From Phyllobacterium myrsinacearum (GTDB taxonomy: Bacteria > Pseudomonadota > Alphaproteobacteria > Rhizobiales > Rhizobiaceae): a stretch of DNA of 64,000 nt. The translations under genes were made by a program, and so were the position numbers. Each line of letters begins with the position of its first letter. Position 1 is the stretch's first letter. The DNA lies in the NCBI RefSeq assembly GCF_014138285.1, contig NZ_JACGXN010000001.1, positions 733,314-797,313 on the forward strand, given 5' to 3'. Positions 1-64,000 of the stretch are shown here, piece by piece. The notes beneath the pieces were generated by a model. The model did no database searches. It had not been told where the DNA came from and was given only the letters and a program-made list of their open reading frames with translations.

Positions 1-1161
1 GTTACACTCGATGCCATCGGTGTCGGAATTATCATGCCTGTCCTGCCGGAACTGCTGACGACGCTGACACATTCGCATGATGTCGCCATGCATTACGGCG
101 TTCTCCTCGCGCTTTATGCGCTGATGCAGTTTCTTTGCGCCCCGCTGCTGGGTGCGCTGAGCGACCGTTTCGGCCGGCGACCGGTGATCCTTGTTTCCCT
201 CGCCGGGGCAACGCTGGATTATCTGGTCATGGCGTCAGCGTTGGTACTGCCCCTTCTGTATATCGGCCGCATCGTTTCAGGGATCACCGGCGCAACCATG
301 TCCGTAGCGAGCGCGGCGATCGCGGATATCACCCCGGAAAATGATCGGGCAAAGCGCTTTGGCATGATTGGCGCCTGTTTCGGCCTCGGCTTCATCGCGG
401 GGCCGCTGCTTGGGGGTATCGCGGGGAATTTCGGTATTCATACGCCGTTTCTGCTCGCCATGGCGCTCAACGGCGTCAACTTCCTGCTTGCGTTCTTCTT
501 CCTTCCCGAAACCAGCAGAGACGTGAAAACGCCGCTTTCACTGCAGAGCTTTAATCCCGTTGGTGGCTTCAGGTGGGTGACCGGCATCAGAGACCTTACA
601 CCGCTCATTGTCGTGTTCACCCTGATACAGCTCGTTGGACAGGTCCCCGCAGCCCTGTGGATACTCTATACACAGGACCGCTTTCTCTGGAGCGTATCGA
701 CCGTGGGGATTTCACTCGCGGCATTTGGCCTGTGCCACGCACTGGTGCAGGGACTGCTTACGGGCCCGGTCACGGAAAAGCTTGGCGAAAAACGCACGTT
801 GGTCCTCGGAATGAGTCTGGACGGCATCGGTTATTTGCTGATGGCCTTTGCCAGCCAAAGCTGGATGGTTCTGCCGATCCTGCTCTTTCTTTCCATGGGC
901 GGCATTGCTGCGCCTGCCCTCCAGTCGATCATCACCCGGCAGGTGGCTGAAACCAGAATCGGCGAAATTCAGGGTATCCTCGCCAGTGCCACAAGCCTGA
1001 CCGGCATCGTCGGGCCTGTCGCATTCACGGCCATCTATGCCGCCACCCGGACCGACTGGATCGGCTTTGTCTGGATTTCCGGCGCAGCCCTCTACATTCT
1101 CTGTATTCCGGTACTGCGGATCTTCGCCTGTCAAAGGGCAACCGATCCTTCAGGGGCTTGA
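1..1161 (+). CDS. MFS drug efflux transporter, TetA-like (5' end outside window)
   Basis: Inner-membrane proton-driven efflux pump of the major facilitator superfamily. The frame is open from base 1 ([19 protein letters not shown]), the usual first helix of TetA-type 12-TM pumps, so the true start lies upstream and the ATG at 34 is internal. The loop 2-3 MFS motif ([14 protein letters not shown]) is encoded at about 145-183, followed by regularly spaced hydrophobic helices to the C terminus. The LysR gene starts 32 bases after the stop and may be co-transcribed or regulate it. TetA-like describes the family; the substrate cannot be read from the sequence and resistance should not be inferred. 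Confidence 0.85.
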
Positions 1162-1193
1162 CCTTATCTTCATCCGGCGGAAAGAGTGCGCCG

Positions 1194-2093
1194 ATGGATC
1201 ATCTGAATGATATGGAAATCTTTGCACGGGTTGTTTCGTCCGGAAGCATGTCGGCGGCCGGACGCGAACTCGGCGTGTCGCCGGCCGTCATTTCCAAGCG
1301 GCTGCGGCGGCTTGAAGAGCGGCTGGGCACACGCCTCTTACAGCGCACCACCCGGCAAATTGCCCTGACGGAAACCGGTCAGGGCTATTATGAACGGGTG
1401 CTGGCGATTCTTTCCGGTGTCGAAGAGGCGGATGCGTTTGTATCGCGCCGCTCGGAACAGGCGCAGGGCCTGCTGAAGGTTTCGGCGCCCACCACCTTCG
1501 GGCGGATGCATATTGCTCCGCATCTTGAGCCTTTCATGCGGGCAAACCCGGACCTTTCAATAAACCTGGTCCTGACCGATGAATTCGTCGACATCGTCGG
1601 TGAAGGCTATGACCTTGCCATTCGCATTGCCGAATTGTCGGACTCCAGTCTGGTGGCACGTAAACTCGCACCGGTACAGCGGTTTCTTGTCGCTTCGCCG
1701 CGCTATATCACCGAACATGGAACCCCGCGCGCCATTGCCGATCTCGACGGCCATATCTGCCTTGCCGCGCACAATGGCGATCCGTGGCGGCTGAACGGAC
1801 CGGACGGCGCAGTCAGCCTGCGCCCCACCGGACCGATTCTGACCAATTCAAGTGAGGTTGTGCGGGCGGCAGTGCTCGGCGGTCTTGGGATAGCGCTGCG
1901 TTCCACGTGGGATATCGGCCCTGAGCTTGCCACAGGCCATCTCGTACGCGTTCTCGAGGATTACGCTGCGTCGGATAATATCGCGATATACGCGATATAC
2001 CCTTCCCGGCAGTTTCTGCCAGCAAAGGTACGGGTGTTCATCGATTATCTTGCGGCGCTTTACGGTCCCATGGCACCGTGGGATCGGGTCTGA
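1194..2093 (+). CDS. LysR-family transcriptional regulator
   Basis: DNA-binding regulator of 299 aa. The N-terminal winged helix-turn-helix (about residues 1-60, with SAAGRELGVSPAVISKRLRRLE) is followed by a LysR substrate-binding domain from about residue 90. The frame is open upstream to a TTG at 1158 that overlaps the MFS gene, but the ATG at 1194 (MDHLNDMEIF) gives the typical start of this subfamily, so I chose it. The stop TGA directly abuts the stop of the convergent DUF3422 gene in the hexamer TGATCA. The target is unknown; the preceding pump is the obvious candidate. Confidence 0.88.
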   Translation: MDHLNDMEIFARVVSSGSMSAAGRELGVSPAVISKRLRRLEERLGTRLLQRTTRQIALTETGQGYYERVLAILSGVEEADAFVSRRSEQAQGLLKVSAPTTFGRMHIAPHLEPFMRANPDLSINLVLTDEFVDIVGEGYDLAIRIAELSDSSLVARKLAPVQRFLVASPRYITEHGTPRAIADLDGHICLAAHNGDPWRLNGPDGAVSLRPTGPILTNSSEVVRAAVLGGLGIALRSTWDIGPELATGHLVRVLEDYAASDNIAIYAIYPSRQFLPAKVRVFIDYLAALYGPMAPWDRV

Positions 2094-3401
2094 TCATTCG
2101 TCCTTGTGCGATTTGCGGATCGATTTCACCAGAAACCACATGGCCAGTATCGCTATGGGGACGAAAGCAGCGGTAACAACCGACGAATGCAGCTCCGGCA
2201 TGTAGGCTTCGGCACCCTTGGCAAGATAGTAGAACAGACCCACGACATAGTACGAGATCGCAGCGACCGATAAGCCTTCTACGGTGCGCTGCAGGCGCAG
2301 CTGCAACTGCGCTCGCCGGTTCATCGAGCTCAGGAGATCGCGGTTCTGGCGTTCCAGTTCCACATCGACCGACGTGCGCAGCAGGGTTGCCGCGCGCGAG
2401 AGTTTTTCCGAGAGATTTTCCTGCCGCTCACTGACCGAATGGCAGGTGCGCATGGCCGGGGCCATGCGGCGCTGGATGAATGCAGCCCACGTCTCGTATC
2501 CCGTCACCGGCTCTTCATGCAGCGCCGCCAGCCGTTCCAGCACAATGCCGTTATAGGCGCGGCTTGCACCAAACCGGTAAAGACTTGAAGCGGCGTCGGC
2601 TTCCAGTTCGGCTGCGAGCGACGTGAGTTCGTCCAGCAGTTTATGGTTGTCGGCGTCCGACGCGCGCATTTCTGTCGTCAGGCCTGCCAGGCGATCTTCG
2701 ATCCGGCGGATACGCGGCGACAGCGAATGGGCAAGCGGCAGTCCGAGCATCGCCAATGTGCGATAAGTTTCGATTTCGATGACACGCTGCGACAAAGCAC
2801 CGGCACGGGCCGGTGACAGACCATTGTCGAGGATGAGAATGCGCGTCATTCCATCGCCGTCCTGCCGGAAGTCCGTGACAATCGAGGCAAGCCCATTCTC
2901 GATATCGCTGTAGCAGAGACTTGTCGGATCGAACTCCTCAATCAGTGTCGCAGCGCTGGCGTCCTTGCGGATAATCTCCAGCCGCACGCCATCGATGACC
3001 GTGCCGGGTGGGTTGAACCCTTCCCCGAATGGATGCTGGGCGGTCTGCCCTGCCCGCGGCACCGGACCTTCCCACAGATAGGTCGAAAACTCCGTATGGC
3101 GCTCCCAGCGCAGCGTGCCATTGCCCCATGGCATGATGTGGTGGCGGGCGTCGCGCGCAGGCGGTGTTATGCCGATGCTGCGGCTGAGTTCGGCCAGAAC
3201 AGCATGATCAACCGTGGAGCCGCCTTCGGTCATGAAAGCGAGCTGGATAAGGAGACGCGGCGTATCCACGAGCGGATAGGGACGCGCGTGGACTTCGCCC
3301 AATGCCACCGAGCGTTCCATGTGTCCGGGAAAGCCCATCACACCCGGACTCGACGCAGCATTCGAAAATGCTGCTGCGGTTTTCAGTCTCTTCCCCTTCA
3401 T
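2094..3401 (-). CDS. DUF3422 family membrane protein
   Basis: Protein of 435 aa matching the DUF3422 family as I know it: an N-terminal block with EVHARPYPLVDTPRLL, a long helical middle, and two hydrophobic segments near the C terminus (around AAISYYVVGLFYYLAKG and TAAFVPIAILAMWFLV) ending in a basic cytoplasmic tail. It is probably anchored in the inner membrane by the C-terminal hairpin. No catalytic motif is evident and the function is unknown. It is transcribed alone, convergent with the LysR gene and divergent from the FCD regulator. Confidence 0.8.
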   Translation of the reverse strand: MKGKRLKTAAAFSNAASSPGVMGFPGHMERSVALGEVHARPYPLVDTPRLLIQLAFMTEGGSTVDHAVLAELSRSIGITPPARDARHHIMPWGNGTLRWERHTEFSTYLWEGPVPRAGQTAQHPFGEGFNPPGTVIDGVRLEIIRKDASAATLIEEFDPTSLCYSDIENGLASIVTDFRQDGDGMTRILILDNGLSPARAGALSQRVIEIETYRTLAMLGLPLAHSLSPRIRRIEDRLAGLTTEMRASDADNHKLLDELTSLAAELEADAASSLYRFGASRAYNGIVLERLAALHEEPVTGYETWAAFIQRRMAPAMRTCHSVSERQENLSEKLSRAATLLRTSVDVELERQNRDLLSSMNRRAQLQLRLQRTVEGLSVAAISYYVVGLFYYLAKGAEAYMPELHSSVVTAAFVPIAILAMWFLVKSIRKSHKDE

Positions 3402-3420
3402 GTCGGCCCCTTGGTAGACT

Positions 3421-3438
3421 GTTCACAAGATGGTGAAC
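3421..3438. promoter_or_regulatory. Perfect 6-bp inverted repeat upstream of DUF3422 gene
   Basis: GTTCAC and GTGAAC flank a 6-base spacer (AAGATG), 20 bases upstream of the DUF3422 start codon and in the interval shared with the divergent FCD-type regulator. It could be an operator half-site pair. The arms are short, so chance is possible. Confidence 0.3.
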
Positions 3439-3590
3439 GTAACGGCCTGTCCTTTCAATGCTCCTTTACGCCGGAAGACTGCGGCTATGCGACGCTTACC
3501 GGCCGGAGTCGAAGTGGATCAAAGAATTGACCAGTTTCATGATTTGCCGGTACGTTGGACTACAGATCACTCTTGCGGACGATTTTCATC

Positions 3591-4373
3591 ATGAGCAGCC
3601 CGATCTTTGCCCGCATCCAGTCCCCGCGCACGGCGGATGATATCGTCAGCCAGATGGAAACACTGATCCTTGAAGGCGTCCTGCGCGTGGGTGACCGCCT
3701 GCCCGGTGAGCGGGAGCTTGCGGTTCAGTTCGATGTCTCGCGCCCGGTCCTGCGCATCGCCTTGAAGACACTGGAAGCCAAGGGACTGCTCGTTGCCCGC
3801 CATGGTGGGGGAACCTTCGTTGCCGATGTCATCGGCGAAGTCTTTTCCAAACCGGTGATGGACCTCATCTCCAGCCACAAAAAGGCCGCCGCCGATTACC
3901 TTGAATACCGCCGGGAAATCGAAAGCATTGCGGCGGAATACGCGGCCCGCCGGGCCACCGAAGACGACCGGCTGTTGCTCTCCCGGATCGTCGAAGCCAT
4001 GCAACTGGCCTATGAAACGGACGATTTCAAAAAGGAAGCTGACCTCGATGTCGAGCTGCACAGCACTATCGGTGAATGCGCACACAACATCATTCTGCTG
4101 CACACGCTGCGATCCTGCTACCGGCTTCTGGCTGACGATGTGTTCTACAATCGCACCGTGATCTACGGCTTTCCCGGTGCACGGGAAAAACTGCTGCAAC
4201 AGCACAAGGCCATCGCCGATGCCATCATGGACGCGAACCCGGATGCGGCGCGGGCCGCCGTTCGCCGACATATCGACTTCATCGAAGAGGCGCAAAAGGA
4301 GGCGGAACGCAGCAGTGCCTGGCAGGCGACGTCGCGCATGCGTCGCAGCCAAAGAGAGCTAGACCGTCCATGA
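3591..4373 (+). CDS. GntR-family regulator with FCD ligand domain
   Basis: Transcriptional regulator of 260 aa in the FadR/PdhR branch. The winged helix is at about residues 12-80 (RLPGERELAVQFDVSRPVLR, then GLLVARHGGGTFV). The C-terminal all-helical FCD domain keeps putative metal ligands, an Asp and His in DVELHSTI and histidines in QQHKAIADAI and VRRHIDFI, so it probably senses a small organic acid. The frame is open to a TTG at 3555; the ATG at 3591 (MSSPIFARI) fits the family better. Its TGA overlaps the ATG of the phosphoesterase gene (ATGA), implying translational coupling. Confidence 0.87.
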   Translation: MSSPIFARIQSPRTADDIVSQMETLILEGVLRVGDRLPGERELAVQFDVSRPVLRIALKTLEAKGLLVARHGGGTFVADVIGEVFSKPVMDLISSHKKAAADYLEYRREIESIAAEYAARRATEDDRLLLSRIVEAMQLAYETDDFKKEADLDVELHSTIGECAHNIILLHTLRSCYRLLADDVFYNRTVIYGFPGAREKLLQQHKAIADAIMDANPDAARAAVRRHIDFIEEAQKEAERSSAWQATSRMRRSQRELDRP

Positions 4374-5107
4374 AAACCGTCGACTTCAAGCATGCCCGCG
4401 GCCCCGATAGAATGCGCGTCTATGCCATAGGCGACGTGCATGGCCGTCTTGATCTCCTGCAGGAAATGCACCGGCGTATTCTGGTCGAGAACGAGAAATC
4501 GCCACCTTTCGACTGGGCGGTCGTGCACCTCGGCGACTATGTGGATCGCGGGCCTGATTCGAAAGGCGTTCTCGATTATCTGATCAATGCCCAGAAGAAG
4601 ACGCACCGAATGCTGACGCTGGCGGGCAATCACGATGTCGGGTTCCTGGACTATCTCGACAAAGGCGACACACACGGAATTTTTGCACGCCACGGCGGCA
4701 AACAGACCGCGCGCTCCTATGGCGTGACCATCGATTTCGACGACGCCGGGTCGGCGGCTGCCGGACGTTCCGCCCTGCTGCGCGCGATCCCCTCCGCGCA
4801 TGTGGATTTTCTGCGCGGATTGCGCCGTTCAACCGTGATGGGTGATTTTTTCTTCTGTCACGCGGGCATCAGGCCCGGTGTTGATCTCGACCGACAAAAT
4901 CCTGAAGATCTTATTTGGATTCGCTGGGAGTTCCTGGATGACCCGCGTCTGCATGCCAAGGTCATCGTGCACGGCCATACGCCGGCCAGCGATGTGGAAG
5001 TGCGGCAAAACCGGGTCAATCTTGATACCGGCGCCTATGCCAGCGGCCGCCTCAGCGCCATTATGATCGACGCTGAAGGCAAGTCTTTTCTGGAAGCGGT
5101 TGCCTAG
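4370..5107 (+). CDS. Metallophosphoesterase, serine/threonine phosphatase-like
   Basis: Probable cytoplasmic phosphoesterase of 245 aa with the complete PPP-family signature: GDVHG (about 18-22), GDYVDRG (about 55-61), GNHD (about 86-89), a metal-binding His in FFCHAG and VHGHTP near the C terminus. This set binds two metal ions and is shared by PrpA/PrpE-type protein phosphatases and ApaH-type diadenosine tetraphosphatases; the size is near that of bacterial PPP phosphatases. It overlaps the FCD regulator by four bases, so the two are produced together. The substrate is not determinable here. Confidence 0.85.
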   Translation: MKTVDFKHARGPDRMRVYAIGDVHGRLDLLQEMHRRILVENEKSPPFDWAVVHLGDYVDRGPDSKGVLDYLINAQKKTHRMLTLAGNHDVGFLDYLDKGDTHGIFARHGGKQTARSYGVTIDFDDAGSAAAGRSALLRAIPSAHVDFLRGLRRSTVMGDFFFCHAGIRPGVDLDRQNPEDLIWIRWEFLDDPRLHAKVIVHGHTPASDVEVRQNRVNLDTGAYASGRLSAIMIDAEGKSFLEAVA

Positions 5108-5115
5108 ACGAAGTA

Positions 5116-5256
5116 TTAACGCGAGGCGGAGCTGATCCCGTAGCCATCGCTCGATACAGTACGGCCACCGGCATCAACGGATACCAGTTCGGCGCCCATG
5201 AAAAGGATAGATGCAAGCATCATGGCGGTCAAAAGGGCGGCACTCTTCATAGTCAT
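5116..5256 (-). CDS. Small predicted membrane or exported peptide (46 aa)
   Basis: A short reading frame encodes MTMKSAALLTAMMLASILFM followed by a polar, Ser/Gly-rich tail (VSVDAGGRTVSSDGYG) and a TAA stop. The N terminus has a basic residue and a hydrophobic stretch like a signal peptide or single-pass anchor. A second ATG at 5250 is an alternative start. It lies alone in a 357-base interval between the phosphoesterase and amidotransferase genes. I do not recognise a family, so translation is plausible but unproven. Confidence 0.45.
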   Translation of the reverse strand: MTMKSAALLTAMMLASILFMGAELVSVDAGGRTVSSDGYGISSASR

Positions 5257-5464
5257 TCGGGCGTTTCCATCAGTCTCTTCGGCCTGGCTTCATGCCAGCT
5301 AACCGGCCCGGCAACTACAGCTCACAATCCTTTCCAGCAAGTGAATCAAAGCCACGCTCCACATGAATACAGACAGGTCAATTTGATTCAAATTTTGCCT
5401 GTTGCAGAGTTGCAACGGAATCGGCCAAGCACACCGGCGGACACAACAATTCGCTCAAACTGAG

Positions 5465-6163
5465 CTAGATCAGCGCCACCCACGCACGCGCCAAAGCGAT
5501 ACCTGCTGCATCGGCGGCGACAGCACTTTCCGCGACCCGTGCCGGATAGTTCGCAAGCCAGTCAGGATTGTCCCGCCTGATCTCGTCTTCGAAAACATGC
5601 CGCCATTCCTCTACCAGTGCGGTGTCTGCCTCGAAGTGGAACTGGATGCCGTAAACCGCGCGTCCGATGCGGAATGCCTGATTGCGTGTCATCGCGCTCG
5701 AGGCGAGGTGAACGGCGCCTTCCGGCAGGGAAAATGTATCCCTGTGCCAGTGGAAAATCGGAAAATTTTGCGGAACGGACGACAGGACGGGGTCCGCCGC
5801 TGCTTCGGCTGTCACCGAGATGACATGCCAGCCGAACTCCTGCGGACGATCCAGAATATTTTCAGCGCCATACCCCCGGGCAACGAGCTGGCTGCCAAGA
5901 CAGATACCGAGCACGGCTTTGTCAGCATCGCCAAAACGCCGGATCAGGCGTGCCAGTAAGGGAAGATAGGGAAACTGCTCGTCGGCAAGAGCGTTCTGAT
6001 CGCCGCCAAGCGATATCAGCGCGTCGTAACCGGCGTCATCGGCAGGCAGTGGTTCGCCAACATGAGCCTGCACAAGATCAATTTGCGCGCCGGCTTCCGC
6101 CAAGGCCTGGCCAACCAACCCCAGTCCGGTATTCTGATAATTCTGTACGACGAGAACCCGCAT
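5465..6163 (-). CDS. Class I glutamine amidotransferase domain protein
   Basis: Stand-alone GATase1 protein of 232 aa. The catalytic triad is visible: nucleophile Cys88 in GICLGSQL, and His176 and Glu178 in YGIQFHFE. It resembles GuaA-like amidotransferase paralogues annotated as GMP synthase-like or gamma-glutamyl hydrolase-like proteins of unknown substrate. The frame extends upstream to 6325 without family similarity; the ATG at 6163 (MRVLVVQNYQ) begins the first beta strand of the fold and was chosen. It is divergent from the unknown gene at 6215. Confidence 0.85.
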   Translation of the reverse strand: MRVLVVQNYQNTGLGLVGQALAEAGAQIDLVQAHVGEPLPADDAGYDALISLGGDQNALADEQFPYLPLLARLIRRFGDADKAVLGICLGSQLVARGYGAENILDRPQEFGWHVISVTAEAAADPVLSSVPQNFPIFHWHRDTFSLPEGAVHLASSAMTRNQAFRIGRAVYGIQFHFEADTALVEEWRHVFEDEIRRDNPDWLANYPARVAESAVAADAAGIALARAWVALI

Positions 6164-6214
6164 TCTGCCTGCCCGATGATCGCGTTGACGCTCATCTTGC
6201 GATAGCATGGACCC

Positions 6215-6847
6215 ATGACAGCCGGAAGCCACCAAATGCCCCTGCAAAATCGTGTCACACCCTTCGGCGAGATTGTCGCCGTTCCCCAGCGAGGAACCTT
6301 CATGGGCAATCGCGGCATTATCCACGATCCCTTAACGCGGACCTTGTTCAAACGGCGCTGGACGACCAGAGCGTGGATCATCTGCGTCTGCAAGTTCAGA
6401 AATGTCAGGCGTGATGTGATGGCCCGGCAAAGTTGGACCGAGTTGTTCTTCTCCGATGAAGCGACGGCACTGAGCGCGGGGCATCGGCCCTGCTTCTATT
6501 GCCAGAGAGAACGGGCAAAGGCTTTTCAGGCGGCGTGGGCAGACGGCAATGGTGTAGCCAGACAATCGGCGCCGGAAATGGATCGTGTACTGCACGCGGA
6601 ACGCCTCGACGCAAAGGGCGGCAAGAAACGTCACCCGCTCCCGTCACCTATCGGGGACCTGCCGGATGGGAGCATGATTACCTCAGGTGATGACGCCTAT
6701 CTCGTTCGCAACGGACGGAGCTATCTCTGGTCGTGGGATGGCTATACGGCCTGCGCGCCGCCCGCGCGGGATGTCATGCTTCTGACGCCGCCTTCTACAG
6801 TCCGGGCATTGCTGGCAGGATACAAACCCATCATTCCGGTTATTTAG
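6215..6847 (+). CDS. Conserved hypothetical protein with HxxCxxC motif
   Basis: Soluble protein of 210 aa resembling uncharacterised rhizobial proteins, but I know no named family or function. The N terminus reads MPLQNRVTPFGEI, followed by FMGNRG. A possible metal site is formed by His90, Cys93 and Cys96 (AGHRPCFYCQRER) and His127 (DRVLHAERL). The second half contains GDLPDGSMI and a Trp/Tyr-rich strand (YLWSWDGY). No membrane segment or signal peptide is apparent. It is divergent from the amidotransferase gene. Confidence 0.75.
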   Translation: MTAGSHQMPLQNRVTPFGEIVAVPQRGTFMGNRGIIHDPLTRTLFKRRWTTRAWIICVCKFRNVRRDVMARQSWTELFFSDEATALSAGHRPCFYCQRERAKAFQAAWADGNGVARQSAPEMDRVLHAERLDAKGGKKRHPLPSPIGDLPDGSMITSGDDAYLVRNGRSYLWSWDGYTACAPPARDVMLLTPPSTVRALLAGYKPIIPVI

Positions 6848-6862
6848 AATTTATGCGTTATA

Positions 6863-7390
6863 TCAATTGAAAATGCATTCCATATGAATATCCTCCGGCT
6901 CCATGGCAAACAGCTCCGGATCGGGAGTGGCCATCACCACACAACCAAGATACCGATAGAAATTCACTGTATGCTCTGAAGGCGTGGCAGAGACATACAA
7001 GCCCTTTGCGCCGAGCGCCTTCGCAGCTTCCTTGGAACGCTCGAACAACTTTACGCCCAGACGCTGGCCCCGATAGCCATGGCTGACGTGGAGAAAACTC
7101 AGTTGCAGCAGATTATGCGCGGGGCCGCGCCAAATACTGTCGACAATCCCAGCACCAGCAAGTTTTTCGCCATCAAAGGCACCAAAAAACTTGCCGCCGC
7201 GATCGAAGCTTTGTTGGAGCAAAGGCGTATATTTGTCCGCCTCGCCCTCTTCCCACCCCTGTGCGTCACAAAACTCGGGATGGAGAACCAGTTCTCCATC
7301 TCTGAGCGTATAGATGTTCTCGATGATTTCGCTACGATCAATGGTCCAGATCTGCTCGATCTGATCGCGTGTAAGGGGGCGCATTTCCAT
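6863..7390 (-). CDS. GNAT-family N-acetyltransferase
   Basis: Acetyl-CoA-dependent acyltransferase of 175 aa. Acetyl-CoA-binding motif A is seen as HVSHGYRGQRLGVKLF around residues 103-118, followed by the motif B helix (VNFYRYLGCVV). The substrate is unknown. Two in-frame ATGs (7390 and 7384) are possible starts. The gene ends 15 bases from the convergent hypothetical gene and lies downstream of the EamA transporter gene on the same strand. Confidence 0.82.
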   Translation of the reverse strand: MEMRPLTRDQIEQIWTIDRSEIIENIYTLRDGELVLHPEFCDAQGWEEGEADKYTPLLQQSFDRGGKFFGAFDGEKLAGAGIVDSIWRGPAHNLLQLSFLHVSHGYRGQRLGVKLFERSKEAAKALGAKGLYVSATPSEHTVNFYRYLGCVVMATPDPELFAMEPEDIHMECIFN

Positions 7391-7470
7391 GGTTATGCTC
7401 TGTCTGCATCAAAAGATCATATGTTCTTTTAACAACTATAGAACAAAGCAAAAACTTGCAAGTTCCGGCT

Positions 7471-8370
7471 TTATGCCTTGACGCTTTCCGGCACCGATCT
7501 GCCCAGTTTCCATCCAAGACTTGTGCCCGCAGCAGCGATGAGAATGGCGGCTGAGCCCAGAAACTGAATCGGTTGCAACTGATGCCCGAAGGCGAAATAA
7601 TCAACCAGAATGGCGGCTATCGGATAGATGAAAGACAGCGATCCCGTGAGATGGGTCGGCAACTTCTGAATGGCGCTATAGAGCAGAATATACATCAGTC
7701 CCGTATGAATGATGCCGATCGTCACGATACTGGTCCACTGTCCAACGCCATTGGGCATGACACTGAAATCGGCCAGCGGCGCCATCAGCACGATACCCAC
7801 GCAAACCTGTATCAGTGCAATCAGATGCGGCGGTGTGCCCTTCAGCCGCTTCGCCACGATGGATGCAATCGCATAAAGAAAGGCTGCCCCAAGCGACAGA
7901 CCAATACCGGCCATGTAATTCGTACCCGTATAACCGCCACCCGGTTTGGCCTGAACGATCAGCAGCATCCCGGCAAATGCAACAGCCAACCAGAACAGCT
8001 TTGCGAATGTCAGCTTCTCCTTGAAGATCAGGGCGCCCAACGCCACGAGCATAAACGGCTGCACATTGTAGACCGTGGTCGCAATGGCAATGGAAGCACG
8101 GGAATAGGCGGCAAAAAGCAGGACCCAGTTGAAGACAATGGCAACGCCGCCAAGAACGGCAAGGCCGAACAGCTTCAAAGAAATAACGTTCGGACGCAGC
8201 AGGCCGAGTGCGGCGCAGATCCCAAGCAAGGTCAGTGCACCGAAGGCACAGCGCCAGAACACAACCGACAGGACCGGCTGGCCCGACATGAGCACAAACC
8301 AGCCGATCGTGCCTGAAATCATCATCGCAGCGGTCATTTCCACGCTGCCTCTTACACTATCGCGATCCAT
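7471..8370 (-). CDS. EamA/DMT-family transporter
   Basis: Inner-membrane transporter of 299 aa with ten predicted hydrophobic helices in two EamA-like halves (about 15-140 and 155-290). The second half carries a typical helix and proline pattern (GSLSFIYPIAAILVDYF). The family exports amino acids or other metabolites. The frame is open to 8421, but the ATG at 8370 (MDRDSVRGSVEM) leads directly into the first helix. It is divergent from the Lrp-family gene at 8505, a common arrangement for an exporter and its amino-acid-responsive regulator. Confidence 0.85.
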   Translation of the reverse strand: MDRDSVRGSVEMTAAMMISGTIGWFVLMSGQPVLSVVFWRCAFGALTLLGICAALGLLRPNVISLKLFGLAVLGGVAIVFNWVLLFAAYSRASIAIATTVYNVQPFMLVALGALIFKEKLTFAKLFWLAVAFAGMLLIVQAKPGGGYTGTNYMAGIGLSLGAAFLYAIASIVAKRLKGTPPHLIALIQVCVGIVLMAPLADFSVMPNGVGQWTSIVTIGIIHTGLMYILLYSAIQKLPTHLTGSLSFIYPIAAILVDYFAFGHQLQPIQFLGSAAILIAAAGTSLGWKLGRSVPESVKA

Positions 8371-8504
8371 TATGCCCTGCCCTGTTGTATCGTGCCGCAA
8401 GACTATTCGGAGTAACGGCAATTTGATATATATGGAAAAAGGCGTAAGGTTTGATTGACCTGTTTAATGCAGGCAGTATCATCGATATGCCTTACGAGGT
8501 GAAC

Positions 8505-8942
8505 ATGCTCGACGAAATGGACAAGACGATTCTCGGCATTCTTATCGAAGACGCGCGAATCTCGCTGAAGGAATTGAGCCAGAAGGTCGGACTCTCATCC
8601 CCCAGCGTTTCCGAGCGGCTGCGGCGGCTCGAAGAAAAGAAAGTCATCCGCTCGTTCACCGTCGATATCGACCCGTCGGCACTCGGCTATAATCTGACAG
8701 CCATCGTTCGGGTCAGGCCCCTGCCTGGTATGCTGCACATTGTCGAGCGGCTGATACAGGAGACGCCTGAAATCACCGAATGCGACAAGGTGACCGGCGA
8801 CGACTGTTTTATCGGCAAGATCCATTTCCGCACCATGGAACAGTTGGATACGCTGCTCGACCGGCTGGCGGAAAAGGCTGAAACCAACACGTCTATCGTC
8901 AAGACATCACCGGTGAAACGGCGCCTGCCGCCACTCGGCTGA
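8505..8942 (+). CDS. Lrp/AsnC-family transcriptional regulator
   Basis: Regulator of 145 aa with an N-terminal helix-turn-helix ([20 protein letters not shown]) and a C-terminal RAM/AsnC effector-binding domain (about 65-140, with [17 protein letters not shown]). Upstream TTG 8451 and ATG 8487 are in frame, but GAGG at 8496-8499 lies five bases before the ATG at 8505, and [13 protein letters not shown] matches the usual family start. It is divergent from the EamA transporter and probably controls it in response to an amino acid. Confidence 0.88.
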
Positions 8943-8988
8943 CAGGCCCTGCTTGACCATCCGGTCCTCTCTCTGGCATCCATCTTTC

Positions 8989-9723
8989 ATGCGCGCAAAT
9001 TACAAAATGCAACGGCTTTATATCACCGGGGATCTGGCGGCTGGCAGGCGGACGGATGCTCCGGCTGAAGCCGTCAATTATCTTGCCAATGTGCTGCGGA
9101 TGAAAGACGGCGGTGAAATCCTCGTTTTCAATGGCCGGGACGGCGAATGGCGCGCGACTCTTCGCTTTGAAAGCAAGAAAAAGCTGGCCCTTGAACCGCT
9201 TGAACTGACACGAGAACAGCCGGAATCACCCGACCTACTCTATTGCTTTGCTCCGCTCAAACAGGGACGGCTCGACTATCTCGTGCAAAAAGCTGTTGAA
9301 ATGGGTGCCGGCGTTTTGCAACCGGTGATCACCCAGCACACGCAGGTGACCCGAATCGGCATAGACCGGATCGAGGCCAACGCAATCGAAGCGGCGGAAC
9401 AATGCGGCGTGCTGGCAATTCCCGAAACGCGCGAGCCCGTCAAACTCGACAAGCTGCTGGATGGCTGGAATCCGGACCGGCGCCTGATCTTCTGCGACGA
9501 AGGTCATGATACCCATAACCCCCTACCACTGCTACAAAGCCTGCCGCGTGGGCCGCTCGGCGTCCTGATCGGGCCGGAGGGTGGTTTCTCGGATGCGGAG
9601 CGCGAGACCTTGCGCAAACTGCCTTTCGTAACCGCCATTCCGCTGGGTCAACGCATCCTGCGCGCCGATACTGCCGCCGTTGCCGCACTCGCTCTTATTC
9701 AGGCGACGATCGGTGATTGGTGA
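8989..9723 (+). CDS. rsmE: 16S rRNA (uracil-1498-N3)-methyltransferase RsmE
   Basis: SPOUT-class methyltransferase of 244 aa that modifies U1498 in the decoding region of 16S rRNA. The N-terminal PUA-like RNA-binding domain (about 1-75, [10 protein letters not shown]) is followed by the trefoil-knot SAM domain with [12 protein letters not shown] and a C-terminal [14 protein letters not shown]. The frame runs upstream to a TTG at 8953; the ATG at 8989 ([12 protein letters not shown]) was chosen as the family-like start. gshA follows on the same strand after 107 bases. Confidence 0.93.
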
Positions 9724-9830
9724 GATACAAATTCTCTTGATGAGAGCATCAGCGAAATTTGCTTGCGCTCGTTTCCGAAAACAGCCAATCACGCCTCAAG
9801 TTCGAAAATTCTAGTGGGGAAGCACCATCC

Positions 9831-11204
9831 ATGGCGCGCGATACAACAGACGAGACGCCCCTTTCCGGCACGGAAGAACTGGCGACCTATCTTGCTCAGG
9901 GCTCCAAGCCGCAATCCGCATGGCGCATCGGCACAGAGCACGAAAAATTCCCGTTCTATACCGAAGACAACAGTCCGGTTCCCTATGACGGTCCGCGCGG
10001 CATCCGGGCCATTCTCGAAGGCATGCAGTCAAAGCTTGGCTGGGAACCCATCGTCGATGAAGGAAATATCATCGGCCTCGTCGAACCGACCGGCCAGGGC
10101 GCGATCTCGCTTGAACCAGGCGGCCAGTTCGAACTGTCCGGCGCTCCGCTCTCCACCATTCACCAGACCTGCCGCGAAACCAATGCGCATCTGGCGCAGG
10201 TGCGCGAGATAGCCGAGCCACTCGGTATCCGCTTCCTTGGCCTTGGCGGCAGCCCGAAATGGTCCCTGGCCGAAACGCCGCGCATGCCGAAATCCCGCTA
10301 CAACATCATGTCCAATTATATGCCGAAGGTCGGCAAGGACGGGCTGAACATGATGTACCGCACCTGTACCATCCAGGTGAATCTCGACTTTGCATCGGAA
10401 ACCGACATGCGCCGCAAGATGCAGGTTTCCGTAAAGCTGCAATCCATCGCCACGGCCCTGTTCGCCATGTCTCCCTTCACAGAGCGTAAGCCAAACGGCC
10501 TGCTGTCCTGGCGCTCCGAGATCTGGCGGGACACGGACAACAACCGCTCCGGTGTGCTGCCGTTCATCTTCAACGAGAATTTCGGTTTTGCCGATTATGT
10601 TGAATGGGCGCTCGACGTGCCGATGTATTTTGTCCTGCGCCATGGTCGTTACCATGACTGCACCCATGTTACCTTCCGCCAGTTCATGAACGGCGCGCTG
10701 AAAGATTCGATTCCGGATGGCACGCCCAACATGGGCGACTGGACAAACCACCTTTCCACGCTGTTCCCGGAAGTGCGCTTGAAGCGCTTCCTAGAAATGC
10801 GTGGCGCCGATGGCGGCCCATGGCGGCGTATCTGCGCACTGCCGGCATTCTGGGTCGGCATTCTCTACGATGCCGAAGCGTTGGATGCCGCCGAGGCGCT
10901 GACCCGTGATTGGACCTACCCGGAAGTACAGGCGCTGCGCGACGAGGTGCCGGCAAAGGGCCTGCGCGCCATGTTGCGCAACCGCTCGGTGCACGACATT
11001 TCGCGCGATGTGCTGGCAATTTCGCGCCTCGGCCTCAAGAATCGCGCCTTGCTCAACAGCGAAGGCTTTGACGAGACCCATTATCTCGCGTCGCTCGAAG
11101 AAGTCGTCGCGCGGGGCACGACGTCGGCGGAGCAGATGCTCAGCCAGTACAACACCGTCTGGGGCGGCTCGGTTGAACCTGCGTTTCTGGAGTACGCCTA
11201 CTAG
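9831..11204 (+). CDS. gshA: Glutamate-cysteine ligase, plant-type
   Basis: Catalyses ATP-dependent joining of glutamate and cysteine, the first step of glutathione synthesis in the cytoplasm. The 457-aa length and blocks such as WRIGTEHEKFPFY, GNIIGLVEPTG, SLEPGGQFELSGAP and FLGLGGSPKW match the plant/alphaproteobacterial class rather than the E. coli type. ATG 9831 (MARDTTDETPLSG) follows a purine-rich GGGGA and is preferred to the longer frame opening at 9759. It lies between rsmE and an SDR gene on the same strand. Confidence 0.94.
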   Translation: MARDTTDETPLSGTEELATYLAQGSKPQSAWRIGTEHEKFPFYTEDNSPVPYDGPRGIRAILEGMQSKLGWEPIVDEGNIIGLVEPTGQGAISLEPGGQFELSGAPLSTIHQTCRETNAHLAQVREIAEPLGIRFLGLGGSPKWSLAETPRMPKSRYNIMSNYMPKVGKDGLNMMYRTCTIQVNLDFASETDMRRKMQVSVKLQSIATALFAMSPFTERKPNGLLSWRSEIWRDTDNNRSGVLPFIFNENFGFADYVEWALDVPMYFVLRHGRYHDCTHVTFRQFMNGALKDSIPDGTPNMGDWTNHLSTLFPEVRLKRFLEMRGADGGPWRRICALPAFWVGILYDAEALDAAEALTRDWTYPEVQALRDEVPAKGLRAMLRNRSVHDISRDVLAISRLGLKNRALLNSEGFDETHYLASLEEVVARGTTSAEQMLSQYNTVWGGSVEPAFLEYAY

Positions 11205-11228
11205 TCCTGTCCATGGGGAGACATTGCG

Positions 11229-11972
11229 ATGACCAAGACCATCCTGATAACAGGTGCAAGCCGTGGCATCGGTCGTGCCGCAGCCATTCTTGCCGGTCAA
11301 AAAGGATGGTCCGTCGGCGTCAATTATGTGAGCAACAGGACAGCAGCGGACGACGTGGTCGCGGCAGTCATCGCGGCGGGCGGCAAGGCAAAAGCCATAC
11401 AGGGCGACGTGGCCAGGGAGGCCGACGTCATCGCCATGTTCAGGCAGACCGAGGAACTCGGTCCGCTGGACGGTCTTGTCGTCAATGCCGGTATTGTAGC
11501 GCCCGCATCGAAGCTGATGGATATCGACACCGCCCGCCTGCAGCGTATGTTCGATGTGAATATTCTCGGTGCCTATATCTGTGCACGCGAGGGTATCAGG
11601 CGAATGGCGCATTCACGCGGCGGCAAGGGAGGATCGATCGTCATCCTTTCATCTGCCGCTGCACGCCTCGGCGGGCCGTCGGAATATGTCGACTATGCCG
11701 GATCAAAAGGCGCAATGGATACGCTTACTATCGGCCTTTCCAAGGAAGTCGGCCCGGAAGGCATTCGCGTCAACGCCATTCGGCCCGGTTTGATAGAAAC
11801 CGATATTCACGCCAGCGGCGGCCAGCCGGACCGCGCCCAGCGCCTCGGCGTGACGGCACCGCTTGGACGACCGGGTACGGCTGAAGAAGTTGGTGAATCC
11901 ATCGTCTGGCTGCTCAGCGATGCCGCGTCCTATGTGACCGGCGCGCTCCTGGATGTCACGGGTGGGCGTTAA
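11229..11972 (+). CDS. SDR-family oxidoreductase
   Basis: Classical short-chain dehydrogenase of 247 aa. The nucleotide-binding TGASRGIG is at about 8-15, NAGIV is near residue 83, and the active-site Ser and YxxxK are in ILSSAAARLGG and VDYAGSKGA. The C-terminal NAIRPGLIETDIHASGG and YVTGALLDVTGG are typical. Substrate and cofactor preference are unknown. It starts 24 bases after gshA with GGGGAGA eight bases before the ATG, so co-transcription is likely. Known relatives include FabG-like and glucose-dehydrogenase-like enzymes. Confidence 0.87.
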   Translation: MTKTILITGASRGIGRAAAILAGQKGWSVGVNYVSNRTAADDVVAAVIAAGGKAKAIQGDVAREADVIAMFRQTEELGPLDGLVVNAGIVAPASKLMDIDTARLQRMFDVNILGAYICAREGIRRMAHSRGGKGGSIVILSSAAARLGGPSEYVDYAGSKGAMDTLTIGLSKEVGPEGIRVNAIRPGLIETDIHASGGQPDRAQRLGVTAPLGRPGTAEEVGESIVWLLSDAASYVTGALLDVTGGR

Positions 11973-12047
11973 CTCAGAATTTGACTCCCGTTCCCCGACT
12001 TATGTGTTATGCGAAAGTCAGATTGTCTGACGCGGATTCTTCAAACC

Positions 12048-12986
12048 ATGCCTACACACAAAGCGCTTACCGATGCTTTCATTCCCGAACTGCCGAACTA
12101 TTACCGTGGCAAGGTGCGGGAGAATTATGATCTGCCGGATGGACGGCGCATCATCATCGCTACGGACCGCATCAGTGCGTTTGACCGGATTCTCGCCTGC
12201 ATTCCGCTGAAGGGTGAAGTGCTGACTCAAACCGCGCGCTACCAGTTCGAACAGACCAAGGATATCTGTCCGAACCACGTCCTTGATTATCCCGACCCGA
12301 ACGTCGTGGTTGCCCGCCGGCTTGATATTCTGCCGGTGGAGATCATCGTTCGCGGTTATCTCGCCGGGACCACCGGCACATCGATCCTGACGCTTTACAA
12401 GGCGGGCAAGCGCGAGATGTATGGCACCACCTTCCCCGATGGTCTTCAGGACAATGAAAAGCTGCCTGCGCCGATCATCACGCCGACATCGAAAGCTTTC
12501 GACGGCGGCCATGACGAGCCACTGACCGCTGAGGAAATACTGGACCAGAAGCTGCTCACGCAGGAACAGTGGGACACGGTTTCTGCCTATGCGTTCAAGC
12601 TGTTCGCACGTGGACAGGAAATTGCCGCAAGCCGCGGCCTTATCCTTGCCGATACGAAGTACGAGTTCGGTACGGATGTGGATGGCAACATCGTGCTGGC
12701 CGATGAAATCCATACATCGGATTCCAGCCGCTACTGGTTTGCCGACAGCTATGCACCGGGCAAGCGTCCGGTCAGTTTCGACAAGGATTTCATCCGCACC
12801 TGGGTGGTCGAGCGCTGCGACCCCTACAAGGACGATATCCCCGAAATTCCACAGGATATGATCGACGCCACGACCAAGGTCTACATCCAGGCCTATGAGA
12901 CGATCACCGGTGAAACGTTCACACCCGGCGATCCCTCGATCGATCCGCTGGAGCGGATTCGGAAGAATCTGGCGCAATATTTTTAA
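12048..12986 (+). CDS. purC: SAICAR synthetase (PurC), long form
   Basis: Converts CAIR, aspartate and ATP to SAICAR in purine synthesis. Signature blocks include [11 protein letters not shown] near the N terminus, [27 protein letters not shown] with [17 protein letters not shown] and [12 protein letters not shown]. At 312 aa it belongs to the long, yeast-ADE1-like form, whereas rhizobial pur operons usually carry a form of about 254 aa. This gene is not beside purS/purQ/purL. The frame opens at 12009, but ATG 12048 ([11 protein letters not shown]) is the better start. Confidence 0.92.
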
Positions 12987-13042
12987 GGTTCAGCTGGCTG
13001 ATTGGCCCTATGTAGAATGTTGATCTGACTGCAAATCCTGAG

Positions 13043-13065
13043 TGCGTGGTTCGACAAGCTCACCA
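13043..13065. repeat. Dispersed short repeat (TTCGACAAGCTCACC core), copy 1
   Basis: The core GTGGTTCGACAAGCTCACCA, preceded by TGC, lies in the 190-base gap between purC and the DUF937 gene. It matches the left arm of the inverted pair at 38754-38852 over 23 bases. Short intergenic elements with a related GACAAGCTCA core are known from many proteobacteria. The rest of this gap shows nothing recognisable. Confidence 0.6.
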
Positions 13066-13176
13066 ACCAGATGCAGCGAACTGCCTCCCGCGCTCTAACC
13101 CGATAAAAAGATTGAACTTTGATTATCAGCGGGGCTACTCTTCCCTGGTGCATCAGCCCGAAGGAGGATCGGCGCC

Positions 13177-14154
13177 ATGAATCTCGTAGACATGTTCCTG
13201 AAGGGACAGGGTGGGCAGGCTGTGGAGGCATTGTCACGCCAGTTTCAGCTCTCGCAACAACAGACAATCGCGGCTATCGAGGCACTCATGCCTGCCTTTT
13301 CGCAAGGCTTGCAGCGTAATACGGCCGATCCCATGGGCGTCGGCGCGTTCATCCAGGCACTTTCGTCCGGCCAACACGTCAATTATTTTGATAATCCGCA
13401 GGCAGCTTTCAATCCGGCAGGCATAGCTGATGGCAACGCGATTTTGAACAATCTTTTCGGTTCCAAGGATTTGTCGCGGGCGGTCGCCGATCACGCCGCC
13501 CGGATGACCGGTATTGCTGTCAGCACCTTGCAGCAGATGCTGCCGGTGCTTGCATCCATGACGATGGGCGGCCTGTACAAGCAGTCAACGGGCCAGTTTG
13601 CGGCCGCAGGCCTCGGCGGCGGCAATGTCATTGGCGATCTCATCGAACAGATGATGCGTCAAGGCGGCGGGATAGGCGGCCAGACTGCCCCGAACCAGCC
13701 CGGCGCTGTCAATCCGTGGGGACAAATTCTGGAAAGCATGCTTGGTGGCGGCGGTGCCGCTGCTCCGCAACAACCGCAGGGTCAGGCCAATCCGTGGGGC
13801 AACAATCCGCTCGGCCAGATTTTGGAACAAATGACACGCGGCGGCTTCCCCGGTGCCACACCACGGAGTCAACAACCCCAGGGAAATGCGCAAGCGCAGA
13901 ACCCGTTTGGCGACAACCCATTTGGCAAGATTTTTGAGGAAATGCTGGGTGGCGGTGCACGGCAGCAATCGACACCACAGCCTGAGCCAAAACAGCCGGA
14001 TGCGTCGGCCGCCCCTCCGACATCGCCCGATAATCCGTACAAGGATATCTTCGGTCAGATGTTCGAAACGGGCCGGAAGACGAGCGAACAGTATCAAAAA
14101 GGCGTGGAATCCATTTTTGACCAGTATCTGCGCGGGATGGATCGCAACAAATAG
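13177..14154 (+). CDS. DUF937 protein with five-copy C-terminal motif repeat
   Basis: Protein of 325 aa. The N-terminal 140 residues fit DUF937 (MNLVDMFLKGQGGQAVEAL, VSTLQQMLPVLASMTMGGL), a helical domain of unknown function. The tail is Gln/Pro/Gly-rich and holds degenerate repeats at about 151-164, 179-192, 210-223, 247-260 and 286-299, of the form NP(W/L/F/Y)GxI(L/F)ExM followed by Gly-Gly, separated by flexible linkers. There is no signal peptide or TM helix. AAGGAGG-like bases precede the ATG. Expression as a single gene is likely. Confidence 0.82.
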   Translation: MNLVDMFLKGQGGQAVEALSRQFQLSQQQTIAAIEALMPAFSQGLQRNTADPMGVGAFIQALSSGQHVNYFDNPQAAFNPAGIADGNAILNNLFGSKDLSRAVADHAARMTGIAVSTLQQMLPVLASMTMGGLYKQSTGQFAAAGLGGGNVIGDLIEQMMRQGGGIGGQTAPNQPGAVNPWGQILESMLGGGGAAAPQQPQGQANPWGNNPLGQILEQMTRGGFPGATPRSQQPQGNAQAQNPFGDNPFGKIFEEMLGGGARQQSTPQPEPKQPDASAAPPTSPDNPYKDIFGQMFETGRKTSEQYQKGVESIFDQYLRGMDRNK

Positions 14155-14164
14155 TTGTCTCCAC

Positions 14165-14193
14165 AAAGAAAAAGCCCGGCCAAAAGGCCGGGC
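14165..14193 (-). terminator. Rho-independent terminator for DUF1127 gene
   Basis: A perfect 8-bp GC stem (GCCCGGCC/GGCCGGGC, loop of four) at 14174-14193 is followed, on the minus strand, by a T-rich run (complement of 14165-14173). The T run lies on the minus-strand side, so it suits the DUF1127 gene; the DUF937 gene has no T run after the hairpin. Confidence 0.7.
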
Positions 14194-14263
14194 AGTGGGC
14201 AGGCGGGGCACCGGGAGGGGATTCCGGTGTGAATGGGACGCCTGCTAACCAGTCAATCGATGC

Positions 14264-14551
14264 TTAGCTGATCGAGCGTGCTGCGCGTACACGGGCCCTG
14301 ACATCGGCCAATGCGCCCAGTCTTTCACTCGGATCTTCAAGCAGCGACGTGCCAAGGGCCGAATGCAGATCACCGCGCGTGACACCAATGTCATGCAGCA
14401 TTTGATCGTTCCACTCCCCGAGGCTCAAAATCGTTTTGCGATTGCGGCGGGCGACGATCATTCGGGTGACAAAGCCAGCGGCCTGAACCAGCGCGAAAGT
14501 GATCGCGGGTACAAATCCATTTACTTCGGTCGTTCTCGTTGTCGTCGTCAT
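14264..14551 (-). CDS. DUF1127 domain small protein
   Basis: Small protein of 95 aa with a C-terminal DUF1127 (YjiS-like) domain: RRNRKTILSLGEWNDQML followed by HDIGVTRGDL, an Arg-rich helical RNA-binding-type motif. The N-terminal half is moderately hydrophobic (VNGFVPAITFALVQAAGFV). GGAG lies eight bases before the ATG at 14551 on the minus strand, which decides the start over 14584. In Brucella and Agrobacterium, LysR regulators of the VtlR/LsrB type activate DUF1127 genes; here such a regulator is encoded divergently. Confidence 0.83.
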   Translation of the reverse strand: MTTTTRTTEVNGFVPAITFALVQAAGFVTRMIVARRNRKTILSLGEWNDQMLHDIGVTRGDLHSALGTSLLEDPSERLGALADVRARVRAARSIS

Positions 14552-14758
14552 CGCCCTACTCCTTTTTTGAATGGCGCTGATCAAGAAGGGTTGAATCGCG
14601 CAGAAACTATTTTCTACGCATCACGCCTAGCATCGTTTCAATACCGGCGTTTCCTGAACAACTGTAGAATGATCCACAAAAATTGATTATTCAAACGAAT
14701 GTTTTTCATGTAAACGTTCAATAATAATGATGGATCGAACCGTCTTGGGAGCAAAGCC

Positions 14759-15715
14759 ATGAGTGCGCCACTTGATCTTGACCAGTTGCAGACATTTATC
14801 GCCATTGCCGACAGCGGTAGCTTCACCAGAGCGGCCGATGCGGTCAACAAGACACAGTCAGCCGTCTCCATGCAGATGCGCCGGCTGGAAGAGCGGGTTT
14901 CAAAGGCTCTGTTCGAACGGGACGGCCGCACCAACAAATTGACTGAAGATGGGGAACGTTTGCTGGCCTATGCGCGGCGGATGTTGCAACTCAACGGCGA
15001 AACCATCGCGGCTTTTGATGATACGCAACTGCAGGGCCATATCCGCATCGGCACCCCCGATGACTATGCCGACCGTTTCCTGCCCGAAATCATGGCACGC
15101 TTCTCGCGGTCCAACCCCCGCGTCGAGCTTTCGGTGGTGTGCGAGCCCACGGTCAATCTCGACGAGATGATCCGCAAGGGACAGCTTGATCTCGCACTGG
15201 TCACCCAATGCGATGATATGCGCCGGTCGGAAGTGGTGCGAAGCGAGCAGTTGCTCTGGGTAACGTCCGCACATCACACCGTACATGAGGAAAAAGTACT
15301 GCCACTCGCCGTTGGCCGCCCCACGTGCATCTGGCGTGCCGCGGCGATCGATGTGCTCGACACCATGCATCACGATTACCGCATCCTGTTCACCAGCTGG
15401 TCGGCAACGGTTCTCGCCGCAGCCGTGCTGGCGGGCCTTGCGGTGTCGATCCTGCCGGAATGCGCCCTGCGTCCGGGAATGCGGGTTCTGACGGAAGCCG
15501 ACGGCTTCGGCCGCCTGCCTGAGTTCGGCATCGGCATCATGCGTGGACACACCAAGCCTTCGGCCATTGTGGATGCCTTGGCACAGCATATTGTCGAAAG
15601 CCTCGACAACCTGTCCATGCCAACCCCGGTCAGCATGGCTCCGACGGCTGTGCCCAATCTTGTCAACCAGCGCCTGCGGCAGGTGCGCTCGACGGAGCTG
15701 GTACCCGGCTGGTAG
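14759..15715 (+). CDS. LysR-family regulator, LsrB/VtlR-like
   Basis: Regulator of 318 aa. Its N-terminal winged helix (LDLDQLQTFIAIADSGSFTR) and effector domain blocks (HIRIGTPDDYADRFLPEIM, CEPTVNLDE, TSWSATVLAAAVLAGLAVS) look like the rhizobial LsrB / Brucella VtlR group, which controls oxidative-stress and envelope genes and, in Brucella, a small RNA and DUF1127 proteins. Assignment to that orthologue group is from memory of the family, so no symbol is given. The shared 207-base promoter region with the DUF1127 gene contains ATTCAAACGAAT, a LysR-like palindrome. Confidence 0.8.
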   Translation: MSAPLDLDQLQTFIAIADSGSFTRAADAVNKTQSAVSMQMRRLEERVSKALFERDGRTNKLTEDGERLLAYARRMLQLNGETIAAFDDTQLQGHIRIGTPDDYADRFLPEIMARFSRSNPRVELSVVCEPTVNLDEMIRKGQLDLALVTQCDDMRRSEVVRSEQLLWVTSAHHTVHEEKVLPLAVGRPTCIWRAAAIDVLDTMHHDYRILFTSWSATVLAAAVLAGLAVSILPECALRPGMRVLTEADGFGRLPEFGIGIMRGHTKPSAIVDALAQHIVESLDNLSMPTPVSMAPTAVPNLVNQRLRQVRSTELVPGW

Positions 15716-15727
15716 CGGAGAGGCTGC

Positions 15728-16303
15728 CTACAGCCCGCCCTGCCACACTTTGATGGCATCCAAGGGATAGACCAGCATCACGATATTGAGGGTGAGATTG
15801 TCGCGAATGACATATCCCGCCAGCAGTTCAAAAAAGATAGCGATGATAATCGTCAGCCAGAGCGGCGCACGCGATGCAAAGAAAAAGCCAATCACCATGA
15901 AGAGGATATCGCATACCGAATTCAGTACGCTGTCGCCGGTATATCCAAGCGCAATGGTCGCCTCGCGGTAACGGTTGATGACCATATCGGTGTTCTCGAA
16001 AATCTCCCACGCGGCCTCCACCAGAATAGCGAGAAGCAACCGGAACCCCACAGGTTTGCTGCGGGCTACGAGCCAAAGAATGCCGTAGAACAGAAATCCG
16101 TGGATGATATGCGACAGGGAGTACCAGTCAGAAATGTGCTGGGAATTGTCCGATGAATTGACTTCACCCACCCAGAGCTTGACCGTGCCGCACGTGCACA
16201 TGGGATTGCGCCCCATCAACAACAGGACGATGGCAGCAAGCGCGATCATCGCAGCGCCGATCATGAGATAGTGGCGCAGACTGAGACGTCCGGTCATAGG
16301 CAT
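15728..16303 (-). CDS. UPF0314 / DUF2585 membrane protein
   Basis: Integral membrane protein of 191 aa with about five hydrophobic helices. The conserved region after the first helix includes [20 protein letters not shown] and [19 protein letters not shown], with paired cysteines and several histidines characteristic of UPF0314. A later block is [19 protein letters not shown]. The function is unknown. ATGs at 16303 and 16297 are equivalent choices. The gene converges closely with the LysR gene and is divergent from xseA. Confidence 0.85.
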
Positions 16304-16380
16304 TCCCCTTTTTTATCCCTGGCCCTGTAACATAGAACTCCAAGACTTGACGCCATTCATCACCCCGTTAGGAATAGGCA

Positions 16381-17964
16381 ATGACCGAAAAGTCCGAATC
16401 GACGTCCAACGTCGCTGAATATTCCGTATCCGAAATCTCGGGAGCGCTAAAGCGCACTGTTGAGGATACATTTGGTCATGTGCGCGTGCGCGGCGAGATT
16501 TCCGGGTATCGCGGGCCGCATTCCTCCGGCCATGCCTATTTTTCCCTGAAGGACGACAAGGCCCGTATCGAGGCCGTCGTCTGGCGCGGCAGCATGAGCC
16601 GCCTGAAATTCCAGCCTGAAGAGGGTATGGAGGTCATCGCTACCGGCAAGCTGACCACCTATCCCGGTTCCTCGAAATACCAGATCGTCATCGAACAGAT
16701 GGAACCGGCTGGCGCCGGCGCATTGATGGCGCTTCTGGAGGAACGCAAGCGCAAGCTCGGCGCCGAGGGTCTCTTTGACCCGGCTGCCAAGCAATTGCTG
16801 CCATTCATGCCGCGTGTCATCGGTGTGGTCACATCACCGACCGGCGCCGTTATCCGCGATATCATTCACCGCATTACGGACCGTTTTCCGCTGCACGTAC
16901 TGGTCTGGCCGGTGCGCGTGCAGGGCGAAACCTCAGGCGTCGAAGTGGCGGCGGCCGTCAACGGCTTCAACGCGCTGCAACCCGGTGGCGCCTTGCCGCG
17001 ACCGGATGTTCTCATTGTTGCGCGCGGGGGCGGCAGCCTGGAAGATCTCTGGGGTTTCAACGATGAAATCGTCGTGCGCGCCGTCGCAGCTTCCGGTATT
17101 CCCGTTATCTCGGCCGTGGGCCACGAAACCGACTGGACCCTGATTGATCTTGCAGCCGACGTGCGTGCCCCAACGCCGACCGGTGCAGCTGAGATGGCCG
17201 TTCCTGTGCGGGCCGACCTGCAGGCCAATGTGGCGACCTATGGTGCACGGCTGGCGGCAGGCATGTCGCGTTACCTTGACAATCGCCGTCAGGCGCAACG
17301 GGCGCTGGCACGCGCCCTGCCCTCGGCCGATCAACTGCTTGCCTTGCCCCGTCGGCATTTTGACGAGACAGCGGCCCGGCTTGGCCGAGCCCTGCAGGCG
17401 AATACCCAGAAAAAGCGCGCTCATTTCGACGGCCGCGCCCGGCAATTGTCGCCGCGCGTACTGCAGCAGCGGTTCCGGGAAAAACAGCGGGAAGTGACTG
17501 TTTTCGGTGATCGTTTGCCGCGCAGCCTTGCCGTTTTCCTGCGCGATCGGCGCGCGGTCTTTGCCCGCCATACGCAGCGCCTGTCGCCCGAACCGATTGC
17601 CCGGCTTGCCGTGCGTGGCCGTCAATCACTCACCCAGCTTGAACGGCGGCAGGATCAGGCCATAGACATCAGGCTTGACCGGGCCAGACGGCGTGGCGGC
17701 GAACTCGAGCGGCTTATGAAAACACTCTCGCATGAAAGTGTACTCGAACGCGGTTTTGCCATTGTGCTTGATACGTCGGGGACACCGGTGAAGCGCGCTG
17801 CGGCGGTCGGCAGCGGCGATCATCTCACCTTGCGCTTTCAGGATGGCGAGGTTCAGGCCGTGGCTGGAGAAGGCGACGGCATTCCGGCCCGGCCCAAGCC
17901 CGAACGTCACGCTCCGGCGAAAAAGCCTGCTGTGCCTGGCACGGATCAGGGCTCACTCTTTTAA
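16381..17964 (+). CDS. xseA: Exodeoxyribonuclease VII large subunit
   Basis: Catalytic subunit of exonuclease VII, which degrades single-stranded DNA in both directions. The 527-aa protein has the N-terminal OB-fold ([30 protein letters not shown]), the central catalytic core ([48 protein letters not shown]) and a long Arg/Gln-rich coiled-coil C-terminal half. The family-typical motif [11 protein letters not shown] is near residue 455. xseB is not in this window. The stop lies one base from the convergent binding-protein gene. Confidence 0.95.
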
Positions 17965-17965
17965 C

Positions 17966-19066
17966 CTATTCGCGGGTCCATTCCGGGCTGTTGAGCTCGA
18001 TCAATGATCGCGACCAGTCCTCGATGAAGCGCTGCCTTTGCGCCCAGTCCTGCACGGCAAGGAGCGCTGGTCCAATACGGATGGGCTGTGCAATACCCGA
18101 TTCCTTCAGGTTTTGCGGACCATCCACATCCGGCGGCAAGCCACCTGTTTCGGAAAAGTAGAACGCATTGTTTCTTGCGATGGATTGGCCACGCTCCGAC
18201 AGGAGATAATCGAGGAATTGCCCGCCCAGATCACCGCGCTTGGCCGATTCCGGAATCAGGGCACCCCGACTGAGTACCAGCGTGTAATCTCGCGGCACCA
18301 CGACCCTGAGGTCGGGATGCCTGCGCGCCGCATCGTAGGCGTAGGAACCCAGCATATTGTAGCCGATATAGAGGCGGCCGCTTGCCACTTCTTCAAGGAT
18401 TTCGCCCGTGCAGCATCGGGCGACCGCAGAAGCCCGCGCCATGCTTTCCAGCAGGCGGCCAAAGACGGTGTTTGTCTGACGTGCATCATAGAACGCGAGC
18501 AGATAGCCGATGCCGGACAAACGGATATCATAGGTGCCGACACGGCCCCGATAATAGTCCAGACGTTCGCGCAACAGATCCGCCAGTTCGACATGGGTCC
18601 GGGGGACTTCGGCGGGCGGCACCTTGCGGGTGTTGTAGACGAACACAGCCGGTTCATAGGTGAAGCCAAAAACTTCATCGCGCCAGTTGGCCCAATCGGC
18701 CACCCGCGCCGTCTCCGGCGATGTATGGGAAGCCGCACAACCATCATTGGCCAGTTTCAGCAGCTGATCGACCGATGACGACAACAGAAGATCACCGAGA
18801 GGCTGATCCTTGCGGCAGGCTTCACTTGCCAATGCGTGCAGTTCATTGGTCAGATACTCGATATAATCGATGGATATGCCTGGCGATGAACTTTGGAAAT
18901 CCTCGATCAGCGGCTTCATGGCAGCCAGATCCGTGGTCGAATAGATCGTCAACTTGCCGGTCTCAGTCTGCGGGGCCGGAAACTGGGTTCGATTGTCCTC
19001 AGCAGCCAACGCAGGGCAGGTCAGAGCCAAGAGCAAGGCAGCCAGAATAGCGGTGAAACGTTTCAT
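17966..19066 (-). CDS. Periplasmic solute-binding protein, PgtC-like sensor candidate
   Basis: Exported binding protein of 366 aa. The signal peptide is clear (KR, then AILAALLLALTCPALA and a cleavage site before AED). The mature part resembles iron(III)/phosphoglycerate-type periplasmic binding proteins (TGKLTIYSTTDLAAMKPLIEDF; FGFTYEPAVFVYNTRKV). Its ATG overlaps the histidine kinase stop in TGATG. No ABC permease or ATPase gene is adjacent, so an accessory sensing role like that of PgtC in the Pgt phosphoglycerate system is more likely than transport. The ligand is unknown. Confidence 0.8.
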   Translation of the reverse strand: MKRFTAILAALLLALTCPALAAEDNRTQFPAPQTETGKLTIYSTTDLAAMKPLIEDFQSSSPGISIDYIEYLTNELHALASEACRKDQPLGDLLLSSSVDQLLKLANDGCAASHTSPETARVADWANWRDEVFGFTYEPAVFVYNTRKVPPAEVPRTHVELADLLRERLDYYRGRVGTYDIRLSGIGYLLAFYDARQTNTVFGRLLESMARASAVARCCTGEILEEVASGRLYIGYNMLGSYAYDAARRHPDLRVVVPRDYTLVLSRGALIPESAKRGDLGGQFLDYLLSERGQSIARNNAFYFSETGGLPPDVDGPQNLKESGIAQPIRIGPALLAVQDWAQRQRFIEDWSRSLIELNSPEWTRE

Positions 19067-20451
19067 CACGTTGCTGATCCCTTATACAATGGCAATGTCA
19101 GAACAACCGTGAAGCTTTTCTCGTCACGCGCCTTGAAGCCAAGCGTCCCGCCGTGAGCATTGACCACTTCCTGCGCGATGGCGAAGCCGAGGCCGGAACT
19201 CCCCTCGTGAGATTTTGACGTGGCGAAGCGCTGGGTGGCTTTCTCCCAGCCTTCCGGCGGGATGCCGGGCCCGTCGTCTTCGACTTCCACATAGGCATCG
19301 ATGGCATCGGACCGCACCCGCACCTCCAGGCGCTGATCCGTGCCGTGCCGCAGGGCATTGTCGATGACGTTCACGATCGCTTCGCGCAGACTGACCGCAT
19401 CGCCCAGCACAAAGGGGCGGTCATCGGGTGCCTCGAACGAGATGACAATATCGGGATCAACGGTAATCGGTATAGCAGCGCGATAGGCGCGGCGGGCCAC
19501 ATCCACGAGACTGATCGGCTCCAGCTGGATCGAGTCGGCCCGATGAATGACCATGGCGTGGCTGAGTAGCTGGTTGGTCAGCCGCGCCAGTTCACCCGTG
19601 CGCTGTTGCACACGTTCAAAATGCTGGCGCCCGGCCTTGTCCAGTTTGTCATGGCCCAGAAGATCGATCTGTGCAGACAGGGCAGTCAGCGGTGTCCTGA
19701 TCTGGTGGGCAGCATCGGCGATGAACCGCTGCAGCAGATCGACTCGCTCATTCAGGCGGCCCATGAAATGATTGATGGAACTTACAAATGGATCTAGCTC
19801 GCGCGGAACATCGACCGAGACAGGTGTCAGATCATGCGGGTCGCGGCGGCGTACGGCAGCGCCCAGACGCTCGACAGGCTGGAGCGCATAGCGAATGGCC
19901 AGCATTGCACCGACAAATGCCAGAAGGCTCATGATCAGGACCAGAATGGTCGCGCGCAACGTCAGCTCACGTGTCAGGGCGGATCGCGCCTCATTGGTTT
20001 GAGCCACGATGACATAGGCATGCCCCGTAACGGACGGGTCCGCCAGCACTCGCGTGGCACGCACAATGCGCACCGCCTCGCCCTTATAGGTGCCCTCGCT
20101 GATGCTGAGGCCATCGCGCGCGCCGTCCGGTGAGACCGGACTTTGCAAATCGTCATACCCAGTCACGGTTTTGCCATTGGTGTCGATAACACGATAGAAA
20201 ATCCGGTCCCGCTCTGCCAGCCCGAGCAGTTCAAACGCCGACGTGGGTAACCGGGCGCTGAGAGCGCCATTTTCAACGGAGAGGCTTTCGGCCATTTGCA
20301 GCGCAGCGCCGACCAGAAGCCGGTCGTAGGCCTTATCGGCAGCCGTTTCCGCGTAATACCAGGCTGCGCTGACAAGAAGGGCAGCGCCAATACCCAGAAC
20401 CAGTGAAATGCGCCGGGCCAGCCGCGCAAAGAGTGACGGTTCATGGTGCAT
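19066..20451 (-). CDS. Sensor histidine kinase, TctE-like
   Basis: Membrane-bound histidine kinase of 461 aa. TM1 lies at about 15-32, a periplasmic sensor region spans about 35-160, and TM2 is near 165-185, followed by HAMP. The HisKA motif FIADAAHQIRTPLTAL places the phosphorylated His near residue 247. ATPase boxes are EAIVNVIDNALRHG, DDGPGIPPEG and GSSGLGFAIAQEVV. The topology matches the TctE/QseC group. It overlaps the response regulator gene by 11 bases and the binding-protein gene at TGATG, forming one tightly coupled operon. Confidence 0.9.
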   Translation of the reverse strand: MHHEPSLFARLARRISLVLGIGAALLVSAAWYYAETAADKAYDRLLVGAALQMAESLSVENGALSARLPTSAFELLGLAERDRIFYRVIDTNGKTVTGYDDLQSPVSPDGARDGLSISEGTYKGEAVRIVRATRVLADPSVTGHAYVIVAQTNEARSALTRELTLRATILVLIMSLLAFVGAMLAIRYALQPVERLGAAVRRRDPHDLTPVSVDVPRELDPFVSSINHFMGRLNERVDLLQRFIADAAHQIRTPLTALSAQIDLLGHDKLDKAGRQHFERVQQRTGELARLTNQLLSHAMVIHRADSIQLEPISLVDVARRAYRAAIPITVDPDIVISFEAPDDRPFVLGDAVSLREAIVNVIDNALRHGTDQRLEVRVRSDAIDAYVEVEDDGPGIPPEGWEKATQRFATSKSHEGSSGLGFAIAQEVVNAHGGTLGFKARDEKSFTVVLTLPLYKGSAT

Positions 20452-21133
20452 CGCCGGCCACCAGTTGATACCCGAGTCCGCGTACTGTCACGATACGCGC
20501 CTGCGCGCCTTCCAGTTTCTTGCGCAAGCGGCCGACATAAAGCTCGATTGCATTGGCATTGGCAGCCTCATCAAAGCCGAAAATCTGGTCGAGCAATTCA
20601 TCCTTGCTGAAGACACGCCCCGGTCGGGCCGCCATGACCTCAAGCAATGTCAGTTCGCGGCGTTTCAACTGGACTTCCCGCTTGCCCACATGGACAGACC
20701 GCGCACCGCGATCGATGGCAATGTCACCGCATTTTATCAGATTGGTCGCCTCGCCGCCCGTGCGGCGCCGGATCAGCACGCGGGCACGCGCCTCAAGCTC
20801 ACGAAAATCGAAAGGTTTGACGAGGTAATCATCCGCACCAAGATCAAGCGCGCCAACGCGATCTTCAATCTCGGAGCGGGCCGTAAGTACGAGGACGGGA
20901 ACGCTGTTACCGGATTTGCGCAGGCGTTTGAGAATCTCGAAACCATCCATTCCCGGCAGCATGACATCAAGAATGATCAGCGCGTATTCGGTGAAATCGA
21001 TGATCTCGGCGGCATCACGGCCATTGGTTTCCCAATCCACAGCATGGCCGATCGCCTCAAAACGTTTGGCGATAGCCTCCCCCACATCATGCGTATCCTC
21101 AACCAGTAATATGCGCATGGTTTTCATTGGCAT
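20441..21133 (-). CDS. OmpR-family response regulator, TctD-like
   Basis: Two-component regulator of 230 aa. The receiver domain (about 5-120) has the acidic pair in LLVEDTHD, phosphoacceptor Asp56 in LIILDVMLPGMDG, Thr in VLVLTARS and Lys in DDYLVKPFDF. A winged-helix output domain follows (ELTLLEVMAARPGRVFSKDE; NAIELYVGRLRKKL). It is the first gene of the operon with the kinase and binding protein. ATGs at 21127 and 21118 are possible alternative starts; no strong ribosome-binding site separates them. Confidence 0.92.
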   Translation of the reverse strand: MPMKTMRILLVEDTHDVGEAIAKRFEAIGHAVDWETNGRDAAEIIDFTEYALIILDVMLPGMDGFEILKRLRKSGNSVPVLVLTARSEIEDRVGALDLGADDYLVKPFDFRELEARARVLIRRRTGGEATNLIKCGDIAIDRGARSVHVGKREVQLKRRELTLLEVMAARPGRVFSKDELLDQIFGFDEAANANAIELYVGRLRKKLEGAQARIVTVRGLGYQLVAGDAP

Positions 21134-21324
21134 GAACGCAGGGCGGGATCAATTGAAGATGAAAGCTTTTGCCATGCGGGCATTTAATGCACCGGGCGGC
21201 TGGGTCGGCTTTAGAACAGACGCTGCTGCCGGTTCGCGGCATCAACCGCAGTGCACAAAAGCAACCGGACCGCTGTCGCGGCTGATTCCATTCGGCTTTG
21301 AATTATTTGGGGTTTTGGAAGAAG

Positions 21325-21401
21325 TGGTACGGACGGGTGGATTCGAACCACCGACCTCAGGAGCCACAATCCTGCGCTCTAACCAACTGAGCTACGACCG
21401 C
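21325..21401 (-). tRNA. tRNA-His (anticodon GTG), CCA encoded
   Basis: Minus-strand cloverleaf: acceptor 5' strand GCGGTCG, D-arm GCTC...GAGC, anticodon stem CAGGA/TCCTG with loop TTGTGGC (anticodon GTG), T-arm GGTGG-TTCGAAT-CCACC, acceptor 3' strand CGTCCGT, discriminator A73 and encoded CCA. The first pair is G1-U72 and there is a U5-U68 mismatch. The base before G1 is C, so no G-1 is encoded. This fits the alphaproteobacterial clade known to have lost G-1 in tRNA-His. Confidence 0.95.
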
Positions 21402-21494
21402 GCACCGTCTTCTTTTCGACAGGGGTCACATACGTAAGATTGACGCTTTTGGCAAGCACCCGATGCAACAGAAAGGCAAAAACCAACAAAAAAG

Positions 21495-21522
21495 AAAAGG
21501 CCGGGGGAGGATCCGGCCTTTT
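21495..21522 (-). terminator. Rho-independent terminator downstream of phasin gene
   Basis: A 10-bp perfect stem (AAAAGGCCGG/CCGGCCTTTT) with an 8-base loop is followed on the minus strand by a T-rich run. It lies about 100 bases past the phasin stop. The A/T ends of the stem would also allow function in the other direction. Confidence 0.7.
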
Positions 21523-21623
21523 CCATTAATGCAAGACCCATACGGGAGGAACTATCGGGTCTTGCTTGTCCGGCAGCTGGGAGGAGGAGTGCCGCCGGAG
21601 TATTTTTTATCAAAGTCCCAGAA

Positions 21624-22079
21624 TTAGGCGACCTTGACGTCCTTGATTGCCTTCTCAACAGCCGACTTGACCGGAGCGGAGATTTCTTCAACAGCCTTTG
21701 TTGCAACTGTCTGGAATTCCTTGGCCTGACCGGTCAGAGCTTCGGCCTGCTTGCGAACGAAGGCGCTCTGCAGTTCGATAACTTCGCCAAAAGACTTAAC
21801 GCCGATCAGAGCTTCGATATGAGCGAAGCTGGCTTCGGTGTTGGCGCGCAGCGCAGCCAGAGCCTTGAGCGAAAGAGCAGCAGTGTTGGACTGTGCAGTT
21901 TCAAAAGTGGTTTCGAGTGTCTTCTGTGCAGCTTCAGCCTGATCCTTGATCTTGGCATAAGCTTCCTTGGACTGGGCAACGCCCTTCTCGGTGAATTCGC
22001 GAACCTGATCGGTTACAGCGGTTGCATCAAATGCAGGAATCGAGAACGCATCAGCAGTCTGTTTGGTTGTCTTGCTCAT
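21624..22079 (-). CDS. Phasin family protein
   Basis: Protein of 151 aa, helical and rich in Ala, Lys and Glu, with a phasin_2-type core (VREFTEKGVAQSKEAYAKIK, KALAALRANTEASFAHIEAL, QSAFVRKQAEALTGQAKEF). Phasins coat polyhydroxyalkanoate granules and control their size and number. AAGGAAC lies just before the ATG at 22079 on the minus strand; the frame extends to 22148 but that extension is not phasin-like. The terminator at 21495-21522 and the inverted repeat at 22151-22186 suggest a monocistronic, regulated gene. Confidence 0.88.
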   Translation of the reverse strand: MSKTTKQTADAFSIPAFDATAVTDQVREFTEKGVAQSKEAYAKIKDQAEAAQKTLETTFETAQSNTAALSLKALAALRANTEASFAHIEALIGVKSFGEVIELQSAFVRKQAEALTGQAKEFQTVATKAVEEISAPVKSAVEKAIKDVKVA

Positions 22080-22150
22080 AATATGTTCCTTCCGGTTGCA
22101 GCCGTCTCCGCGACTGCTTGTGAATTCATGGAGTGTATATACCTCCATTT

Positions 22151-22186
22151 ATTGTGCATTGCAACATTTCTTTTGCAGCGCACAAT
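22151..22186. promoter_or_regulatory. Inverted repeat upstream of phasin, possible PhaR/AniA operator
   Basis: ATTGTGCATTGC and GCAGCGCACAAT form 12-base arms (10 of 12 positions complementary) around a 12-base spacer, 72-107 bases upstream of the phasin ATG. PhaR-type PHA regulators are known to bind TGC/GCA-rich sites near phasin genes. Assignment to that regulator is inference. Confidence 0.45.
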
Positions 22187-22303
22187 CAAGAGTCTGATTT
22201 TCCATCGAAATATTTTTGTGGGATAGCGTCCAAGTTAACTAAACCAAGAGAAAGACGTGTGAGTTAGATGAGTGTGAGTGGACCATTGACCGCCGTAGCT
22301 TTA

Positions 22304-22319
22304 TTAACAGAGTATTAAG
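22304..22319 (+). promoter_or_regulatory. CtrA-box-like site upstream of pdhS
   Basis: TTAA-CAGAGTA-TTAAG matches the CtrA consensus TTAA-N7-TTAAC at 8 of 9 defined bases. It lies 50 bases before the preferred pdhS start at 22369, where a CtrA-controlled -35 region could sit. A GANTC methylation site is at 22190-22194 in the same interval. Confidence 0.5.
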
Positions 22320-22368
22320 ACAGTCCGCGATCATGCGGATGTTTATTGTGGAGTACACCGGTCAACCG

Positions 22369-25300
22369 ATGACGTCTGGAACCTACCCATTCATCGATAT
22401 TGCCGTTCTGGATGAGATTCGCGAGCATTTTGCCAACGGCGATGCGCTTGTGGTTATTTCGCCGGATCTGGACAGTGTCATATGGGCCAATGGTCAGGGC
22501 GCATCCGCTTTGGGCTATTCGACGATCGATGACATTCTGGATGCGGGCTCAGTACTCAATGTTCAGGCGCGGCGACAACTCATGGCACTTGACGGCTTCC
22601 CGGCCATCGGCCATGGCCGCACGGTTTCACTGCGTGTGGCATTCGGACTGGCCAGCCGTATCCTGACGTTTCAGGCCAGCGATCTGACACTGCCGCGTGG
22701 CGAACCAGCCATCCTCCTCTCCATCGCCAATACATCGCGGATAACATCGGAAGCGGAAATCGCAACGCTCGCCATCAAGGGTTTTGGCGACAGTACAACC
22801 CATGCGGCAATGATTGATGCCAGCGGGAAGGTATTGGCCGCGTCGGATCAGTTCCGTGCCATCGGGTTCAGCGATAAGATTCTGGGCGATCTGGTGCGTG
22901 AAGTCCGTCTGGAACGCAACCGGCTTGTCAAGCGACCGGTTCAGACATCGGGCGGTTTTGTGCCGACCGGCATTGCCCGGCTGACCGACAGTCCTGCCCT
23001 GCACCTGCTGTTCGCCATTGAAGACGTCAATAAGGTTGCAGTGCAACCGGTAGCGATTGAAGACAAACAGCCAGAGCCGCCCGCTGAACCATCACAGCTC
23101 AGGGCTGGACGGGATGCCGGGGAAAGCGTTGCTGAGACCGCAGAGCCACCGCGCAGCACGGCTGCCGTTGAGCCAATCGAGGAAGCTGTTTCAGATGCGG
23201 TTGCAGAGCCAGCCGAGCAAGAGCTGCTGAATACGCCACCCGAAGGCGGCGCTTTTCTGTACAAGCCCTCTGACAATCCCGCCCGCTTTGTCTGGAAAGT
23301 AGATGCGGATGCCAGATTCAACGAAGTATCGCCCGAGCTTGTACGCGCCGTGGGGCCCAATTCAGCCTCCGTTATCGGGAAATCCTTCCGCGACGTTGCC
23401 AAGGTCTACGGGCTGGACAGCAGCGGCGAGATAGCTGATCTGCTGGAGCGGCGGGACACATGGTCGGGCAGGAGCGTTCTCTGGCCCATCGAAGGAACCG
23501 ATCTGCGTGTTCCCATCGAACTCGCGGCCCTGCCGATTTATTCACGCGAGCGTGTTTTCATGGGCTTTCGCGGTTTTGGTGTTGCCCGGATGGGTGACGT
23601 TACAACAGACCCGGAAGCCATCGGCAAGGCGCTGGCTCCCGAACCAGCGGCGTCTGCCGACGTGTTCAACGGCGAAAAACCTGCCATTGCCATCACGCCC
23701 GAGGCTCAGGTCGAAGCTCCCCGCGAGGAAGCCAAGCCCGAACCGAACGAAGGCAATGTCATCCCTTTGAAGACCAATCGCCTTCCCCGCGACGATGGCC
23801 GCCTGAACGATGCCGAACGCAATGCTTTCAGGGAAATTGCAGAACGCCTCCGCCGCGAAGTTCTGGCTGACAATCCAAAAGAAACGGACAATGTGCCTGC
23901 GGTTGCCGCTGCGGATGTCGAAGCGGTATCAGGACTAGAGGCAACAGATCCGACACCATCTGATCCCGTTCTGGCGCTGGTTCCCGATGCGGAAGTGGTC
24001 GGCCCGGGTTTCGATGCATCAGCAGATATAGATGCGAAGGCACCCACGCCCGAGGCGGCGCCGGAAAAGGACTTTGCCGAAAATATCCGGACAAAGGCCC
24101 GGCAGGGTGTGGATACAGCCATTCTGGCTGCACTGCCATTACCCGTTTTGATCCATCGTCATGGCATTCTTCTCTACGCCAACAAGGCACTCCTCGACGC
24201 CACGCTTTATGAATCGCATGAGACCATCAATGCCGCCGGCGGGCTGAATGCCCTTTTCGCCGAGAACCCGGAACAGAGCGACGACGAGGATGCGGAAGGC
24301 ATGAACCTGCGTCTGAGCAACGGCACGACCAAACGTGTGCAGGCGCACCTTCAGGCTGTGCGCTGGGACGAAGATGGCGAACGCGCATTGCTGCTGGCCC
24401 TTTCGCCGGAAGCACAAACAGAGGCACCGGTTGCGCCATCGCCGGAACAGCGGTTCGACGACAGCGAGCGTCTGCTCCTGCAAACGCGTATCGATGAGCT
24501 TAATGCCATTCTGGACACCGCGACGGACGGGGTGGTTCTGTTGGATTCGGCCGGTGCAATCCGCTCCGTCAATCATTCTGCCGCGGCCCTCTTCGGCTAT
24601 GAGCCGGAAGAGGTGGAAGGCAAGGCCTTTTCGCTGCTTTTCGCCATCGAGAGCCAGCGCACGGCCATGGATTACGTCAGCAGCCTTTCCGACAATGGCG
24701 TTGCCAGTGTTCTCAATGATGGCCGCGAGGTCATTGGCCGCGAGAGCAAGGGACGGTTCATCCCGCTGTTCATGACCATTGGCAAGCTTGACGCATCAAA
24801 AGGCTTTTGCGTCGTGCTGCGTGACATCACGCATTGGAAACAGGCCGAGGAAGAGCTGCTCAGCGCGAAACGGGAGGCAGAACGGACTTCCAGCCAGAAG
24901 AGTGAATTCCTCGCCCGGATCAGTCACGAGATCCGCACGCCGCTCAACGCGATTATCGGCTTTTCCGAACTCATGGCGGACGAGAAGTTTGGGCCTATCG
25001 GCAGTGAACGGTATCGCGACTATCTCAATGATATCAGCCGATCCGGCAATCACGTGCTGTCACTGGTCAATGATCTTCTCGATATCTCCAAGATCGAGGC
25101 GGGTGCCGTCGAGTTCGATTTCCAGGCCGTATCGCTGAACGAAGCGCTCACCGAAGCCGTGGCAATCATGCAGCCACAAGCCAATCGCGAACGGGTGATC
25201 ATCCGTTCCAGCCTTACGTCGCGCCTGCCTGATATTGTCGCCGACCAGCGCTCGGTAACCCAGATTGCGCTCAACCTTCTGTCCAATGCCATCCGCTTTA

Positions 25301-25596
25301 CCGGCCCGGGCGGACAGGTGATCATTTCGACCAGTTATGAGCCGAGCGGCGATGTACTTTTGCGCGTGCGTGACACGGGCATCGGCATGACGCGGCAGGA
25401 GGTCGAACAGGCATTGCGCCCCTACAAACAGATCACCACCCCAAAGCATGCGCGCACGGATGGCACCGGTTTGGGCCTGCCCCTGACCAAAGCCATGGCA
25501 GAGGCGAACCGGGCAAGCTTCTCCATCGATTCAACACCGGGGCGCGGAACCATGGTGGAAATTAGTTTCCCGTCGACACGGGTTCTGGCGGATTAA
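22369..25596 (+). CDS. pdhS: PdhS-like cell-cycle sensor histidine kinase
   Basis: Large cytoplasmic kinase of 1075 aa from this start. There is an N-terminal PAS-like sensory region (YPFIDIAVLDEIREHFANGD), long acidic and Pro/Glu/Ala-rich linkers, and a PAS domain near residue 710 (LNAILDTATDGVVLLDSAGA). The HisKA domain has His853 in FLARISHEIRTPLNAIIGF, followed by a DivJ/PleC/PdhS-type dimerisation helix (GSERYRDYLNDISRSGNHVL). ATPase boxes are LNLLSNAIRF, DTGIGMT and GTGLGLPLTKAM. Brucella PdhS is an old-pole kinase partner of DivK. The ATG at 22333 is an alternative start, only 14 bases after the CtrA-like box. Confidence 0.85.
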   Translation: MTSGTYPFIDIAVLDEIREHFANGDALVVISPDLDSVIWANGQGASALGYSTIDDILDAGSVLNVQARRQLMALDGFPAIGHGRTVSLRVAFGLASRILTFQASDLTLPRGEPAILLSIANTSRITSEAEIATLAIKGFGDSTTHAAMIDASGKVLAASDQFRAIGFSDKILGDLVREVRLERNRLVKRPVQTSGGFVPTGIARLTDSPALHLLFAIEDVNKVAVQPVAIEDKQPEPPAEPSQLRAGRDAGESVAETAEPPRSTAAVEPIEEAVSDAVAEPAEQELLNTPPEGGAFLYKPSDNPARFVWKVDADARFNEVSPELVRAVGPNSASVIGKSFRDVAKVYGLDSSGEIADLLERRDTWSGRSVLWPIEGTDLRVPIELAALPIYSRERVFMGFRGFGVARMGDVTTDPEAIGKALAPEPAASADVFNGEKPAIAITPEAQVEAPREEAKPEPNEGNVIPLKTNRLPRDDGRLNDAERNAFREIAERLRREVLADNPKETDNVPAVAAADVEAVSGLEATDPTPSDPVLALVPDAEVVGPGFDASADIDAKAPTPEAAPEKDFAENIRTKARQGVDTAILAALPLPVLIHRHGILLYANKALLDATLYESHETINAAGGLNALFAENPEQSDDEDAEGMNLRLSNGTTKRVQAHLQAVRWDEDGERALLLALSPEAQTEAPVAPSPEQRFDDSERLLLQTRIDELNAILDTATDGVVLLDSAGAIRSVNHSAAALFGYEPEEVEGKAFSLLFAIESQRTAMDYVSSLSDNGVASVLNDGREVIGRESKGRFIPLFMTIGKLDASKGFCVVLRDITHWKQAEEELLSAKREAERTSSQKSEFLARISHEIRTPLNAIIGFSELMADEKFGPIGSERYRDYLNDISRSGNHVLSLVNDLLDISKIEAGAVEFDFQAVSLNEALTEAVAIMQPQANRERVIIRSSLTSRLPDIVADQRSVTQIALNLLSNAIRFTGPGGQVIISTSYEPSGDVLLRVRDTGIGMTRQEVEQALRPYKQITTPKHARTDGTGLGLPLTKAMAEANRASFSIDSTPGRGTMVEISFPSTRVLAD

Positions 25597-25687
25597 ATCG
25601 ACCAGACGAATAATCCGATATACAAATCATCTGTTGGAATGATTTGAACCGGATTGGCATTCTCCCGGGTAAAGGAGAAAGCCAATC

Positions 25688-26251
25688 ATGAAAACACTGA
25701 TCCTCATATTCCATCCTGACTTCAGCCAGTCACGCGCCAACCGGGCCCTTGCAGACGCTGCAAAGCAGCAACCCGGCACGGATATATTCGACGTGCAGGC
25801 TGCCTATCCCGACGGCAAGATCGATATCGGCGCGGAAGTCGAGCGTCTGCTCGCGGCGGATCGCATTATCTATCAGTTTCCCATCCAGTGGTACGCGGCA
25901 CCACCAATTCTGCAGGCGTGGCAGAATGCGGTTCTGACGCGCATGTACTACGTCAATTACGAGAAAGAGGGCCGCCTACTCGAAGGCACGCCCCTCGGCA
26001 TTGCAACAACGGCCGGCAATACGCCGGCAGCCTACACGCCGCAGGGTATCAATCTCATGCCTGTGAGTGCGTTGCTGAATCCATTGCGTTCCATGGCCAA
26101 CCGCTGCGGTCTTCCCCTCTCCGAACCCTTTGTGGTTTACGAGACGATGAAAGCGGATGATGATACGCTTCGTCGTGCCGGTGCCGCCTATGTGTCATGG
26201 CTGTCTGGCATGCCGATCAGCCATCCGAAGAATGTTGCCGCTTACGCCTAG
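25688..26251 (+). CDS. Flavodoxin-fold NAD(P)H oxidoreductase
   Basis: Protein of 187 aa of the NQO1/KefF/MdaB-like family. The N-terminal strand and phosphate loop MKTLILIFHPDFSQSRAN would bind FMN or FAD, and IIYQFPIQWYAAPPILQAWQ is the characteristic second cofactor segment. Such enzymes perform two-electron reduction of quinones or act as ancillary subunits of K+ efflux systems, but no Kef gene is adjacent. AAGGAGAAA precedes the ATG. It is followed by a 272-base gap in which I see no gene or structured element. Confidence 0.87.
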   Translation: MKTLILIFHPDFSQSRANRALADAAKQQPGTDIFDVQAAYPDGKIDIGAEVERLLAADRIIYQFPIQWYAAPPILQAWQNAVLTRMYYVNYEKEGRLLEGTPLGIATTAGNTPAAYTPQGINLMPVSALLNPLRSMANRCGLPLSEPFVVYETMKADDDTLRRAGAAYVSWLSGMPISHPKNVAAYA

Positions 26252-26523
26252 AACCGGTTCGTGGGTAAAGTCTGAGGCAATCGCCGGTTGCCTCATTCAG
26301 TCCTCAATGCGATGGCAGATGCTCTGCAACAAATTGGCAGTAAAGCGCGGCCAGTGGCACGAATTTGACATTCGCCTCCCCATTTGATGTCACCCGGGGT
26401 TGCAAATGTCAGAATCGGACCACTAGGTCTTGAATTGCAACGCATCATCGCTAAACCGTAAATGGTGAAGCGTAAAAACCTTCCGGCGTGCACCCGGAAG
26501 AATAGAAGACATCGGAAATATTC

Positions 26524-28467
26524 ATGTCCTGGTACAGGCCGAGGAACATTCTCGCGACGATCATTCTATTGGCTCTCGTTGCCGCGGGCCTCCTCGCCGC
26601 CGTACCCTATCTTGTCAGCACAGATGTCATCCGCGCACGGCTTATCCAGGAACTCAGCAGTTGGACAGGCTACAGTGTAGAATCGCGTCAGACGCCGCAA
26701 ATATCGTTTTTTCCAGTCTTTTCCGCCTCGCTTGGTGATGTCACCATACGAAACCCGTGGCAGAGCGAAGGCACACCCTTCATGAAAGCCGAGCGTATCG
26801 AAGTCGATCTGTCGCTCATCTCAGCCTTCATGGGTCGTGCCGAATTCACTGAAACCAAGCTTATCCGTCCACGTTTTGTCATCGACGAGCCGATCAAAAG
26901 CCTTTCGCAGATCGGCGAGTCCCTCGCCAAAACAGATGGCCGCATCGGCGATGTCATGCGCGAAGCCCGCCTGGCGATCGAGGCCAATCCGGCAAAGCCC
27001 GATATGAGCAACGTTTCATCGCAGCCGTTCGGCCGCATTCGGCTTGAAGATGCAGTGGTGACGTTCAAGCGACCGCTGAATGGCGCGGAAGAACAGATTT
27101 CAAGCATCACTGGCGTCTTCGAATGGCCACAGACATCAGGTGTGGCAAGTTTTCGCGGCAATGCCATCTGGCATGGCGAAGAAACTGAAATCGATAGTTC
27201 GGCCAGCAAGGCTCTGCTGCTTCTGGCAGGCGGCACCAGCCCGCTTCAGGTGAACCTTACATCGACTCCTCTGACGCTCGCCTTCAACGGTTCGGCCAAT
27301 ATTTCCAAAAACCAGTTTTTCCAGGGCACGCTGTCACTCACCTCGCCTTCCTTGCGCCGTACCCTCGAATGGTCGAAAACACCCTCCATCCCTGGCGCGC
27401 CCATCGGCAGCTTCGCCCTTGATGCGACGGTTTCCGGCTCCGCCAACCGGATGAAAATGGATGGATTGACCGCAACGCTCAACGACAATCCAGCCAAGGG
27501 TGGCATCGAGATCGTCCTGAATGACGATGGGACGCCGAGCATCACAGGGACGCTTGCATTCGAGACACTCGATCTCCGATCGGTCCTGTCAGGTTTTATG
27601 CCGCTCCCGGATGGTTCAACGAATGCGAACGCGGTCATAGACACCCGTTTCCTCAAGCAGGCCAATGTGGATCTGCGTGTCTCGACCCAGAAGGCAACGG
27701 CGGGCTCAATCAACCTGACGAACGTTGCAGCAACCGCACAGGTTCGTAACGGCCGGGCCATTTTCGATATTGGCGAAGCATCCGCATTCAACGGTTCGGT
27801 CGCTGCAAGCTTTCAACTTGCGGAAGAAGGTGACAGCGGTGCCACAGGCGAGCTGCGGCTCAACGGGACTGACGTGAACAGTGCATCAATCGCGCCATTG
27901 CTGGGGCTGGGCAGCCGTTTCGAGCTTGGCAAAGGCACAATCTCCGTGGTGCTCAAAGGCCCGATCACCCGGTGGTCCTCGGCCATGGAAAATGCCAAGG
28001 GAACCCTGAGCATGCGCTTCGGGACCGGACAGATCAAAAGCCTTGATTTCAACAATCTGCTCAACAAGGCCAAAACGGACCGCTTTTTCAGCCTGAACGA
28101 AAAGACCGATGCATGGCTGGCTTTTGACCGGATGGAGATCAAGGCCAATATCATGGATGGCGTAGCAGCGCTCGATACAGCGCAAATTCAGATGAAATCC
28201 GGCGTTCTCAATTTTGCCGGCATCGTCACGCTTATCGGCAAAAGTCTGGCCCTGACGGGCGATTATGCAGTGCCCGTCGCCGCGCCAGCGCCCGCACCTG
28301 CAGCAACCGCTGCTCCGGCGGTAGCGGCACAAGCTCCAGCAGATACGGCACAGCAGCCTGCAGCAGCGGACCAGAAGCCCGTGCAGACATTCAATCACAC
28401 CCGCTTCTTTATCGGCGGCTCATGGGACAATCCCTTCATTTCACCGATCATCGCGCCGGCGAATTGA
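26524..28467 (+). CDS. AsmA family protein
   Basis: Envelope protein of 647 aa. One N-terminal TM anchor (about 10-32, ILATIILLALVAAGLLAAV) precedes a long periplasmic part. The AsmA N-terminal signature is seen in YSVESRQTPQISFFPVFSA and SLGDVTIRNPW, and a C-terminal AsmA_2-like region lies around 400-600. An Ala/Pro-rich linker (about 600-625) separates the final GGSWDNPFISPII segment. The family is thought to support phospholipid transfer or outer-membrane assembly; the exact role here is unknown. It converges with potI across 19 bases. Confidence 0.88.
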   Translation: MSWYRPRNILATIILLALVAAGLLAAVPYLVSTDVIRARLIQELSSWTGYSVESRQTPQISFFPVFSASLGDVTIRNPWQSEGTPFMKAERIEVDLSLISAFMGRAEFTETKLIRPRFVIDEPIKSLSQIGESLAKTDGRIGDVMREARLAIEANPAKPDMSNVSSQPFGRIRLEDAVVTFKRPLNGAEEQISSITGVFEWPQTSGVASFRGNAIWHGEETEIDSSASKALLLLAGGTSPLQVNLTSTPLTLAFNGSANISKNQFFQGTLSLTSPSLRRTLEWSKTPSIPGAPIGSFALDATVSGSANRMKMDGLTATLNDNPAKGGIEIVLNDDGTPSITGTLAFETLDLRSVLSGFMPLPDGSTNANAVIDTRFLKQANVDLRVSTQKATAGSINLTNVAATAQVRNGRAIFDIGEASAFNGSVAASFQLAEEGDSGATGELRLNGTDVNSASIAPLLGLGSRFELGKGTISVVLKGPITRWSSAMENAKGTLSMRFGTGQIKSLDFNNLLNKAKTDRFFSLNEKTDAWLAFDRMEIKANIMDGVAALDTAQIQMKSGVLNFAGIVTLIGKSLALTGDYAVPVAAPAPAPAATAAPAVAAQAPADTAQQPAAADQKPVQTFNHTRFFIGGSWDNPFISPIIAPAN

Positions 28468-28486
28468 GACTATCCCGCTGAGACAT

Positions 28487-29305
28487 TCAATGACGGGCCG
28501 CTGCCTGCTCGTCACGTGCCTTCTGGACCTCGCGGCGCTTGTTGGCAATCGACGCGATCACCACACCCACCGCAACAATGGCAATGAGAATAGTACAGGC
28601 GGCATTGATCTCCGGCGTCACCCCGAGACGAACCTGGGAGTAAATGCGCATCGGAAGAGTGGTTGCTCCCGGCCCGGATGTGAAGCTTGAAATCACCAGA
28701 TCATCGAGCGACAGCGTGAAGGCCAGCATCCATCCGGATACAACGGCTGGCAGGATAACCGGCAGAGTGACCTTGAAGAAGGTCGTGACGGGGGTTGCGC
28801 CAAGATCCATGGCGGCTTCTTCAAGCGAACGGTCGAAGGTTACCAGACGGGACTGAACCACGACTGCCACGAAACACATCGTGAATGTGATATGGGCCAG
28901 CGTGACCGTCCAGATACCCCGGTCAAAGCCGATGGCCACAAACAACAGAAGCAGCGACAGGCCTGTGATCACTTCGGGCATGACCAGGGGCGCGTAGATC
29001 ATCGCCGAAAACAGCATCCGGCCACGAAAGCGCGTGTAGCGTGTGAGCGCCAAGGCGCCAAGCGTTCCCAGAATCGTTGCGCAGGTTGCTGAGATCAGTC
29101 CGACACGGATCGTCACCCATGCCGCGTCGATAAAGCTCTTGTTGTTGAACAGGGACACGTACCATTTGGTCGAGAATCCGGCCCAGACAGTGACCAGACG
29201 CGACTCGTTGAACGAGAACACAACCAGAAGGACGATCGGCAGATAGAGGAACGCAAAACCGATGACCAGTGAGACGATATTAAAGCGGGACCAGGTCGTG
29301 TTCAT
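28487..29305 (-). CDS. potI: Putrescine-type ABC transporter permease PotI
   Basis: Inner-membrane permease of 272 aa with six predicted helices. The BPD_transp_1 EAA loop is at EEAAMDLGATPVTTFFKVTLP. The N-terminal LYLPIVLLVVFSFNESR and SLDDLVISSFTSGPGATTLP are typical of PotC/PotI. It starts one base after potH stops, as the last gene of potFGHI. An upstream frame extends to a GTG at 29416 but is only overlap with potH; the ATG at 29305 (MNTTWSRFN) is the family-like start. Confidence 0.93.
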   Translation of the reverse strand: MNTTWSRFNIVSLVIGFAFLYLPIVLLVVFSFNESRLVTVWAGFSTKWYVSLFNNKSFIDAAWVTIRVGLISATCATILGTLGALALTRYTRFRGRMLFSAMIYAPLVMPEVITGLSLLLLFVAIGFDRGIWTVTLAHITFTMCFVAVVVQSRLVTFDRSLEEAAMDLGATPVTTFFKVTLPVILPAVVSGWMLAFTLSLDDLVISSFTSGPGATTLPMRIYSQVRLGVTPEINAACTILIAIVAVGVVIASIANKRREVQKARDEQAAARH

Positions 29306-29306
29306 G

Positions 29307-30218
29307 TCACTTCTCACTTTCCTGGGCTTTGGCTTCCGCGCGCTGGAACAGCACGATCGGTACAACGAGCAGCGCCAGCAGAACCACGGCCACGGCTGAA
29401 GACAGCGGCCAGTCACGATTGGCGGAGAACTCGTTCCACAGCGTTTTGCCGATCATCAGCGTTTCGGAACCACCGAGCAGATCGGGGATAACGAACTCGC
29501 CGACGGCAGGGATGAAAACGAGAAAACACCCGGCAACGACACCGGGCATTGAGAGCGGGAAGGTAATCTTCCAGAACGCGGTGATGGGCGGGCAGCCGAG
29601 ATCCTCGGCGGCCTCGACCAGCGAATAATCCATCTTTTCCAGCGTCGAGTAGATCGGCAGAACCAGAAACGGCAGATAGGAATAAACAATGCCGATCAGC
29701 ACAGCGGTATTTGTGTTCAGAATATTCAGCGGCGTATCGATGACATTGGCCCAAATCAGAAACTGATTGAGCAGGCCTTCCGGCTTCAGAATACCGATCC
29801 ATGCATAAACGCGGATAAGGAAACTCGTCCAGAACGGCAGGATCACCAGCATCAACAGGGTTGACCGGACAGTCGCCGGGGCCCGGGCCATGCCATAGGC
29901 AATGGGATAACCGACAAGCAGCGTCAGGAATGTTGAGATTCCAGCAATCACCACGCTAGACAAATAGGCTTTATAATAAAGCGGGTCGCTGGCAAGGAAG
30001 GCGTAATTGTCCCAGGAGAATTGGGAAATGCTGTTGACCATCGCCTGCCAACCCGCCGCGACGTCAATTGTCGGCGTATAGGGCGGGATTGCCATCGTTA
30101 CTTGCGAGAGCGAAATCTTGAAGACAATAATGAACGGGATGAGGAAGAAGATCACCATCCATAGATAAGGGACACTGATAACCAGCCTGCTGACGACAGA
30201 TGCGATCAGTTTTTGCAT
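29307..30218 (-). CDS. potH: Putrescine-type ABC transporter permease PotH
   Basis: Inner-membrane permease of 303 aa and partner of PotI. An N-terminal helix (LWMVIFFLIPFIIVFKISLS) is followed by five more, with the EAA loop VEAAEDLGCPPITAFWKITF coupling to the ATPase. FLVFIPAVGEFVIPDLLGG is a highly characteristic PotB/PotH segment. The gene lies between potG (14-base gap) and potI (1-base gap), so the three are co-translated from one mRNA. Putrescine specificity is inferred from PotF and the puu-like genes nearby. Confidence 0.93.
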   Translation of the reverse strand: MQKLIASVVSRLVISVPYLWMVIFFLIPFIIVFKISLSQVTMAIPPYTPTIDVAAGWQAMVNSISQFSWDNYAFLASDPLYYKAYLSSVVIAGISTFLTLLVGYPIAYGMARAPATVRSTLLMLVILPFWTSFLIRVYAWIGILKPEGLLNQFLIWANVIDTPLNILNTNTAVLIGIVYSYLPFLVLPIYSTLEKMDYSLVEAAEDLGCPPITAFWKITFPLSMPGVVAGCFLVFIPAVGEFVIPDLLGGSETLMIGKTLWNEFSANRDWPLSSAVAVVLLALLVVPIVLFQRAEAKAQESEK

Positions 30219-30232
30219 GACATCGCCCTCCC

Positions 30233-31378
30233 CTATGCGGTCAACAGGATACCGGCATCGGTATCGAAATTGACCCAGACCATATCGTCATAACCCAGCG
30301 GATCTTCGACTGTGCGCACTGCATTCAGGCTGGCTGCCTTGATGATCCGACCGCTTTCAAGGCGGACGTGGAAAACGGTCATGTCACCGAAATAAGCGAT
30401 ATCATAGAGTTCGCCGCGTGCAGCATTGACTGAGGTGTTTGCCGGTTCCTTGCGGCTGAGGCGGATTTTCTCCGGCCGGATGGCAAAGCCGACAGTCTGG
30501 CCAGACGAGCATTCACGGGTTGCATCCGTGCGGATGGTGATCTTATCAGCAGGGATATCAATATCGACCTTGCCAGGAACGACGGTCGAGACGGTGCCCT
30601 CGAACATGTTCACATTGCCAATGAAATCAGCAACAAATTTTGAGTTCGGTGCTTCGTAAACTTCCGCCGGCGTTGCCACCTGCTTGACCTTGCCCTTGTC
30701 CATGACGGCGATGCGGTCCGCCATCGTCATGGCCTCTTCCTGATCATGGGTCACGACCACGAACGTCAGGCCTAGTTTCATCTGCAGGTCCATCAGCTCG
30801 AACTGCGTCTCTTCGCGCAGCTTCTTGTCCAGCGCACCCAAAGGCTCATCCAGAAGCAGCACCTTGGGCCGCTTGGCGACGCAGCGGGCAAGCGCCACAC
30901 GCTGACGCTGACCGCCGGAGAGCTGATGCGGCTTGCGTTTGGCGAATTGCTCGAGCTTGACCAGTTTGAGCATCTCGGCAACACGCGCTGCGATCTCATT
31001 TGCTGGCATGCCATCCTGCTTGAGACCGAAGGCGATGTTACCCTCCACCGTCATATGCGGAAACAGCGCATAGGACTGGAACATCATATTGACGGGACGC
31101 TTGTAGGGCGGAATGCCGCGGAGGTCCTGGCCATCGAGCAGAATTCGACCAGCTGTTGGCTCCTCAAACCCCGCCAGCATGCGCAGGAGGGTGGACTTGC
31201 CGCAACCGGAAGCGCCGAGCAGAGCGAAGAACTCACGATTATAGATCGTCAGGGACAAATCATCGACAGCGGTAAAGTCACCGAACTTCTTGGTCACATT
31301 CTCAAAGGAAATATAGGGTTTCGCTTCAGGATCGTTCCAAGGTGCGAATTTGCGGCGAAAGCTTCCCAGTGATTTCAT
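30233..31378 (-). CDS. potG: Putrescine-type ABC transporter ATP-binding protein PotG
   Basis: Cytoplasmic ATPase of 381 aa energising the importer. Walker A is LLGASGCGKSTLLRM, the signature is LSGGQRQRVALARC, Walker B is KVLLLDEPLGALD, and the switch His is in VVVTHDQEEAM. A C-terminal TOBE domain (about 290-375) follows, as in PotA/PotG. The gene is separated from potF by an 89-base gap holding a strong hairpin, which would lower the ATPase and permease message relative to the binding protein. Confidence 0.95.
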   Translation of the reverse strand: MKSLGSFRRKFAPWNDPEAKPYISFENVTKKFGDFTAVDDLSLTIYNREFFALLGASGCGKSTLLRMLAGFEEPTAGRILLDGQDLRGIPPYKRPVNMMFQSYALFPHMTVEGNIAFGLKQDGMPANEIAARVAEMLKLVKLEQFAKRKPHQLSGGQRQRVALARCVAKRPKVLLLDEPLGALDKKLREETQFELMDLQMKLGLTFVVVTHDQEEAMTMADRIAVMDKGKVKQVATPAEVYEAPNSKFVADFIGNVNMFEGTVSTVVPGKVDIDIPADKITIRTDATRECSSGQTVGFAIRPEKIRLSRKEPANTSVNAARGELYDIAYFGDMTVFHVRLESGRIIKAASLNAVRTVEDPLGYDDMVWVNFDTDAGILLTA

Positions 31379-31430
31379 GATTTGCCCCGGTGTTTTCAGT
31401 GCTTTTATATTTTCTTTGGTCTTGACGTTA

Positions 31431-31459
31431 AAAACCCCGGCATTTTCTGCCGGGGTTTT
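31431..31459 (-). terminator. Intra-operon hairpin between potF and potG
   Basis: A perfect 12-bp stem (AAAACCCCGGCA with TGCCGGGGTTTT, 5-base loop) is followed on the minus strand by T residues. It begins nine bases after the potF stop. It probably acts as a partial terminator or 3'-end stabiliser, giving excess binding protein over transporter core. Confidence 0.75.
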
Positions 31460-31467
31460 CTCGATTT

Positions 31468-32559
31468 TTACTGGCCGGTTACTACTTTGGTCCAGAGCCG
31501 CGTTACCGTTCGCTGCGTTTTTGTATCGTAAGGCGTCACGGTGAAGAGCTTCTTCAGCGTGGCTTCATCCGGGTAAACCGCCGGGTTTTCCAGAATGGAC
31601 TTATCAATGAACTCCTGAGAGGCCTTGTTGCCATTGGCATAGGAAACGAAATTCGATGCCTTGGCTGCCACTTCCGGACGCATGATGTAGTTGATGAATT
31701 CGTGGGCTTCCGCTACGTGCGGCGCATCGGCGGGAATAGCCATCACATCAAACCACATCTGCGCACCCTGGGAAGGAATGGCATAGTCCACCTTTACACC
31801 GGCATTGGCTTTTTCTGCACGATCCTTGGCCTGCAGGATATCACCGGAATAGCCGAGTGCGAGGCAGATATCACCCGCAGCCAGTGCATTGATGTATTCA
31901 GATGAATGAAACTTGCGGATGGAGGGGCGAACGGCCGTCAAAAGGTCGGCACCCTTGGCAAGATCATCGGGGTTCTTGCTGTCCGGATCAAGGCCGAGAT
32001 AGGCCAGCGTGGACGGCAGGACGTCCGAAGCGGAATCAAGAACATGAATGCCGCAATCCTTGAATTTGGCTGCCATTTCAGGCTTGAAGAGGATATCCCA
32101 GTTCGGACGCTCGTCGGACCCGAGAATTTCCTTCATCTTGTCGACATTGTAGCCAAGGCCCGTGGTGCCCCACATATAGTCGACGGCATATTGGTTGCCT
32201 GGATCGTATTTCTCGATACGTTCGTTGATCACATCCCACATGTTCTTCAGGTTCGGCAGCTTTGACTTGTCGAGTTTCTGGAACACACCGGCCGCGATCT
32301 GGCGTTGCAGGAAGGATGCCGTCGGCACGACAACATCGTAGCCCGTGCCACCGGCCAGCAATTTGGTTTCGAGGATTTCGTTGGAGTCGAAGGTATCATA
32401 GACGACCTTGATGCCGGTTTCCTTGGTGAAATCGGCCAGAATGCTGTCATCAATATAATCAGACCAGTTGTAGACATTGACGACGCGTTCCTGCGCGCCA
32501 GCTGCCGTGGCAAGCCCAAGGGCGAAAGTGGCCGTTAAAAGGATGGATTTGATACCCAT
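31468..32559 (-). CDS. potF: Putrescine-binding periplasmic protein PotF
   Basis: Periplasmic polyamine-binding protein of 363 aa. A signal peptide (ILLTATFALGLATAAGAQ) precedes the mature start ERVVNVYNWSDYIDDSIL, a hallmark of PotD/PotF. Further blocks are YDTFDSNEILETKLLAGG, YDVVVPTASFLQRQI and YMWGTTGLGYNVDKM. GGAGG lies six bases before the ATG at 32559 on the minus strand, deciding against the longer frame to 32583. It is the first gene of potFGHI. Together with the puuA/puuB-like genes it suggests use of putrescine as a carbon and nitrogen source. Confidence 0.94.
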   Translation of the reverse strand: MGIKSILLTATFALGLATAAGAQERVVNVYNWSDYIDDSILADFTKETGIKVVYDTFDSNEILETKLLAGGTGYDVVVPTASFLQRQIAAGVFQKLDKSKLPNLKNMWDVINERIEKYDPGNQYAVDYMWGTTGLGYNVDKMKEILGSDERPNWDILFKPEMAAKFKDCGIHVLDSASDVLPSTLAYLGLDPDSKNPDDLAKGADLLTAVRPSIRKFHSSEYINALAAGDICLALGYSGDILQAKDRAEKANAGVKVDYAIPSQGAQMWFDVMAIPADAPHVAEAHEFINYIMRPEVAAKASNFVSYANGNKASQEFIDKSILENPAVYPDEATLKKLFTVTPYDTKTQRTVTRLWTKVVTGQ

Positions 32560-32728
32560 AAAATGCCTCCATGCTGCTGACACCTGATCTTTCAGCCGTG
32601 CCAGGGGTTCCCAAGTTTCCCCTACCTTTTTAGATTGCGATCACTTCGTCAACTGGCTTCCAGCAACTCCTTTGACGAAAGTTGCAGATGAACGAAATTT
32701 TGAATGCAGCATTTTGGCGCACGGGGTG

Positions 32729-33676
32729 TCAGGCGGGCTGCTTTCGAACCATCGCCGTGCGCTGACGCCGGTATTCCCAGCCAAGATGGAAAAGCAAGGC
32801 GCAGAGGATGATGCCGCCACCGAAAACGGTCCGTTCGGCTGGCACCTCATTGTGGAAAAGCCAGACCCATACTGGTCCAAGCACCGGCTCGAGCGTGCCG
32901 ATAAGCGCGGCCAGAGCCGAGGGAATAAGACGGGCTCCACTGACAAAAAGCGCCAGGCCAAGGCCGAGATTGACGGCGCCGAGTGCGAGGAGGAAGCCAA
33001 AATCGCCCGGACTTGCCGAGAACGAACCCGCCATCATGGATGCCGCAACGGCAGCCATGACGGTACCGAGAAAAACCGCAGGCGTCATGCGTAAATGCGC
33101 CTTGCGCCGCGTAATGACCGTCGCGGACGCGAACGATACGGCAATCAGCAGTGCGAGAAGATCGCCAATGGGAGAGACTGCGCCATCAAGCGAATCGGAA
33201 ACCATGATGGCAACGCCTGCGATGACAACGGCAATTGCGCCCCATGTGGCGAGGCTCACCCTTTCGCGAAAGAGCACCCATGAAATCAGGGCTGCCAGCA
33301 GGGGCACCGCCGCCTGAAGCAGCAGGACATTGGCAACAGTCGTATAGGACAATGCAACAATGAAACAGGACGAGGCAATGGCAAAACAGATACCGACGCC
33401 CATCCCGGCCAGACCCATGTTCCGGAACAGCCGTAACGTGCCATGCGGACCATCGCGGACAAGCATGAAACACAGAAGGAAAAGCGCGGCAAATACAGAC
33501 CGCCAGAATACGACAGTCCAGTTATCCGTGGCGTCAAGAAAGCGCGTCAGGGCGCCGCCCGTGCTCCATGCGATTGCCGAGCCCGCAACCAGCAGGCAGC
33601 CGACCACCGTATCCGATGCGCTTTTGGCAGGATCGGGCGCGGCGACAGGCGGCAAAGGGATCGACGAAACACTCAT
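32729..33676 (-). CDS. EamA/DMT-family transporter
   Basis: Inner-membrane protein of 315 aa with ten predicted helices arranged as two EamA repeats (about 22-155 and 170-300). The first helix reads GCLLVAGSAIAWSTGGALTR, and the second repeat ends with VLGPVWVWLFHNEVPAERTV, the usual last-helix proline and Glu pattern. It probably exports a small metabolite of unknown identity. It is not closely similar by eye to the EamA protein at 7471-8370. The gene is separated from potF and from the aceA regulator by about 100-170 bases. Confidence 0.86.
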   Translation of the reverse strand: MSVSSIPLPPVAAPDPAKSASDTVVGCLLVAGSAIAWSTGGALTRFLDATDNWTVVFWRSVFAALFLLCFMLVRDGPHGTLRLFRNMGLAGMGVGICFAIASSCFIVALSYTTVANVLLLQAAVPLLAALISWVLFRERVSLATWGAIAVVIAGVAIMVSDSLDGAVSPIGDLLALLIAVSFASATVITRRKAHLRMTPAVFLGTVMAAVAASMMAGSFSASPGDFGFLLALGAVNLGLGLALFVSGARLIPSALAALIGTLEPVLGPVWVWLFHNEVPAERTVFGGGIILCALLFHLGWEYRRQRTAMVRKQPA

Positions 33677-33773
33677 GACAATACAATGCCAAATTTCGAA
33701 TCTGTTGTGAGCTTGGGAAACGACTGGATATTGTCGTTTTTCTGCATCGTTTTTGTTTGTAAATCCAGTGGTA

Positions 33774-35195
33774 TTACTGGAAGTCGAAGGCGCTCAGGCC
33801 GGTCACCATCTCATCAAGCCCCAGCGGGCGGGTAACCGGCGGTTCGGCCCGCGAAAGGCAGGCGGAGCGCTCGCAGAGACGGCAAGCCGGACCGACCGGC
33901 GTTGCGCCGATATTCTTGCCGCCCAAGGCAGCGCCGTAAACCGTTTCATCGGCAAAGCCGATATCACAGCCGAGGAGAATCGCCGTGCGCCGGGGCCGTT
34001 CATTGAAACCGCCCTGCGGTCCCTCAAGCGTACGGGCAATGGTCATGAATTCAGCTCCGCTAGGCATCTCAATAGCCTCGACCAGAATCTGCCCCGGCTG
34101 GGCGAAGGCCGCGTGCACCGCCAGCTTTGGACACTCACCGCCAAAGCGTGACTGCGGATAACCCTGTGCCCCGGCCCGGCGGAACCGATTGCCGGCATGG
34201 TCCACTTCCAACATGAAAAACGGAATTCCTGCTGCACCCTGCCTTTGCAGAGTTGTCAGCCGGTTCGCCGCCTGCTCAAAGGATACGTTGAAGCGCGAAC
34301 GCAGAACATCAACATCATAGCGGGCACGCAGCGCGGCGGTCTGAAACGCCTGATACGGCATCATCAGGGCTTGTGCTGCATAGCGAGCGAGTTCGAACCG
34401 GGCAATGCGGCGCGCCTCATCGGAGGACAGTTTCAATTCCTGAATTTCTGCGGCGATCACCACCTGCATGCGGATCAGAACAGCCTCGATGGCCAGTTCA
34501 CGCAACTGATCGAATGGCGACAGGCGTTCCGAAATAAACAGGCGCTGTGAATGCCGGTCGTAGCGCCGCCGCCAATTGGGCATGGTGGCAACGGGCAGGA
34601 CGCGCACCGTGATTCCATGCTCGCTCTTCAACCAGGCTTTCAAAGCTCCTTGCAAATCATCGCCCGGCTTGATCAGGTGAATGAAGCTATCAACCTCCCC
34701 TTCGATCCGGCCGAAATGGTTGGGCTTGCGCTCGAGGACTTCACGGACCTCGCTGAGCGGTAACCGCGTGGCTGACAGTGACGGCACGTGCCCTTCCTTT
34801 GCCAGCATCCCGGAGAGATCGGACAGGCGTTCCAGCGATTCCCGGTAGGCGCGGTACAGCTTGACGATCCCCGCTGCCGCATTGGGCGCGGCATCACCGA
34901 TCTCGATCAACTCCTGATCACCGGGCAATTCGCCATTGAGCAGAGGATCGGAAAACACTTCCTTCAACGCTGCCATCGATGAGCCCGTTTCGACCTGCAG
35001 CGTATCAAGTTCGATCTTGTAGGTCGATGAGAGCTTCAACAGCAGCTGGACCGTCAGCGGTCGCTGATTGCGCTCGATCAGATTGAGATAGGAGGGTGAA
35101 ATACCCAGCGCTTCGGCCATGGCCGTTTGCGTCAGCCCCTGCTCATTGCGAATGCGCCTGATGCGTGGACCGGCGAATATCTTGCCCTCGGCCAT
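33774..35195 (-). CDS. XRE/short-chain acyl-CoA regulator family protein (RamB-like)
   Basis: Regulator of 473 aa. An N-terminal Cro/C1 helix-turn-helix (RRIRNEQGLTQTAMAEALGI) is followed by an IrrE/ImmA-like middle region (RLFISERLSPFDQLRELAIE) and a C-terminal domain with a Cys cluster, CRLCERSAC. This is the RamB-like family that controls acetate, propionate or glyoxylate-cycle genes. GGG lies six bases before the ATG at 35195 (MAEGKIFAGPRIRR); the ATG at 35201 sits too close to the Shine-Dalgarno bases. It is divergent from aceA, its probable target. Confidence 0.87.
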   Translation of the reverse strand: MAEGKIFAGPRIRRIRNEQGLTQTAMAEALGISPSYLNLIERNQRPLTVQLLLKLSSTYKIELDTLQVETGSSMAALKEVFSDPLLNGELPGDQELIEIGDAAPNAAAGIVKLYRAYRESLERLSDLSGMLAKEGHVPSLSATRLPLSEVREVLERKPNHFGRIEGEVDSFIHLIKPGDDLQGALKAWLKSEHGITVRVLPVATMPNWRRRYDRHSQRLFISERLSPFDQLRELAIEAVLIRMQVVIAAEIQELKLSSDEARRIARFELARYAAQALMMPYQAFQTAALRARYDVDVLRSRFNVSFEQAANRLTTLQRQGAAGIPFFMLEVDHAGNRFRRAGAQGYPQSRFGGECPKLAVHAAFAQPGQILVEAIEMPSGAEFMTIARTLEGPQGGFNERPRRTAILLGCDIGFADETVYGAALGGKNIGATPVGPACRLCERSACLSRAEPPVTRPLGLDEMVTGLSAFDFQ

Positions 35196-35217
35196 TTTCA
35201 TCCCTTATGTCAGCAAT

Positions 35218-35294
35218 ATTGACAAAATTTACATAACTTTAGACCACCGACCATTATTACAAAATTTACAAATTTACAAATCACATTTGTCAAA
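35218..35294. promoter_or_regulatory. Repeat-rich operator region between RamB-like gene and aceA
   Basis: ACAAAATTTACA occurs at 35222-35233 and again at 35259-35270, directly followed by another AATTTACA at 35271-35278. TTGACAAA near 35219 and TTTGTCAA near 35286 are inverted with respect to each other. The spacing fits multiple binding sites for the divergent regulator; RamB-type proteins are known to bind A/T-rich TTTGCAAA-like sites. Confidence 0.5.
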
Positions 35295-35445
35295 GCCGAG
35301 ACATGCTAACTCGATAAATCCGCCATTTATAGCGATATTTATTGGAATTACTGCGCCGCAATGTAAATTCAGTCACATGAACGCAGCCATCGAAACTCCC
35401 AATTGACTTGTCTGCGATCGCCTCAACAGAGCTTGGAGAAAAACA

Positions 35446-36735
35446 ATGACCGATTTTTACAATCTTGTACCAAATGCCCCGGGAGGCCGTTTCGATGGTA
35501 TTGAACGTCCCTATACGCCTGACGATGTCAAAAGACTGCGCGGTTCGGTTCAGATCAAATATACTCTTGCAGAAAATGGAGCCAACCGCCTCTGGCAGAT
35601 CATCCACGAAGAAGGTTTCGTCAATGCTCTTGGCGCGCTCTCGGGTAATCAGGCGATGCAGATGGTGCGTGCGGGCCTCAAGGCGATTTATCTCTCCGGT
35701 TGGCAGGTTGCAGCTGATGCGAATACCGCTTCCTCCATGTATCCAGACCAGTCACTGTATCCTGCAAATGCTGCTCCGGAACTTGCAAAGCGCATAAACA
35801 AGACCCTGCAGCGTGCTGACCAGATCGAGACAGCGGAAGGCAAGGGCCTGTCGGTTGATACATGGTTCGCACCGATCGTCGCCGATGCGGAAGCCGGTTT
35901 TGGCGGCCCGCTCAATGCTTTCGAGATCATGAAGGCTTTCATCGAGGCAGGCGCCGCAGGCGTGCATTATGAAGATCAGCTGGCATCGGAAAAGAAGTGC
36001 GGCCATCTCGGCGGCAAGGTTCTGATCCCGACCGCTGCCCACATCCGCAACCTGAACGCCGCGCGGCTTGCTGCCGACGTGATGGGAACGCCGACGCTGG
36101 TTATTGCTCGCACGGATGCAGAAGCGGCAAAGCTTCTGACCTCCGATATTGACGAGCGCGATCGCCCCTTCGTTGACTATGATGCCGGGCGGACCACCGA
36201 AGGCTTCTATCAGGTCAAGAACGGTCTCGACTCCTGCATCGCCCGGGCAATTGCCTATGCACCGCATGCGGACCTGATCTGGTGCGAGACGTCGAAGCCT
36301 GATCTCGAACAGGCCAAGCGTTTTGCCGAAGGTGTGCGCAAGGAGCATCCCAACAAGCTGCTCGCTTACAATTGCTCGCCCTCGTTCAACTGGAAGAAGC
36401 ATCTGGACGAAGCGACGATTGCCAAGTTCCAGCGCGAGCTGGGCGCGATGGGCTACAAATTCCAGTTCATCACGCTGGCTGGCTTCCATCAGCTCAACTT
36501 CGGCATGTTCGAGCTGGCTCGTGGGTACAAGGAGCGTCAGATGTCCGCCTATTCAGAGCTGCAGGAAGCGGAATTCGCAGCCGAGGTAAACGGCTACACC
36601 GCCACGAAGCACCAGCGCGAAGTTGGTACAGGTTATTTCGATGCGGTCTCGCTAGCTATCACAGGCGGGCAGTCTTCGACGACGGCCATGAAAGAATCGA
36701 CCGAGACGGCGCAGTTCCGTCCGGCAGCCGAATAA
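35446..36735 (+). CDS. aceA: Isocitrate lyase
   Basis: Cleaves isocitrate to glyoxylate and succinate, the first step of the glyoxylate bypass needed for growth on acetate or fatty acids. The 429-aa protein has the signature [11 protein letters not shown] with catalytic Cys185, the metal-binding segment [13 protein letters not shown], and [15 protein letters not shown] followed by [21 protein letters not shown] precedes the ATG. Malate synthase is not in this window. It is divergent from the RamB-like regulator and followed by two adjacent hairpins. Confidence 0.97.
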
Positions 36736-36787
36736 CAGGCAATCAATCCGGACCGTCGGCGAGGCCCTTACATGCCGCCGGTCCACA

Positions 36788-36833
36788 GGGAACAATCATC
36801 CCGATTGTTCCCGGGCAGTCACAATGACTGCCC
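36788..36833. other. Two abutting perfect hairpins
   Basis: GGGAACAATC/GATTGTTCCC (10-bp stem, loop ATCCC, 36788-36812) is followed with no gap by GGGCAGTCA/TGACTGCCC (9-bp stem, loop CAA, 36813-36833). Neither is followed by a T run, so simple termination after aceA is unlikely. They end 30 bases before the ATG of the 77-aa gene and could form its 5' leader. Confidence 0.65.
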
Positions 36834-36863
36834 ACTGCAACGCCAGAAACAAGGAGCATCATC

Positions 36864-37097
36864 ATGGCACCGCAGACACGCGTGAAGGAACGGGCCGAGG
36901 AGCAATCATCGGCCATGAATGCAGACCAGCAGGCTGTCATTCGCATGGTCGCGAATGATCTGCATCGCCTCAACCAATCCGTCATGAAGGCAGTGGATGC
37001 CGGCGTGTCCGTGGAGCTCGTACGCTCCGCCCGTCACCATGGCGGCGACGGCAACTGGGGTGATCTTCTGATACCGGTTGTTGTAACCCGACAATAA
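36864..37097 (+). CDS. Small hypothetical protein (77 aa)
   Basis: Small, probably helical soluble protein with a charged N terminus (RVKERAEEQSSAMNADQQ), a middle AVIRMVANDLHRLNQSVMKA, and an ending with RSARHHGGDGNWGDLLIPVV. AAGGAGC lies seven bases before the ATG, a good ribosome-binding site, and a terminator follows at 37148-37184, so a real gene is likely. I do not recognise the family. It is preceded by the double hairpin and may share transcription with aceA. Confidence 0.68.
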   Translation: MAPQTRVKERAEEQSSAMNADQQAVIRMVANDLHRLNQSVMKAVDAGVSVELVRSARHHGGDGNWGDLLIPVVVTRQ

Positions 37098-37147
37098 GCT
37101 CACCGTGGCCTTCTCTGGTTTCGGTCTGGAACCAGCACGGCGCGCCG

Positions 37148-37184
37148 AACCGTCCGCAAGCAATTGCGGGCGGTTCTGGTTTTT
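37148..37184 (+). terminator. Rho-independent terminator after the 77-aa gene
   Basis: AACCGTCCGCAA pairs with TTGCGGGCGGTT (one G-T pair, 4-base loop, 37148-37175), followed by CTGGTTTTT on the plus strand. The position, 50 bases after the small gene, supports a separate transcription unit end before the puuA-like gene. Confidence 0.7.
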
Positions 37185-37282
37185 GAGGGCGAAAAACACC
37201 ACTACAATTTTCGTGCGCCAGCCTTCCCATAGTGATCGGTTTTGATCTATCATCCTCAAACCGCAATAAATTCTGGTGATTG

Positions 37283-38719
37283 ATGCCTTCCGAAACCCCT
37301 GAGAAGAAACCCGCACGGACTACTTCAACGCGGCGGCGTACGCCTGCCTATGTCAAAGCCACGCGGGGCGTAAAAAACTGGCGTGAAGCTTCTGAATGGC
37401 TGGCCTGGCGGGATATCGAAGACATCGAATGCATCACCCCTGATCAGGCCGGTGTTGCCCGCGGCAAGATGATGCCGTCGAAAAAATTCACCTCCAACAC
37501 ATCTTTGGCGCTGCCATCCGCCGTGTTCATGGCAACCATATCTGGTGATTATCCGGAGGATGGTCATGGCTTTTCCTACCCGGAAGACGATGGCGATCTG
37601 AAGCTGATGCCCGATCTTTCGACCCTCTCCGTCGTACCTTGGGAGAGCGATCCGACCGCGCAGGTCATTTGCGACCTCGTCAACAAGGACGGCGCAGCCG
37701 TGGAGTTTACGCCGCGCAACGTGTTGAAACGCGTTGTCGCCGCCTACAGCAAGAAGGGCCTGAGGCCCGTTGTGGCTCCCGAAATCGAATTCTATCTCGT
37801 CAAGAAGAACCCGGATCCTGACTATCCGCTGACCCCACCCGTCGGCCGGTCCGGTCGCGCCATCGGCGGCGGCCAGGGTTATTCCATCGCCGGTGTCAAC
37901 GAATTCGACGAACTGATCGACGATATCTATCATTTCTCCGAGGGACAGGGTCTGGAGATCGACACGCTGATCCACGAAGAAGGTGCGGCACAGCTGGAAA
38001 TCAACCTGCGCCATGGCGATCCCGTCGAGCTTGCTGACCAGGTTTTCCTCTTCAAGCGCACCATCCGCGAAGCGGCGCTGAAACACGACATGTATGCCAC
38101 GTTCATGGCCAAGCCTATTCAGGGCCAGCCCGGATCGGCCATGCATATTCACCAGTCCATCATCGACAAGAAAACCGGTCGCAACGTGTTTTCCAATCCC
38201 GATGGTACGGAAAGTGAAGCATTCCGGCATTTCATCGGCGGCATGCAGAAGCATGTTCCGGCTTCGCTTGTGATGTTCGCACCTTATGTGAACTCCTACC
38301 GGAGACTGACACCCGCCGCTTCTGCACCGGTCAATGTCAAATGGGGTTACGACAACCGCACGACGGCCTTCCGCGTCCCGCGTTCGGACCCCGCTGCCCG
38401 GCGCGTCGAAAACCGGATTCCATCATCGGACGCCAATCCCTATCTTGCTCTGGCAGCCTCACTCGCCTGCGGCCTGCTCGGTATGAACAACAGGATCGAG
38501 CCGGATGCTCCAGCCTCAACCACAGTCAATGACAATCTGATCGAACTGCCGCGCGGACTGATCGAGGCGACCATATTGTTCGAACAGGACAAGGACCTGA
38601 CGGCCATGTTGGGACAGTCCTTTGCCATTACCTACGCGGCCATCAAGCGTGCGGAATTCGAGACTTTCATGGAGGTCATCAGCCCTTGGGAGCGTGAATA
38701 TCTGCTGTTGAACGTCTGA
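37283..38719 (+). CDS. puuA: Glutamine synthetase family protein, gamma-glutamylputrescine synthetase-like
   Basis: ATP-dependent ligase of 478 aa in the GlnA superfamily. Catalytic-domain blocks are APEIEFYLVKK, HEEGAAQLEINL, PGSAMHIHQSI and YRRLTPAASAPVNVKWGYDN, with ENRIPSSDANPYLALA near the C terminus. The family glutamylates amines such as putrescine in the Puu pathway, and the FAD oxidase that follows and potFGHI nearby support this. The N-terminal 30 residues are Lys/Arg/Thr-rich and unusual. ATG 37283 is preceded in frame by TTG 37280; the ATG is preferred. Confidence 0.83.
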   Translation: MPSETPEKKPARTTSTRRRTPAYVKATRGVKNWREASEWLAWRDIEDIECITPDQAGVARGKMMPSKKFTSNTSLALPSAVFMATISGDYPEDGHGFSYPEDDGDLKLMPDLSTLSVVPWESDPTAQVICDLVNKDGAAVEFTPRNVLKRVVAAYSKKGLRPVVAPEIEFYLVKKNPDPDYPLTPPVGRSGRAIGGGQGYSIAGVNEFDELIDDIYHFSEGQGLEIDTLIHEEGAAQLEINLRHGDPVELADQVFLFKRTIREAALKHDMYATFMAKPIQGQPGSAMHIHQSIIDKKTGRNVFSNPDGTESEAFRHFIGGMQKHVPASLVMFAPYVNSYRRLTPAASAPVNVKWGYDNRTTAFRVPRSDPAARRVENRIPSSDANPYLALAASLACGLLGMNNRIEPDAPASTTVNDNLIELPRGLIEATILFEQDKDLTAMLGQSFAITYAAIKRAEFETFMEVISPWEREYLLLNV

Positions 38720-38753
38720 TTTGAGTGAGGTTGCTTTGGTTGCAAGAACTCTG

Positions 38754-38852
38754 TGCGTGGTTCGACAAGCTCACCATGAGGAAGATCGAGGACTGCAGAA
38801 TGGGTATTGCAGCCAATACCTTTCCCTCATGGTGAGCTTGTCGAACCATGCA
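38754..38852. repeat. Inverted pair of dispersed repeat, copies 2 and 3
   Basis: The left arm at 38754-38783 (GTGGTTCGACAAGCTCACCA, then TGAGGAA) and the right arm at 38822-38852 are near-perfect reverse complements around about 38 bases. They form a potential long stem of about 28 bp between the puuA-like and puuB-like genes. The same core occurs at 13043-13065 and partly at 46351-46365. The hairpin could attenuate or stabilise the mRNA joining the two genes. Confidence 0.75.
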
Positions 38853-38895
38853 CAACAGTCGTGCAGCAAACCAGCAAACAAGATTGCTTCATAAA

Positions 38896-40182
38896 ATGCC
38901 CTACCAATCCCCCATTTCCCCCGGCATCTCCTGGTATGAATCAACCATTGCCGACCGCGCTGAATATCCGGCATTGGACGGTTCGCGCACCGCTGACGTT
39001 GTCATCGTTGGCGGCGGTTTTACCGGACTTTCTGCGGCTGTTCACCTCGCTTCTGCAGGCGTCGACGTTGTCTTGCTGGAAGCCTGTCGGTTTGGCGACG
39101 GCGCCTCGGGCCGCAATGGTGGTCAGCTTGGCACGGGGCAACGCGCCTGGGCGGAGGAACTGGAAGGACAGTACGGCTTCACCCGCGCCAAGGCGCTGTT
39201 CGACCTTGCCGAAGAAGCGAAAGCACACCTTCTGCAGTTTGCCGACACACACAAGATCGACATCGAATTTGTGCCGGGACAAATGTCCGTTGTGCACAAG
39301 AAGCGTTACCTCAAGGATTACCAGTCCCATGCGGAGCTGATGGCAAACCGTTTCGGCTATCCGCACATTCACTACATGGATGCTGCGGAGACGGCGAAAC
39401 GTCTTGGCTCCACGCGCTATCTCGGCGGCGTTTACGATGCGGGCACCGGTCATATCCAGCCGATGAAGCTCGTCGTCGGGACCGCACGGGCCGCGGCAGA
39501 GGCCGGAGCGCATCTTTACGAAAACACCAAAGTTACGGACATCACCTCCGACAATGGCCGGATTACCGTGGCAACGGCCAAAGGCAATGTGAGTGCCGCC
39601 AAATGCCTGATTGCCGTCAACGCCTATGGCGGCAACCTTGAACCGGTCAGCGCTTCGCACGTCATGCCGATCCGCTCCTTTATCGGCGCTACGGTTCCGC
39701 TCGGCGATAACAGCCCTGTCTTGCCGGGTGGCGAGAGTGTTGATGATTCCCGCTTTGTCGTGCGCTATTTCCGCCGCTCGAAGGATGGGCGGCTGCTGTT
39801 CGGCGGACGGGAAGCCTATACGGCAGACAATCCACTCGATATCAGCACGCATATTCGCCGGCAGATCGCCGAGATTTATCCGGCACTTGCCGACGTGGAA
39901 ATCACGCAGGCCTGGGGCGGCTCCGTCGGAATCACCCTGCCACGGCAGCCTTTCGTGCGCGAGGTGATGCCCAATGTCATTTCAGCAGGCGGTTATTCCG
40001 GTCATGGGGTGATGTTGTCGAATTATGTCGGCAAGCTCTATGCCGAAACCGTCGCGGGCAATCGTGATCGCCTGAGACTGCTGGAGGACCTGAAGATACC
40101 AGCCTTCCCCGGCGGGCGTACATTGCGCGCACCGCTGCTGTTTCTGGCACTCAGCTGGTATGCCCTGATGGACCGGATATAG
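38896..40182 (+). CDS. puuB: FAD-dependent oxidoreductase, gamma-glutamylputrescine oxidase-like
   Basis: DAO-family flavoenzyme of 428 aa. The FAD-binding Rossmann motif is at about 36-41 of VVIVGGGFTGLSAAVHLASAG with the acidic strand end VVLLEA. Further blocks are GDGASGRNGGQLGTGQR, the flavin-contact region of PuuB/OrdL proteins, and VISAGGYSGHGVMLSNYVGK near the C terminus. It would oxidise gamma-glutamylputrescine to its aldehyde. The frame opens at 38848 inside the inverted repeat; the ATG at 38896 (MPYQSPISPGISWYE) was chosen. Confidence 0.83.
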   Translation: MPYQSPISPGISWYESTIADRAEYPALDGSRTADVVIVGGGFTGLSAAVHLASAGVDVVLLEACRFGDGASGRNGGQLGTGQRAWAEELEGQYGFTRAKALFDLAEEAKAHLLQFADTHKIDIEFVPGQMSVVHKKRYLKDYQSHAELMANRFGYPHIHYMDAAETAKRLGSTRYLGGVYDAGTGHIQPMKLVVGTARAAAEAGAHLYENTKVTDITSDNGRITVATAKGNVSAAKCLIAVNAYGGNLEPVSASHVMPIRSFIGATVPLGDNSPVLPGGESVDDSRFVVRYFRRSKDGRLLFGGREAYTADNPLDISTHIRRQIAEIYPALADVEITQAWGGSVGITLPRQPFVREVMPNVISAGGYSGHGVMLSNYVGKLYAETVAGNRDRLRLLEDLKIPAFPGGRTLRAPLLFLALSWYALMDRI

Positions 40183-40183
40183 A

Positions 40184-40975
40184 CTAGTTGCCTCTATAAA
40201 TTGGCGTGCGCCGCTCGATCCACGCGTTCAGACCCTCCCGCGTATCATAAGAGGGGGCGACACGGGCGAACTGCTCGCTTTCCATCTGCAGCCCCTCGCC
40301 GATTGTCATGTTCAAACCGCGCGTAACAGCGGTAATGATACCCGCAGCCGCCACCGGGGAATGGCGAAGAATGCGATTGGCAAGATCAAGCGCTGCCGGG
40401 ATCAGCTCATCATGAGGAACCACCCTGTTGACGAGCCCGAGTTCCAGAGCTCTGGCCGCTGAAAACGTATCACCAGTCAGTAGCAGTTCGAGCGCGCGCT
40501 TGCGGCCGGCAAGGCGCGGCAGGCGTTGGGTACCCCCAAAGGTCGGCGGAATGCCGATATTGATCTCCGGTTTGGCAAAGATGGCCCGTTCGCTTGCGAC
40601 GGCCAGATGTACCGCCTCGGTGATTTCGCAACCGCCACCAAAGGCAATACCATTCACGGCAGCGATGATCGGCTTTCGGAATGCTTCCATGCGCGCGGTC
40701 ATCGCCTGTCCCCTGCGCACAAACTCCTTGACCGCGATATCGACACCTTCACCTATGTTTCGCGAGAACTCATGAATGTCTCCGCCGGCTGAAAACGCGC
40801 GGTCACCGGCGCCTGTCAGAATGATGGCACGGACACCGGCATCGGCTTCGATGCGATCGAGAAGTGCGAGCAGCAGATCATTGGTCGCATAATTCAAGGC
40901 ATTGAGCTTTTCCGGCCGATTGAGGGTCAGAAACGCAATGTTGCCTTTTACTTCAAAAATCACGGGATCGGCCAT
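40184..40975 (-). CDS. Enoyl-CoA hydratase/isomerase family protein
   Basis: Crotonase-fold enzyme of 263 aa. The oxyanion-hole segments are AFSAGGDIHEF and NGIAFGGGCE. Both catalytic glutamates of true hydratases are present, in GGGCEI and KPEINIG, 20 residues apart as in rat crotonase, followed by GGTQRLPRLAG. It probably hydrates enoyl-CoA in beta-oxidation of a fatty or branched acid; the chain length is unknown. It is divergent from the TetR-family gene and likely repressed by it through the palindrome at 41036-41057. Confidence 0.88.
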   Translation of the reverse strand: MADPVIFEVKGNIAFLTLNRPEKLNALNYATNDLLLALLDRIEADAGVRAIILTGAGDRAFSAGGDIHEFSRNIGEGVDIAVKEFVRRGQAMTARMEAFRKPIIAAVNGIAFGGGCEITEAVHLAVASERAIFAKPEINIGIPPTFGGTQRLPRLAGRKRALELLLTGDTFSAARALELGLVNRVVPHDELIPAALDLANRILRHSPVAAAGIITAVTRGLNMTIGEGLQMESEQFARVAPSYDTREGLNAWIERRTPIYRGN

Positions 40976-41035
40976 CAGCTTTGCCTTTCATACCAGGGGA
41001 TCAAGGCTGAAGGTCTACTGTCTGATATCCATTGT

Positions 41036-41057
41036 GTATACTCACTGCTTAGTATAC
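41036..41057. promoter_or_regulatory. Palindromic operator candidate for TetR regulator
   Basis: GTATACT and AGTATAC form 7-base perfect inverted arms around an 8-base spacer, directly between the divergent enoyl-CoA hydratase and TetR genes. It ends nine bases before the TetR ATG. TetR proteins typically bind such palindromes and control themselves and a divergent gene. Confidence 0.55.
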
Positions 41058-41066
41058 TTTTTTGCT

Positions 41067-41654
41067 ATGCCAAGGACCTCAGACCCGACCCGTAACCGTA
41101 TTCTTGATGCTGCCAACTGTTTGTTTTATGCGGAAGGCATTCGAGCCGTCAGCGTGGATGCTGTTGCCGGGGCCGCTGGGCTGACAAAACGGACACTGTA
41201 CTATCATTTCACGAGCAAGGACGATCTGATCGCCGCGTATCTCCAGTCGCGCGACCAGCCCAATCTTGCGCTCTTTGCCAAGTGGTTCAACGATGAAGGC
41301 GGGACTGTTGCAGACAGGGTCGAAGCGATCTTCACCCATTTGGCCAAAGCTGCGCGGCACAAAAAATGGAAGGGCTGCGGTTTCCTGCGGACGGCTGCCG
41401 AACTGGCCAACATGCCCGGCCATCCGGCCATCAAGATCGGTTCCGCACACAAGAAGAAATTTGAGACATGGCTGGCCGATATTCTGGCAACCACCGGTTT
41501 AGTGGAACCGCTACTCCTCGCCCGGCAGGTCGTGCTCCTGATGGACGGCGCCTTCTCCGTCATGCTCGTCCACCGCGATGCGAGTTACATCGAGGCCGCA
41601 GGCAAAGCGGCAGCAACACTTGTTCGCGCGTCTGAAATCAGGAATGTCGGTTGA
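41067..41654 (+). CDS. TetR-family transcriptional regulator
   Basis: Regulator of 195 aa. The N-terminal TetR helix-turn-helix is at about 5-50 (RILDAANCLFYAEGIRAVSV, then GLTKRTLYYHFTSKDDLIAA). The C-terminal ligand-binding domain is variable, so the effector cannot be predicted. A longer frame opens at 40902 inside the divergent gene; the ATG at 41067 (MPRTSDPTRNRIL) starts the domain correctly. Probably repressor of the divergent enoyl-CoA hydratase gene and of itself. Confidence 0.88.
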   Translation: MPRTSDPTRNRILDAANCLFYAEGIRAVSVDAVAGAAGLTKRTLYYHFTSKDDLIAAYLQSRDQPNLALFAKWFNDEGGTVADRVEAIFTHLAKAARHKKWKGCGFLRTAAELANMPGHPAIKIGSAHKKKFETWLADILATTGLVEPLLLARQVVLLMDGAFSVMLVHRDASYIEAAGKAAATLVRASEIRNVG

Positions 41655-41667
41655 GAATGACCTTCAA

Positions 41668-42420
41668 TCAGATTCGATGATTCAAATAGTTTCCCGGACT
41701 ATAGAGAACCTGCACTCTGCTGGCATTCATTAGTTGCTTGGGGGAAAACCAGATGAACCGTTTGCTGTCCGGATTGCCATCTATCGCAAAATGCAGGCTG
41801 CGAAAAATCGATAGCCAAACCAGCTTCGAGCAATAGAATCCGGAATCGTCATTCAAATCGAGATTGAAGAATTCGTAGGGACGGCCAAGATACTTTCTTG
41901 CTTCAGCTGGGATTTCTGAGCGCTGTTCGTTCGACAAGTCATGAACGCGGCCATGCCATACTTCTTCGCCGGGACGCAAAGCAAGCCAGTCTTCGTATGC
42001 GTGCCTGATCACGCCTTGACCCGAGATCGCCTCGATCACAAACGGCTGGCCGGCCTCAATCTCAATGATAGCCACATGACCGACGTAGACGATTGATTCC
42101 GTCCCCAACGATTCCGTATCAAGACTTTGAGACCCGTGAAATTCCTTGGCAAACTCTTCAAAATCCAGCCGATTTAAGTGATCTTCTTCCGCTGCGGTGA
42201 AATCCGGATCGAATTTTGCCACACGTTTTAAATATGCGTTCTTCTCAGCCTCAAATTTTTTCTCATCATAAAAGTCGGTAGGAACCTGTTTCATGTGAGG
42301 GGCGTAGGATACGGAATAGGGAACGATAACGCCCGGCTTCTTTGGCCAGACAAGATCACCTGACTCAAAAGTCGCGGGATCAGGTCGCGACAACTCCACA
42401 AGAGGTGTCGATGAGGCCAA
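41668..42420 (-). CDS. Permuted papain-like (YiiX/DUF830-type) protein
   Basis: Protein of 250 aa starting at a TTG one base after the synthase stop, so translation is probably coupled. The permuted NlpC/P60 order is visible: ESGDLVWP near residue 20, catalytic His115 in YVGHVAIIE and Cys197 in FYCSKLVW. A charged helical insert (about 50-105) separates the first strand from the His. No signal peptide is seen. The superfamily includes amidases, peptidases and LRAT-like acyltransferases; the activity here is not known. The similarity is at fold and motif level only. Confidence 0.68.
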   Translation of the reverse strand: MASSTPLVELSRPDPATFESGDLVWPKKPGVIVPYSVSYAPHMKQVPTDFYDEKKFEAEKNAYLKRVAKFDPDFTAAEEDHLNRLDFEEFAKEFHGSQSLDTESLGTESIVYVGHVAIIEIEAGQPFVIEAISGQGVIRHAYEDWLALRPGEEVWHGRVHDLSNEQRSEIPAEARKYLGRPYEFFNLDLNDDSGFYCSKLVWLSIFRSLHFAIDGNPDSKRFIWFSPKQLMNASRVQVLYSPGNYLNHRI

Positions 42421-42421
42421 G

Positions 42422-43546
42422 TTAGATCTTCCTCACGATCACACTACCCACCGAATATCCTGCCCCAAAAGAGCAGATAACGCCGAGGCTGCCCGGTGCA
42501 AGGTCATCGGAGTATTGGGAGAAGGCAATGATTGAGCCTGCGGACGACGTATTGGCATAGTCCTGCAGGATGTTCGGCTGTTCACCGGCTTCGGGTTCGC
42601 GGCCAAGCACCTTCGATCCGATCAGATCATTCATGCCCTTGTTGGCCTGATGCAGCCACAGCCTCGCAACGTGCGCCGGTGCGATATTTTCGTCGGCAAG
42701 GTGCGTCAGGATCAGATCGGAAACAATCGGCACGACCTGCTTGAAGACCTTCCTTCCTTCCTGACGGAACAACATGTCGCGGCGATCGGTCATATGACCC
42801 TCGCGGGTACGGCGCAGAAAGCCGTTATTGTTGCGGATATTGTTGGAAAACTGGGTCAGGCAGCGGGTCGAGACAATCTCGAACCGGTCTGGCGCCGTTG
42901 CAAGGTCGTCGCGTTCCAGAAGCACCGCCGTGCAGACATCACCGAAAATGAAATGACAGTCGCGGTCGCGCCACTCGAGATGGGCGGAGCAAATCTCCGG
43001 GTTGACCATCAGGATGGCGCGGGCTGACCCCGAGCGGATCATATCGGCTGCCGCCTGTATGCCGAATGTCGCCGACGAACAGGCTACATTCATGTCGAAA
43101 CCGAAACCCTGAATTCCCAGCGCTTCCTGTACCTCAATGGCGATGGCGGGATAAGCGCGCTCATGATTGGAGGCAGCGCAGATCACGGCATCCACTTCGG
43201 CTGCGGTGCGTCCGGCCTTCGCCAGAGCTTCGGTGGCAGCCTTTACAGCCATTTCGGCCATAACGGACAACTCATCGTCGCTGCGCTCCGGCAGGATGGG
43301 ATGCATGATTTCCGGATCAAGAATACCTGATTTGTTGAGGACATAGCGCTGCTCAATCCCCGATGCCCGAAAAATGAAATCTTCAGCGGACATGGTCAGC
43401 TGCGCGCGCGTACCCGCTGCAATCTCGTCGGCATGGATTTCATTCTGCTGCGTAGCATAGCGATTGAATGCTTCAACGAGCTCGGCATTGCTGATGGAGA
43501 GTTCCGGCGTGAAGACACCGGTACCGCTTATGACGACCTTGTGCAT
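42422..43546 (-). CDS. Beta-ketoacyl-ACP synthase III family protein (long form)
   Basis: Condensing enzyme of 374 aa, about 55 residues longer than E. coli FabH. The Cys-His-Asn triad is Cys156 (NVACSSATFG), His299 (WLHQANKGMND) and Asn332 (YANTSSAGSI), with an insertion between about 25 and 90. The protein ends in SFGAGYSVGSVIVRK. It would prime fatty-acid or secondary lipid synthesis from an acyl-CoA. The frame runs up to 43723, but the ATG at 43546 (MHKVVISGTGVFTPE) is the family start. It forms a two-gene unit with the papain-like gene. Confidence 0.87.
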   Translation of the reverse strand: MHKVVISGTGVFTPELSISNAELVEAFNRYATQQNEIHADEIAAGTRAQLTMSAEDFIFRASGIEQRYVLNKSGILDPEIMHPILPERSDDELSVMAEMAVKAATEALAKAGRTAAEVDAVICAASNHERAYPAIAIEVQEALGIQGFGFDMNVACSSATFGIQAAADMIRSGSARAILMVNPEICSAHLEWRDRDCHFIFGDVCTAVLLERDDLATAPDRFEIVSTRCLTQFSNNIRNNNGFLRRTREGHMTDRRDMLFRQEGRKVFKQVVPIVSDLILTHLADENIAPAHVARLWLHQANKGMNDLIGSKVLGREPEAGEQPNILQDYANTSSAGSIIAFSQYSDDLAPGSLGVICSFGAGYSVGSVIVRKI

Positions 43547-43675
43547 GGCGTTTCCATAGTTTTTATCTATCTCAAGCGTTAGACGCTCAGACGTCCTCGC
43601 GCAAGTTGTCATCAAGGGTTCATGCGTCAGTCTTAGTTTTCCCCAGTGTTTGAAATAAATACCGGGGATTTTCTG

Positions 43676-45280
43676 ATGACGATAAGCAATGCGACTGATG
43701 CACGATTGTTGAAAGACGAACACCCGCTCGACAAGCCAAGCAATTTAGGCAATTGGCCGAATTATGCTGTCGTCGCCATCCTGATCGCCGGCCTTTTTTA
43801 TGTCGGATACTCGCTTACCCAGGATTTGACCAGTTCGGTTGCAGTACCGTGGATACTGCTCGGCCTTGCGCTTGTCACCGCGCTGGGTTTTGAATTCGTC
43901 AATGGTTTTCACGATACGGCCAATGCCGTTGCAACGGTGATCTATACCAACTCGCTGCCCGCCGAGATCGCCGTCATATGGTCGGGTATTTTCAATTTCC
44001 TCGGAGTTATGACTGCCAGCGGTGCCGTCGCCTTCGGTATCATCTCGCTTTTGCCGGTGGAACTGATCATGCAGGTCGGCTCCAGCGCCGGTCTTGCCAT
44101 GGTGTTTTCGCTGTTGACGGCCGCCATCCTGTGGAACCTCGGCACGTGGTATCTCGGCCTGCCTGCGTCCAGCTCGCATACGCTGATCGGTTCGATTATC
44201 GGCGTCGGTCTTGCCAACCAGTTTCTCGCACCGACCGGCACTGCCACCAGCGGCGTTGACTGGTCCAAGGCAACAGAAGTTGGCATGTCCCTGCTGATTT
44301 CGCCGCTCGTCGGCTTCGGTATGGCTGCGCTGCTGCTTATCGCAATGAAGCTTCTGATCAGGAACAAAGCCCTCTACGAAGCGCCGAAAGGCCAGACACC
44401 TCCACCTCTCTGGATTCGCTGCCTGCTCATTTTCACCTGCACCGGCGTCAGTTTTGCCCATGGCTCCAATGACGGGCAGAAGGGCATGGGGTTGATCATG
44501 CTGATCCTGATCGGCGTTGTGCCAACATCGTTCGCGCTCAACCGCACCCCTGATATCAATTATCTCGAAGCCTATAAATCTGCCGCGACCGCAGCTGCAA
44601 CCACGCTGCGCTCCTATGAAAAGCCCGGCATCACTGTTACCGACGCCAATGCGGTGGTCAGCAATGCCGTGCGCAGCAAGACATGGAGTGATGAAACCAC
44701 CGTTGCATTGCGTCAGTTCATCGACCAGACCAATGCCAGCGTGTCACCCTATGGTTCCGCATCGACAGTTCCCGTCGGCATGGTCAGCAACACCCGCAAC
44801 AACATGTATCTGACCGGTGAAGCGCTGAAGCTGATCGACAAGGCCAAATTGCTGCCGATGCAGCCTGCTGATCTTGCCACCATCAAGACCTACCATCAGG
44901 CTATCGACAACGCGACGAAGTTCATCCCGACCTGGGTGAAGGTTGCCGTGGCGCTGGCACTTGGTCTGGGTACGATGGTGGGCTGGCGCCGTATTGTCGT
45001 GACTGTTGGTGAAAAGATCGGCAAGACCCACCTCACCTACGGACAAGGCGCCTCTGCCGAATTGGTCGCTATGGGGACAATCTTCACCGCGGACACGCTG
45101 GGCCTGCCTGTCAGCACAACCCATATCCTGTCGTCGGGTGTGGCAGGGTCGATGGTCGCTAACGGGTCAGGGCTGCAGATGTCGACAGTGCGCAACCTGC
45201 TGATGGCCTGGGTGTTGACACTGCCGGTGTCGATTGCCCTGTCCTTCACCCTGTTCGTGATCCTGCGCCACCTGATCTAG
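43676..45280 (+). CDS. pit: PiT-family inorganic phosphate transporter
   Basis: Inner-membrane H+/metal-phosphate symporter of 534 aa. The two PHO4 signatures are visible, GFEFVNGFHDTANAVATVIY in the first half and GVSFAHGSNDGQKGMG in the second, with about ten to twelve helices. A hydrophilic segment of about 130 residues (around 290-420) separates the helix blocks. GGGGA precedes the ATG at 43676; a GTG at 43646 opens the same frame. It is divergent from the synthase gene and ends at a bidirectional terminator. Confidence 0.92.
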   Translation: MTISNATDARLLKDEHPLDKPSNLGNWPNYAVVAILIAGLFYVGYSLTQDLTSSVAVPWILLGLALVTALGFEFVNGFHDTANAVATVIYTNSLPAEIAVIWSGIFNFLGVMTASGAVAFGIISLLPVELIMQVGSSAGLAMVFSLLTAAILWNLGTWYLGLPASSSHTLIGSIIGVGLANQFLAPTGTATSGVDWSKATEVGMSLLISPLVGFGMAALLLIAMKLLIRNKALYEAPKGQTPPPLWIRCLLIFTCTGVSFAHGSNDGQKGMGLIMLILIGVVPTSFALNRTPDINYLEAYKSAATAAATTLRSYEKPGITVTDANAVVSNAVRSKTWSDETTVALRQFIDQTNASVSPYGSASTVPVGMVSNTRNNMYLTGEALKLIDKAKLLPMQPADLATIKTYHQAIDNATKFIPTWVKVAVALALGLGTMVGWRRIVVTVGEKIGKTHLTYGQGASAELVAMGTIFTADTLGLPVSTTHILSSGVAGSMVANGSGLQMSTVRNLLMAWVLTLPVSIALSFTLFVILRHLI

Positions 45281-45295
45281 CGGCGGCACGTTGTA

Positions 45296-45322
45296 AAAAT
45301 GGCCGGTAATGCCGGCCATTTT
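45296..45322. terminator. Bidirectional terminator between pit and SDR gene
   Basis: A perfect 11-bp stem (AAAATGGCCGG/CCGGCCATTTT, 5-base loop) with T runs on both strands lies in the 50-base convergent gap, serving both genes. Confidence 0.8.
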
Positions 45323-45330
45323 CTGTTTGA

Positions 45331-46176
45331 TTAAGACGCTTTCGGTGCATCGGCGCCTTCGCTGACCTCAGCCCAGGCATCAAAGTCCCGCTGCAGTTCG
45401 GTAATCTTGTTGCGCGCACCGGCAAGCGCGGCTTTACCGAGCAACAGCCGCAACGGTGGCTTCTCTGCCTCGACCGCCTGCACGATTGCCTTGACTGCCC
45501 GCACCGGATCGCCGGGCTGATTGCCACTGGATGTTCTGATCTGCTGGGCCCGCTGATCGGATGTCTCGCGATAGTCTGCAATGGTCTTGGGCGCTTCGTT
45601 GGCCGAACGTCCGGCCCAATCCGTTCGGAAGCCACTTGGCTCAACGATCAGAACCTTGATGCCGAGATGTGCAGCTTCCTTCGACAGGGATTCCGAAAAG
45701 GCTTCAACGCTGAACTTGGTGGCGTTGTAAAAGCTCACGGCGGGATTGGCGACCAGACCACCAATGGACGAAATGTTGACGACAGTGCCTGACCGCTGCT
45801 TGCGCATGACGGGCAGGACAGCGCGGGTCATGTTGACGAGGCCCCAAACGTTGATCTCGAACATTTGCCGAACTTCATCAATGTCGCTCTCCTCGAGCGA
45901 GCCGAAATAGCCGATACCGGCATTGTTGACGAGCACATCGATGCGGCCAAAGCGGGCCTCCGCGGCCTTGACGGCAGCCGCGATATCCTCGGCTTTGGTC
46001 ACATCAAGCTTGAGCACAAGAGCCTTGTCCTCATTGCCCTTTGCCAGATCTTCAATCTGCGCGGTGTTACGCGCAGTGATAACAGTGGGATAACCCAGTT
46101 CAAGCGTATGGCGCGCAAGCTCGCGGCCAAAACCGGTTGAACAGCCAGTGATGAACCAGACAGGTTTCGATGTCAT
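45331..46176 (-). CDS. SDR-family oxidoreductase
   Basis: Short-chain dehydrogenase of 281 aa in the group often annotated as oxidoreductase/short-chain dehydrogenase of unknown substrate. The nucleotide motif is TGCSTGFG (about 10-17), followed by NNAGIGYFG, Ser in NISSIGGLVANPA and the YxxxK site in FYNATKFSVEAF. The C-terminal region with EPSGFRTDWAGRSANEAP is longer than in FabG-like SDRs. It is transcribed away from the SDR/aldehyde dehydrogenase pair after a 202-base gap, so it may be a separate unit. Confidence 0.87.
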   Translation of the reverse strand: MTSKPVWFITGCSTGFGRELARHTLELGYPTVITARNTAQIEDLAKGNEDKALVLKLDVTKAEDIAAAVKAAEARFGRIDVLVNNAGIGYFGSLEESDIDEVRQMFEINVWGLVNMTRAVLPVMRKQRSGTVVNISSIGGLVANPAVSFYNATKFSVEAFSESLSKEAAHLGIKVLIVEPSGFRTDWAGRSANEAPKTIADYRETSDQRAQQIRTSSGNQPGDPVRAVKAIVQAVEAEKPPLRLLLGKAALAGARNKITELQRDFDAWAEVSEGADAPKAS

Positions 46177-46350
46177 GAGAATGTCCTTGAAAGATGCGTT
46201 GCCCCGTTGACCGGTGCTCGATCAACCAGAAACAACCATTGAAAAATTGGACGACGCTTTGGATGTAGGCCAATGTGGACGTCATTCAAGACAAAATCGT
46301 GTGATTCAACGGCAAGTGCCGTTTGCCTTGCAATTGCATTGTACGCGGTT

Positions 46351-46365
46351 CGTGGTTCGACAAGC
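46351..46365. repeat. Dispersed repeat, partial copy 4
   Basis: CGTGGTTCGACAAGC matches the core of the elements at 13043 and 38754, then diverges. It is a truncated or decayed copy in the 202-base gap between two SDR genes. The remainder of that gap holds nothing I recognise. Confidence 0.4.
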
Positions 46366-46378
46366 AGTTGCCACACTC

Positions 46379-47128
46379 CTAAATGCAGCGCCCACCATCC
46401 ACTTCCAGCGCCACGCCGGTGATGAATTCCGCTTCGCTTGAAGCAAGCCAGAGTGCTGCATTGGCGATATCCAGCGGCGTTGAAAAACGGCCAAGCGGGA
46501 TTGAAGCCTTGAACTGCGCGCGCTTTTCCGGTGTGTCCTCACCCATGAACAGGCTGAGCATCGCGGTATCTCCCGCGACAGGGCACAGGCAATTGACCCG
46601 GATATTCTTCGGTGCGAGTTCAACCGCCATGGATTTGGTCGCGGCGATCGCCCAGCCCTTGGACGCGTTGTACCATGTCAGGCCCGGACGCGGGCGCAAG
46701 CCAGCCGTCGAAGCCGTGGTGATGATGGAGCCTCCGCCCTGCATTTCCATGATTGGCACCACGGCAAGTGTTGCGTAATAGATCGCCTTCATGTTCACAG
46801 CCGAGATCAGGTCGAACGTACTTTCATCCACCTCCAGCATCGAGCCGTTGCGATGTGTGAAACCGGCATTGTTGATCATGATGTCGACGCGGCCGAATGC
46901 ATCCATGGCCGCGGCGACCATGGCGTCGACATCTTCCTTGCGCGACACGTCGGCCTGAACAGCGATAGCATTTTTGCCGACGGCATCTGCGACCGCTTCG
47001 GCTCCCTTGTGGTTCAGGTCGGCGACAACGACATTGGCACCCTCTTCGGCAAAGCGCTTCACCATCCCCTCGCCGAAACCGGCTGCTGCGCCGGTGATGA
47101 TCGCTGTCTTGCCTGCCAAACGGGTCAT
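46379..47128 (-). CDS. SDR-family oxidoreductase, FabG-like
   Basis: Classical SDR of 249 aa. The nucleotide motif is TGAAAGFG (about 12-19), followed by DLN at the second strand, NNAGFTHRNG, Ser in ITTASTAGLRP and the YxxxK site in WYNASKGWA. The C-terminal FITGVALEVDGGRCI is typical. It lies 53 bases downstream of the aldehyde dehydrogenase gene on the same strand, so the pair may oxidise an alcohol through its aldehyde to an acid. The substrate is unknown. It does not look like a recent duplicate of the SDR at 45331-46176. Confidence 0.87.
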   Translation of the reverse strand: MTRLAGKTAIITGAAAGFGEGMVKRFAEEGANVVVADLNHKGAEAVADAVGKNAIAVQADVSRKEDVDAMVAAAMDAFGRVDIMINNAGFTHRNGSMLEVDESTFDLISAVNMKAIYYATLAVVPIMEMQGGGSIITTASTAGLRPRPGLTWYNASKGWAIAATKSMAVELAPKNIRVNCLCPVAGDTAMLSLFMGEDTPEKRAQFKASIPLGRFSTPLDIANAALWLASSEAEFITGVALEVDGGRCI

Positions 47129-47181
47129 ATCATTTCCTCATGCTTATGATCTTGGATTGATTGTTCTGCGAATTGGGCCAG

Positions 47182-48657
47182 TCAGTCGTGGCGGAATACG
47201 ACCGTTTTGGTTGCGGACATGTCGAACAGCGCTTCAAAACCCTTTTCCCGTCCATGGCCGGATTTCTTGAAACCGCCAAATGGCAGTTCGACGCCTCCGC
47301 CGGCGCCATAGGCGTTGACAAAAACCTGCCCGGCCCGAACCTTCTTGGCGACACGATGCTGGCGCGCGCCGTCCCGCGTCCAGATACCCGCAACGAGACC
47401 GTACTCCGTACCGTTGGCCAGCTTGATGGCATCCGCCTCGTCGTCAAATGCAAAGAGCGACAGCACCGGGCCAAACACTTCTTCCTGCGCCAGAACCGAA
47501 GCGGGATCGACGGCGCCGAAAAGCACCGGCGCGACATAATAGCCGTCCACCGGTGCATCGACGTGAATAGAGCCACGGGCAACAACCTCAATGCCGGACT
47601 CAGCAGCCGACGTGATGAAGTTCTCAACCTTGCGCTTCTGTGCGGGGTTCACCATCGGGCCGAGGTCAAGGTCCATATCGTGCGGCGCGGCGATGAGCTT
47701 GCTGAACCGCTCGCCCAGCGCTGCGGCGACGTCATTATAGATCGGGCGCTCGATCAGGATGCGGCTACCGGCCGAACAGGTCTGACCACCGTTCTGGATG
47801 ATGGCATTGACCAGAACCGGCAGGGCCTTTTCCACATCTGCGTCGGCGAAGACAATCTGGGGGGACTTGCCGCCCAGTTCCATGGTGACACCGCGATTAT
47901 TCGTGGCCGCGGCCTGCTGGATCGCGGTCCCGGTGACCGGCGAGCCGGTGAAGGTGACGTAGTTGATTCCCGGATGGGATGACAATGCCGCGCCTGCCTC
48001 GCGGCCATAGCCGGTAATGACGTTGAGAACGCCATCAGGGAAACCCGCTTCGATGGCCAGTTCACCGATCCGGATGGCGGACAGGGAGGCATCTTCTGCC
48101 GGTTTGATCACAAGCGTGTTGCCCATCGCCAGCGCGGCACCGACCACACGCGCCATGATCTGCATCGGGTAGTTCCACGGAATGATCCCGGCAACCACAC
48201 CGTGCGGCTCGCGCAGCGTCAGCGCCGTGAACCCGTCGAGAAACGGGATTGTGTCACCATGGATCTTGTCGGCGGCACCGCCGTAGAATTCATAATAACG
48301 CGCGGTTGCCACGACATCCGCCTTGCCCTGACGCACGGGTTTTCCGGTATCGCGTGATTCAAGGGCCGCGAGTTCGTCACCATGCTCTTCGACGAGCTGG
48401 CCAAGCCGTGTCAGCAGTCGTCCGCGCTCGAAGGCTGGCATCCTGCTCCATGGACCGTGTTCGAAAGCGTCCCGCGCCGCACGCACGGCGCTGTCCACAT
48501 CCTCGGCAGTGCCTGCCGGGATGGTTGCAAAAGGCAAACCGTCGGACGGACACAAAACAGTGATCGTTTCCTGAGAGAGTGCGGCGACACGCCGACCGTT
48601 AATGATATTCAGGAAATTCTTATCCTGTGCGACAATTCTGGAGAGATTCTGATCCAT
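47182..48657 (-). CDS. NAD(P)-dependent aldehyde dehydrogenase
   Basis: Aldehyde dehydrogenase of 491 aa with all catalytic residues: Asn162 in IIPWNYPMQ, Glu260 in MELGGKSPQ and nucleophile Cys294 in GGQTCSAGSR, plus the C-terminal EEVFGPVLS and LPFGGFKKSGHGRE. It resembles betaine-aldehyde and gamma-aminobutyraldehyde-type enzymes. A role in the putrescine pathway is possible but it is about 7 kb from the puu-like genes. It is upstream of and probably co-transcribed with the SDR gene, and divergent from zwf. Confidence 0.9.
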   Translation of the reverse strand: MDQNLSRIVAQDKNFLNIINGRRVAALSQETITVLCPSDGLPFATIPAGTAEDVDSAVRAARDAFEHGPWSRMPAFERGRLLTRLGQLVEEHGDELAALESRDTGKPVRQGKADVVATARYYEFYGGAADKIHGDTIPFLDGFTALTLREPHGVVAGIIPWNYPMQIMARVVGAALAMGNTLVIKPAEDASLSAIRIGELAIEAGFPDGVLNVITGYGREAGAALSSHPGINYVTFTGSPVTGTAIQQAAATNNRGVTMELGGKSPQIVFADADVEKALPVLVNAIIQNGGQTCSAGSRILIERPIYNDVAAALGERFSKLIAAPHDMDLDLGPMVNPAQKRKVENFITSAAESGIEVVARGSIHVDAPVDGYYVAPVLFGAVDPASVLAQEEVFGPVLSLFAFDDEADAIKLANGTEYGLVAGIWTRDGARQHRVAKKVRAGQVFVNAYGAGGGVELPFGGFKKSGHGREKGFEALFDMSATKTVVFRHD

Positions 48658-48815
48658 GACGGCTTCCTGCTTTGCAGCAATGGTATTGGAATTGAGCCGT
48701 CTTGGGAATGCATTTTGACGCAGAAGCCGGATCGGGACTGGCCTTTTTAAATCGATTAGATTATACAGGCCTGCATCAGCGAACGCATCATTTTGGCATA
48801 GCGAGACTCATTCTC

Positions 48816-50285
48816 ATGACAAGTCAGATTATTCCGGTCGAACCTTTTGACTGTATCGTATTTGGTGGCAGCGGCGATCTTGCCGAGCGCAAACTGATCC
48901 CCGCACTCTATCAACGCCAGCGGGACGGGCAACTGTCGGAACCCACCCGCATCATCGGAGCATCGCGTTCCGCCATGTCGGATGCCGACTACCGCAAATT
49001 TGCGGAAGCTGCGATCAAGGAACACGTCAAACCGGAAGAGATCGACAAGAAGCAGGTCGAGCAATTCCTGCAGCGGCTCTCCTATATCGCCGTTGATGCG
49101 ACATCCGACAATGGCTGGGACGATCTCAAGACTGCTATCGGCGATGCGAACAAGAAGATCAGGGCATTTTACCTCGCGGTCAGCCCGAGCCTTTTCGGCG
49201 ATATCGCCAGCCGCTTGAAGAAGTATGAACTCATCACCGACCAGACCCGTATCATTGTCGAAAAGCCGATTGGCCGCGACCTTCAGTCCGCCATTGCGCT
49301 CAATGATACAATCGGCAGCGTTTTCGACGAACAGCAGATTTTCCGTATCGATCACTATCTCGGCAAGGAGACTGTGCAGAATTTGATGGCTCTGCGTTTT
49401 GCCAATGCGCTTTACGAGCCCCTGTGGAACTCGGCGCATATTGACCACGTGCAGATCACCGTCGCTGAAGCCGTGGGCCTTGAAGGTCGCGCGGGTTACT
49501 ATGACACGGCAGGTGCGCTACGCGACATGGTGCAGAACCATATGCTGCAGCTACTCTGCCTTGTAGCGATGGAGCCGCCCGCATCCATGGATGCCGATGC
49601 GGTGCGCGACGAGAAGCTGAAAGTCCTGCGCTCGCTCGCCCGTATCGATGCCAAGAATGCAGAAGAGTTGACAGTCCGCGGCCAGTATCGCGCCGGTGCT
49701 TCCGCCGGTGGTCCGGTCAAGGGCTATCAGGAAGAACTCGGTTCAGCGAGCAACACGGAAACCTTTGTTGCCATCAAGGCTGAAATCGCCAATTGGCGCT
49801 GGGCCGGCGTGCCGTTCTATCTGCGCACAGGCAAACGTCTGGCGACACGCGCGTCCGAAATCGTCGTTTCGTTCAAGCCTATTCCGCACTCGATCTTTGG
49901 CGAAAGTGCGGGCCGTGTGGTTGCCAATCAGCTGGTCATCCGGTTGCAGCCTGACGAAGGCGTGAAGCAGTGGATGATGATCAAGGATCCGGGTCCGGGC
50001 GGCATGCGTCTGCGCCACGTTCCGCTCGACATGAGTTTTGCGGAATCATTCCAGGTGCGCAGTCCCGATGCCTATGAACGGCTGTTGATGGATGTGGTGC
50101 GCGGCAACCAGACACTGTTCATGCGTCGTGACGAAGTTGTGGCTGCATGGCGCTGGATCGATCCGATCCTGAAAGCCTGGACCGACAACGACCAGTCAGC
50201 GGCGGGTTATACCGCTGGAACATGGGGGCCATCCGCCGCCATTGCCTTGATTGAACGCGACGGACGGACCTGGCACGAGACATGA
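48816..50285 (+). CDS. zwf: Glucose-6-phosphate dehydrogenase
   Basis: Oxidises glucose-6-phosphate to 6-phosphogluconolactone with NADP. The protein is 489 aa, usual for the family. The N-terminal dinucleotide site is VFGGSGDLAERKLIPAL (about 15-30) and the active-site signature RIDHYLGKE is near residue 177. The ATG at 48816 (MTSQIIPVEPFD) was chosen over an upstream frame opening at 48702. Its TGA overlaps the pgl ATG, as the first gene of zwf-pgl-edd, the Entner-Doudoroff operon of rhizobia and Brucella. Confidence 0.96.
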   Translation: MTSQIIPVEPFDCIVFGGSGDLAERKLIPALYQRQRDGQLSEPTRIIGASRSAMSDADYRKFAEAAIKEHVKPEEIDKKQVEQFLQRLSYIAVDATSDNGWDDLKTAIGDANKKIRAFYLAVSPSLFGDIASRLKKYELITDQTRIIVEKPIGRDLQSAIALNDTIGSVFDEQQIFRIDHYLGKETVQNLMALRFANALYEPLWNSAHIDHVQITVAEAVGLEGRAGYYDTAGALRDMVQNHMLQLLCLVAMEPPASMDADAVRDEKLKVLRSLARIDAKNAEELTVRGQYRAGASAGGPVKGYQEELGSASNTETFVAIKAEIANWRWAGVPFYLRTGKRLATRASEIVVSFKPIPHSIFGESAGRVVANQLVIRLQPDEGVKQWMMIKDPGPGGMRLRHVPLDMSFAESFQVRSPDAYERLLMDVVRGNQTLFMRRDEVVAAWRWIDPILKAWTDNDQSAAGYTAGTWGPSAAIALIERDGRTWHET

Positions 50286-50986
50286 TCATGCAGCAGACAT
50301 TGAACAGTTTTGCCGACGGAAACGCCCTTGCTGAAGCATTGGCAACGAGTGTCGCAGCCCATCTGCAAGCCGCGTGCGACACGCGCGGCAAGGCAGTTCT
50401 GGCCGTATCGGGCGGCACAACTCCTGCACGTTTCTTCAAAGCTTTGTCTGTCAAGGAGCTGCCCTGGAACAGGATCACTGTCACGCTGGTGGATGAGCGT
50501 TTTGTGCCGCCATCCAATGATCGCTCCAACCAGAAGCTGGTGACGGAGCTGCTCCTGCAGAATGCTGCAGCGAAAGCCAATTTCGTCGGCCTTTATCATG
50601 CTTCTGCGAACACGGTAGAGGCTGTCCAATTGGCGACAACAGCCATTGCAGCCTTGGGCCAGCCATTCGATGTGACCATCCTCGGCATGGGCGGCGACGG
50701 TCATACGGCGTCGTTCTTTCCGGGCGGCGACCGTCTGGCCGATGCTATTTCAACGGAGCAGTCGGCACTTGTACTGCCGATGCAGGCGGAAGGTGCGGGC
50801 GAGCCGCGCCTGACACTCACGTTGCCGGTTATCGTCCATTCCCGCTTCGTTGTTCTGCACATCGAAGGCGACGGCAAAAAAGCTGTTCTGGATAAGGCGC
50901 TTGGTAACGGGGCAATCGCCGACATGCCCATTCGTGCCGTCCTGCGCCATACGCCTATCAATCTTGAGATTTTCTGGGCTCCATAA
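50282..50986 (+). CDS. pgl: 6-phosphogluconolactonase
   Basis: Hydrolyses 6-phosphogluconolactone to 6-phosphogluconate. The 234-aa DevB/SOL-type protein has [32 protein letters not shown] and [17 protein letters not shown], the family's substrate-binding blocks. The first ATG overlaps the zwf stop (ATGA); an ATG at 50288 is an alternative. It lies between zwf and edd (11-base gap), so all three steps to the Entner-Doudoroff dehydratase are made from one mRNA. Confidence 0.95.
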
Positions 50987-50997
50987 GGAGAAAACCA

Positions 50998-52815
50998 ATG
51001 ACCGTCCTGCAAAGGGTCAAAAGCATTACCAACCGCATTCGTGAGAGGTCGATCCCGACCCGCGATGTCTATCTCGACCGCTTGCGTGAGGCTGCCTCCC
51101 ACAAGCCCAAACGCTCGGCTCTCGCCTGTGCCAATCTCGCCCACGGATTTGCTGCCTGCGGGCCATCTGACAAGGCTGCACTGGCCGGTGATGTGCTGGC
51201 CAATATCGGCATTATCACCTCGTACAATGATATGCTGTCAGCACATCAGCCATTCGAAACCTATCCTCAGTTGATCAAGGCGGCCATACATGAAGCGGGT
51301 GGCGTGGCGCAGGTTGCTGGCGGCGTGCCAGCCATGTGCGATGGTGTGACCCAGGGACAGCCGGGCATGGATCTGTCGCTGTTCTCCCGCGACGTCATCG
51401 CCATGGCGACGGCCGTTGGCCTGTCGCACGACATGTTTGATGCAGCGATCTATCTCGGCGTCTGCGACAAGATCGTGCCGGGGCTTGTCATTGGCGCTCT
51501 GACATTCGGACATCTGCCCGCCGTTTTCATCCCTGCCGGACCAATGACCACGGGTCTTCCCAATGACGAGAAGGCGAAAACGCGCCAGCTCTACGCGGAA
51601 GGCAAGGTTGGCCGCGACAAATTGCTGGAGTCAGAATCCAAGTCCTACCACGGTCCGGGAACCTGCACGTTCTACGGCACGGCCAATTCAAACCAGATGC
51701 TCATGGAAATCATGGGGCTGCATACGCCGGGCTCGTCCTTCATCAATCCGGGCACGCCTTTGCGTGACGCGCTGACACGCGAAGCCGCGAAACGCGCCCT
51801 TGCCATCACCGCGCTCGGCAATGAATATACGCCGGTCGGTGAGATGATCGACGAAAAGACAATCGTCAACGGCGTTATCGGATTGCACGCGACGGGTGGT
51901 TCGACCAACCATACCATGCACCTTGTCGCCATGGCTGCTGCTGCGGGTATCAAGCTGACATGGCAGGATATTTCGGACCTTTCCGACGTGGTGCCGCTGC
52001 TGGCCCGCGTCTATCCGAACGGCCTTGCCGATGTGAACCACTTCCATGCAGCGGGCGGCATGGGCTACATCATCCGCGAGCTGCTGGATGCAGGCATGCT
52101 GCACGAGGATGTGAAAACTGTCTGGGGCGAAGGCCTGCGTGCCTATACGATCGAGGTCAAGCTCGGTGAAAACGGCACCGTACAGCGCGATCCTATTCCG
52201 GTGGAAAGTGCCGACAAGAAAGTTCTTTCCACGGTCAAGGAGCCGTTCCAGGCAACTGGTGGCCTGAAGATGCTGAAGGGCAACCTTGGAACCGCCGTGA
52301 TCAAGACATCGGCTGTGAAGCCGGAGCGACGCATTATCGAGGCGCCTGCCATTGTGTTTGACAGCCAGGCAGCCCTGCAGGACGCATTCAAGGCCGGAAA
52401 ACTTGATCGCGATTTCGTGGCTGTCGTCCGCTTCCAGGGCCCAAAGGCCAATGGCATGCCGGAACTGCACAAGCTGACACCACCACTCGGTGTGCTGCAG
52501 GATCGCGGCCATATGGTTGCACTGGTGACGGACGGCCGTATGTCCGGCGCTTCGGGCAAAGTGCCCGCGGCAATCCACGTGACCCCGGAAGCGTTGAGCG
52601 GCGGCATTATCGCCAAGATCCGCGATGGCGATATTATCCGGCTCGATGCGGAAATCGGTACGCTCGATGTGCTGGAAGACCCTGAAGTTCTCGCGGCGCG
52701 TCCTGATCCCATTGTGGACCTCAGCCATAACAGCTACGGCATGGGTCGCGAGCTGTTCGCCGCGTTCCGCAACGTTGTCGGGCGCGCCGATGAAGGCGCT
52801 TCGGTTTTCAGCTGA
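50998..52815 (+). CDS. edd: 6-phosphogluconate dehydratase
   Basis: Fe-S dehydratase converting 6-phosphogluconate to 2-keto-3-deoxy-6-phosphogluconate. The 605-aa IlvD/EDD protein has cluster-ligand cysteines in VCDKIVPG (Cys156) and [13 protein letters not shown] (Cys223), with [10 protein letters not shown] and [17 protein letters not shown] also typical. AAGGAG lies six bases before the ATG. The partner aldolase gene (eda) is not in this window. The stop TGA abuts the stop of the convergent AraC-family gene. Confidence 0.96.
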
Positions 52816-53796
52816 TCAATAAGTGGTGCGGCGCTCATCGGACGGTGAGCGCCCGAACTGTGCCCGGTAGCTCTGGGCAAAATAGGAATGGGATGTGAAG
52901 CCCGTTGCCAGTGCCACATCGAGGATGGGCGAATGGGTTTGCCGCAGCAACTCCCGCGCCCGTTCCAGCCGCAGACTCATGTAATAGCGGCCCGGTGTCA
53001 TATTGAGATGGCGCAGAAACAACCGCTCCACCTGCCGGACGGAAAGGCCAACTGCCTTGGCCAGCCGCACCGCTGATTTCGGCTGCTCGAGATTGTCAGC
53101 CATGAGCTCGACGATCTTGCGCAGTTTTTCCGATTTCCCCGTCAGGTCCCGTTCGGGCCCGATGCGCTGGCGATCCGTCTGCGAGCGAATGCGCTCGTGG
53201 TGGAACTGGTTGGCAACTTCATTGGCAAGGCCCGGATCAAAATCCTGCCGGATGATCTCCAGCATCAGATCGATCGATGTGGTTCCACCTGCACAAGTGT
53301 AACGCTTGCGGTCAATCTCGAAAACATTGCCGGTGCAGTCAATTTGCGGAAACCGCTCCTGAAAGCCTGCACGATTTTCCCAATGGATCGTGCAGCGATG
53401 CCCCTCGAGCTGGCCTGCTTCAGCGAGGATGTAACTGCCGATGTTAAGACCGCCAAGCGCAGCGCCGCGCCGTCCGAGATTGCGCAACGCTGCAATAACT
53501 TTGGGCTTGTCCTCAAACGCCGTGGTCAACCCGGCGCAGATGAAGAAAATATCGGCAGCAGGGAGTTCTGCCAGCGAATACTGAACATTGATCTGCAAAC
53601 CATTCGAGGCAGTCACCGCCTCACCCGTGGCAGACACGGTGGTCCACGCATAGAACGGCTCTTCGGCCATCCGATTGGCCGTGCGCATCGTATCGATGGC
53701 AGCGGCAAGGCTGAACATCGGGAATTTGTCGACAAGCAGAAAAGCGAAGGTTCTACTGACCTTAAGGGCTTCGGGCATATGCTGTTCTAACGACAA
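52816..53796 (-). CDS. GlxA-family AraC-type transcriptional regulator
   Basis: Regulator of 326 aa with an N-terminal DJ-1/PfpI-like amidotransferase-fold domain (about 15-190; AAALGGLNIGSYILAEAG without the catalytic Cys) and a C-terminal AraC domain (about 225-320; SVRQVERLFLRHL, ILDVALATGFTSHSYFAQSY). The GlxA group includes GbdR and related regulators of choline, glycine betaine and sarcosine catabolism. Its position next to folD and a sarcosine oxidase gene supports a role in methylamine or sarcosine use. It lies 57 bases downstream of folD on the same strand. Confidence 0.87.
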   Translation of the reverse strand: MSLEQHMPEALKVSRTFAFLLVDKFPMFSLAAAIDTMRTANRMAEEPFYAWTTVSATGEAVTASNGLQINVQYSLAELPAADIFFICAGLTTAFEDKPKVIAALRNLGRRGAALGGLNIGSYILAEAGQLEGHRCTIHWENRAGFQERFPQIDCTGNVFEIDRKRYTCAGGTTSIDLMLEIIRQDFDPGLANEVANQFHHERIRSQTDRQRIGPERDLTGKSEKLRKIVELMADNLEQPKSAVRLAKAVGLSVRQVERLFLRHLNMTPGRYYMSLRLERARELLRQTHSPILDVALATGFTSHSYFAQSYRAQFGRSPSDERRTTY

Positions 53797-53853
53797 TCCG
53801 GTTGTAAACCAATGGATGAGAGTATTCGTCGGCCATATTGACCGGAAAATACC

Positions 53854-54753
53854 CTAGAAGCGAGGTGGTGTTTTTCCGGCACTGCGGTGGGCTGCAACCA
53901 GCGTATTGGCCATCAGCATTGCAATCGTCATTGGCCCGACACCACCCGGAACCGGGGTCAGCGCACCGGCAACACCAGCCACATCGGCAAAGTCGACATC
54001 ACCCACAAGACGCGTCTTGCCTTCACCACGTTCTGGGGCCGGAATGCGATTGATACCGACATCGATGACGGTTGCGCCAGGCTTGACCCAATCCGCCTTG
54101 ATCATTTGCGGACGGCCAACGGCGGCCACCAGAATATCGGCATTGCGGCACAGACCTGGAAGATCCTTCGTTTTGCTATGGGCAATCGTGACCGTGGCGT
54201 TGTGCGCCAGCAGCAGATTGAACATCGGCTTACCGACAATATTGGAACGGCCGACAACCACGGCATTGAGGCCGGAGAGATCGCGGCCAAGGATACGATC
54301 GATCAGCAGCATCGAGCCCTCAGGCGTACAGGGAACGAATGCAGTCTCTAGTTCACCTGTGCCCAGCTTACCTACATTGATGAAGTGGAAACCATCCACA
54401 TCTTTGTCGGGCGAAATGGTCTGGATGATGCGGCCTGAATCGATGTGCTTGGGCAAAGGCAGCTGCACGAGAATGCCGTGAATGGCTGGATCGGCATTCA
54501 GTGTTTCCACCAGCTTAACCAACTCGTCTTCGCTCGTCTGTTCGGGCAAGGTGTGCTGCACGGAATGGAACCCGCACTCCTTCGCCTTGCGTCCTTTCGA
54601 GGCGACATAGACCTGGCTGGCCGGATCTTCACCGACAATTACCACCGCAATACCCGGAGTGACGCCAGTGGCCTCAATCAACTCGGCGGCGGACGCCTTG
54701 ACCTTTGAAACCACGTCTTCGGCAATCTGCTTGCCATCAATCGTCACTGCCAT
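53854..54753 (-). CDS. folD: Bifunctional methylenetetrahydrofolate dehydrogenase/cyclohydrolase
   Basis: Interconverts 5,10-methylene-, methenyl- and 10-formyl-tetrahydrofolate in the cytoplasm. The 299-aa protein has the catalytic YxxxK (Tyr49, Lys53 in [10 protein letters not shown]), [10 protein letters not shown] and the NADP-binding [28 protein letters not shown] near the C terminus is a family signature. It is transcribed toward the GlxA-type regulator and divergent from the sarcosine oxidase beta gene, whose reaction yields 5,10-methylene-THF. Confidence 0.96.
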
Positions 54754-54964
54754 GTGCTGCTCCTGGGCATCTCGCTTCGGGAATGGACGTCATTCTGAGG
54801 ATTCTAAGGCAATACAATACCGCCAGAACGGCGTTCACTGACGCAATAACGAAAGCGGCCGATAAGGGCAATGCGATGATGTGACCCAAGTATCGTTCTG
54901 GGGCTTGCGAATGCGCCAAAACCACGCATGATCACATTGTTCCGCCTGCAAACTGGATTCGTCA

Positions 54965-56218
54965 ATGCACTATTCCGCTTTCTCCCTTCTCAAGAACGCC
55001 CTCAACGGCAATAAGGACTGGAAGCCTGCGTGGCGCAAACCGGACCCGAAGCCGGCCTATGACGTGGTAATCATTGGTGGTGGACATGGGCTGGCGACCG
55101 CCTATTACCTTGCCAAGGAACATGGTATCCGCAATATAGCCGTGGTCGAAAAGGGCTGGCTCGGTTCCGGCAATATCGGCCGTAACACGACGGCCGTGCG
55201 GTCCAACTATCTCCTGACAGAAAACCAGCACTTCTATGAAGCATCCATGAAGCTCTGGGAGACCATGTCGCACGACCTGAACTACAATGTGATGTTCTCA
55301 CAGCGTGGCGTGGTCAATCTTGCGCACAACCTCCCGCAGCTTGATGTCTATGTCAGGCGCGGCAACCAGATGCGGCTTAACGGCATCGATTGCGAACTGA
55401 TGAATCCCAAACAGCTGGAAAAACTCATACCCGGTCTCGACACCAGCGCATCCGCGCGGTTTCCGATTATTGGCGGCCTGATGCAGCGCAGCGCCGGTAC
55501 GGCGCGCCATGATGCCGTAGTGTGGGCCTATGCGCGTGCGGCTGACCAGCTCGGCGTCGACGTCATCGAGAATTGCGAAGTCACGGGCTTCATCAAGGAC
55601 GGCGACAAGGTTACGGGCGTCATGACGACCCGCGGCCCGATCAACGCCAAAAAAACCGCCTGCGCCGTGGCCGGACATACCAGCGAACTTATGCGCCGGG
55701 CAGGCGTTGACCGGCTGCCGCTTGAATCCCATGTCCTGCAGGCTTTCGTTTCGGAAGCGCTCAAGCCTGTTGTCGATACAGTCGCAACCTTCGGCGGCGG
55801 CCACCTCTATTTCAGCCAGTCAGACAAGGGAGGTCTTGTTTTCGGCGGCGATATCGACGGCTACAATTCCTATGCGCAGCGCGGCAACCTGCCTGTGGTC
55901 GAAGATGTGATGAGCGAGTTCGTCGCCCTCATGCCGGCACTTGCACGCGTCAAGCTGCTGCGCTCCTGGGGCGGGATCATGGACATGTCCATGGATGGTT
56001 CGCCCATCATCACCACCGGGCCGTTGCCGGGCATGTATCTGAACACCGGCTGGTGTTACGGCGGCTTCAAGGCAACGCCGATCTCGGGCAAATGCTTTGC
56101 CTGGACCATCGCAAAGGACGAGCCTCATCCCCTCTCGGCTCCCTTTACACTCGACCGGTTCTATCGTGGCTATGTCATTGATGACAAAGGTATGGGACCA
56201 ACGCCCCGTCTGCACTGA
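54965..56218 (+). CDS. soxB: Sarcosine oxidase beta subunit family protein
   Basis: FAD-dependent demethylating oxidase subunit of 417 aa, full family length. FAD-binding VVIIGGGHGLATAYYLAKEH is at about 36-56, followed by GWLGSGNIGRNTTAVRSNYL, the region carrying covalent FMN in heterotetrameric sarcosine oxidases, and HALPLPG-like TGPLPGMYLNTGWCYGGFK near the C terminus. Normally soxB is followed by soxD, soxA and soxG; here the next gene is an unrelated convergent polysaccharide gene, so this copy is solitary. It may pair with subunits encoded elsewhere or act alone. Confidence 0.87.
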   Translation: MHYSAFSLLKNALNGNKDWKPAWRKPDPKPAYDVVIIGGGHGLATAYYLAKEHGIRNIAVVEKGWLGSGNIGRNTTAVRSNYLLTENQHFYEASMKLWETMSHDLNYNVMFSQRGVVNLAHNLPQLDVYVRRGNQMRLNGIDCELMNPKQLEKLIPGLDTSASARFPIIGGLMQRSAGTARHDAVVWAYARAADQLGVDVIENCEVTGFIKDGDKVTGVMTTRGPINAKKTACAVAGHTSELMRRAGVDRLPLESHVLQAFVSEALKPVVDTVATFGGGHLYFSQSDKGGLVFGGDIDGYNSYAQRGNLPVVEDVMSEFVALMPALARVKLLRSWGGIMDMSMDGSPIITTGPLPGMYLNTGWCYGGFKATPISGKCFAWTIAKDEPHPLSAPFTLDRFYRGYVIDDKGMGPTPRLH

Positions 56219-56227
56219 GCTTCCGCT

Positions 56228-58411
56228 CTATTCTCGACCAGCACGCTGGCGCAGAACATCGCGAATCTCGGCGATATCTGCGAGAATGTCTTCAATATTC
56301 GAATTATCGTGCTGACGCCTGGCGAACTGGAGATCAGCATACTCATACAGAAGCTGTGCAACGGCCGTCTGATCATCAACGGACGTTGTTTCATCTTCAG
56401 CCAGCGGTTCATCGAAATCCGTCGCAGCGCCGCGGGTCTGCGCTTGCTTGATCGCAGCGCCCAAGCGTGACTCCGGCGCCGGTTCCTGCTTCTTGTCTTC
56501 TGGATATGACGACCGTCTTTGTCCTGAAGGTGAATCGGGATCGAAAGGCCCATCGCCATCATTGCGGGGCGTCGGCAACCTGCCTTTGCCACGGAAACTG
56601 TCGAGCATCCCACGCAACATTGCTACACCCAATCCAGCCAGCAACCCGGCCAGAATGCCGCCAATGACGATGATTTTGCGCGAACCGCCGGTGGATTCGA
56701 GGGCTGGCCGTGCCGGTGAAATAACCCGGATGTTGGTGCTGTTGATCCCCTCGAGTTCGCCGGTTTCCTTTGCGCGCAGCAGGAAGGCTTCGTAGACAGC
56801 GCGCTTGGCGGTCACTTCCCGCTCGAGTTCGCGCAGTTTGATCATGTCTTCATTGGTGCCGGCCATGCGGGATTTCAGCTGCGCCAGCCGGCTCGCAAGA
56901 TCCTGCTCCTGTTGCACGGAACGTTTGAGCTCGACCTGCACCGAAGACGCAATACGATCGAGTTCGTTGCGGATTTCCTTGCGGATACCATCGACCTGCG
57001 ATTGCGCCTGAATCAACTGCGGATGGCGCGGTCCAAGCTTGGTCGCCAGACCGTCGGCCTGCTGCTTGAGCGCACCATATTGCGAACGAAGCGCAACGAT
57101 AACTCCCGAACGGAATTCCTCCGGCAGCGTATTGTTCCCGAGAACCCCTTCCACCGATGTGCTGCGGATAGACGCCGCCTGTGCATTCAGTTTTATTGTC
57201 TGATTGCGCGCTGCCGTCAGTTCATCGCTGGTTCTCGAGACCTCGTCATCACTGATCAGACGTCCCTGCACATCGACAAGATCGTTTTCCGCCTTGTATT
57301 TCTGCACAGCGTTTTCAGCCGTTTCAACACCGATGCGCATATCATTCAGCCGGCCTGTCAGCGAATCCGTTGCCTGTTTGGCCGAGTCAGACTGGATATT
57401 GCCCTGCTCTTCCCGGAAGACGTCGGATATCGTGTTGGCAATGAATGCGGATTTTTCCGGATCGCGCGATTTAACGGTGATGTTGAAAATAAAGTTCTTC
57501 GAACTGCGCTCGACGTCCAAATGCTCATACAGATTGCGCAGGAGCAAGGTTTCGCGCGCAGTTGCGTCAGGCGTGCTGTCGGTCGAAAAAAGCTCGCGTA
57601 TAGCGGCAAGCAGGCCCTTGTCCTTGAGGTCACCGTTGAACTCGGGATCTTTGGCCAATCCCGCACGATCAATCACCTTTGAAAGCACACTGCTCGACTG
57701 GATAACCCGCAATTGGCTCTCGGCGATGGCGAGCGATGCATCAACGGGCAGTTGACCGGGAGCTATCTCCTTGTCCGTCAGCTTGAGGTCACGCGGGTCA
57801 ACCAGCAGCTCGACATTGGAAGAGTAGAGTTTTGGCACCGTCATGGCGTAGCCGGCACCCAGCAAGGCACCGATGAGCGTGGTCGCAATGATCAGTTTTT
57901 TGGAATTGGCAATGCGATTCAGGACAATACGCGGATCAACCAGCGGCTTCCATTCGTCGTTGTCGTTCTCGACGCGATGAACAGGTTTCGAAACGGAAAC
58001 GACCGCAGGCGCAGGCTCCCTTGGCGTCTCATCGCGCACGACAGGTGTTTCCTCAGGTGCCGGGGACAGAGCAGGCACGATCGGCGGATTGTCATCCATG
58101 CGCCGGTTGAGTTCCGCCTTTATGGCAGCCATGTCAGCTCGCATACGATCAACGGCGTCCTGTTCGGCTTCTTCCGCCGTCAAATTGTTGTCAGGCTCGA
58201 TCACGGATGAAGGTGTAATTTCACTGCTTGCCGCCAGCCGCAAGGCGCGCATGCGCTGATAATGTTCCAGATCCTCGACGCGATGCGGCGCTTGCTGCGG
58301 TTCCGTGAATTCGGCTTGTGCGGATGGGTTGCCCACCGGTTGCGGTTGGCTGGCGAACGAGAGAAGCGAGCGCCGAGGCCGCTTTCGTGTCTCGTTGTCC
58401 CAATCACCCAT
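56228..58411 (-). CDS. GumC/Wzz-type polysaccharide chain-length protein, no kinase domain
   Basis: Inner-membrane polysaccharide co-polymerase of 727 aa. A cytoplasmic N terminus of about 160 Pro/Glu-rich residues precedes the Wzz domain with TM1 (LIIATTLIGALLGAGYAMTV). A long periplasmic coiled coil (about 330-560) and GNVR-like segment follow, then TM2 (IIVIGGILAGLLAGLGVAML) and a charged cytoplasmic tail. No Walker A or Tyr-rich BY-kinase domain is present. The ATG at 58411 (MGDWDNETRKRPR) is preferred to 58441. It is divergent from the flippase gene. Confidence 0.85.
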   Translation of the reverse strand: MGDWDNETRKRPRRSLLSFASQPQPVGNPSAQAEFTEPQQAPHRVEDLEHYQRMRALRLAASSEITPSSVIEPDNNLTAEEAEQDAVDRMRADMAAIKAELNRRMDDNPPIVPALSPAPEETPVVRDETPREPAPAVVSVSKPVHRVENDNDEWKPLVDPRIVLNRIANSKKLIIATTLIGALLGAGYAMTVPKLYSSNVELLVDPRDLKLTDKEIAPGQLPVDASLAIAESQLRVIQSSSVLSKVIDRAGLAKDPEFNGDLKDKGLLAAIRELFSTDSTPDATARETLLLRNLYEHLDVERSSKNFIFNITVKSRDPEKSAFIANTISDVFREEQGNIQSDSAKQATDSLTGRLNDMRIGVETAENAVQKYKAENDLVDVQGRLISDDEVSRTSDELTAARNQTIKLNAQAASIRSTSVEGVLGNNTLPEEFRSGVIVALRSQYGALKQQADGLATKLGPRHPQLIQAQSQVDGIRKEIRNELDRIASSVQVELKRSVQQEQDLASRLAQLKSRMAGTNEDMIKLRELEREVTAKRAVYEAFLLRAKETGELEGINSTNIRVISPARPALESTGGSRKIIVIGGILAGLLAGLGVAMLRGMLDSFRGKGRLPTPRNDGDGPFDPDSPSGQRRSSYPEDKKQEPAPESRLGAAIKQAQTRGAATDFDEPLAEDETTSVDDQTAVAQLLYEYADLQFARRQHDNSNIEDILADIAEIRDVLRQRAGRE

Positions 58412-58471
58412 GTTTATCCGCACTCCAAAACGACCGTTCAATACAATTCAACCCTGAGCGAACGGCCCACG

Positions 58472-58487
58472 GTTAACCCAACCTAAA
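58472..58487 (-). promoter_or_regulatory. CtrA-box-like site upstream of GumC-type gene
   Basis: On the minus strand, TTTA-GGTTGGG-TTAAC matches TTAA-N7-TTAAC at 8 of 9 bases, 60 bases upstream of the GumC-type start. Such sites occur by chance in AT-rich intergenic DNA, so this is suggestive only. Confidence 0.3.
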
Positions 58488-58630
58488 GTTCTATGGAAAA
58501 TAAATCGTTAATCATCGGTGCAACACAAGGGCGATCGTTTATGCAATTTCCCTGATATTCTGGCATTGCTCAAGGAACACGAGCCATTAAGGCTTTTTAG
58601 TATAGAACGACGCAGAATTACACGGGACAA

Positions 58631-59905
58631 TTGGTGCCCAAGGGAAAAGATTTGATTGCGCGTCACGTAAAGGCCAATGCGGGGCTTATTCGCAATTATT
58701 TCTCTGTGATCAGCGGATCAGCGGGGCGGCTGGTCATTTCCCTTGCCTATTTTGTCGCGCTTGCCAATACATTGTCGATTGCCGAATTCGGCCTCTTCGC
58801 TACGGCTTCGGCCACGGGCGTTGTCCTGTCACGGCTGGTTTCGTTCGGATTTGTATCCCCGCTTTACCGCATCTCCACGGTCAAACCGCAACTGCTCGGA
58901 GCTTATACCGGAGGCTATCTGGCAGCAGTGGTCATCTCCCTGCCCATCTTTGCGCTGGCGGCATTCCTCACGCATCTGGTGTTTTTCGGCGCGGATCTGG
59001 CGCTTGGCATTTTTGCTGTCATCGTTGCTGCCGAGGCTTTGCTGTGGCGATCCCTCGAAGTGGTTGTGGTCGTCAACAATGGCCTCAATCGCTTTGGCCG
59101 CGCTGCATTGCTTGTCATCATTGGCACGGCGCTGCGCGCAATCGCTGCGGTTCTTTTTGCCTTTTCCAGCGTGACCACACTTGCCGCCTGGAGCTGGTGG
59201 TATGCGGGAGCCAATGGAACAGCGCTCGTCATCGCCATCCTGTTCTTCTATCCGCGCGTGAAGTTGCGGCTTATCCCGCAACTTTATTACAGGCGTCTTG
59301 CGGATTCCTTTGCCGTGGCTGGAGCGGAAATCCTGTTCTATATCCAGATGGAACTCGACAAACTTCTGGTGCTCGCCGTAGGCGGACCACAGACAGCAGG
59401 TGTTTACGCCATAATCATGCGGCTTGTGGATTTAACAGCACTCCCCGTCCGCTCGTTCAACATGATGCTGGTACAGAAGCTGATGCGCTCGCCTGATATG
59501 TTGAAGTCACTGAAAATTCGCGGCGGGCTCGAAGCCGGCGTTTTCGCCGTTTCGACATGCGGCTTGATTGCGCTCGCGATATTCCTGTATGTTTTTCCGC
59601 GTGCACTGGGGTCAAATGTTGCCTCGGTCGTAGCTCTTCTGCCGCTGGTTGTCCTTGTTCCCGGGCTGCGCAATCTGATCGAGTATCAGGCGGAATTGCT
59701 TTATGCGCGCGGACAATCCGGCCTTCGTGCCTTCAATCTGAGCCTGCTCGCACTTGCCAAAGCAGCTTTGCTCTCATGGCTGCTCGTCACATTCACCGAG
59801 GTGAAGGACTGGCTGATATGGCTCAATGCCATGTTCGCTGCGATTTACCTGCTGTCCACCTGGCTGACATATCGCGCCGTCAAGCAGCCTGCCCGACGCG
59901 TTTGA
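58631..59905 (+). CDS. Wzx-type polysaccharide flippase
   Basis: Integral membrane protein of 424 aa with about twelve hydrophobic helices of the MATE/Wzx type, starting with FSVISGSAGRLVISLAYFVA. A short conserved-looking polar segment, FAVAGAEILFYIQMELDKLL, matches the middle of oligosaccharide flippases. It would move lipid-linked repeat units across the inner membrane. The first in-frame start is a TTG at 58631; the next codon, a GTG at 58634, may be used instead. It is convergent with the DUF6492 gene, one base apart. Confidence 0.8.
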   Translation: MVPKGKDLIARHVKANAGLIRNYFSVISGSAGRLVISLAYFVALANTLSIAEFGLFATASATGVVLSRLVSFGFVSPLYRISTVKPQLLGAYTGGYLAAVVISLPIFALAAFLTHLVFFGADLALGIFAVIVAAEALLWRSLEVVVVVNNGLNRFGRAALLVIIGTALRAIAAVLFAFSSVTTLAAWSWWYAGANGTALVIAILFFYPRVKLRLIPQLYYRRLADSFAVAGAEILFYIQMELDKLLVLAVGGPQTAGVYAIIMRLVDLTALPVRSFNMMLVQKLMRSPDMLKSLKIRGGLEAGVFAVSTCGLIALAIFLYVFPRALGSNVASVVALLPLVVLVPGLRNLIEYQAELLYARGQSGLRAFNLSLLALAKAALLSWLLVTFTEVKDWLIWLNAMFAAIYLLSTWLTYRAVKQPARRV

Positions 59906-59906
59906 T

Positions 59907-60770
59907 TCAAGTGTTGACCAATTTGCGAAGGCGGGCGGTATCAAACCCGATGAAGGACTGCATGCCTATGGCAACCTGCTCGGACGTCATGGCTTCGACA
60001 AAGGCAAGAAACTCTTCCTCCGTTGGCGCCGGGGCAACCCAGAAAACCCGGCAGAACTCGGCATTGTCATGGTAGTGGCCACTCGTCATAAGCACTTCAT
60101 CAGCATAGCGCCCATAAATCATGCACTCGGAAAAACGGCGTTGACGGCCAATCGCAGCGATCCAGTGCCTGCCGGATAGCTTCTCGATATGACTGCACAT
60201 GGAAAGCAGCGCGTCGCGACGCCAGGCGATCAAGGTGCCGATATAATCGTGACCGGCGGGGCTTACCGGTTCGATACCAAGCAACCGGCCGGCCTCCTCC
60301 GACCATATGCGCTGATCGCCTGCAGCCGGACGCAGCAGGTCGCCGTCGCGACGAAAGAGCCGCAAGATATCGCCGTGCCAGTTTGAGCCGCAGTCAAACG
60401 GACGCAGAAAGACCACGTCGGAATCGACATAGAAAAAAGCATCGTCATCGGCATGGGCCGCAATGGCAATGCGGCGGAACTGTTGAACATGCCAGCCGCG
60501 CAACGGCATTGTTCGGGGTGAAAGCCAGATACGCCTGCGGCCGAAGCTGAGCGGATCCGGAAACGGCTTGATCCAGGCCGGCAGCAAATCATTCTCATCA
60601 ACAACAATGCGGCGCGGGCCTTCGAGCTGGCGAAACAACGGGACATCGCGATGTTCGACCAGAATGTAATGGCGTGTATAGCCTGTGACAAACCGGTCAA
60701 TCGTCTCGCAAAGCAATTTGCAGCGTTCAAAATCCGGCGCATAGCTTGCGGTGACGATTGCGGTCTTCAT
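59907..60770 (-). CDS. DUF6492-like putative glycosyltransferase
   Basis: Cytoplasmic protein of 287 aa. The N terminus MKTAIVTASYAPDFERCKLL and the DxD-like FFYVDSDVVFLRPFD (about 115-130) are those of nucleotide-sugar transferases. The family is known to me only as DUF6492, uncharacterised and often in polysaccharide loci. The gene overlaps the WecG-like gene by four bases (ATGA) and is the last of three overlapping minus-strand genes. The function is inferred from the DxD motif and context. Confidence 0.75.
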   Translation of the reverse strand: MKTAIVTASYAPDFERCKLLCETIDRFVTGYTRHYILVEHRDVPLFRQLEGPRRIVVDENDLLPAWIKPFPDPLSFGRRRIWLSPRTMPLRGWHVQQFRRIAIAAHADDDAFFYVDSDVVFLRPFDCGSNWHGDILRLFRRDGDLLRPAAGDQRIWSEEAGRLLGIEPVSPAGHDYIGTLIAWRRDALLSMCSHIEKLSGRHWIAAIGRQRRFSECMIYGRYADEVLMTSGHYHDNAEFCRVFWVAPAPTEEEFLAFVEAMTSEQVAIGMQSFIGFDTARLRKLVNT

Positions 60771-61546
60771 TGCCCGGCCTTTTCACCCATGACAAGCTCA
60801 CGAAGCACCCTGAGCAAGAAAAGCGGATTACCGAGGACATACCGGCGCCAGAGCCGCGTTGGCTCCTGCGAAAACCGGTAAAGCCACTCCAGACGTGATT
60901 TTTGCATCCAGATCGGAGCACGCAGCACCGCACCTGCACGAAAATCAAAGAGCGCACCGACACCGAATGCCAATACACAATGCTGCGCGGTCAATTTTTC
61001 ATGCATGAAGAGTTCCTGACGCGGCACACCCATGGCAACCAGCAGGATATGGGGGTGATACTCTGCAAGGCTCTGCAGAATACGCGGCTCATCGGAAACG
61101 TTGAAGAAGCCATCGCTTATCACGCGGTATTCGTGCTGCGGTGCGTTTCGCTTGAGGTTTTCCGCCGCCTTTTCGACCACACTGCGGCGGGCGCCCAAAA
61201 GGCCGATCCGCAAGGGGTTGGTGTGTCCCCGTAGCAATGCGGGTGTGAAATCCGTGCCATTGAGGTTATCAGGAAATGGTTCGCCGTGGAGCAGTCGCGC
61301 GGCAATATCCACTCCGATACCATCAGGCAGAACCAGAAACTGATCGAGAGCCTGACGAAAACGGGCGTTCTCCCGAGCCAGATTGGAATTGTGCGCATTC
61401 AACCAAGTGATCAGTGTGAAGCTTTGCTTGTCGATCAGCCCATGCAGATGTTCAATCGCCTCATCCCAAGGCAGTGCCAACACCGGCACCCCAAGGATGA
61501 TGTGTTGCGGAGCCGGATCGTCTGTCGAGGCAAGAACCATCCTCAT
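60767..61546 (-). CDS. WecG/TagA/CpsF-family glycosyltransferase
   Basis: Transferase of 259 aa of the GT26 family that adds ManNAc-, glucose- or uronic-type residues to lipid-linked intermediates. Visible blocks are HIILGVPVLALPWDEAIEHL, ITWLNAHNSNLARENARF, LPDGIGVDIAARLLHG and LLVAMGVPRQELFMHE. The C terminus ends in a basic region (QEPTRLWRRYVLGNPLF) typical of the family. It overlaps the neighbours on both sides by four bases. The sugar and acceptor are unknown. Confidence 0.87.
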   Translation of the reverse strand: MRMVLASTDDPAPQHIILGVPVLALPWDEAIEHLHGLIDKQSFTLITWLNAHNSNLARENARFRQALDQFLVLPDGIGVDIAARLLHGEPFPDNLNGTDFTPALLRGHTNPLRIGLLGARRSVVEKAAENLKRNAPQHEYRVISDGFFNVSDEPRILQSLAEYHPHILLVAMGVPRQELFMHEKLTAQHCVLAFGVGALFDFRAGAVLRAPIWMQKSRLEWLYRFSQEPTRLWRRYVLGNPLFLLRVLRELVMGEKAGQ

Positions 61547-62727
61547 GGACCAACTCTTCCCAAGACTTGACCAAGTTCATCAAGACCAAGACGAAGCTGC
61601 GAGTCGAACCGGGTCAACTGTGCAGCACGGAAGACGTCACCCGAACAGGTCAGGTCTTCGCCGGACCGGACTCGGGTCACCATAATGCCAATTGCCCTGG
61701 CAAAGGCTTGCGGGTCATCTGCCACCGTACAATTTTCCGGGATGTTGGCTATTCCCCTGACGGACAGGGATGTCGCAACGCTTGGCAACCCCATTTCGAA
61801 TGTCTCGATGGTCTTGAGCTGAACGCCGGTTCCGGCGCGGCTTATCAGCGGAATTACGGCGCAGGATCTGACGAATTCGACTGCATCCGGCACCCGCCCG
61901 GCAAAATTGACTTTTGGCCAGGCGGTTTTCAAATCCGCAGGTATGCTGCCCGCGACCGTAATCCCGATGCCCTTGTCGAGATGCGGCGCAACCTCGCGCA
62001 AGAACCATTCAAGTCCAATACGGTTGGATTGCCACGTCCATGTGCCGATCAATCCGAGATCATGCTCTAACCTGCGGTCAGCCATTTTTGCGGTATCGGC
62101 GCCAGTGACCAGAGGAAGCTCTGCCGCGCGCCCGCTTTCCGCGAGACCCAGTGCCTTGATGTCCTGCTCGGCCAGCGTGAATACAAAGGAGGCCCGGCGG
62201 CACAAGCGTCCCTCCAATCCGGCGAGCAACCTCGACTCGCGCCTGAACAGGAATTTCTGTACGATGTTCGTGGCGGCCTGCGCATTTTCCCAAGCCGAAT
62301 GATGCTCGACATTATGGGCTACGAAGATTTGCGGCTTGTCAGAAAAACAGTCCTCAAATGCACCGGCCAGCGTCACACCATTCAGCACGTAGGCATCGAA
62401 ATTGCCCGCCGAACCTATGGCGGTGCGCAACCGGTCGCTTGAAATGACCCGCAGCTTGACGGAGGAGACTGTAAGCCCGGATACAAGGGCCTTGCCAAGC
62501 CATCGCAGCTTCTGCGGCAGACTCGCCGTGTCGTTTCGCACATCGACCTCGCCGAGAACGATCGTATTGTCGGGGTCAGAAGGCGAACTGCCTGGCCAGA
62601 TGAAACCCAAAACCGTCACATGGATACCGGCACGCACCAATCCATCGATAATTGCCGCATTGGCAATCTCGTAACCTGTAGTTGGTTTTCCGTCGGGAAC
62701 CAGCGATGTTACAAATAGGAGGTGCAT
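61543..62727 (-). CDS. GT4-type glycosyltransferase
   Basis: Transferase of 394 aa with a two-Rossmann GT-B layout. The N terminus MHLLFVTSLVPDGKPTTGYE includes the usual first strand, and the C-terminal half has IPLISRAGTGVQLKTIETFE, the acceptor/donor-binding segment, followed by GLPSVATSLSVRGI. The donor sugar is not determinable. It is the first of the three overlapping minus-strand genes and is divergent from the GT2 gene. Confidence 0.83.
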   Translation of the reverse strand: MHLLFVTSLVPDGKPTTGYEIANAAIIDGLVRAGIHVTVLGFIWPGSSPSDPDNTIVLGEVDVRNDTASLPQKLRWLGKALVSGLTVSSVKLRVISSDRLRTAIGSAGNFDAYVLNGVTLAGAFEDCFSDKPQIFVAHNVEHHSAWENAQAATNIVQKFLFRRESRLLAGLEGRLCRRASFVFTLAEQDIKALGLAESGRAAELPLVTGADTAKMADRRLEHDLGLIGTWTWQSNRIGLEWFLREVAPHLDKGIGITVAGSIPADLKTAWPKVNFAGRVPDAVEFVRSCAVIPLISRAGTGVQLKTIETFEMGLPSVATSLSVRGIANIPENCTVADDPQAFARAIGIMVTRVRSGEDLTCSGDVFRAAQLTRFDSQLRLGLDELGQVLGRVGP

Positions 62728-62846
62728 GAACGGCCTTGGCTGAAGTCTGGTTTCCCACTAGTGGAATTCTATGAACAATGTAATGAAATCTTGAACAAAT
62801 GGTACGTATAGATTGATTACATCACGCGGCGGACACAGATCGATTA

Positions 62847-63842
62847 ATGGCACCGGACCTTCCAGACAATATTTCGGTTTTTGCCCGATCGCCGCACCTC
62901 GCACCTGAGACAATTGACGTTGTCATCACGCTACCAACATTCAAACGCCCCGAGCATTTGTTGAAGACGCTGCATTCCCTGAACCAGCAGAACACGAAAC
63001 GTCATTTCGCAATTATCGTCATGGAAAACGAGGCCGAGGCGCAAGAAGGCGCGAGGGCTGCCGGGCCGTTGTTCGAAAAGGGCGAGTACAAAGGGCTTGT
63101 CGTCATCGCCCATGATCGCGGCAACTGTAATGCCTACAATGCCGGGTGGCTGACCGCGCTCAAAACCTTCGCGCATTTCACGTCACTGCTTGTCGTTGAT
63201 GATGATGAAATAGCCGACCCGGACTGGCTGGAAAACCTGCTGCAGACACAGGAAACGCTTGGTGTCGATCTCGTCGGCGGACCACAGATTCCGGTATTCG
63301 CCAAGCACGAACATGCGGTCTGGGCCAAACATCCGGTGTTCAGTCCGCATTATTCGGCAACAGGCCGCGTCCCGATGCTTTACTCCTCGGGTAATCTGCT
63401 TATCGGCCGCAGGGTGCTGGAAACAATGCCGTTTCCGTTTCTGGATCTTGCCTTCAATTTCATGGGCGGCGGCGATTCAGATTTTATCAGCAGGAGTGTC
63501 GTCAAGGGTTTTACCGTCGCCTGGTGCGCCGAGGCACGGGTTTTCGAAACCATTCCGGCACGGCGTGTAGAGGCGGACTGGATCAGGGCCCGGGCATTGC
63601 GCAACGGAGTGCTTTCGACCCTGATCGAAAAACGCAAGCGGGCGCATGAGCCGCTGGGCGGATTGAAGACAGTGCTAAAAAGTGTTGGTCTGCTCGCCTT
63701 GTCACCGTTCCGGGCCGTAGTCAAAATGATCCAGACGGGCTCGCTGTCCATCGGTCTCTATCAGGTCTATGTTGGCCTTGGCCGCGTTCTCGCGGAATTT
63801 GGATATTCCAATGAGCAGTATCGGCAACCTGAAAAGAACTGA
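62847..63842 (+). CDS. GT2-family glycosyltransferase
   Basis: GT-A-fold transferase of 331 aa. The N-terminal VVITLPTFKRPEHLLKTLHS is the nucleotide-binding start, VDDDEIADPDWLENLL is the DxD metal site region, and MGGGDSDFISRSVVKGF is the characteristic ED/GGGDxDF catalytic region of this branch. The C-terminal segment is hydrophobic (VGLLALSPFRAVVKMI) and may associate with the membrane. It overlaps the start of the next gene by 32 bases, implying co-translation. Confidence 0.85.
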   Translation: MAPDLPDNISVFARSPHLAPETIDVVITLPTFKRPEHLLKTLHSLNQQNTKRHFAIIVMENEAEAQEGARAAGPLFEKGEYKGLVVIAHDRGNCNAYNAGWLTALKTFAHFTSLLVVDDDEIADPDWLENLLQTQETLGVDLVGGPQIPVFAKHEHAVWAKHPVFSPHYSATGRVPMLYSSGNLLIGRRVLETMPFPFLDLAFNFMGGGDSDFISRSVVKGFTVAWCAEARVFETIPARRVEADWIRARALRNGVLSTLIEKRKRAHEPLGGLKTVLKSVGLLALSPFRAVVKMIQTGSLSIGLYQVYVGLGRVLAEFGYSNEQYRQPEKN

Positions 63843-64000
63843 CGTGGCAAGGGGCCTGCCTGTCCGCCTCGTCGCCAGTCTGGTTGCGGCCCTTATCCTG
63901 TGTTGCCTGCTGGTATCGTTCCGGCCCTTTCAGGCCGTAAGCGCCGCCGGTGCCGATGGCGGCGGCGATATCGTCAATCAGCTGGGTTTTGGCGCTCTGG
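63811..64000 (+). CDS. O-antigen ligase/polymerase-like protein (N-terminal fragment)
   Basis: Sixty-three codons are visible before the window ends. The ATG at 63811 begins MSSIGNLKRTDVARGLPV, followed by a strongly hydrophobic helix (LVASLVAALILCCLLVSF) and GGGDIVNQLGFGAL, a start seen in Wzy/WaaL-type membrane polymerases of rhizobial polysaccharide loci. The overlap with the GT2 gene and the locus context support this. With only the first helix present the family call is provisional; a GTG at 63844 is an alternative start. Confidence 0.6.
   Translation, partial: MSSIGNLKRTDVARGLPVRLVASLVAALILCCLLVSFRPFQAVSAAGADGGGDIVNQLGFGAL

Follow-up and report, generated by a model that had tools for sequence, protein, structure and literature searches.

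The window, a 64,000-nucleotide stretch of the Phyllobacterium myrsinacearum genome, carries a histidine kinase gene and, divergently oriented, a phasin gene (Table 1). The kinase contains PAS, HisKA and HATPase_c domains and has NCBIfam NF041593 as its best match; because the score of 1194 bits falls short of the equivalog cut-off of 2000, we call it PdhS-type and do not certify it as PdhS. Kinases of the PdhS class work against CtrA. In Brucella, PdhS co-localises with DivK (PMC10787603), and PdhS, CbrA and PdhS1 have been placed together as large proteins in which no membrane segments are predicted (PMC3577659).

Table 1. Features of the pdhS-phasin intergenic region and the two flanking genes
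Feature	Position	Strand	Remarks
Divergent phasin gene	21624..22079	-	shares the intergenic region; TIGR01985 above cut-off, Phasin_2; start from sequence
GAGTC (GANTC)	22190..22194	+	intergenic; not conserved; probably incidental
Upstream CtrA-type half-site TTAAC	22235..22239 (in GTTAAC 22234-22239)	+	69 bases before the box
Predicted -35 TGGACC	22279..22284	+	4/6 to TTGACA; informative columns at box -25 to -21, 54 genomes
Predicted -10 TATTAA	22302..22307	+	last four bases are the left half-box
TTAA-N7-TTAA CtrA-type full box TTAACAGAGTATTAA	22304..22318	+	overlaps the predicted -10 and the predicted transcription start
Predicted transcription start	22314 (to about 2 bases), in the box	+	placed from the -10 position
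pdhS-type histidine kinase gene	22369..25596	+	start MTSGTYPFIDI conserved; relatives agree

The first-pass annotation had described a TTAA-N7-TTAAG box 50 bases before the preferred ATG (22369) and only 14 bases before another at 22333, and had argued that the box bears on the choice between them. Both distances, counted from 22319, were reproduced, and the argument proved useful. The ATG at 22333 is compatible with the sequence itself, whose frame stays open over 42 codons, and was rejected because 5 of the 20 same-genus genomes have at most two open codons before the conserved start; the relatives thus favour 22369 as the better start. A GANTC site, claimed for the interval between box and ATG, is not there: none occurs between the box and either ATG, and the nearest sites are GAGTC at 22190, which precedes the box by 114 bases, and, within the gene itself, GATTC at 22416. 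GANTC was absent from the 300 bases before the match in 17 of 22 named relatives, and co-control through GANTC and GcrA was rejected because the upstream site is not conserved; its occurrence near the box is probably incidental.

The box, on the plus strand and followed by G at 22319, is the sole TTAA-N7-TTAA of the window, and its halves stand at exactly the seven-base spacing of a CtrA full site. Shuffling the window gave 0.11 expected sites, with at least one site in 10 of 100 shuffles, so that a single box by itself exceeds chance only weakly. Across the genome, too, the bare motif shows no enrichment, with 33 TTAA-N7-TTAA sites against 52 for the reversed pattern; the box stands above chance because it is conserved, not because it occurs once. 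Of the genome's 32 other full boxes, a simple ORF call places 27 between genes. One adjoins minC (family match above cut-off), and minCD is reported to be repressed by CtrA in S. meliloti (PMC4433202); further ones lie near FtsK-, EnvC-, RpoD- and L,D-transpeptidase-like genes, whose matches are below cut-off or truncated. When 20 neighbours of other boxes were scanned, 5 had no family match at all, and some (SDR oxidoreductase, DsbD, TopA, RepA) are not classical CtrA targets. The genome encodes CtrA itself (NF045991, 421 bits, cut-off 350; in a control of 14 genomes only Caulobacter matched), and we infer from sequence that CtrA would be the protein binding the box.

The box is part of a larger array, in which TTAAC is followed by TGGACC, 17 bases, TATTAA (4/6 to the -10 consensus), seven bases and TTAA. 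The full box occurs in 29 of 31 named relatives, a set that overlaps the same-genus genomes and comprises partly the same assemblies. Conservation among close relatives had been named beforehand as a test on which the idea of CtrA control could fall, and both box and array were found in all 20 same-genus genomes searched, own included. In the family, the core array (at most one mismatch) matched 62 of 101 genomes, once in each, and all 62 matches lay upstream of pdhS on the same strand; the composite pattern read backwards, the control, gave 10 matches in those 101 genomes. Half-sites seven bases apart were present in 68 of 91 family genomes, against 0-2 genomes for each spacing of N3-N6 and N8-N13, and the exact full box was absent from the scanned stretch in 23 of the 91. 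The distance from T(G/A)GA to the -10 was 17 bases in 56 genomes and 18 in 6, with 0-1 for other spacers. Composite scores reached 14-15 of 15 on the gene strand in 64 of the 91 genomes, compared with 8-11 (88 genomes) and 12-13 (3 genomes) on the opposite strand; two genomes scored low only from an open frame reaching far upstream, and the composite match search finds the array in both. These spacing controls and the specificity to pdhS led us to reject a chance origin of the array. Across the class, 5 of 289 genomes matched (own and four others) versus 4 control matches, and PdhS was not found in those four others.

A box-anchored logo of 54 genomes comprised 53 of 68 family loci and the own genome; 15 loci were dropped for an unrecognised protein start or too little upstream DNA, and where a locus offered several boxes the choice fell on that with the better -35. 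Its strong columns were TGGAC, TATTAA and TTAA, with moderate ones within the N7 spacer, and each column downstream of the box carried at most 0.26 bits. Upstream, the half-site TTAAC or GTTAA was found in all 66 loci with a good composite, for which they had been selected, against 13.9 expected from shuffles. These loci represent 63 genomes (three twice), in 54 of which the half-site lies at -68 to -70 from the box; in the other nine it is about one helical turn nearer or farther, so that it stays on the same face of the helix with respect to the promoter. A kinase tree of 59 rows, four with the half-site at -58, was poorly resolved, and its well-supported branches force at least two state changes.

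A phasin gene stands beside the array in 55 of the 66 loci, at 170 to 304 bases from the box to the edge of the phasin match (n = 55), and none was found in the flanking DNA examined at the other 11. The variable phasin distance, the loci without phasin and the fixed spacing of the box to the -35 and the half-site led us to reject the box as a phasin element. Among plasmid records, similarity was confined to the phasin side and to two Phyllobacterium records.

Lying as it does on the putative start signal, the box suggests that CtrA turns off one of its own opponents. As the predicted -10 contains the left half-box, bound CtrA should block RNA polymerase, giving repression, unlike most full boxes; and as PdhS-class kinases oppose CtrA, the resulting loop should be double-negative. 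We therefore consider it likely that the box serves as a CtrA operator covering the core promoter of pdhS, through which CtrA represses pdhS and the two proteins inhibit each other. RNA polymerase with the housekeeping sigma factor would read TGGACC-N17-TATTAA and start near 22314. A generic sigma-70 scan, which demands T as the last -10 base, found no promoter. Abundant phosphorylated CtrA would fill both halves of the box, from about -10 to +5, and shut the promoter; the half-site near -79 would help, possibly by offering a second contact on the same side of the helix. At low CtrA, newly made PdhS would phosphorylate DivK and thereby lower CtrA activity, and this opposition would act as a double-negative loop sharpening the switch between CtrA-high and CtrA-low states.

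Classical negative feedback, in which CtrA would activate pdhS from the box and raise its own antagonist as at S. meliloti divJ, has precedents: Caulobacter full boxes mostly activate from near -35 (PMC4287350), and in S. meliloti divJ is under direct activation by CtrA, the cbrA promoter is bound by it, and the authors describe a negative feedback, the CtrA-linked change in cbrA being possibly an activation (PMC4433202). We regard it as unlikely at this locus. The constant 17-18 bases that follow T(G/A)GA already set the box at the predicted -10, and the logo has no conserved column downstream of the box, although a -10 whose spacing varies would be invisible there and may occur in other genomes. 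The shortest leaders, moreover, place the ATG 34-38 bases from the box start (starts picked by nearest Met and used only for distances), which leaves no room downstream for an activator-type -10, a transcription start and a ribosome site. A conserved leader hairpin was not found (single-fold z -0.5 to -2.0; consensus fold of the alignment without pairs).

The sign reported in Agrobacterium is also opposite to activation. The A. tumefaciens pdhS1 promoter was chosen for its predicted CtrA site (Heindl et al. 2019, PMC7003649), and its reporter gave 119% without pdhS2 and 90% without divK. These effects are small, opposite to those on the ctrA promoter (84% and 117%, respectively) and in the same direction as dgcB and Atu3318, both derepressed by box mutation (PMC7003649). 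The reporter sign is thus, weakly, that expected of a CtrA-repressed promoter and agrees with our prediction; in Table 1 of that paper boxes were mutated only at dgcB and Atu3318, not at pdhS1. In the paper on Agrobacterium start sites, atu0614 is not mentioned in the main text.

Two-way control was also considered, in which the half-site near -79 would stimulate at low CtrA and the box repress at high CtrA, confining pdhS to the mid-range. Class I activators work from positions near -79, and the presence of the half-site at every good-composite locus, on one face of the helix, would suit such a role, as would the fact that PMC11527210 uses TTAACCAT as an atypical CtrA motif beside the usual one. 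The half-site might just as well make repression more stable, however, or serve the divergent phasin gene where one is present (55/66 loci), and we give two-way control a low probability.

That the array is read by another TTAA-preferring protein, or is mainly an unusual core promoter with CtrA uninvolved, appears very improbable. The putative -35 does have G for the T of TTGAC in 47 of 54 genomes, which neither CtrA nor ordinary sigma-70 explains. The second TTAA, however, lies past the -10, in a position for which no core promoter element is known. The 11-base direct repeat with its GTTAA right half, furthermore, fits the CtrA consensus quoted in PMC7003649, and CtrA ChIP-seq in S. meliloti covers cbrA (PMC4433202).

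This occupancy of the cbrA promoter (Pini et al. 2015, PMC4433202) resembles the present case in placing CtrA at the promoter of a PdhS-class kinase gene; here the site is predicted from sequence, and cbrA is without a known start site according to the S6 legend, the S6 figure marking predicted CtrA sites. The first-pass proposal of a feedback loop, in which CtrA controls its own upstream kinase, stands, the control being well supported by conservation and by the cbrA data. It gave no sign; a box lying across the predicted -10 and start indicates repression and, with it, a loop of mutual inhibition. Caulobacter CtrA sites activate from around -35, and half-sites that cover the -10 repress (Zhou et al. 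2015, PMC4287350), and the full box of ctrA P3, at -14, is taken to repress (PMC4287350). The P1 and P3 promoters of ctrA, with a CtrA site over the -10, resemble the layout predicted for pdhS, the 5' base of the site being at -14 in P3 and at about -10 here relative to the predicted start; unlike them, the present array, conserved before one gene across genera, joins a full box to a putative -35 at constant distance and to a half-site in phase further upstream. Caulobacterales are described as lacking PdhS-type kinases except PleC and DivJ (PMC3577659). The same idea, feedback on DivK kinases, underlies the prediction by Brilli et al. 2010 (PMC2877005) that CtrA controls divJ and pleC in Rhizobiales; the main text of that paper does not contain the words PdhS or CbrA.

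It is conceivable, though we hold this only tentatively, that the array is an ancient pdhS-only device of this order, a -10-fused CtrA operator with a phased half-site about 69 bases upstream, working as a looped or two-threshold switch that would make CtrA and PdhS a bistable pair of mutual inhibitors. If so, this circuit would set cell fate at division where CtrA targets the DivK kinases and not divK. For the related cbrA promoter of Sinorhizobium, binding of CtrA has been published before (PMC4433202), and the additions made here are the architecture and the predicted sign. The array offers a recognisable signature by which pdhS, and the point where it starts, can be located in genomes that lack annotation. 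Because the promoter is fixed and predicts which sign CtrA control of a DivK kinase should have, it turns a vague feedback into a directly testable one, with a bearing on the timing of asymmetric division among rhizobia and related bacteria, in which DivK is the target of several kinases.

The CtrA-type box that the first-pass annotation had placed before the kinase gene is present as TTAACAGAGTATTAA and is the sole TTAA-N7-TTAA in the window (0.11 expected; at least one in 10 of 100 shuffles), and its distances of 50 bases to the preferred ATG at 22369 and 14 bases to the alternative ATG at 22333 were confirmed on the sequence. The GANTC site reported between box and ATG is absent, the nearest upstream one being at 22190, and GANTC was missing from the 300 bases 5' of the match in 17 of 22 named relatives. 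GANTC is strongly avoided in the window (119 sites versus 299 expected from dinucleotide shuffles), an avoidance also seen in genomes with a CcrM-type methylase.

Features at the pdhS locus, in window coordinates
Feature	Position	Strand	Evidence
CtrA-type full box	22304-22318	+	motif scan of window
PdhS-type kinase gene	22369-25596	+	PAS, HisKA and HATPase_c domains
Phasin gene	5' of pdhS	divergent from pdhS	family and domain matches

The top named family for the kinase is PdhS (NF041593, 1194 bits); because this score is below the curated cut-off of 2000, we term it PdhS-type. Its nearest relatives by sequence search are from Phyllobacterium species, and the relatives favour the preferred start, with at most two open codons ahead of it in 5 of 20 same-genus genomes. 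A small hairpin at 22323-22340 in the predicted leader encloses the ATG at 22333 and was also formed in single folds of three relatives; consensus folding of the leader across relatives gave no consensus structure.

The whole genome (G000, 5.97 Mb in 40 contigs, with the window at C1:733314-797313) contains 33 TTAA-N7-TTAA sites versus 52 for the reversed pattern, and the bare motif therefore proves little. The box forms a composite with a predicted promoter, TGGACC-N17-TATTAA-N7-TTAA. As to conservation among close relatives, which the first-pass annotation had proposed as a check, the box was found in 20 of 20 same-genus genomes (own included), all with a -35-like TGGAC (TAGAC in one) equally far from it and, at -69, a TTAA half-site. 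These represent 14 distinct 40-base composites, so the loci are not all copies. Among 31 named relatives with usable upstream DNA (30 of the first 34 loci, those omitted being L029, L030, L032 and L033, together with L057, one of the other 27, mostly distant loci), a set sharing some identical assemblies with the same-genus set, 29 carry the full box; the other two (L026, L027) have TTAA-N7-TAAA at the same position, and two (L019, L023) have the -35-like element at 18 bases rather than 17.

A PdhS-type match (E <= 1e-60) was found in 95 of 101 family genomes (100 genera). TGGACS-N17-TATTAA-N7-TTAA with at most one mismatch occurred in 62 of the 101, once in each, versus 10 matches for the reversed pattern, and by coordinates all 62 lie on the strand of the PdhS match and within 4 kb upstream of it. 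In a box-anchored alignment of 54 upstream regions (53 of 68 family loci plus our own genome), information was concentrated in TGGAC at -25 to -21 (1.2-1.4 bits), TATTAA at -2 to +3 (1.5-2.0 bits) and TTAA at +11 to +14 (1.8-2.0 bits); within the N7 spacer A was moderately preferred, as was G at +10 (up to 0.95 bits), and no column 3' of the box exceeded 0.26 bits. The second base of the putative -35 was G (TGGAC, not TTGAC) in 47 of the 54. In five genomes (L097, L112, L170, L173, L177) TATGAAT takes the place of TATTAA in the left half-box, which creates a possible start ATG within the box.

Of 93 further PdhS-matching genomes of the family, the 91 that had upstream DNA were used to examine spacing. 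The composite scored 14 or 15 of 15 on the gene strand in 64; with the other strand of these stretches, the score was 8-11 in 88 and 12-13 in three. TTAA-N7-TTAA occurred in 68, and each of the other spacers, N3-N6 and N8-N13, in 0-2; T(G/A)GA stood at a spacer of 17 bases in 56, of 18 in six and of other lengths in 0-1. A normal sigma-70 promoter spacer is 17 or 18 bases.

The upstream half-site (TTAAC at 22235-22239) was assessed in the 66 of 105 scanned loci (63 genomes) having a composite score of at least 14 and 200 bases upstream. TTAAC or GTTAA was found within -175 to -26 in all 66, versus 13.9 expected from shuffled DNA, with positions clustering near -70 and a TTAAC-anchored consensus of (A/G)TTAACC, its sixth-place C in 60 of 66. 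Excluding a 64th genome with too little upstream DNA, the distance was -68 to -70 in 54 genomes, -58 or -59 in seven and -79 or -80 in two, the nine off-distance half-sites being displaced by about one helical turn. A kinase tree of 59 rows, itself poorly resolved, requires the -58 state to have changed at least twice. In PMC11527210, TTAACCAT serves as a second CtrA motif, of an atypical kind.

Beyond the family, order-level matches show the spread of the array, not its frequency: the core composite (at most one mismatch) occurred in 38 of 249 order genomes, nine in the family and 29 outside, and the composite plus half-site (at most two mismatches) in 34 of 249, five inside and 29 outside, with one control match. 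Among the 21 outside loci listed for the former, a PdhS match was nearby in 14, the matching frame opening 4-91 bases 3' of the box, and absent in seven. Among the 25 listed for the latter, 23, in eight further families, had PdhS-type similarity downstream on the same strand, with weak E-values (1e-11 to 1e-14) in eight from three families. The 1.5 kb of downstream DNA compared takes in the N-terminal and middle parts of the protein rather than its kinase domain. Of the 30 order-level loci L248-L277, 23 had a phasin match close to the composite, five of the 23 in our own family; the phasin-pdhS neighbourhood (window 21624-25596) is old. Class-wide, 5 of 289 genomes matched (our own and four others) versus four control matches, which is no excess, and the four others had no PdhS match.

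CtrA, the presumed binder, is encoded in the genome above the family cut-off. By a simple ORF call, 27 of the 32 other full boxes are intergenic. Twenty ORFs adjoining a subset of the boxes were scanned: minC, a GGDEF protein, an SDR oxidoreductase, DsbD, TopA and RepA scored above cut-off; FtsK-, EnvC-, RpoD-, L,D-transpeptidase- and class A penicillin-binding-like proteins and two Adr-like proteins scored below it, some cut by the scanned stretch; and five had no family match. One full box (L247, at 1538 of the 6.8 kb contig C28) lies 110 bases 5' of a repA-type plasmid partition gene, and boxes L231 and L234 each lie about 70 bases 5' of the start of a gene that matches the Adr outer-membrane family weakly, at scores under the cut-off. 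In S. meliloti, according to PMC4433202, minCD is repressed by CtrA and the cbrA promoter is covered by CtrA ChIP-seq; PMC3577659 groups Brucella PdhS, CbrA and PdhS1 as large and without predicted membrane segments.

If the predicted promoter is real, its start would fall near 22314, with the box at about -10 to +5. According to PMC4287350, Caulobacter CtrA activates from full or half sites near -35 and represses from half-sites over -10, and the full box at -14 of ctrA P3 is taken as repressing. Activation by CtrA would require a -10 and start 3' of the box, but the shortest leaders put the ATG only 34-38 bases after the box start. Against repression stand S. meliloti data (PMC4433202), in which the change may be activation. 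In A. tumefaciens (PMC7003649), the activity of the pdhS1 promoter rose to 119% on loss of pdhS2 and dropped to 90% on loss of divK, opposite to the ctrA promoter (84% and 117%); these pdhS1 changes are small and share the direction of dgcB and Atu3318, both derepressed by mutating a predicted CtrA site.

The array is undescribed in the open full-text literature searched; a Brucella CtrA ChIP-seq study (Francis et al. 2017), outside that search, may list pdhS, and the review by Poncin et al. (2018) was likewise not covered. The link of CtrA to PdhS/CbrA is already known in part; new here are the fixed promoter architecture and the predicted sign of CtrA control. According to PMC7003649, old-pole kinases of the PdhS class can phosphorylate DivK and PleD, indirectly inactivating CtrA, and we infer that pdhS here follows the same DivK/PleD-to-CtrA chain. 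Repression of pdhS by CtrA would then place CtrA and PdhS in a double-negative loop, which differs from S. meliloti divJ, where a negative feedback is described.
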